From positions 1 to 25,244 of the forward strand of contig CAJVXR010000014.1 of the NCBI GenBank assembly GCA_913009535.1: a stretch of 25,244 bases of DNA, written 5' to 3'. The DNA is from an uncultured Flavobacteriales bacterium. GTDB lineage: Bacteria > Bacteroidota > Bacteroidia > Flavobacteriales > Flavobacteriaceae. The notes beneath the pieces were generated by a model. That model was not told the origin of the DNA. It ran no database searches and saw only the letters and a program-made list of their open reading frames with translations. Below are positions 1-25,244 of the stretch, piece by piece (the first letter of the stretch is position 1; the number at the start of each line of letters is the position of its first letter). A program made the position numbers and the translations under genes.

Positions 1-97
1 TTTCGTAATAAACTGTTATTGTATCACCAGCTCCAAAGTCTGGAAAAGTGTTTTTCGGAACAAACTCGTCTTGTACATATTTTACTAATGAACTCAT
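1..97 (-). CDS. rplS: 50S ribosomal protein L19, 5' end only (runs off the left edge)
   Basis: Translating the minus strand from the ATG at 97-95 gives MSSLVKYVQDEFVPKNTFPD, followed by FGAGDTITVYYE. This matches the start of flavobacterial L19, where the usual form is a short N-terminal helix and then FGAGDTITV. L19 lies at the 30S-50S interface of the large subunit. Only 32 codons are inside the window. The gene lies 130 bp downstream of trmD on the same strand, a classic trmD-rplS pairing, but it has its own promoter and a leader of about 70 nt, so it can be expressed independently of trmD. Identification is firm; the rest of the gene cannot be assessed. Confidence 0.9.
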   Translation of the reverse strand, partial: MSSLVKYVQDEFVPKNTFPDFGAGDTITVYYE

Positions 98-165
98 TTA
101 ATTTAATTTTAAAAATTATTCTGAGGCAACATGAACGATTATCGCTGAGAGGTTAACTCGAATTT
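98..165 (-). ncRNA. Structured 5' leader of rplS (candidate L19 autoregulatory leader)
   Basis: The stretch between the rplS promoter and its ATG is the least AT-rich part of this spacer. On the minus strand, GAGTTAAC (159-152) can pair with GTTGCCTC (130-123), giving eight positions with one U-C mismatch. These enclose a small CGA/TCG hairpin (TAA loop) at 144-136. About 25 AU-rich nt then lead to the start codon. Ribosomal-protein leaders, including one described for L19 in Flavobacteria, bind their own product to repress translation. I recall that class from the literature and have not matched this sequence to a covariance model. The 5' end is inferred from the promoter position. Confidence 0.45.
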
Positions 166-169
166 GCTG

Positions 170-199
170 CAAAAATAAACATAAATTAATAACATGCAA
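170..199 (-). promoter_or_regulatory. Promoter of rplS (Bacteroidota -33/-7 type)
   Basis: Read on the minus strand, TTG (199-197) is followed after exactly 19 nt by TATTTTTG (177-170). This is a full match to the Bacteroidota consensus TTG-N19-TAnnTTTG. Transcription should begin a few nt later, near 163-165, about 70 nt before the rplS ATG. It therefore defines a real 5' leader for rplS inside the trmD-rplS spacer. Confidence 0.6.
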
Positions 200-226
200 T
201 ATTTAAGTGTTATTTATCTATTTTTT

Positions 227-901
227 TTAATCAAAAATATCTGGTCTTTTTTTTAAGGTAGCCTCCATAGCTTTTTCTTCTCTCCATTTTTCAATTTTAG
301 GAAAATCTCCACTTAACAAGACTTCAGGAACTTTCCATCCATTATAATCTCTAGGTCTCGTATATATTGGTGGAGCTAACAAGTCATCTTGAAAAGAATC
401 TGTTAATGCTGATGTTTCATTACTTAATACTCCTGGTATTAGTCTTATAATAGAGTCGCACAAAACAGCAGCAGCTAATTCTCCACCAGTTAAAACGTAA
501 TCACCAATAGATATTTCTTTTGTGATTAAATGATCTCTTACACGCTGATCTACACCTTTATAGTGACCACAAAGAACAATAATACTTTTCACTAAGGATA
601 GTTTGTTGGATATTTTTTGATTTAGCTTTACTCCGTCAGGGGACAAATATACAATTTCATCATACTGGCGCTCATTTTTTAATTTATTGATACACTTATC
701 TATTGGTTCAATCATCATGACCATACCAGCTCCACCACCAAATTGGTTATCATCGATAGTTTTATAATTATCTTTCGTATAATCTCTTAGATTGTGTATG
801 TGTAAATCAACCAGCTTTAAATCAATACTTTTTTTAAGCATAGATGTCTCAAAAGGACTTTTTAGTAAATCGGGTAAAGCAGTTATTATATCAATTCTCA
901 T
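227..901 (-). CDS. trmD: tRNA (guanine-N1-)-methyltransferase TrmD
   Basis: TrmD transfers a methyl group from S-adenosylmethionine to N1 of G37 in tRNAs that read codons starting with C or for Pro, preventing +1 frameshifting. The 224-residue protein has the family signatures: FGGGAGMVM near residue 54, LSPDGVKLNQ near 85, LCGHYKGVDQRV near 110 and the glycine-rich SAM-binding trefoil-knot segment ISIGDYVLTGGELAA near 130. SPOUT-family TrmD acts as a dimer with the active site at the subunit interface. Length is normal. It lies 35 bp downstream of htrA and 130 bp upstream of rplS, all on the minus strand. The ATG at 901-899 gives the standard N-terminus MRIDIIT. Confidence 0.96.
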   Translation of the reverse strand: MRIDIITALPDLLKSPFETSMLKKSIDLKLVDLHIHNLRDYTKDNYKTIDDNQFGGGAGMVMMIEPIDKCINKLKNERQYDEIVYLSPDGVKLNQKISNKLSLVKSIIVLCGHYKGVDQRVRDHLITKEISIGDYVLTGGELAAAVLCDSIIRLIPGVLSNETSALTDSFQDDLLAPPIYTRPRDYNGWKVPEVLLSGDFPKIEKWREEKAMEATLKKRPDIFD

Positions 902-936
902 TATTCGAAGATATCATTAATAATTTAAAACAGTAT

Positions 937-2349
937 TTATCTAAAATTAAATCTTTCTATTTCATTTTCACTATTAATTATCTCTATTCTAAGTGGATCA
1001 TAATTATTCATTTCATTTATAATATCTTGTACATTACTAATTGATTTAATTTTAACTCCGTTTATGCTATTTATTATGTTACCAATTTCAATTCCGTAAT
1101 CTGTCCAATACTTTTCATATCTTTTATTAAAATCAGATATTTTCACGCCACTAGATTTATTGTATTTTTTTAATTCTTCATCTGATAAATTCTTTAGAAT
1201 ACCAATTACATTAAAAGAAATCCTTTCATTTTTATTTAATGTTACTTCTAATTTTATTTTCTTTTTTTTACTTATTAATTCAACCATTACTAAATCATTT
1301 GGTCTTTTTGTACTTAGATAACCTTTAAGGTCAGAAAATTTTGAAATTTTTATGTTATCAATATACTTTATAATATCCCCTTTTTTTATACCTGCTAAAT
1401 CAGCTCCAGAATACTTCTCAACTGTATTTATATAAAAACCTTCAGTTTCATTTGTTGAAAATTCTTTTGCGATAGTATTATTTAAAGAAGTCCCTGTTAC
1501 ACCTAAGAATCCATTTTGAACGATCCCAAACTCCATTAAATCTTCTATAACTTTTTTTGCAATATTACTAGGTACGGCAAATGAATAACCAATATAAGAT
1601 CCTGTTTGCGATTGAATTGCTGTATTTATGCCTATTAGTTGACCCATTGTATTTACTAATGCACCTCCAGAATTTCCAGGATTTACAGCAGCATCAGTTT
1701 GGATAAAAGATTGTGTTGTTCTACCTGTTAGATCTAAGTTTCTAGCCTTTGCACTAATTATTCCAGCGGTAACAGTCGAGGTCAAATTAAAAGGATTTCC
1801 AATTGCTAGTACCCATTCTCCAATTTTAGTAGAATCACTATCTCCAAATACAGCATATGGTAGATCATTTTCAGTTTGAATCTTTAATAATGCAATATCA
1901 TTTTGTTCATCACTTCCAATTAATTTCGCCTCAAATTCTTTATTATCATTTGTGGTAATTAGAATCTTTTCAGCCTCATCTATTACATGGGCGTTAGTTA
2001 TTATATAACCATCTGCAGAAATAATAACTCCAGACCCTGTGCCAAATTGCATTTTATCTTGTTTTCTACCAAACATTAGGTCCTCTAAACTAATTCTATC
2101 AGAGCTTGAAAGAGAGTTTTTTACATGTACTACTGAGTTAATTGTTTTTTCTGCTATTTCTACGAAGTCAGGTCTGTCTTGCAAAAGAGTTGCAGAACTA
2201 ATTACATTATTTGCAGGGATTTGCTCTGTTATAATAAGGTTTTTTCTGTTTTCTTCGTTACTTTGAATTGAATTTAACTTCTCATATGTATAAACAGCAA
2301 TAAACCCTCCAATTACAGATGACAGTAATAATAATAGATATTTTTTCAT
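937..2349 (-). CDS. htrA: Periplasmic Do/HtrA-family serine protease with two PDZ domains
   Basis: This is an envelope quality-control protease and chaperone that degrades misfolded periplasmic proteins. The 470 residues begin with a lysine-primed hydrophobic segment (about 4-20), a signal peptide or membrane anchor. The trypsin-like domain follows, with a complete catalytic triad: His121 in TNAHV, Asp151 in NDIALLKI and Ser227 in GNSGGA. PDZ1 spans roughly 280-365 and PDZ2 roughly 380-470. PDZ1 contains the usual AGIKKGDII turn. Length and domain order match flavobacterial Do proteases. It is divergent from dapF across 114 bp and is followed by trmD 35 bp downstream, so the two may be cotranscribed. 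The ATG at 2349 is directly followed by the signal-like segment, which supports this start. Confidence 0.94.
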   Translation of the reverse strand: MKKYLLLLLSSVIGGFIAVYTYEKLNSIQSNEENRKNLIITEQIPANNVISSATLLQDRPDFVEIAEKTINSVVHVKNSLSSSDRISLEDLMFGRKQDKMQFGTGSGVIISADGYIITNAHVIDEAEKILITTNDNKEFEAKLIGSDEQNDIALLKIQTENDLPYAVFGDSDSTKIGEWVLAIGNPFNLTSTVTAGIISAKARNLDLTGRTTQSFIQTDAAVNPGNSGGALVNTMGQLIGINTAIQSQTGSYIGYSFAVPSNIAKKVIEDLMEFGIVQNGFLGVTGTSLNNTIAKEFSTNETEGFYINTVEKYSGADLAGIKKGDIIKYIDNIKISKFSDLKGYLSTKRPNDLVMVELISKKKKIKLEVTLNKNERISFNVIGILKNLSDEELKKYNKSSGVKISDFNKRYEKYWTDYGIEIGNIINSINGVKIKSISNVQDIINEMNNYDPLRIEIINSENEIERFNFR

Positions 2350-2449
2350 AACTAACTAATTTAAATAACATTTTAAAATTATAATAAATTGTAAATAGAA
2401 TTAACCCTTTTAACGTTCATTTAACAATTATAATTTACCTTGTATTGTA

Positions 2450-2457
2450 TATATTTG
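2450..2457 (+). promoter_or_regulatory. -7 promoter element of dapF, almost touching the start codon
   Basis: TATATTTG matches the Bacteroidota -7 consensus TAnnTTTG and ends only 6 nt before the dapF ATG at 2464. Transcription from it would start at or within a few nt of the ATG, giving a leaderless or nearly leaderless dapF message. I see no convincing TTG about 19 nt upstream, so the call rests on the -7 element alone. Confidence 0.35.
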
Positions 2458-2463
2458 TTGTTG

Positions 2464-3237
2464 ATGAAAATTAAATTTTATAAATATCACGGAACTGGAA
2501 ACGACTTTATTTTAATTGATAATAGATCGCTTTTTTTTGATAAAAGCAATGTCAATTTTATTTCTAAAATATGTAATAGGAATATTGGAGTAGGAGCAGA
2601 TGGTTTAATACTTCTGGAAAATCATGAGAATTTAGATTTTAAAATGATATACTTTAATTCCGATGGTAAAGAAACTAGTATGTGTGGTAATGGAGGAAGA
2701 TGTATTGTTTCTTTTGCTAAAAAACTAAATGTAATTAAAGATAAAGCAAAATTTATGGCTATAGATGGACCGCATGCTAGTTTTATAGATAATGGCCTTG
2801 TTAGTCTTCAGATGAATCAAGTAAATTTAATTGATAATATTGAGGGAGGTTATATATTAGATACTGGCTCTCCTCACTTTGTTAAATTTTGCAACTCAAT
2901 TAATGAATTAGATGTAGTTAAAAAAGGTAGAGAAATTAGAAATGAAAAGAAAATTAGTAATAATGGAATCAATGTTAATTTTGTTGAGGTTATAAATAAT
3001 AATTGCATTAAAGTCAGAACTTATGAGAGAGGTGTGGAAAATGAGACATTGTCCTGTGGAACTGGAGTTGTAGCTTCAGTATTATCCGCCTTTAAAAAAG
3101 GTTTTGTAAACGAGAATAAAATTAAGATTATAACTCTTGGTGGGGATTTACATGTTTCATTTAATTTTAATAATCCTAGTTTTGAAAACATATGGTTAGA
3201 GGGGTCAGCAGTTCAAGTCTTCAAAGGAAAAATATGA
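2464..3237 (+). CDS. dapF: Diaminopimelate epimerase
   Basis: DapF interconverts LL- and meso-diaminopimelate, the last step before meso-DAP is used for lysine or peptidoglycan. The 257-residue protein shows the two active-site cysteines of this cofactor-independent racemase: Cys74 in MCGNGGRC and Cys198 in SCGTGVV, plus the N-terminal HGTGNDF motif. Length is normal. The open frame extends upstream to a TTG at 2440, but the ATG at 2464 is preferred because family proteins start just before FYKYHGTGNDF and because a promoter -7 element occupies 2450-2457. The stop codon overlaps the start of the following GNAT gene (ATGA), so the two are translationally coupled. Confidence 0.96.
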   Translation: MKIKFYKYHGTGNDFILIDNRSLFFDKSNVNFISKICNRNIGVGADGLILLENHENLDFKMIYFNSDGKETSMCGNGGRCIVSFAKKLNVIKDKAKFMAIDGPHASFIDNGLVSLQMNQVNLIDNIEGGYILDTGSPHFVKFCNSINELDVVKKGREIRNEKKISNNGINVNFVEVINNNCIKVRTYERGVENETLSCGTGVVASVLSAFKKGFVNENKIKIITLGGDLHVSFNFNNPSFENIWLEGSAVQVFKGKI

Positions 3238-3755
3238 ATACGTTAAAGGGAAAATATATTTTTTTAAGAGCTTTAGAGTCTAATGATATTGATTATTTAT
3301 TTTTAGTAGAAAATAATGAAAAGTATTGGAGTATAAGTGATGTTCAAGTTCCATTTTCTAAGTATATTTTGACTAGCTACTTGGAAAATTCTGATATGGA
3401 TATTTATAAAGTTAAGCAACTTAGATTGGTCATTTCTGATTATGAGTACAATACTATTGGCTTAATTGATTTATTTGATATAGATTTTAAAAATAAAAGA
3501 GCTGGTGTAGCAATAATTATTAATGACGATAAACAAATGCAGGGGTATGCTAAAGAAGCAATTAAATTACTTATTAATTATTCAAAAACTCACCTTTCCC
3601 TACATCAATTATATTGTAACGTTTTAGAAGATAATATACAAAGTTTAAACTTATTTAAAAGTGCAAATTTTGTAGAAGTTGGATTAAAAAAAGACTGGAT
3701 TCTGTTTAATGGAATATTTAAAAATGAAGTTTTACTACAACTAAGATGTATATAA
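3234..3755 (+). CDS. GNAT-family N-acetyltransferase (RimJ/RimL-like)
   Basis: This 173-residue protein has the GNAT fold of the ribosomal-protein acetyltransferase-like subgroup. It begins LKGKYIFLRALESNDIDYL, a typical RimJ/RimL opening. Residues near 103-110 hold the acetyl-CoA loop in the weakened form QMQGYAKEAI in place of the usual RGxGxA. The C-terminal LEDNIQSLNLFKSANFVEVG segment (about 140-160) is characteristic of the family. The substrate cannot be predicted from sequence. The frame is open further upstream, to 3192, but the ATG at 3234 overlapping the dapF stop is the natural start. It overlaps mltG by 10 nt at its 3' end. The gene sits at the same place in other flavobacteria as far as I recall, between dapF and mltG. 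Confidence 0.85.
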   Translation: MNTLKGKYIFLRALESNDIDYLFLVENNEKYWSISDVQVPFSKYILTSYLENSDMDIYKVKQLRLVISDYEYNTIGLIDLFDIDFKNKRAGVAIIINDDKQMQGYAKEAIKLLINYSKTHLSLHQLYCNVLEDNIQSLNLFKSANFVEVGLKKDWILFNGIFKNEVLLQLRCI

Positions 3756-4789
3756 AAAAAATATTATTAATCATTTCATTACTAGGACTTATTGGAATGT
3801 CAATATTTTCTTACTTTGTTTATGTTACTATGTTTGTTTCAAACACTAACTTTAATAATGACTTAGCTTATGTTTATGTCTATTCTAATCAAGATTTTGA
3901 AGAATTAAAAAATGATTTATCGCCTATTTTAAAAAATATAAATTCATTTGAAAGGTTAGCAATTAGAAAAGGCTATAATATAAAATTAAAGCCTGGAAAA
4001 TTTGCTATTAAGCAAGGAATGAATAATAATGAAATTATAAATTCCTTAAGATCTAGAAAGCTTACCGTAGACGTTATATTTAACAACATTGATAATGAAT
4101 ACGAACTAGCAAGTAAAATATCTACTCAAATTGAGGCAGATAGTTTATCATTAATAAATTCGTTTAAGGATTTAGATTTTTTCAAATCAAATGGATTCAA
4201 CCAATATAATTTTCTTTCTATTTTTCTACCCAATAGCTATAACTTTTATTGGGATACTAATGCAGAATCATTTAGATCTAGAATGCTTAAAGAATATAAC
4301 TTATTTTGGAATGATTCACGCTTAGATAAATTAAAAAAGATTGGTTTAAGTCAAAATCAGGTTATGATTTTAGCTTCTATTGTAAGTCAAGAATCAAAAA
4401 TGACGACTGAGCTAAGAACTATTGCTGGAGTTTATATGAACAGAATTAATAACAATTGGCTTCTTCAAGCTGACCCAACTGTAAAGTACGCTGCGTACCA
4501 ATTGCCAGAGTATAAAGATGTTGTTATAAGAAGAATTCTTTATAAGCATTTGAAGATTGATTCAAAGTTTAATACTTACAAGTATAAAGGACTTCCGCCT
4601 GGTCTTATTGCAGTGCCAGACATTAATTCTATAGATGCTGTTTTAAATTATCAAATGCATAATTATTTTTACTTTTCTGCTGACCCTCAAAACATTGGTT
4701 ATCACAATTTCTCAAGAAGCCTGAACGAACACAATAATAACGCAAAAAAATTCCATAAATATTTAGACTCCAAAGGAATAAAAAAGTAG
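3746..4789 (+). CDS. mltG: Endolytic murein transglycosylase MltG
   Basis: MltG cleaves nascent glycan strands at the inner membrane and is thought to release or terminate growing peptidoglycan. The 347-residue protein has one N-terminal transmembrane helix (about 4-28), a LysM-like region and the YceG catalytic domain. The catalytic glutamate is Glu216 in ILASIVSQESK. It is followed by GVYMNRI, LQADPTVKYA and the KGLPPGLIAVP segment, all family hallmarks. The start overlaps the end of the upstream GNAT gene by 10 nt, which makes it the third gene of the dapF operon. It converges with the methyltransferase gene with only 4 bp between stop codons, leaving no room for a separate terminator. Confidence 0.95.
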   Translation: MYIKKILLIISLLGLIGMSIFSYFVYVTMFVSNTNFNNDLAYVYVYSNQDFEELKNDLSPILKNINSFERLAIRKGYNIKLKPGKFAIKQGMNNNEIINSLRSRKLTVDVIFNNIDNEYELASKISTQIEADSLSLINSFKDLDFFKSNGFNQYNFLSIFLPNSYNFYWDTNAESFRSRMLKEYNLFWNDSRLDKLKKIGLSQNQVMILASIVSQESKMTTELRTIAGVYMNRINNNWLLQADPTVKYAAYQLPEYKDVVIRRILYKHLKIDSKFNTYKYKGLPPGLIAVPDINSIDAVLNYQMHNYFYFSADPQNIGYHNFSRSLNEHNNNAKKFHKYLDSKGIKK

Positions 4790-4793
4790 ACAT

Positions 4794-5501
4794 TTAGTTT
4801 TTATGGATAATAAATATTGCTGGTTTTTTATCAATATTAATTTTATTTTTTTTCCACTCATTAATTGATAATGTTCTTATGTATTCAGTATTTAGTGTAA
4901 GGTCACAAGCAATACAAAGGCTAGTATCACCATTTAAAGTTCTTATTAAATCCTCAATCATTTTATTGTTTCTATATGGTGTTTCGATAAATATCTGAGA
5001 TTGATTTCTTTGAGTAGAAATTCTCTCTAATTCTTTGATTTTATTTCTTTTTTCTGATTTGTCAATAGGGAGGTAGCCATTAAAAGCAAAGTTTTGACCA
5101 TTTAAACCTGAACTCATAATTGCAAGTAGTATTGATGATGGACCTACAAGTGGAATTACTTTTATGTTTGATTGATGAGCTATTTTTATTATATCTGATC
5201 CTGGATCGGCAACGCCTGGGCAACCTGCATCTGAAACTAAACCAATATTATGACCTTGGTGTATTGGGTCTAAAAAAGAGTTTAACTCTTCTTTTACTGT
5301 AAACTTATTTATTAAATTTATCTTAAGCGAATTTTGTGCTTTAGAGGGAGTGATTTTTTTAATAAATTTTCTACCAGCTTTCTCATTTTCAAATAAATAA
5401 TAATCTGTTGCTTCAACAATATTTTTTACTGAAATAGGTAGAACCTCTAAAGGTTCGTTCTCCCCTAAAGTATTTGGAATTAGATATAAGTTACCTTTGA
5501 T
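4794..5501 (-). CDS. SAM-dependent methyltransferase, tetrapyrrole methylase / RsmI family, with a non-canonical ATC start
   Basis: The minus strand encodes an uninterrupted 235-residue protein of the COG0313 family. It begins KGNLYLIPNTLGENEPLEVL and contains SDAGCPGVADPG (SAM-binding loop), PLVGPSSILLA and NGQNFAFNGYLP, ending in PAIFIIHKN. Flavobacteria carry this short RsmI paralogue beside dnaA. Its substrate is not established, and RsmI itself 2'-O-methylates C1402 of 16S rRNA. No ATG, GTG or TTG lies between the in-frame stop at 5534-5532 and the conserved N-terminus. The codon at the expected start is ATC (5501-5499), 10 nt after the dnaA stop. The first in-frame ATG (5117) would remove about half the protein, including the SAM loop. 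Either ATC is used or the base is a mutation or sequencing error. Confidence 0.85.
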   Translation of the reverse strand: MKGNLYLIPNTLGENEPLEVLPISVKNIVEATDYYLFENEKAGRKFIKKITPSKAQNSLKINLINKFTVKEELNSFLDPIHQGHNIGLVSDAGCPGVADPGSDIIKIAHQSNIKVIPLVGPSSILLAIMSSGLNGQNFAFNGYLPIDKSEKRNKIKELERISTQRNQSQIFIETPYRNNKMIEDLIRTLNGDTSLCIACDLTLNTEYIRTLSINEWKKNKINIDKKPAIFIIHKN

Positions 5502-5511
5502 ATTTTTATTT

Positions 5512-6939
5512 TTAGATAGAGAGCTTTTTTCCTAAATCTTCAACGTATTTTCTAAACTGTTTATCAGTAGAAGAAAGATTATCAACAGTTTTACATGCGT
5601 GTAAAACCGTAGCATGGTCTCTTTTCCCAATTTGAGAACCAATACTAGCTAATGAGGCTTTAGTGAATTTCTTTGCAAAAAACATAGCTAATTGCCTAGC
5701 TTGAACTATATGTCTTTTTCTTGTCTTTGACTGCAATGTACTAACTTCCATTTGGAAATAATCAGAGACTGTTTTTTGTATATAGTCTATAGAAACTTCC
5801 CTCTTAGTATTCTTAACAAATTTCTCAACTATTTCTTTAGCTAGAGAAATAGTAATTTCTTTTCTATTAAATGAAGCTTGAGCTATAAGTGATATAATAG
5901 CACCTTCTAATTCACGTACGTTAGTTTTTATGTTTTTCGCAACATAATCAATAACTTCTTCACTCATTGTCACACCATCACGATATAACTTATTGTTTAA
6001 TATGGACACCCTTGTTTCAAAATCAGGATTTTGAAGCTCAGCGGATAGCCCCCATTTAAATCTTGACAATAACCTTAACTCAATGTCTTGCATATCCACA
6101 GGAGCCTTATCACTAGTTAAGATAACCTGTTTGCCGTTTTGGTGTAAGTGATTAAAAATATGAAAAAACACATCTTGTGTACCTGATTTACCAGATAAGA
6201 ACTGAACGTCATCTACAATTAAAACATCAATTATTTGATAGAAATGAATAAAATCATTTCTATTATTCTTTTTAATAGCCTCAATATACTGTTGAGTGAA
6301 CTTTTCAGCAGTTATATATAAAACAGTTCTTTCAGGATATTTTTCTTTAATATCAATTCCAATGGAATGTGCTAAGTGGGTTTTTCCTAAACCTACTCCT
6401 CCAAAAATCAACAACGGATTGAATGATGTACCTCCTGGTTTGTTAGAAACTGCTATTCCAGCATTTCTTGCTAGCCTGTTAGAGTCACCTTCAAGAAAGT
6501 TTTCAAAAGTGTAGTTAGGATTCAACTGAGATTCAATCTTTACATTTTGGATTCCAGGAATAATAAAAGGATTTCTCAATTGAGGAATTTTTTTATTAAT
6601 CGAAGTAGTTACATTCTGAGAATTTGTTGGGTTATTATTTGAACTTGGTATTTTTTCAGTAAAAGGTTCTGTATTACCAAAAGTGTTTTCCATTTTTATT
6701 ATGTAAACTAATTTAGCATCTTCCCCTAATTCTTTTCTTAAGGCAACTTTCAATAGCTTTACATAATGCTCTTCAAGCCATTCGTAAAAGAATTTACTTG
6801 GAACTTGAATACTTAGTGATTTGTCCGTTAATTTAACAGCTTGAATTGGTTCAAACCAAGTTTTATATGCTTGGGGTTGAATATTGTCTTTTACAAACTT
6901 TAGGCAATTAGTCCAGACAGAGTTAGCTGTAATATTCAT
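5512..6939 (-). CDS. dnaA: Chromosomal replication initiator protein DnaA
   Basis: DnaA is the AAA+ ATPase that binds DnaA boxes and opens the origin. The 475 residues show domain I (1-85, ending near LVYIIKME), a low-complexity Asn/Thr/Ser linker (about 86-125), the AAA+ domain with Walker A GGVGLGKT at 180-187 and Walker B IVDDVQF (Asp243-Asp244), and the C-terminal helix-turn-helix with GKRDHATVLHACK. Everything needed for activity is present. The upstream spacer to the divergent thioesterase gene (6940-7137) is AT-rich, with A and T tracts, but holds no cluster of DnaA boxes. The methyltransferase follows 10 nt downstream. In flavobacteria I recall a low-molecular-weight phosphotyrosine phosphatase between the two genes; none is present here. 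Confidence 0.98.
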   Translation of the reverse strand: MNITANSVWTNCLKFVKDNIQPQAYKTWFEPIQAVKLTDKSLSIQVPSKFFYEWLEEHYVKLLKVALRKELGEDAKLVYIIKMENTFGNTEPFTEKIPSSNNNPTNSQNVTTSINKKIPQLRNPFIIPGIQNVKIESQLNPNYTFENFLEGDSNRLARNAGIAVSNKPGGTSFNPLLIFGGVGLGKTHLAHSIGIDIKEKYPERTVLYITAEKFTQQYIEAIKKNNRNDFIHFYQIIDVLIVDDVQFLSGKSGTQDVFFHIFNHLHQNGKQVILTSDKAPVDMQDIELRLLSRFKWGLSAELQNPDFETRVSILNNKLYRDGVTMSEEVIDYVAKNIKTNVRELEGAIISLIAQASFNRKEITISLAKEIVEKFVKNTKREVSIDYIQKTVSDYFQMEVSTLQSKTRKRHIVQARQLAMFFAKKFTKASLASIGSQIGKRDHATVLHACKTVDNLSSTDKQFRKYVEDLGKKLSI

Positions 6940-7137
6940 TAACTGATGAAATTTATAATATTTAGTTAGTTTAATTTGAAAAACAGCCTATAAAAAAACT
7001 ATATAAAACTGAAAGGCAAATATGTGAACAAATTTTGAAAAAAAAAAATTAAAAACTATTGATTATTAACTTTTTTTTTTGCATGTTTCACTATTGATAA
7101 ATTTAACCTATTTTTTCTATAAACCAAAAAATTATTA

Positions 7138-7530
7138 ATGAAAAAAACTATAACTAAAATCCGGATAAGATACGGAGAAACAGACCAAATGGGATTTGTT
7201 TATCACGGTAACTATGCTCAATTTTTTGAAATTGGTAGACTAGATTGGATAACTCAAATAGGAGTATCTTATAAAGAAATGGAATCTCAAGGAATTTTAT
7301 TACCAGTTATTTACTTAGAAACTAGTTTTTTGAAATCAGCTTATTATGATGATGAGTTAACAATCGAAACCTTTTTGTTAGAGACTCCTACGGTAAGAAT
7401 TAAATTTGGTTATAATATATTTAATAATAAAAACGAACTACTGACTACCGGAACTACTCATTTAGTGTTTTTAAATAAAAAAAACAATAAACCAATGAGG
7501 TGTCCAAATTATATATTAGACAAGATTTAA
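7138..7530 (+). CDS. Acyl-CoA thioesterase of the 4HBT / YbgC family
   Basis: This is a hot-dog-fold thioesterase that hydrolyses acyl-CoA thioesters. The 130-residue protein carries the 4HBT signature RYGETDQMGFVYHGNYAQFF, with candidate catalytic Asp16 and the conserved His23 and Glu31 that pack around the active site. Family members act as homotetramers on short- or aromatic-acyl-CoA substrates, and some are linked to phospholipid or Tol-Pal functions. No tol genes are nearby here. Length is standard. It is divergent from dnaA (198 bp) and convergent with ribD, 3 bp separating the stop codons. The ATG at 7138 is the only sensible start. Confidence 0.88.
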   Translation: MKKTITKIRIRYGETDQMGFVYHGNYAQFFEIGRLDWITQIGVSYKEMESQGILLPVIYLETSFLKSAYYDDELTIETFLLETPTVRIKFGYNIFNNKNELLTTGTTHLVFLNKKNNKPMRCPNYILDKI

Positions 7531-7533
7531 AAA

Positions 7534-8538
7534 CTAATTATTTAGATAGGTTACTAAATTGTCTTTAATTATTTCTTTTTTGTTTTTTGTTTGTAGATTT
7601 ATTTTTGGAGCTTTAATACCTTCTTTTATTTCTAGAGGAGATTTAAAAACTTTGATTTCGTCCCATAAATCTTCTTTAATAAATGTATTAAGTGTTTGTG
7701 AACCCCCTTCAACAAGTAATCTTGAAATTCCTTTTGAAATTAAGTAATAGCAAATTTGTTTCGCAATATTTTGAGTAAAATCAATGCACTTTTCATCAAT
7801 AATAATAACTTCTGAAGTTGTCTTAAAAATATTTAAATTTTTATCTAAATCATTTGCTTTGTTTATTACTGCTATTTTTGGTGACTCACCATACCAGTCT
7901 CTACTATTTAACATTGGATTGTCACTAATAATAGTTTTACTACCAACAAGAATACAATCAAACTCTGTTCTTAATTTATGAGATAGTTGTCTGGAGTATT
8001 CATTAGAAAGCCACACAGGCTTTGTGATTTTTTTTTTAAGAGGAGCAATAAAAGAATCGCTAGATTCAGCCCACTTTAAAACTATATAAGGGCGTTTTTC
8101 TTTAATATTTGTTAAAAATATTTTATGATGCTCTTTACATTTTTTTGACAATACACCAACCTTAACTTTAATTCCACATTCTTCTAATCTTTTTATTCCA
8201 TTACCACTTACTCTAGGGTTGGGATCTTTAATTCCTATATATATATATGGAATTTTATATTTAAGAATAAGGTCAGCACATGGAGGAGTTTTTCCAAAGT
8301 GAGAACAAGGTTCAAGAGTAACATATAATGTTGATGCTTTTAAAAGTTCTTTATTTTCAACTGAATTAATAGCGTTAACTTCTGCATGACTGCCACCATA
8401 AGCACTTGTAAACCCTTCACCAATTATGCAATCTTTATAAACAATACAACATCCAACATTTGGATTAGGGTATGCTGAAGGAGCAGCATTTTTACCAATT
8501 TGGATACACCTATTAATATATTTTTCGTGGATATTCAC
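7534..8538 (-). CDS. ribD: Bifunctional riboflavin biosynthesis deaminase/reductase RibD (GTG start)
   Basis: RibD deaminates the pyrimidine intermediate and then reduces its ribosyl side chain, the second and third steps of riboflavin synthesis from GTP. The 334-residue protein has an N-terminal cytidine-deaminase-like domain with zinc ligands His51 (in SHAEV, with catalytic Glu53), Cys78 and Cys87 in EPCSHFGKTPPC, and a C-terminal reductase domain including LVGSKTIISDNP and LLVEGGSQTLN. The C-terminus is a little compact but complete. The start is GTG at 8538-8536, giving MNIHEKYINRC. A TATTTTTG -7 element ends 4 nt before it. A decayed second copy of this exact N-terminus occurs at 11401-11448, beyond the two helicase genes, which points to an old rearrangement. 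Confidence 0.94.
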   Translation of the reverse strand: MNIHEKYINRCIQIGKNAAPSAYPNPNVGCCIVYKDCIIGEGFTSAYGGSHAEVNAINSVENKELLKASTLYVTLEPCSHFGKTPPCADLILKYKIPYIYIGIKDPNPRVSGNGIKRLEECGIKVKVGVLSKKCKEHHKIFLTNIKEKRPYIVLKWAESSDSFIAPLKKKITKPVWLSNEYSRQLSHKLRTEFDCILVGSKTIISDNPMLNSRDWYGESPKIAVINKANDLDKNLNIFKTTSEVIIIDEKCIDFTQNIAKQICYYLISKGISRLLVEGGSQTLNTFIKEDLWDEIKVFKSPLEIKEGIKAPKINLQTKNKKEIIKDNLVTYLNN

Positions 8539-8542
8539 TAAA

Positions 8543-8550
8543 CAAAAATA
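8543..8550 (-). promoter_or_regulatory. -7 promoter element of ribD
   Basis: On the minus strand TATTTTTG fully matches TAnnTTTG and is followed by TTTA and then the GTG start codon of ribD. A transcript from this element would begin at or very near the start codon. No clear TTG is visible 19-21 nt upstream, so confidence is moderate to low. Confidence 0.4.
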
Positions 8551-8598
8551 GTATTAAATTTTGAAAAGTATAGTTCTATCTATTAAAACGATACTTGT

Positions 8599-9912
8599 TT
8601 ATAAAACAGTAACTCTTACTTTTTTCTTTTTCAATCTTGAGTTGTTTAGTTTTTTAACTAACTCATTTGCAATTGACATTGGTATAGCCACAAATGCACA
8701 ATCTTGCTTTAGTTCAATTGTACCTAGCTGATCTTTATTTAGGCTTCCTTTCTTAAAAAATAATCCTGCAATATCTCCTTTTGAAATTTTATCTTTTCTT
8801 CCACCAGATATAAATAGCGTACTCCAAAATTGAGGCTTAAAGGTTGCTTTTTTAGAAATATTTATACCTTTAACATTTTTAATAAACTCAGGAAGTAATT
8901 CTTTTTCCCATTTCAATACATATGCGGTCCCTTTTGAATTAACCCTAGCTGTCCTCCCATTTCTATGTATGAACTCTTCTTCATGTCGAGGTAGTTCGTA
9001 ATGAATAATGTAGTTCATTTCCGAAATATCTATACCTCTAGAAGCTAAATCAGTTGCAACTAATACTTGACAAGTTCCATTTCTAAACTTTATTAACGCT
9101 CTTTCTCTATCTTTCTGTTCCATACCTCCAGAGAAACAAGCATGACTAATTTTATTTTTTTCTAAATATGCGCTTACATGTCCAATGCTATCTCTTAAAT
9201 TACAGAATATAATTCCTGGCTGATTACCGATATGCTGCATTAGCTCTAATAAAGTTTTAAGTTTATTTTTTTCCTTAGATATAACTGTTTTTATTGTTAG
9301 TTTTGATACTGTTTTTTCTTTTAAATAGTTAATTGTTGTTGGCTTGTCTAGGCGGACAAAACCTGGTACAGTAAGACTTTGAGTTGCAGATGTTAGAATC
9401 CGTTTATTAATATTAGATAGTTTTCCAATAATCCCTTTCATTTCTAGCTCAAAACCATCTTCTAAAGATTTATCAAATTCATCCAACACTAGTGTCTTAA
9501 TATATTTTAAGGAAAAACGCTCATTGTTGAAATGATCTAATACACGTCCAGGTGTACCTATTAAAATAGCAGGAGTATGTTTAATTTCAATTTTATCTTT
9601 CGACATAGGTCTACCGCCATAAACTGCATTTACTTTATAACCAGACCCCATAGATCTAATTACCTGTTCAATTTGAATAGCAAGCTCTCTAGATGGAACC
9701 AGTATTAATGCTTGGACCTCTTTACTATCTGATATTAAAGTCTTTAATAATGGTAATGAAAATGCTAGTGTTTTACCTGTTCCAGTAGGAGATAATATTA
9801 TAGTATTCGTCGTTGTTTCAATAACAGAAACAGCTTCTTCTTGCATCGTATTTAAGCTATTAATATTTAATTTTGCTAAAATATCTTGTTGATTTTTGAT
9901 GCTGTTTGCCAT
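8599..9912 (-). CDS. dbpA: DEAD-box ATP-dependent RNA helicase with a DbpA-type C-terminal RNA-binding domain
   Basis: The 437-residue protein has two RecA-like domains: Walker A SPTGTGKT (41-48), PSRELA, TPGR, a motif II that reads DEFD (134-137), SAT, and in domain 2 ATDLASRGID and HRNGRTAR. The last 65 residues (KGDIAGLFFKKGSL to KKVRVTVL) look like the DbpA RNA-binding fold, which in E. coli recognises hairpin 92 of 23S rRNA during 50S assembly. Substituting Phe for Ala in the DEAD box keeps the catalytic Asp-Glu pair, so activity is expected. It is the second gene of a tandem pair; the other helicase ends 6 bp upstream. The pair lies between ribD and a ribD remnant and may have been inserted there. 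Confidence 0.9.
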   Translation of the reverse strand: MANSIKNQQDILAKLNINSLNTMQEEAVSVIETTTNTIILSPTGTGKTLAFSLPLLKTLISDSKEVQALILVPSRELAIQIEQVIRSMGSGYKVNAVYGGRPMSKDKIEIKHTPAILIGTPGRVLDHFNNERFSLKYIKTLVLDEFDKSLEDGFELEMKGIIGKLSNINKRILTSATQSLTVPGFVRLDKPTTINYLKEKTVSKLTIKTVISKEKNKLKTLLELMQHIGNQPGIIFCNLRDSIGHVSAYLEKNKISHACFSGGMEQKDRERALIKFRNGTCQVLVATDLASRGIDISEMNYIIHYELPRHEEEFIHRNGRTARVNSKGTAYVLKWEKELLPEFIKNVKGINISKKATFKPQFWSTLFISGGRKDKISKGDIAGLFFKKGSLNKDQLGTIELKQDCAFVAIPMSIANELVKKLNNSRLKKKKVRVTVL

Positions 9913-9918
9913 AATTAG

Positions 9919-11259
9919 TTAGTTATTTTTATGCTTTTTAATGACCTCTATTTTACCTATTGATTTACTAGGCATTGCTAACTGATTAGCTAGCAGTTTA
10001 TCTATTAGCTCTTCTTTTGTTAGATGATGAAATATAGTATTTACTTTAGTTTTGAAATTATAATCTACTTCTCGGTTTGGCTTTGTTTTAAATATTTTTT
10101 TTGCCCATAGTAAAGTGTTATTTTCTTCAATGCTCTGTGCATCTGCCTTTATAAATTCATTAAATTTAATTCCTAATTCCGTTTCAAAATCTGCAATGTC
10201 TATAACTTCTTCTTTTTGTAAAATAGTAAGTGCATATCCTTTAGCTCCAGCTCTAGCAGTACGACCGCTTCGATGAACATAGTTTTCATATGTATCTGGT
10301 AAATGATAATTTATAACGTAGGAGATTTCTTTGACGTCAATACCACGAGATGCTAGATCAGTCGCAACTAAAATATTAATGTGGCCTTGTCTAAACTGCC
10401 CCATAATTCTATCACGTATTCCTTGAGTTAAACTTCCGTGAATAGCTCCTGAAGAAAATTTATTTATGGCTAATTTCTTTGCTAATTTATTAACTGCAGC
10501 TTTAGTTTTACAAAATATAATTCCACGATCTCCTTCTTTGGAATTTAAAAAATGAAGTAAAACGTCTAATTTTTCTATTGGCTCTACTACTACAAATTGA
10601 TGTTCAATCCCTTGATGCCCTTTGGTTTTCATATCCACTTCAATGTGTGTGACATGTTTTGACATATAATTTTGAACTAGTTGCTTAATAGTTCCAGACA
10701 TGGTAGCTGTAAACAGTAATGTTCTTCTTGATTTAGGGATTTTTTTAATAATAAAATCAACTTCTTCTTTTAATGCACTTACCATTTCATCAGCCTCATC
10801 TAAAACCAAGTATTTTAAATCAACTACGCTAATAGCACCACGCTTTATTAAATCAACTAATCTTCCCGGTGTTGCTACAACTAGATGTGTTGTTTTAGTT
10901 AAACTTTCAATCTGAGGTTTTATTGGAATACCACCAAGTGTTGAGCTTATTAAAATCTCAGGACTATCATTAGTAAAACTCTTTAAATTATTATAAATCT
11001 GTTGCCCTAACTCTCTTGTCGGGGTTAATATTAACGTTTGTATTTTGGTATCTTTAACGTCAATTAGCTGTAATAAAGGAATGCCAAAAGCTACTGTTTT
11101 TCCAGTACCAGTTTTTGCTAAAACAGTAATATCTTTTTTTTGACCAAGAATAACTGGTATGGTTTGTTCTTGTATTTCTGTAGGAATACAAATTTCTAAA
11201 TCAACTAGACTTTTTTGTAATTGTTTATTTACTCCTAAATCTAAAAACTGTTTTGACAT
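9919..11259 (-). CDS. DEAD-box ATP-dependent RNA helicase (RhlE/CshA-like)
   Basis: This is a 446-residue RNA helicase with the canonical motif set: the Q-motif region near the N-terminus, AKTGTGKT, PTRELG, TPGRL, a true DEAD box within LVLDEADEM, TAT, then ATDLASRGIDV and HRSGRTARAG in the second RecA domain. The C-terminal tail is basic (ending VIKKHKNN), and its VDYNFKTKVNTIFHHLTKEEL segment is one I associate with flavobacterial members. Likely roles are ribosome assembly or RNA decay at low temperature. It is upstream of and 6 bp from the DbpA-like gene, so the two should be cotranscribed. The 210 bp upstream carries the ribD remnant and separates it from the divergent GNAT-prmC pair. 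Confidence 0.9.
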   Translation of the reverse strand: MSKQFLDLGVNKQLQKSLVDLEICIPTEIQEQTIPVILGQKKDITVLAKTGTGKTVAFGIPLLQLIDVKDTKIQTLILTPTRELGQQIYNNLKSFTNDSPEILISSTLGGIPIKPQIESLTKTTHLVVATPGRLVDLIKRGAISVVDLKYLVLDEADEMVSALKEEVDFIIKKIPKSRRTLLFTATMSGTIKQLVQNYMSKHVTHIEVDMKTKGHQGIEHQFVVVEPIEKLDVLLHFLNSKEGDRGIIFCKTKAAVNKLAKKLAINKFSSGAIHGSLTQGIRDRIMGQFRQGHINILVATDLASRGIDVKEISYVINYHLPDTYENYVHRSGRTARAGAKGYALTILQKEEVIDIADFETELGIKFNEFIKADAQSIEENNTLLWAKKIFKTKPNREVDYNFKTKVNTIFHHLTKEELIDKLLANQLAMPSKSIGKIEVIKKHKNN

Positions 11260-11400
11260 AAAAATTTTTTCAGTAAAGATAGTAACAATACATTCTAACT
11301 ATTTAATCTTATGATATTATTATAAATCTGTATTCAATCAGTCAACCAGATATATTAATTATTAATTAAGTATCAATTATAGTTGTTTTAGGTTTAGTGT

Positions 11401-11448
11401 TTTTGCTAATTGAATACATTAATTAATGTATTTTTCATGTATATTCAC
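11401..11448 (-). pseudogene. Decayed copy of the ribD 5' end
   Basis: The minus strand from a GTG at 11448-11446 reads MNIHEKYIN, stop, CIQLAK. RibD itself starts MNIHEKYINRCIQIGK, also from GTG. Over the first 27 nt the two copies differ at three positions, all synonymous; over 48 nt about 37 positions agree. The tenth codon, Arg in ribD, is TAA here, and homology fades after LAK. LAK is arguably closer to the family consensus than the extant IGK, so this is an old copy and not a fresh duplication. Both copies point the same way and bracket the helicase pair as direct repeats. It is too short and interrupted to encode a product. Confidence 0.75.
11414..11431. repeat. Perfect 18-bp palindrome
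   Basis: ATACATTAATTAATGTAT is identical to its reverse complement. It lies inside the ribD remnant and contains the TAA that interrupts it. It is 39 bp before the GNAT start and 155 bp before the helicase start. It could be an operator for either divergent unit, or a by-product of AT-rich sequence. I see no second copy in the window. Confidence 0.5.
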
Positions 11449-11454
11449 ACTACA

Positions 11455-11462
11455 TAAATTTG
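11455..11462 (+). promoter_or_regulatory. -7 promoter element of the GNAT-prmC unit
   Basis: TAAATTTG matches TAnnTTTG and ends 7 nt before the TTG start codon at 11470, so it would produce a message with almost no 5' leader. It also supports starting the gene at TTG rather than further upstream. A -33 TTG at the usual distance is not evident. Confidence 0.35.
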
Positions 11463-11469
11463 TTCAAAA

Positions 11470-11961
11470 TTGAAAGATTCCAGTTACATTATTAGAGAAA
11501 TTCTACCACAAGATAATTTGCAAATTCGAAACGTAATTAGAGATGTTTTCGTTGAGTTAAAATTACCACTTATTGGAACAGCATATGCAGATAGCGAAAC
11601 TGATATTATGTACGAAAGTTATCAAAATAATAGAGAAAAATATTTTATTATTGAGTCTAATGGTATTATTGTAGGTGGTGGGGGTATAAAGCCTTTAGAA
11701 AATGGAGATGACAATATATGTGAGCTTCAAAAAATGTATTTTTCAAAATCAATTAGAGGTAAAGGTTTAGGTAAAGAAATGCTACAAAAATGCTTAAATT
11801 TTGCTATCGAATCAAATTTTAAAATATGTTACTTAGAAACAATTACTCAACTTCAGTCAGCAATAATATTATATGACAAGTTTGGATTCAAAAAAATAAA
11901 TGGAGCACTAGGTAATACTAGCCATTTTTCTTGTGATATTCATATGACTAAAAATCTGTAA
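11470..11961 (+). CDS. GNAT-family N-acetyltransferase (TTG start)
   Basis: This 163-residue GNAT protein starts MKDSSYIIREILPQDNLQIR and contains GGGGIKPL (about 67-74), the strand CELQKMYF, the acetyl-CoA pyrophosphate loop SIRGKGLGKEML (about 93-104) and YDKFGFKKI near the C-terminus. The full RGKGLG loop suggests an active enzyme; the substrate is unknown. No ATG precedes the conserved region: an in-frame TAA sits at 11455 and the only standard start is TTG at 11470. Its stop shares one base with the prmC start (TAATG), so the two genes are tightly coupled. Small GNATs near prmC are common in flavobacteria. The region upstream has been rearranged (ribD remnant). Confidence 0.86.
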   Translation: MKDSSYIIREILPQDNLQIRNVIRDVFVELKLPLIGTAYADSETDIMYESYQNNREKYFIIESNGIIVGGGGIKPLENGDDNICELQKMYFSKSIRGKGLGKEMLQKCLNFAIESNFKICYLETITQLQSAIILYDKFGFKKINGALGNTSHFSCDIHMTKNL

Positions 11962-12809
11962 TGAAATTAAAAGATTTAAAAATTGACTTTATAACTAAGT
12001 TGTCTGTCACTTATCAGAAAGAAGAGGTTCTATCTTTTTTTAAAATACTATGTGAAGAGTATTTGAATATAACTCCCACTAAACTGTTATTGGTAGGCGA
12101 GGAGCTTATTAATAAAGAGCAGTTTGATATGTTCTCAAAAGTAATGATAAGGCTATTAAATGAAGAGCCTATACAGTACATACTAAATACAACATCTTTT
12201 TATGGACTTGATTTTATTTGTACTCCTTCAGCGTTAATTCCAAGACCTGAAACAGAAGAGTTAGTAGATTGGATTCTCAAATCTGAAAAAAATAAAATCT
12301 CAATTTTAGATATAGGAACTGGTACTGGTTGCATCCCTATTTCGTTAGCAAAGAATAATACAGATTACACTGTTTCTGCTCTAGATATAAGTGATGTTGC
12401 ATTAGAATTAGCGAAGGATAATGCTCAAAAAAATGAAGTTGACATTAGTTTTATTAGTGCCGATATTTTCAGCTATACATCTGAAAAAAAATACGATTTA
12501 ATTGTTTCTAATCCGCCATATGTAAGGAATTTAGAAAAAATAAAAATTCAAAATAATGTATTGAATTTTGAACCTCCATTAGCTTTATTTGTTGATGATG
12601 ATGATCCGCTAGTCTTTTACAGAGCTATTTTAGAATTTGCAAAATCTAATTTAAGTGAAAAAGGAAGTGTGTATTTTGAGATAAATGAGAATTTGTTCAA
12701 TGAAATGGAATCACTCTTAGCTTCTTATAGATTTTCTGAAATCGAGTTAAAAAAAGATGTTTTTGGAAAATATAGATTTATTAGAGGATTGAAGTCGTCT
12801 AGCTCTTAA
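11961..12809 (+). CDS. prmC: Peptide chain release factor N5-glutamine methyltransferase PrmC
   Basis: PrmC methylates the glutamine of the GGQ motif in release factors RF1 and RF2, raising termination efficiency. The 282-residue protein has the N-terminal helical release-factor-binding domain, the linker IPRPETEELVDW (about 93-104), the SAM-binding motif DIGTGTGCIP (from about 117) and the catalytic NPPY at 184-187. It ends FGKYRFIRGLKSSSS. Family members normally stop just after the GLK-like position, so the four serines look like an acquired tail where the 3' end now overlaps a short remnant on the opposite strand. Start overlaps the GNAT stop by one base. It converges with thrA. Confidence 0.96.
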   Translation: MKLKDLKIDFITKLSVTYQKEEVLSFFKILCEEYLNITPTKLLLVGEELINKEQFDMFSKVMIRLLNEEPIQYILNTTSFYGLDFICTPSALIPRPETEELVDWILKSEKNKISILDIGTGTGCIPISLAKNNTDYTVSALDISDVALELAKDNAQKNEVDISFISADIFSYTSEKKYDLIVSNPPYVRNLEKIKIQNNVLNFEPPLALFVDDDDPLVFYRAILEFAKSNLSEKGSVYFEINENLFNEMESLLASYRFSEIELKKDVFGKYRFIRGLKSSSS

Positions 12810-12882
12810 TTGTCCCTATCATAAACTGGTCTTTGTAGTAATCTGAAAGCCCTTTATAATTGCCTTGAGCTGTAATATTCAT
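12799..12882 (-). pseudogene. Short gene remnant, possibly the 5' end of a GH10 xylanase
   Basis: The minus strand has a 27-codon open frame that begins with ATG and contains GLSDYYKDQFMIGTIKS before a TAG. That pattern resembles the N-terminal GLKDYYKDYFxIG segment of glycoside hydrolase family 10 endoxylanases, from memory and without a search. It overlaps the last codons of prmC and nothing homologous continues beyond. Its first 15 coding bases and the two preceding bases (17 nt, 12884-12868) are identical to the start of dnaA at 6941-6925. That may be chance in such AT-rich DNA or a sign of shuffling. No function is proposed. Confidence 0.3.
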
Positions 12883-12995
12883 TATAAAAAAGAGACAATA
12901 TAAATATTTATACACGCATGACTCACACTTTTTTAAATATTAAATACAATGCTAAATTAGGTAATGTTATTACAGATTAAAAAAATTAATCTAAA

Positions 12996-15446
12996 TCAAA
13001 TATTATTAACTTTAATAATATCGGCAAATAAACCGGCAGCAGTTACGCTAGCACCCGCACCTGCACCTTTAATTATTAATGGCTGATCACGATATCTTTT
13101 TGTATGAAATAGAACAATATTATCTTTTCCTTTTAAATTATAAAACGGATGGTTTTTAGAAATTTCACGTAAACCAATTTTAGCTCCATCATCAGTATAT
13201 TCTGCAACATATTTCAGTTGACAATTTTTTGAAAAAGAGCTATTGAACATATCTTTAAAATATTTTTCGTTTAATTTGACGAAATTATAAAAATCATCTA
13301 AAGAAGAATCATTTCTAAAATCATAACCTTTAATAAAAGATTCATTAATTATATCTTCCAAATTAATATTTGATCCGCTTTCTCGTGCTAAAATTAAAAT
13401 TTTTCTAGCGACATCAATACCACTTAAATCTATTCTTGGATCTGGCTCAGTATAACCCTCTTTTTTTGCTTGTTTAATGATATTTAAAAAAGATTTAGTA
13501 CCGTCATAATTATTGAAAATAAAATTTAAGCTTCCAGACAATACAGCCTCAATTGAAATGATTTCATCTCCTGATAAAAGTAGATTATTTAATGTGCTTA
13601 AAATAGGTAAACCAGCTCCAACATTAGTTTCAAATAGAAACGGTGATTTAAACTTGAGTGATGTTCTTTTTAAATCTTCATAAGATTTAAAACTCAACGA
13701 ACAGGCAATTTTATTACAAGCTATGACTGCAATATTTTTTATTAAATAATTATTGTAATAATTACAAATATCTTTATTTGCTGTAATATCCAAAAAAATG
13801 CTATTTCTTAAATTTAAATCAAGTACTTTATTCTGAAAGTCGTTGAATGAACTCATAACTCCGTTTGACAAGCTTGACTCCCATTTATCTAAATCAATTC
13901 CATTTATATTGAAATGCATTTTTTTAGAATTAGAAAGTCCTATTAACCTTAAGTTAACATTCAATTTTTCTTTTAAATAATCTTGTTGATTATGAATTTG
14001 TTTTATTAATTCCTTTCCAACATTGCCGACTCCAGTAATAAATATATTCAACTGTTTGACATTATCATTAAAATAAATCTCATGTAAAGAGTTAAGTGCT
14101 TTTTTTACATCTTTTTTTAAAATTACAGCTGAAATGTTTCTTTCTGATGCTCCTTGAGCTATAGCTCTTATATTAACATTGTTTTTGCCTAAAATACTAA
14201 ACATTTTACCACTAACTCCTTGCTGACTTTTCATTTTATCACCAATTACAGCAATAATAGCTAAATCTAATTCAACAATAATTGGATCTAATTTATTAGT
14301 ATTAATATCATTTTTAAAACAATCATTAATAGCTTTCTCTGCAACTTTTACATCATTTTGCTGAATAGCAACACAGATAGCATGTTCTGAAGAAGCTTGA
14401 GTAATTAAAATGATATTAATTTTTTCTTGACTTAATGTTCCAAATAATCTTTTAGAAAATCCAGGAACACCAACCATTCCATTACCTTGAAGTGTAAGTA
14501 GAGCTATATTGTCAATATTACTAATTCCTTTAACTCCAACATCATTTATAGTTTTTTTATTTGAGATGGATGTACCTAAATCATTAGGATGTAATGTATT
14601 TTTAATTAAAATTGGAATATTAGAGCTTAAAACAGGTTGAATAGTTGGTGGGTAAATAACTTTAGCTCCAAAATGTGAAAACTCTAAAGCTTCTTCATAT
14701 GACATGTAATTAATTGGTCTTGCTTGACTTACAATTTTTGGATTACTTGTGTACATTCCGCTAACATCAGTCCAGATTTGAAGTTCTTCTGCATTTAATG
14801 CTGCTGCCAAAATTGAAGCCGTATAATCAGACCCTCCTCGACCCAAAGTTGTTATTTCATTATGTGTAGATTTAGCAACAAAGCCAGGTAAAACGAAAAC
14901 TCTGTTACTATGTATATTGAATAGCTTTTGAATATTTTTAAATGTTTTGATAGAATCAACTTGTGCATTAGTGAAGTTACTGTCAGTTACAATTAGTTCT
15001 TGAGAATTTATATGAAATACATCAATTTGAGACATTTTAAAGAACTCAGAAATAATTAAAGAGGATAATAACTCACCAAAACTAAGAATCTTATCTTGAG
15101 TTGATAATGAAAAAATATTAGTTTTAAATATTTCATCAATTACAATTTCAATTTCAACATAAGTTAATTGAACTATATCAATTAAAGCTTTAGAATCAAT
15201 GCGATTAAACAAATCATTAATTATGGAATTATGGAAATTACATATTTCATGATAAAAGTCTTTATAATTTTTATTTTTATCAAAAGCATGATTACCTAAT
15301 TCAAATAATTTATCGGTAACCCCCCCAATAGCCGATACAACTATGACCAACCTTCCGTTAATGATATTATTAGATACAATGTCTCTAATTATTTTAATAT
15401 TATGTGCTGAACCAACTGAAGTGCCACCAAATTTGAAAATCTTCAT
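12996..15446 (-). CDS. thrA: Bifunctional aspartokinase I / homoserine dehydrogenase I
   Basis: ThrA phosphorylates aspartate and, in its second half, reduces aspartate semialdehyde to homoserine, feeding threonine and methionine synthesis. The 816 residues contain the kinase domain (1 to about 290; KFGGTSVGSA near 5-14, GRGGSDYTA at 202-210), a pair of ACT-like regulatory modules (about 315-455), a homoserine-dehydrogenase NAD(P)-binding loop GVGNVG (472-477) and the catalytic domain with NVGAGLPILSTL and a C-terminal KGAGAGASVTAAGLFADI. Size is that of the fused enzyme. ThrB and ThrC genes, which often follow it, are absent: the gene stands alone between convergent prmC and divergent trp. 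A weak promoter-like TATATTTA lies at 15475-15468. I found no Thr or Ile leader peptide upstream. Confidence 0.96.
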   Translation of the reverse strand: MKIFKFGGTSVGSAHNIKIIRDIVSNNIINGRLVIVVSAIGGVTDKLFELGNHAFDKNKNYKDFYHEICNFHNSIINDLFNRIDSKALIDIVQLTYVEIEIVIDEIFKTNIFSLSTQDKILSFGELLSSLIISEFFKMSQIDVFHINSQELIVTDSNFTNAQVDSIKTFKNIQKLFNIHSNRVFVLPGFVAKSTHNEITTLGRGGSDYTASILAAALNAEELQIWTDVSGMYTSNPKIVSQARPINYMSYEEALEFSHFGAKVIYPPTIQPVLSSNIPILIKNTLHPNDLGTSISNKKTINDVGVKGISNIDNIALLTLQGNGMVGVPGFSKRLFGTLSQEKINIILITQASSEHAICVAIQQNDVKVAEKAINDCFKNDINTNKLDPIIVELDLAIIAVIGDKMKSQQGVSGKMFSILGKNNVNIRAIAQGASERNISAVILKKDVKKALNSLHEIYFNDNVKQLNIFITGVGNVGKELIKQIHNQQDYLKEKLNVNLRLIGLSNSKKMHFNINGIDLDKWESSLSNGVMSSFNDFQNKVLDLNLRNSIFLDITANKDICNYYNNYLIKNIAVIACNKIACSLSFKSYEDLKRTSLKFKSPFLFETNVGAGLPILSTLNNLLLSGDEIISIEAVLSGSLNFIFNNYDGTKSFLNIIKQAKKEGYTEPDPRIDLSGIDVARKILILARESGSNINLEDIINESFIKGYDFRNDSSLDDFYNFVKLNEKYFKDMFNSSFSKNCQLKYVAEYTDDGAKIGLREISKNHPFYNLKGKDNIVLFHTKRYRDQPLIIKGAGAGASVTAAGLFADIIKVNNI

Positions 15447-15647
15447 TACTCATATTTTAATTGTCACTAAATATATATGATATACAAACAAGCTTAAACA
15501 AAAAAATAGATGAAATTTGAATTATAGTTGAGATTTACATAATTAATAATTATGTGATAGAAAAATTATTAAAAACTGATCTTAACTAATGATAAAATTA
15601 ATAATCCATAATAATAAGTAATCAAATGACACTTATTATCAATTAAA
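15447..15647. other. Divergent thrA/trp intergenic region with an inverted repeat
   Basis: This is the thrA-proximal part of the 365-bp gap between thrA and trpE. It is very AT-rich and has no credible gene on either strand. The one structure I see is the inverted repeat ATAATAAGT (15611-15619) / ACTTATTAT (15631-15639), nine base pairs with an 11-nt loop, ending 8 nt upstream of the trp -33 element. It could be an operator or an AT-rich chance hairpin. Confidence 0.4.
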
Positions 15648-15678
15648 TTTGTTTTTTTTTAAAGGAATGTTATATTTA
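15648..15678 (+). promoter_or_regulatory. Promoter of the trp operon
   Basis: TTTG (15648-15651) followed after 19 nt by TATATTTA (15671-15678) fits the Bacteroidota -33/-7 pattern with one mismatch at the last base. Transcription should start about 5-8 nt downstream, practically at the ATG of the Trp leader peptide (15687), so the whole attenuator would be transcribed with almost no leader ahead of the peptide. Confidence 0.55.
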
Positions 15679-15686
15679 GATAAATT

Positions 15687-15746
15687 ATGATAAAAATAAT
15701 TCAAAATACTTGCTGGTGGCATAACGAAAGACTATTCGTAAACTAA
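15687..15746 (+). CDS. trpL: Trp operon leader peptide with tandem tryptophan codons
   Basis: This 19-codon reading frame encodes MIKIIQNTCWWHNERLFVN and contains two adjacent Trp codons (15714-15719), a strong enrichment for the rarest amino acid. It lies between the trp promoter and a perfect terminator hairpin placed directly before trpE. Its role is to sense charged tRNA-Trp: a ribosome stalled on the Trp codons covers ACGAA (15724-15728), freeing TCGTAAAC (15736-15743) to pair with the terminator loop region. If translation is not stalled, the ribosome reaches the TAA at 15744-15746, covers that strand, and the terminator forms. It is too short for ordinary gene callers. The peptide itself is presumably degraded. 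Confidence 0.85.
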   Translation: MIKIIQNTCWWHNERLFVN

Positions 15747-15788
15747 CCCTATAGTATTAACCAAAATATAAAGGCTTATCGTTTACGA
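15724..15788 (+). promoter_or_regulatory. Trp attenuator: alternative pairing strands (1:2 and antiterminator)
   Basis: Strand 1, ACGAA (15724-15728), is complementary to TTCGT (15735-15739), forming a 5-bp hairpin within the end of the leader frame. Strand 2, TCGTAAAC (15736-15743), is perfectly complementary to GTTTACGA (15781-15788), which spans the loop and both sides of the terminator hairpin. Pairing of 2 with that segment excludes the terminator. The two pairings share strand 2 and are mutually exclusive, as required for ribosome-mediated attenuation. These complementarities are read directly from sequence; the switching is inferred. Confidence 0.75.
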
Positions 15789-15801
15789 TAAGCCTTTTTT
15801 T
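15771..15801 (+). terminator. Intrinsic terminator of the trp attenuator
   Basis: AAGGCTTATCG (15771-15781), loop TTTA, CGATAAGCCTT (15786-15796): a perfect 11-bp stem, followed by a run of T (15795-15801). It lies 10 nt before the trpE ATG and 24 nt after the leader-peptide stop. It is the strongest intrinsic terminator seen in the window, and its position inside a leader rather than at an operon end marks it as a regulatory attenuator. Confidence 0.9.
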
Positions 15802-15811
15802 ATTAAATAAT

Positions 15812-17212
15812 ATGAAGAAATATAAATTAATCACAAACCATAAAAAAATACTATCTGATACAATTACGCCAGTTAGTATATATTTAAAAATTAGAGATAA
15901 ATACCCAAATAGTATTTTATTAGAGAGTAGTGACTACCATACAGTTGATAATAGTTTTTCGTACATATGCTGTAATCCAATATCATCAATAAAGATACAT
16001 AATGAACAAATTGAGTATACCTATCCAGACGATTCAAGTAAAACAGTTGCGTTAAATAAATCATCTAGCATCCCAAATATAATACACGATTTCACACAAT
16101 TATTTGCAGTAGATGTAAAAAAATTTAAATTTATTAATAATGGACTTTTTGGATACATTAACTATGATGCTGTTAGATATTTCGAAGATATAGAAATTTC
16201 AAAAAAAGAAAATAACCCTAACATTCCAGATATATATTATGCCGTTTATCAAAATATTATTGCAATAAACCATTTTCAAAATGAGGCACATGTCTTTGCG
16301 AATTGTTATAATAAAAACAATAATATTGAAGAAATATTACAATTAATCAGCGCAAAGAATTACCCTAACTATAACTTTGTGACTGAGGGTGAAATTAGTT
16401 CAAATTTATCCGATAATGATTTTCTAAAACACGTTGATATAGCTAAAGCACATTGTAAAAGAGGAGATGTGTTTCAATTGGTTTTATCAAAGAAGTTTAC
16501 CCAAAGCTTTATTGGTGATGAATTTAATGTCTATAGAGCACTAAGAAGCATAAACCCGTCGCCTTACCTTTTCTATTTTGATTATGGAGATTATAAAATA
16601 TTTGGCAGTTCACCTGAGGCGCAATTAATTGTCAATCACGGAAGTGCCGAAATTCATCCAATTGCAGGAACATTTAAAAGAACTGGAGATGACCTAAAAG
16701 ATGCTGAATCAGCAAATAAATTATCAGAAGATTCAAAAGAAAATAGTGAGCATGTAATGTTGGTTGATTTAGCTAGAAATGATTTGGCTAGAAATGGCAC
16801 AGAAGTTAGAGTAGATAAATATCGAGAAATACAATTCTTTTCACATGTAATTCATTTAGTAAGCAAAGTTATAGCCAAAAAATCTAAGAACATCTCAACC
16901 ATGAGAGTTGTTGCAGACACTTTTCCAGCCGGGACACTTAGCGGAGCACCAAAATACAAAGCAATGCAATTAATCGAGAAATATGAATTGACTAATAGAA
17001 GTTTTTATGGGGGAGCAATTGGATTTATGGATTTTAGCGGAAACTTCAATCATGCAATTATGATAAGAACTTTTTTAAGTAAAAACCATCAACTAAACTG
17101 GCAGGCTGGAGCTGGAATAATTTCAAAATCTAATTCTAATAATGAGTTACAAGAAGTATATAATAAACTAGGTGCATTAACTAAAGCCATAAAGATTGCC
17201 CAAGAAATATAA
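15812..17212 (+). CDS. trpE: Anthranilate synthase component I
   Basis: TrpE converts chorismate to anthranilate using ammonia delivered by TrpG, the committed step of tryptophan synthesis. The 466-residue protein has the N-terminal allosteric domain with the LLES tryptophan-binding motif (36-39), indicating feedback inhibition by Trp, and the chorismate-binding domain with HPIAGTFKRTGDD (from 282), ENSEHVMLVDLARND (about 310-324) and the C-terminal AGAGI segment. Length matches flavobacterial TrpE. The ATG at 15812 follows the attenuator terminator by 10 nt. Expression therefore depends on tRNA-Trp charging as well as enzyme-level feedback. trpG begins 3 bp after its stop. Confidence 0.97.
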   Translation: MKKYKLITNHKKILSDTITPVSIYLKIRDKYPNSILLESSDYHTVDNSFSYICCNPISSIKIHNEQIEYTYPDDSSKTVALNKSSSIPNIIHDFTQLFAVDVKKFKFINNGLFGYINYDAVRYFEDIEISKKENNPNIPDIYYAVYQNIIAINHFQNEAHVFANCYNKNNNIEEILQLISAKNYPNYNFVTEGEISSNLSDNDFLKHVDIAKAHCKRGDVFQLVLSKKFTQSFIGDEFNVYRALRSINPSPYLFYFDYGDYKIFGSSPEAQLIVNHGSAEIHPIAGTFKRTGDDLKDAESANKLSEDSKENSEHVMLVDLARNDLARNGTEVRVDKYREIQFFSHVIHLVSKVIAKKSKNISTMRVVADTFPAGTLSGAPKYKAMQLIEKYELTNRSFYGGAIGFMDFSGNFNHAIMIRTFLSKNHQLNWQAGAGIISKSNSNNELQEVYNKLGALTKAIKIAQEI

Positions 17213-17215
17213 AAT

Positions 17216-17782
17216 ATGCAAAAAATATTACTAATAGATAACTACGATAGCTTTACTTATAATTTAGCACTCTACTTAAAGGAATTAGATTGCGAAGTAA
17301 CCGTGGTTAGAAATGATAAAATGGATATTTCTCTTCCTTTAAGATTTGACAGAATATTGCTTTCCCCTGGACCAGGTATTCCTAATGAAGCTGGTGATCT
17401 AAAAAAAATTATAAAAAAATATGCAGCCTCAAAAAGTATACTAGGAGTGTGCCTGGGTCATCAAGCAATTGCAGAGGTGTTTGATGGAACCTTAATTAAT
17501 TTAAAAGAAGTATATCATGGTGTTGATATGGAAACAATTATTATAGTAGATGACGAACCTATATTCAAAGGCTTAAGTAAAAAATTTCTAACTGGGAGGT
17601 ATCATTCTTGGGTGGTAGACAAAAACATTCCTGATTTATTAGAGGTGACTGCAATTGATAATAATGGTAATATAATGTCTCTTAGACACAAAAATTATGA
17701 TGTAAAAGGAGTTCAATTTCATCCTGAATCCCTTCTTACGCCAGACGGAAAACAAATATTAAATAACTGGTTAAATTCTTAA
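17216..17782 (+). CDS. trpG: Anthranilate synthase component II (glutamine amidotransferase)
   Basis: TrpG hydrolyses glutamine and channels ammonia to TrpE. The 188-residue class I amidotransferase has the oxyanion-strand LLSPGPGIPNEAG (about 48-60), nucleophile Cys79 in GVCLGHQ, and the His169-Glu171 pair in FHPES. DNYDSFTYNL at the N-terminus is typical of TrpG/PabA. In some bacteria this subunit also serves p-aminobenzoate synthesis; being inside the trp operon, its main partner here is TrpE. It is separated by 3 bp from trpE and 2 bp from trpD. Confidence 0.97.
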   Translation: MQKILLIDNYDSFTYNLALYLKELDCEVTVVRNDKMDISLPLRFDRILLSPGPGIPNEAGDLKKIIKKYAASKSILGVCLGHQAIAEVFDGTLINLKEVYHGVDMETIIIVDDEPIFKGLSKKFLTGRYHSWVVDKNIPDLLEVTAIDNNGNIMSLRHKNYDVKGVQFHPESLLTPDGKQILNNWLNS

Positions 17783-17784
17783 TA

Positions 17785-18780
17785 ATGAAAAACATATTAA
17801 ATAGATTAACAAATCATGAAAATTTATCTAAAAATGAGGCTAAAGTTGTTTTAGTTAAAATTTCTAAAGGAGATTATAACTCAAATGAAATTGCTGCATT
17901 TTTAACTGTTTATTTGATGAGAAGTATTACAATAGAAGAACTAATAGGTTTTAAAGAAGCCTTACTTGAGTTATGTCTACCAATTGATTTATCTGATTTT
18001 AATACAATAGACTTATGTGGCACCGGAGGAGATGGAAAAGATACATTTAACATTTCAACCTTATCTTCATTTATATGTGCTGGTATAGATGTTAAAGTTG
18101 CAAAACATGGAAATTATGGAGTATCATCAGCTTGTGGGTCTTCCAATATTTTAGACTTCTTAGGAGTTAAGTTTTCTAATGATCAGGACTTTTTAATTGA
18201 ATGTATTGATAAGGCTGGAATATGTATTTTGCATGCTCCACTATTTCATCCTGCAATGAAAAATGTAGCTCCTATTAGAAAAAAAATGGGAGTTAAAACT
18301 TTTTTTAATATTCTAGGACCAATGGTAAACCCCTCTTTACCAAAGAATCAAATGGTAGGTGTATTTAACTTAGAATTATTAAGGCTTTATTCTTACTTAT
18401 ATCAAAAAACAGATAAAAAATACAGTATTATACATTCTCTTGACGGGTATGATGAGGTTTCGTTAACAGGTAAAACTAAAATATGTACTAATAGTTCAGA
18501 AATAATTATTGATGCTAATTACTTAAAAGTACCACAGATTAAAAAACATCAAATTTCTGGAGGTAATTCAATTGAATCTTCATCAAAAATTTTTATGGAT
18601 ATAATTAACGGAAATGGATCTGAAGCTCAAAATAACGTAGTATGTGCTAATGCAGGAATTGCAATTTCAACTTATAAAGGAGTTAGTATCCAGCAAGGAT
18701 TTGAATTAGCACAAGAGTCTTTAAATTCTAAAAGAGCATTAAAATCTCTAAAATCTCTTCAAAAAATAAGCAAAAAATGA
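17785..18780 (+). CDS. trpD: Anthranilate phosphoribosyltransferase
   Basis: TrpD transfers a phosphoribosyl group from PRPP to anthranilate. The 331-residue protein has the helical N-terminal domain, the PRPP-binding CGTGGDGKDTFNIST (78-92), KHGN (107-110) followed by VSSACGSSNILDFLG, and the anthranilate-site segment MKNVAPIRKKMGVKTFFNILGP. All conserved substrate-binding regions are present. It overlaps trpC by 4 nt (ATGA), implying coupled translation. TrpG and TrpD are separate proteins here, unlike the enterobacterial fusion. Confidence 0.97.
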   Translation: MKNILNRLTNHENLSKNEAKVVLVKISKGDYNSNEIAAFLTVYLMRSITIEELIGFKEALLELCLPIDLSDFNTIDLCGTGGDGKDTFNISTLSSFICAGIDVKVAKHGNYGVSSACGSSNILDFLGVKFSNDQDFLIECIDKAGICILHAPLFHPAMKNVAPIRKKMGVKTFFNILGPMVNPSLPKNQMVGVFNLELLRLYSYLYQKTDKKYSIIHSLDGYDEVSLTGKTKICTNSSEIIIDANYLKVPQIKKHQISGGNSIESSSKIFMDIINGNGSEAQNNVVCANAGIAISTYKGVSIQQGFELAQESLNSKRALKSLKSLQKISKK

Positions 18781-19562
18781 ACATCTTAGAAAAAATAGTT
18801 ATCGATAAAAAAAATGAAATTTTTCTAAAGAAAAAGTTTATTTCGATTAAGGACCTTGAGAGATTTAAGTTATTTAATTTACAAACTACATCCTTAAAAG
18901 ATAATATAAACAATAGTGATTTTGGAATCATAGCAGAATTTAAAAGAAGATCTCCTTCGAAATCAATTATCAATCAAAATTCAAATGTTCAAGATGTAGC
19001 AATGGGGTATATGAATGCGGGTGCATCTGGAATGTCAACACTTACAGATCAAAAATATTTTGGAGGTTCGTTAGAAGATTTATTATTAGCCAAATCAAGC
19101 TGCAATCTACCAATACTAAGAAAAGATTTTATAATTGATGAATACCAGATATACGAAGCTAAGGCATATGGCGCAGATGTAGTATTACTAATTGCTGCTA
19201 TTCTCAGCGTAGATAAATTAAAGTACTTGGCAAAAAAAGCTAAAGAATTAAGACTTGAGGTTTTATTAGAAGTTCATAATATCGACGAGATAAATTTATA
19301 TTCCAATGATAGTGTTGATATTATTGGTGTTAATAATAGAGACCTTAAAACATTTAAAACAAACATGGGTATAAGTAAAAAATTACTCCCTCACATCTCT
19401 AATGATTATATGAAAATATCAGAAAGTGGAATATCTAAAATAAGTTCAATAAAGGAACTTAAAGACATTGGTTATGATGGCTTTCTTATAGGAGAGAATT
19501 TTATGAAAAATGAGAATCCTGGAAAAATGGCAAATAATTTTATTAACTCATTAAAAATTTAA
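18777..19562 (+). CDS. trpC: Indole-3-glycerol phosphate synthase
   Basis: TrpC closes the indole ring, converting carboxyphenylamino-deoxyribulose 5-phosphate to indole-3-glycerol phosphate with loss of CO2 and water. The 261-residue TIM barrel shows AEFKRRSPSK (Glu54, Lys56 and the SPSK phosphate/loop motif), LRKDFI with catalytic Lys116, LLEVHN with Glu165, GVNNRDL (184-190) and SESGI (215-219). Family catalytic residues are all in place. It is a stand-alone enzyme rather than a TrpC-TrpF fusion; trpF follows after 1 bp. Confidence 0.97.
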   Translation: MNILEKIVIDKKNEIFLKKKFISIKDLERFKLFNLQTTSLKDNINNSDFGIIAEFKRRSPSKSIINQNSNVQDVAMGYMNAGASGMSTLTDQKYFGGSLEDLLLAKSSCNLPILRKDFIIDEYQIYEAKAYGADVVLLIAAILSVDKLKYLAKKAKELRLEVLLEVHNIDEINLYSNDSVDIIGVNNRDLKTFKTNMGISKKLLPHISNDYMKISESGISKISSIKELKDIGYDGFLIGENFMKNENPGKMANNFINSLKI

Positions 19563-19563
19563 A

Positions 19564-20181
19564 ATGAAGCTTAAAGTTTGTGGAATGAGAGAAAATAATA
19601 ACATCATTGATGTTTCAGAATTAAATCCAGATTACATGGGATTTATTTTTTATAATAAGTCAAAAAGGTTCGTCACTGGTGATATTCCAATTATATCAAA
19701 TAAAATTGAAAAGATAGCTGTATTTGTAAATGAAACTATAGAAAAAGTTAAAGATATACTTTGTAAATATGACATAAACACTGTTCAATTACATGGAAAT
19801 GAAGATGTCAAATTTTGTGCAGATCTAAAAAAGAATAATTTTAAAATTATAAAAGCATTCAGTATAGATGAAAATTTCGATTTTGAATGTCTTAAAGAAT
19901 TTGACACATCCTGCGATTACTATTTATTTGATACAAAAGGGAGCTATCCAGGGGGGAATGGTTATAAATTTAATTGGCAGATTTTAAAAAATTACCGATT
20001 AATTAAACCATATTTTTTAAGTGGGGGAATAGGAATAGGAGATGTAAACGATATTATTGAGTTCCGTAAAACAAAGGCAGGTAAATTTTGTTTTGCTATT
20101 GATGTAAATAGCATGTATGAAATAGAGCCAGGTATTAAAAATGTAAAAAAAATAAAGAACTTAATAAGCAATTTAAAATGA
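19564..20181 (+). CDS. trpF: Phosphoribosylanthranilate isomerase
   Basis: TrpF carries out the Amadori rearrangement of N-(5-phosphoribosyl)anthranilate, the step before TrpC. The 205-residue TIM barrel has the general-base cysteine Cys6 in [14 protein letters not shown] (75-82), the general-acid aspartate Asp123 in LFDTKG followed by [10 protein letters not shown], and the phosphate-binding segments SGGIG (about 153-157) and [14 protein letters not shown]. Residues around IDVNS differ slightly from the more common LDVSSGVE but keep the Asp and the EPG. It overlaps trpB by 4 nt. Confidence 0.96.
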
Positions 20182-21359
20182 GTTATAACATAAATAAAAA
20201 TGGATACTACGGAGAATTTGGAGGGGCATTTATTCCAGAGATGCTATATCCAAATATTGAAGAATTAAAATTGAATTATGTAAAATTCATGAATGACCCA
20301 GATTTTAAAAAAGAATTTAATCAATTACTAATAAATTATGTAGGTAGACCAACTCCTTTGTACTTTGCCAAACAGCTGTCCAAAAGGTATAATACTAAAA
20401 TATATCTAAAACGAGAAGACTTATGCCATACTGGAGCACATAAAATAAATAATACTATTGGGCAAATATTAGTTGCAAAAAAATTAAATAAAACAAGAAT
20501 AATTGCTGAAACAGGTGCTGGGCAGCATGGAGTGGCGACCGCTACAGTATGTGCTTTGATGGGGATTGAATGTGTTATTTATATGGGGGAACTAGATATT
20601 GAACGTCAAGCTCCAAATGTCGCTAGAATGAAAATGTTAGGTGCAAAAGTAATTCCAGCAAAATCTGGAAGTAAGACACTTAAAGATGCTACAAATGAAG
20701 CTATAAGAGATTGGATTAACAACCCTGAAAACACACACTATATAATAGGAAGTGTAGTTGGTCCACATCCGTATCCAGATATGGTCGCTAGATTTCAAGC
20801 AATTATTTCAGAAGAAATTAAATGGCAATTAGAATCCATGGAAGGAAGTTCATCTCCTGATTATATAATTGCATGTGTAGGCGGAGGAAGTAATGCTGCA
20901 GGAGCATTTTATCATTATTTAGATGATAAAAACGTAAAGTTAATTGCGGTAGAGGCATCAGGAATGGGTATAGATTCTGGGAAAAGTGCAGCCACTTCAA
21001 TTTTAGGAAATACTGGTGTAATTCACGGAAGTAAAACATTACTTATGCAAACTAAAGACGGGCAAATAACTGAGCCATATTCAATTTCAGCAGGATTAGA
21101 TTATCCAGGAATTGGACCAATGCATGCTAATTTATATAAAACTAAAAGAGCAGAATTTATTTCAATAACTGACAGTCAAGCAATGAAGGCCGGAATTGAA
21201 CTCTCAAGGCTAGAGGGAATAATTCCAGCAATTGAAACTGCTCATGCTTTTGCAGTGTTAGAAAATAAAAAATTTAAAAAAGAAGATATAGTGGTAATCA
21301 ATTTATCAGGTAGAGGAGACAAAGATTTAGACACTTACATAAATTATTTTAAACTTTAA
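20178..21359 (+). CDS. trpB: Tryptophan synthase beta chain
   Basis: TrpB condenses indole with serine in a pyridoxal-phosphate reaction to give tryptophan. The 393-residue protein has the N-terminal [13 protein letters not shown], the PLP lysine Lys89 in [20 protein letters not shown], the PLP-phosphate loop GGGSNAAG (about 235-242) and the C-terminal NLSGRGDKD. It belongs to the TrpB1 type that works with TrpA in an alpha2-beta2 complex channelling indole, in keeping with trpA 2 bp downstream. Confidence 0.98.
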
Positions 21360-21361
21360 TT

Positions 21362-22126
21362 ATGAATAGAATAATCAAAGAATTAGATAATAACAATAAT
21401 ATACTATCTATCTATTTTACTGCTGGACATCCAAAATTAGAGGACACCTGCAAAATAATTAAAAATTTAGAAGCAAGCGGGGTTAGTATGGTGGAAATCG
21501 GACTTCCATTTAGTGATCCATTAGCAGACGGACTAACTATTCAAACTAGTTCAACTGTAGCATTAAATAATGGAATGAATTCAGATCTATTATTTAATCA
21601 ACTAAAAGATATTAGAAAAACAGTAAAAATTCCACTAATAATAATGGGGTACTTTAATCCAATATTACAATATGGAGTTGATGATTTTTGTAAAAAGTGC
21701 AAAGAGGTTGGGGTCGATGGATTAATAATACCAGATTTACCAATAGAAGAATATTTAAAATCGTATGAAAGTATATTTAAAGAAAACAATTTATTAAATA
21801 TTTTCTTAATTACTCCTCAAACTAACAAAGACAGAATTAAATTAATTGACAATATTTCAACTGGGTTTATTTATATGGTAAGTAGCTCAGGTGTAACAGG
21901 TAGTAATAATGGATTTGATAGTGAGCAGACTGATTATTTTGAAAGAATTCAAAATATGCATTTAAAGTCTCCAAAGATTATAGGCTTTGGCATTTCTGAC
22001 TCCAAATCTTTTAATGAAGCTATTCAATTTTCAGAAGGGGCTATAATTGGAAGTGCATTTATTAATCACATAAATTCTTATGGAATTAATGGCATTCGCT
22101 CATTTATAAAAAAATACAAAAATTAA
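21362..22126 (+). CDS. trpA: Tryptophan synthase alpha chain
   Basis: TrpA cleaves indole-3-glycerol phosphate to indole and glyceraldehyde 3-phosphate and passes indole to TrpB. The 254-residue TIM barrel has both catalytic residues in EIGLPFSDPLADG (Glu45 and Asp56), followed by IIMGYFNPILQYG, GLIIPDLP, the SSSGVTG phosphate motif and GFGISD. It is slightly shorter than E. coli TrpA, normal for flavobacteria. It is the last gene of the trp operon; no clear intrinsic terminator follows in the next 180 bp. Confidence 0.97.
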   Translation: MNRIIKELDNNNNILSIYFTAGHPKLEDTCKIIKNLEASGVSMVEIGLPFSDPLADGLTIQTSSTVALNNGMNSDLLFNQLKDIRKTVKIPLIIMGYFNPILQYGVDDFCKKCKEVGVDGLIIPDLPIEEYLKSYESIFKENNLLNIFLITPQTNKDRIKLIDNISTGFIYMVSSSGVTGSNNGFDSEQTDYFERIQNMHLKSPKIIGFGISDSKSFNEAIQFSEGAIIGSAFINHINSYGINGIRSFIKKYKN

Positions 22127-22306
22127 TTCGAAAATTTATATTTTTCCATAAATAGTATTTTTACTGTATTGAAAATCAATTTAACACAATTTAAATAAGC
22201 TATTTATGTAAAAATGATAAAACTTAAAAAAAACCAACAAAATAAAGTTCACTGATATTTAATTATATATATATTAGTAATTCAAAAGTTCAATAAACAT
22301 ATTGAC
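22127..22306. other. AT-rich spacer between trpA and the SAM riboswitch
   Basis: First part of the 387-bp gap between trpA and metY. I find no credible reading frame, no strong terminator and no clean TTG-N19-TAnnTTTG promoter, although a promoter for the riboswitch transcript must lie near 22265-22300. The inverted repeat CATAAATA (from 22148) / TATTTATG (22201-22208) is widely spaced and not convincing. Confidence 0.5.
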
Positions 22307-22407
22307 GTGTTATCAAGAAAGGCGGAGGGATAGACCCAGTGATGCCTTAGCAACCCTTTAACAATTAAAGAAGGTGCTAAATTCTACCAATCATGGATAG
22401 ATAACTA
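22307..22407 (+). promoter_or_regulatory. SAM-I (S-box) riboswitch aptamer upstream of metY
   Basis: The segment has the full SAM-I conserved core: TATCAAGAAAGGCGGAGGGA, then GACCC, TGATGCCTTAGCAACCC, the P3/P4 region GGTGCTAAATTCTACC, and GGATAGATAAC at the end. P1 closes by GTTATC (22309-22314) with GATAAC (22400-22405). P2 contains the kink-turn-type GA-rich internal loop. It binds S-adenosylmethionine and shuts off the downstream gene when SAM is plentiful. The downstream genes, an O-acetylhomoserine sulfhydrylase and a homoserine acetyltransferase, make the precursor of methionine, so ligand and target agree. The outer boundaries are estimated from P1. Confidence 0.93.
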
Positions 22408-22409
22408 AT

Positions 22410-22440
22410 ATGAAATTAAATAATTTCATGTTTTTCTCTT
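22410..22440 (+). terminator. Expression platform of the SAM riboswitch (putative terminator)
   Basis: ATGAAATT (22410-22417), loop AAAT, AATTTCAT (22422-22429), then GTTTTTCTCTT. The 8-bp stem is AU-rich and the U-tract is interrupted, so as a terminator it is weak. It begins 5 nt after the aptamer P1 helix, where a terminator is expected. A competing pairing is possible between TAATATG (22406-22412) and CATATTA (22445-22451). A second small hairpin, GCATT/AATGC (22460-22474), followed by a T-rich stretch, could be an alternative. Which one switches is not decidable by eye. Confidence 0.5.
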
Positions 22441-22513
22441 ATAACATATTACTATTTATGCATTTTTTTAATGCTGTCTTTTGTGCTAATTAATTAATAC
22501 AAAAAAACAAAAA

Positions 22514-23788
22514 ATGAGTAATCACAAATTTGCAACAAAGTTATTACATCATGGTCATGATGTGAAAAGTAATTCTGGAACTAGAGCTGTTCCTATTTAT
22601 CAATCTACGGCATATGTCTTTAATGATTCTGATCATGCGGCTAATCTTTTCTCCTTGGCTGAATCTGGAAATATCTATACAAGAATAAATAATCCAACAA
22701 ATGATATTTTAGAGCAAAGGTTAGCATCAATAGAAGGAGGTATAGCTGCTGTTGTTACAGCATCTGGAGCATCAGCAATAGCAACTACCCTTTTAACATT
22801 ATTAAGAACTGGAGATCATATAATAGCATCAAACAGCTTGTATGGCGGCACTTATAATTTGTTAAGTGTTACTCTACCTAGGCATGGTATTACAACAACT
22901 TTTGTTGATCCATCTGACCCCAATAATTTTATTGAAGCTGCTAAAGAAAACACAAAAGTTTGTTTTATTGAGTCTCTTGGAAATCCAAAATTAGATGTTC
23001 TTGATATTGAAGAAATTTCAAAAAAAATAAAAGAATTAAAAATTCCTCTTATAGTCGATAATACTGTTGCTACTCCGGCACTATTAAATCCTATTAAATA
23101 TGGTGCTAATATTATTATTCATTCTCTTACAAAATACATTAATGGAAATGGAACAGCTTTAGGTGGTGTAATAATTGATGCAGGTAAATTTGACTGGGCA
23201 AATGGTAAATTTCCTGAATTTACTCAGCCATCTGCTGGATATCATGGATTAGTTTATAGTGAAGTATTAGGCGAATCTGCATTCATTGCTAAAGTTAGAA
23301 TTGAAGGGCTTAGAGACTATGGAGCTGCTCTTAGCCCATTTAATGCATTTCAAATTATTCAAGGGATGGAAACTCTTAAAATAAGAATGAATCTACACTG
23401 CTCTAATGCACTAGAACTTGCTAAATGGCTAGAAAAAAACCCAAAAGTTAGATGGGTTAATTACCCAGGATTAAGATCTGATTCACAATATTTAAACGCA
23501 AAAAAATACTTGCCAGATGGGCAAAGTGGATTAGTTACTTTTGGAGTAATAGGTGGTTATGAATCAGCAAAAAAAGTAGTAGATTCTACAAAATTATTTT
23601 CTCTATTAGCAAATATTGGTGATACAAAATCATTGATAATTCATCCTGCTAGCACAACTCACCAACAGCTATCCGAAGAAGATCAAATAAAAACAGGAGT
23701 GTCCAAAGATTTAATTAGATTATCTGTTGGATTGGAAAGTCTATATGATTTAAAAGAAGATTTAAGAGAAGCGCTTAATTACATATAA
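22514..23788 (+). CDS. metY: O-acetylhomoserine aminocarboxypropyltransferase (sulfhydrylase)
   Basis: MetY makes homocysteine from O-acetylhomoserine and sulfide in a PLP-dependent reaction (direct sulfhydrylation). The 424-residue protein belongs to the Cys/Met-metabolism PLP family: SGTRAVPIYQSTAYVF (about 21-36), YTRINNPTNDILEQRLA, SGASAI, VDNTVATPAL and the PLP lysine Lys207 in IHSLTKYINGNG. The length and the NGNGTALGG continuation fit MetY rather than the shorter cystathionine gamma-synthase. It is controlled by the SAM-I riboswitch in its 5' region. metX follows 3 bp after the stop, and MetX provides the substrate. Confidence 0.96.
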   Translation: MSNHKFATKLLHHGHDVKSNSGTRAVPIYQSTAYVFNDSDHAANLFSLAESGNIYTRINNPTNDILEQRLASIEGGIAAVVTASGASAIATTLLTLLRTGDHIIASNSLYGGTYNLLSVTLPRHGITTTFVDPSDPNNFIEAAKENTKVCFIESLGNPKLDVLDIEEISKKIKELKIPLIVDNTVATPALLNPIKYGANIIIHSLTKYINGNGTALGGVIIDAGKFDWANGKFPEFTQPSAGYHGLVYSEVLGESAFIAKVRIEGLRDYGAALSPFNAFQIIQGMETLKIRMNLHCSNALELAKWLEKNPKVRWVNYPGLRSDSQYLNAKKYLPDGQSGLVTFGVIGGYESAKKVVDSTKLFSLLANIGDTKSLIIHPASTTHQQLSEEDQIKTGVSKDLIRLSVGLESLYDLKEDLREALNYI

Positions 23789-23791
23789 TAT

Positions 23792-24763
23792 ATGTCTAAT
23801 AAAATAAAATATATTTCACCATTTAACTATAAAAGATTTGATGGTGGTTTGCAAAAAATATCATTATCCTATCAAATTTTTGGCAAACCAATTGGAGTTT
23901 CGCCTGTAATCTTAGTGAATCATGCTTTAACTGGGAATTCTAATGTTGCTGGCAGAAACGGATGGTGGAATAAATTAATTGGATCAAACAAAATTATTAA
24001 TACCAATAAATTCACAGTAGTTTCATTTAATATTCCAGGAAATGGATATGATAATATTGAAGAAAATTTAATATATAATTATAAAGATTTTATTGCTATT
24101 GATATAGCTAAAATTTTTAGTATCGGTTTAAAAAAATTAAACATAAATAAACTATATGCCGCCATTGGAGGTTCTCTTGGTGGTGGAATTGTATGGGAAT
24201 TAGCAATATTAAATCCTGATTTGATAAAACATATCATTCCAGTTGCTTCAGACTGGAAATCAAGTGATTGGCTTATCGCTAATTGTTTTATTCAAGATAG
24301 TATTCTAAATAATTCGTCAAAACCACTTTATGATGCCAGAATACATGCAATGACACTTTATAGAACACCTGAGTCCTTTAATTCAAGATATAGTAGAGAA
24401 AAAAAAGATAACATATATAGTATCGAGGCATGGTTAAATCATCATGGGAAAAGCCTTGAAAATAGATTTAAAGTTCAAGCTTATAAATCAATGAATCAAC
24501 TCCTTAAAACTATAGATATAACTAGAGGAGAGGATATATTAAACGAATTAATAAAAAAAATTACTGGTAACATTAATATAATTACAATTGATTCAGATCT
24601 TCTTTTTTGTTCAAATGAAAATTGGAAAATGCATGAAAGAATTAAAAAAATTAAAAAAAATGTTAACATATTCGAAATTAAATCTAAATATGGGCATGAC
24701 GCATTTCTAATTGAAAACGAACAGATGATAAATATTATCAAAGCAATATTTAATAATAAATAA
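23792..24763 (+). CDS. metX: Homoserine O-acetyltransferase-like alpha/beta hydrolase
   Basis: MetX acylates homoserine to activate it for sulfhydrylation by MetY. The 323-residue alpha/beta hydrolase has NHALTGNSNVAG and GWW (about 43-59), the nucleophile elbow GGSLGGG with Ser128, and probable Asp269 (in DSDLLF) and His302 (in YGHDAFL) completing the triad. The classical MetX elbow is GGSMGG and the enzyme is usually about 350-380 residues, so this is a compact flavobacterial form. Position directly behind metY under one SAM riboswitch, and the HALTG and GHDAFL motifs, strongly favour homoserine acyl transfer. Acetyl versus succinyl donor cannot be settled here, though the MetY partner suggests acetyl. 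It converges with cutC. Confidence 0.87.
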   Translation: MSNKIKYISPFNYKRFDGGLQKISLSYQIFGKPIGVSPVILVNHALTGNSNVAGRNGWWNKLIGSNKIINTNKFTVVSFNIPGNGYDNIEENLIYNYKDFIAIDIAKIFSIGLKKLNINKLYAAIGGSLGGGIVWELAILNPDLIKHIIPVASDWKSSDWLIANCFIQDSILNNSSKPLYDARIHAMTLYRTPESFNSRYSREKKDNIYSIEAWLNHHGKSLENRFKVQAYKSMNQLLKTIDITRGEDILNELIKKITGNINIITIDSDLLFCSNENWKMHERIKKIKKNVNIFEIKSKYGHDAFLIENEQMINIIKAIFNNK

Positions 24764-24780
24764 TACTAATATTATTACAA

Positions 24781-25244
24781 TTATTTACAGTCATTAATCA
24801 ATTTAACACAATTCATAATCATATTAATGTTAGAAATTGATTTATTATTTTCTTCTTTTTTAGAAAATGAACCATGAATCTCATTTATATCAAGCTTGGT
24901 GAATTCAATAATGTTTGCTGAATTAATGCCGCTACCTGGCATAATTTTTATTTTATTTTTACTAAGAACAGCTAATTTTTTAATCATTTCTATTCCTTCA
25001 ATTGCAGTCTTCTCTTGACCAGATGTAAGTATTCTGTCAGCCTTTAATTCTACTAATTGATTTAATGCTTCTTTGGGATTATTTACCTCATCAAATGCTC
25101 TATGGAAGGTAAATTCAAGTGGTCTTGAAAGTTCTATCAATTCTTTTGTTTTTTTTATGTCTATATTTTTATCTTTAGTTAGTATTCCGGAGACAATTCC
25201 TTTACAACCAAGATCTTTAAATAGAATTATATCTTTTTTTATTT
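24781..25244 (-). CDS. cutC: Copper homeostasis protein CutC family, C-terminal part (5' end beyond the right edge)
   Basis: The minus-strand frame is open to the window edge and reads DLGCKGIVSGILTKDKNIDI, then RPLEFTFHRAFDEV, ADRILTSGQEKTAIEGI, IMPGSGI and NEIHGSF, a clear CutC TIM-barrel sequence. CutC was named for copper tolerance in E. coli, but its biochemical role remains unsettled. About 154 codons are present, beginning inside the protein; the internal ATG at 25140 is not the start. It is convergent with metX, 17 bp apart. No truncation is implied other than the window border. Confidence 0.9.
   Translation of the reverse strand, partial: IKKDIILFKDLGCKGIVSGILTKDKNIDIKKTKELIELSRPLEFTFHRAFDEVNNPKEALNQLVELKADRILTSGQEKTAIEGIEMIKKLAVLSKNKIKIMPGSGINSANIIEFTKLDINEIHGSFSKKEENNKSISNINMIMNCVKLINDCK

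Follow-up and report, generated by a model that had tools for sequence, protein, structure and literature searches.

The trp operon of this flavobacterial DNA raises the question of whether the stretch directly upstream of trpE regulates it by ribosome-mediated attenuation, and whether such an element would be of a kind already described. The window, i.e. the whole 25,244-nt stretch of DNA that was analysed, contains a trpE-trpG-trpD-trpC-trpF-trpB-trpA run on the + strand from 15812 to 22126, assigned by NCBIfam matches. Its TrpE showed 100% identity to P0001, a JGI metagenome protein, and 75% to the TrpE of Flavobacteriaceae bacterium S0825. The neighbouring thrA is divergent, its transcription pointing away from the site. 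An attenuator for thrA was also sought on the minus strand, where no frame with tandem codons was found, and phage records gave no match to 15500-15900. The following features were identified, all on the + strand.

15648-15678, +: Bacteroidetes-type sigma-A promoter, read from the sequence (TTTG at 15648-15651, N19, TATATTTA at 15671-15678)
15687-15746, +: leader peptide frame MIKIIQNTCWWHNERLFVN, 19 codons, stop codon TAA at 15744-15746
15705-15758, +: long hairpin of the terminating state, regions 1:2, from the MFE and centroid fold
15714-15719, +: tandem Trp codons, the sensor, from the ORF translation and alignment
15736-15743, +: region 2, UCGUAAAC, the 5' strand of antiterminator helix A, ending at the stop codon and pairing with 15781-15788
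15744-15750, +: 5' strand of helix B (UAA, bulged C, CCU), whose partner is the ascending terminator arm at 15772-15778 (AGG, C, UUA), from a single-sequence fold
15754-15769, +: AU-rich linker hairpin within the antiterminator (GUAUU/AAUAU), from a segment fold of the window
15770-15801, +: intrinsic terminator, 12-bp stem 15770-15781/15786-15797, loop TTTA at 15782-15785, T-run to 15801
15781-15788, +: region 3 as partner in helix A, GUUUACGA (last base of the ascending arm, the entire loop and the first 3 bases of the descending arm)
15812-17212, +: trpE, first gene of the run; its NCBIfam TrpE match is below that model's cut-off

Judged by sequence, every part expected of a ribosome-mediated trp attenuator is present in 15648-15811, upstream of trpEGDCFBA. 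The earlier note had described a promoter, a 19-residue tandem-Trp frame, hairpins and a terminator in the right order before trpE, and they were found so, with small corrections. One of these concerns the terminator, given there as a perfect 11-bp stem: the terminator itself was recovered, and its stem is 12 bp long.

The spacing of promoter and leader was examined in the window and in an alignment of 79 sequences described below. A TAnnTTT[GA] box was present within 25 nt of the leader start in 78 of the 79 sequences, and in 66 of these 78 a TTG ended 18-20 nt upstream of it. The gap between box and start codon was 4-5 nt in 24/78 and 4-9 nt in 37/78, with 11-22 nt in the other 41. Passages of PMC9723704 place the -7 box at -12 to -5, so a 4-nt gap puts the ATG at +1. 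In the window the ATG at 15687 lies 8 nt 3' of TATATTTA, so that it is predicted at about +5. Near-leaderless translation of the leader, as suggested by the earlier note, agrees with this promoter spacing. Leaderless Trp leaders are known in Sinorhizobium meliloti, whose trpL RNA starts at the ATG according to parts of PMC7298713. Many of the relatives come near that arrangement by promoter spacing; S. meliloti belongs to a different phylum, and the likeness is one of layout, by description.

To see how widely the element is kept, genome contigs were searched with a TrpE alignment that took no account of the leader, and of the 579 loci the 80 best were inspected. The whole element was found in 78 of these 80. 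In the other two, a contig starts inside the leader with region 2 and the terminator kept (L005), or leader and region 2 are kept and Ns run from the expected terminator onward (L024). Alignment A2 omits both loci and comprises the window and the other 78. Three consecutive Trp codons were found in 76 of the 79 aligned leaders and two in the remaining three (the window, L007 and L052); at codon 9, the first Trp position, the window reads TGC, whereas a third TGG stands there in most relatives. The leaders are 14-20 aa long and start with ATG in 78/79 and TTG in one. The last Trp codon lies 17-23 nt from the region-2 core. In 79/79 the first base of the stop codon falls within 7 nt on either side of the start of that core (-7 to +7), so that region 2 would be covered by a ribosome terminating there. 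Conserved tandem Trp codons together with covarying stems, which the earlier note had proposed to look for upstream of trpE in relatives, were thus both present, and its reading of the site as a trp attenuator agrees with the conserved Trp codons, the order of the parts and the terminator before trpE. In 5 of the best 80 loci (L012, L059, L071, L075, L080) a small ORF lies between terminator and trpE. It was confirmed as PF01541 GIY-YIG in L012 and L059 and recognised by eye in the other three; flanked by palindrome-like stretches (TTCCGCGAAGGCGGAA and similar), it is possibly mobile or associated with repeats.

The structure of the leader RNA was then analysed. A search for terminator palindromes gave two matches, which are the two strands of one palindrome, against a shuffle mean of 0.0, and in the consensus terminator stem both sides had changed at 4 of 10 pairs. 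The fold of 15684-15811 reached -28.8 kcal/mol (z = -5.25; 0/200 shuffles equally good). It contains the long hairpin, built from AAUACU 15705-15710/AGUAUU 15753-15758, GGU 15715-15717/ACC 15746-15748 and ACGAA 15724-15728/UUCGU 15735-15739. The antiterminator segment folded with -11.5 kcal/mol, the two stretches being unequal in length. By this comparison the terminating fold is much the more stable of the two, so that antitermination would have to be under kinetic control.

Upstream stretches were also collected more broadly. TrpE matched at E 1e-60 in 147 of 168 Bacteroidota genomes, and stretches were fetched from 79 of the 147 (64 of the 65 best-scoring and 15 chosen from the rest). A frame with WW stood before trpE in 64/79 and one with WW or W.W in 68/79; the other strand gave 1/79, and the shuffle means were 1.0 (WW) and 1.5 (WW or W.W). 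All 37 fetched genomes with a TrpE identity of at least 46% had WW or W.W, and the 11 genomes without such a leader were all among those with low-scoring TrpE. A terminator after the leader was found by script in 50 of the 79 stretches. Among 20 chosen stretches, all with a WW or W.W leader, the cut-off of the Rfam family RF01692 (Bacteroid-trp) was reached in 4. The survey suggested that Bacteroidota commonly have a Trp leader in front of trpE, even where RF01692 does not score.

With these data we could ask whether the site is simply an intergenic terminator next to a chance WW frame, with trpE unregulated. A near-perfect palindrome of this kind could stop other transcripts, and an 8-nt complement to the terminator apex arose in 99 of 5000 dinucleotide shuffles of 15687-15769 (2%). 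Against this, a tandem-Trp ATG frame arose in only 1 of the 5000 and the two together in none, the WW frames before trpE far exceed both controls of the survey, and thrA is transcribed away from the site, so that this explanation is hardly credible. It is also very unlikely, if slightly less so, that the element senses tryptophan independently of translation (a riboswitch, or an RNA-binding protein such as TRAP) or couples translation of leader and trpE. The conserved structure and the long hairpin of the Rfam drawing would suit such readings, but start codon, in-frame Trp codons and a stop on region 2 are conserved in 79/79. Distance also speaks against translational coupling, since the leader stop and trpE are 65 nt apart in the window and hundreds of nt apart in the five loci that carry an inserted gene. 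In our view the element is very probably homologous to RF01692 and attenuates transcription of the trp operon by a ribosome-mediated mechanism.

We next analysed which part of the terminator is captured by region 2. The two mutually exclusive hairpins of the earlier note, ACGAA/TTCGT and TCGTAAAC/GTTTACGA, were located at 15724-15728/15735-15739 and 15736-15743/15781-15788. The second is helix A, whose six core column pairs were paired in 99.1% of cells across the 78 distinct sequences of A2. Region 2 reads UCGUGA in relatives and UCGUAAAC in the window. Two pairs of helix A had changed on both sides, one in the window (G-C to A-U) and one in L052 (A-U to U-A); one outer pair is broken in L017, L036, L063 and L065. 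The consensus parts of helix B were paired in 89.7% and 80.8% of cells, and linker hairpins similar to that of the window occurred in most of 20 other loci folded. Sliding the partner by 1-3 columns lowered whole-structure pairing from 93.2% to 18.8-44.3%. When partners were shuffled among sequences, pairing was 92.9% compared with 93.2% observed (4/500 shuffles as high), and pairs with changes on both sides numbered 0.6 compared with 3 observed (1/500). This control is weak and covariation in the close set is thin because the letters hardly vary. The letters of region 2 also double as leader codons, so their conservation need not come from pairing alone. Across diverged relatives, pairing was kept with other letters: CGCUGUGA/UCACAGCG in L128 (read from the sequence), UGGGAGG/UCUCCCG in L219, UAGUGAA/UUCACUA in L131 and CCGGUGAAU/AUUCACCGG in L246. 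Support from compensatory changes is thin within the close set and stronger across the diverged one.

The same geometry was probed by a region-swap test on the 50 of the 79 fetched loci in which the script found a Trp leader and a terminator. When every foreign region served as control, the loop side was specific at 5% in 9/50 and the ascending arm in 13/50. Close relatives share region 2, so the test was rerun without controls sharing at least 5 apex letters. Among 55 loci, five of which (the window, L052, L126, L128 and L131) had been added after inspection, loop plus descending arm was specific in 28 and the ascending arm in 15; without the added five, the counts were 24/50 and 15/50. L207 and L210 appeared in both lists. 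Specificity for each arm among the loci indicates that both antiterminator geometries occur in Bacteroidota.

These data bear on the possibility that the textbook E. coli geometry applies to the window, with helix B on the ascending arm as the working antiterminator and the loop pairing incidental. Helix B did appear in most of 21 folds, and the ascending arm is used by other Bacteroidota, as the 15 specific loci show. Helix A, however, is longer and more often paired, it holds two of the three pairs with changes on both sides, and loop plus descending arm was specific in more of the 50 unselected loci, 13 of these 24 having nearly the same UCGUGA-type letters (TCGTGA in DNA). We regard the E. 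coli geometry as unlikely here. Seven Trp leaders (L220, L223, L224, L225, L231, L236, L246) show a more marked version of the loop-and-descending geometry, their region 2 pairing with only part of the loop but with several descending-arm bases (CTCAGTGA/TCACTGGG in L225, for example).

From this anatomy we infer how attenuation would proceed, including stalling, ribosome footprint, timing and the response to tryptophan. The leader would be transcribed from the promoter a few bases 5' of its start codon, with a ribosome trailing RNA polymerase. When charged tRNA-Trp is plentiful, the ribosome would reach the stop codon directly after region 2 and mask region 2, or it would depart and the 1:2 hairpin would re-form; either way the 12-bp terminator would fold and transcription would end before trpE. 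When charged tRNA-Trp is scarce, the ribosome would stall on the two Trp codons. Given the footprint size of a ribosome, it would then cover region 1, which lies 5-9 nt downstream, but not region 2, which follows after a 16-nt gap. The free region 2 could capture the emerging terminator loop together with the upper descending arm, while helix B would take the ascending arm, so that no terminator would fold and trpEGDCFBA would be read.

To place the element among known systems, it was compared with Rfam. At the gathering threshold the whole window gave only a SAM riboswitch (RF00162, 22307-22407, + strand, 83.7 bits), which lies between trpA and an O-acetylhomoserine sulfhydrylase/MetX-like gene, and no trp family. 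At a relaxed threshold on a short stretch, RF01692 matched at 15670-15780 (+ strand, model positions 1-131 of 131) with E 0.0014 and 6.8e-4. The score of 41.0 bits is below the cut-off of 49, so the copy in the window was filed as a diverged homologue and not as a formal Rfam member. A match of RF02503 (Atu_C9) at the same place, far below cut-off and covering the terminator, was taken as chance. The RF01692 match is full-length, the leader carries Trp codons, trpE follows directly and the copy aligns with relatives that pass. Of nine loci run at the gathering threshold, four passed RF01692 (L001, L011, L019, L050) and five missed it, namely the diverged trp loci L128 and L129, the trpD locus L122 and the Lys loci L173 and L177; further loci above the cut-off were L183, L188, L191 and L195. 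The window resembles RF01692 in its site before trp genes, its Trp-codon leader and the hairpin region. Its long hairpin coincides with that drawn for the family, many of the model pairs being non-standard in this copy. The RF01692 model stops within the ascending terminator arm and so includes neither antiterminator nor terminator.

Bacteroid-trp was introduced by Weinberg et al. 2010, where Table 1 lists it for Bacteroidetes (PMC2864571, in part), and passages of a Flavobacterium psychrophilum paper (PMC6414381) discuss it as a trp attenuator. For F. psychrophilum, sections of PMC9723704 propose the same type of mechanism before amino-acid operons and name new structured elements before pheA and hisG; 'trp' and 'lysine' were not found in its main text. 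As stated in a part of PMC2965389, no leader-peptide system was known in 2010 beyond Proteobacteria and Actinobacteria. By sequence, the element is thus a diverged copy of an already described kind rather than an undescribed system, and it extends RF01692 by this copy and by the antiterminator and terminator that the Rfam model lacks.

In the E. coli trp attenuator (RF00513), it is the ascending terminator arm that pairs in the antiterminator. The window shares its tandem-Trp leader, with cognate codons in a short frame before the operon, the predicted 1:2, 2:3 and 3:4 pairings, and a terminator before trpE; antiterminator and terminator appear mutually exclusive and are conserved with compensatory changes. 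RF00513 was absent among the 8 Rfam matches to E 10 for this stretch. The window differs in its strongest 2:3 helix, which involves the terminator loop and the upper descending arm, and in its Bacteroidetes promoter, with the start codon about 4 nt from the predicted transcription start. The earlier note had called the antiterminator unlike that of E. coli. This contrast is right for helix A, which takes the loop, one ascending and three descending bases, and incomplete for the whole, because helix B pairs with the ascending arm. In using loop and descending arm, the geometry departs from the textbook in a way that experiments can test.

The reach of this type was also surveyed with a model, R1, built from trp leaders only, which matched in 48 of 395 Bacteroidota genomes at E 1e-3. 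The pattern CGTGA-N20-50-TGTC-N0-6-TCACGACA was found in 174 of 249 genomes of one family, in single copy except in G567 with two, adjacent genes being outside the count; the backward pattern gave 5 matches in 4 of the 249. Weak matches at L133, L134, L164-L172, L179, L180 and L182 had no convincing leader and look like ordinary terminators. A WWW leader was observed before trpD in five genomes (L122-L125, L127; TIGR01245 confirmed for the two tested), which also have a separate WW leader before trpE. In these trpD leaders, region 2 looks by eye complementary to the ascending arm (GGCAGCC/GGGTTGCC).

R1 also matched an element before an aspartokinase gene in G214 (L132), whose genus is Chryseobacterium by protein similarity (93% to C. 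arachidis). The best NCBIfam model for this aspartokinase is lysine-sensitive aspartokinase 3 (386.7 bits; cut-off 455). At E 1e-100 it was found in 7 of 40 genomes of the genus, and the same 7 have a strong module match. Among 296 genomes of the order, 8 had it at E 1e-150, all with the element: three of the earlier 7, G269 (found before) and the new G760, G779, G870 and G883. The Lys-coded element was present in 12 of 12 examined genomes with this type of aspartokinase, mostly Chryseobacterium-like.

L163, L173-L178, L181, L263-L266: Lys-coded leaders on the trp chassis, before aspartokinase

These leaders have 18 codons from the assigned start (e.g. MILSNLKKGKKQYLRPTS), some with an in-frame ATG further upstream. 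Lys codons 10-11 occupy the positions of Trp codons 10-11 in the trp leaders and are accompanied by an LRxxS tail, region 2 GTCGTGAG and apex GTCATCACGAC. R1 found all 12 loci (36.1-54.9 bits, E 6e-8 to 1.2e-4), 11 of the matches beginning at model position 13, i.e. without the Trp codons; Rfam at its cut-offs matched none of the 12. The homology claim rests on the R1 scores only, because the Lys locus L132 was part of model R2, which therefore gives no independent scores for the Lys loci. Since AT-rich genomes commonly use AAA, a Lys run by itself is weak, and the argument lies in codon register and downstream gene.

A Trp leader of different build (such as MFKMSNNIWWWLSNSSSGLKVLSCC) precedes trpE in 11 of the 12 genomes; the twelfth, G883, had no TrpE at E 1e-60. 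Because these Trp leaders are differently built, the chassis of the Lys leaders seems to have been co-opted from a trp leader of Flavobacteriaceae type rather than copied from the genome's own. In a limited literature search, one paper combined lysine, leader peptide, aspartokinase and attenuation, and in it lysC carries a lysine riboswitch. We favour, with moderate confidence, the view that attenuators of this flavobacterial type serve as an exchangeable chassis in which region 2, the terminator apex and the leader tail are retained, and in which swapped sensor codons would make a lysine attenuator of this aspartokinase gene. A working lysine form would amount to a natural experiment in switching the amino acid to which an attenuator responds.
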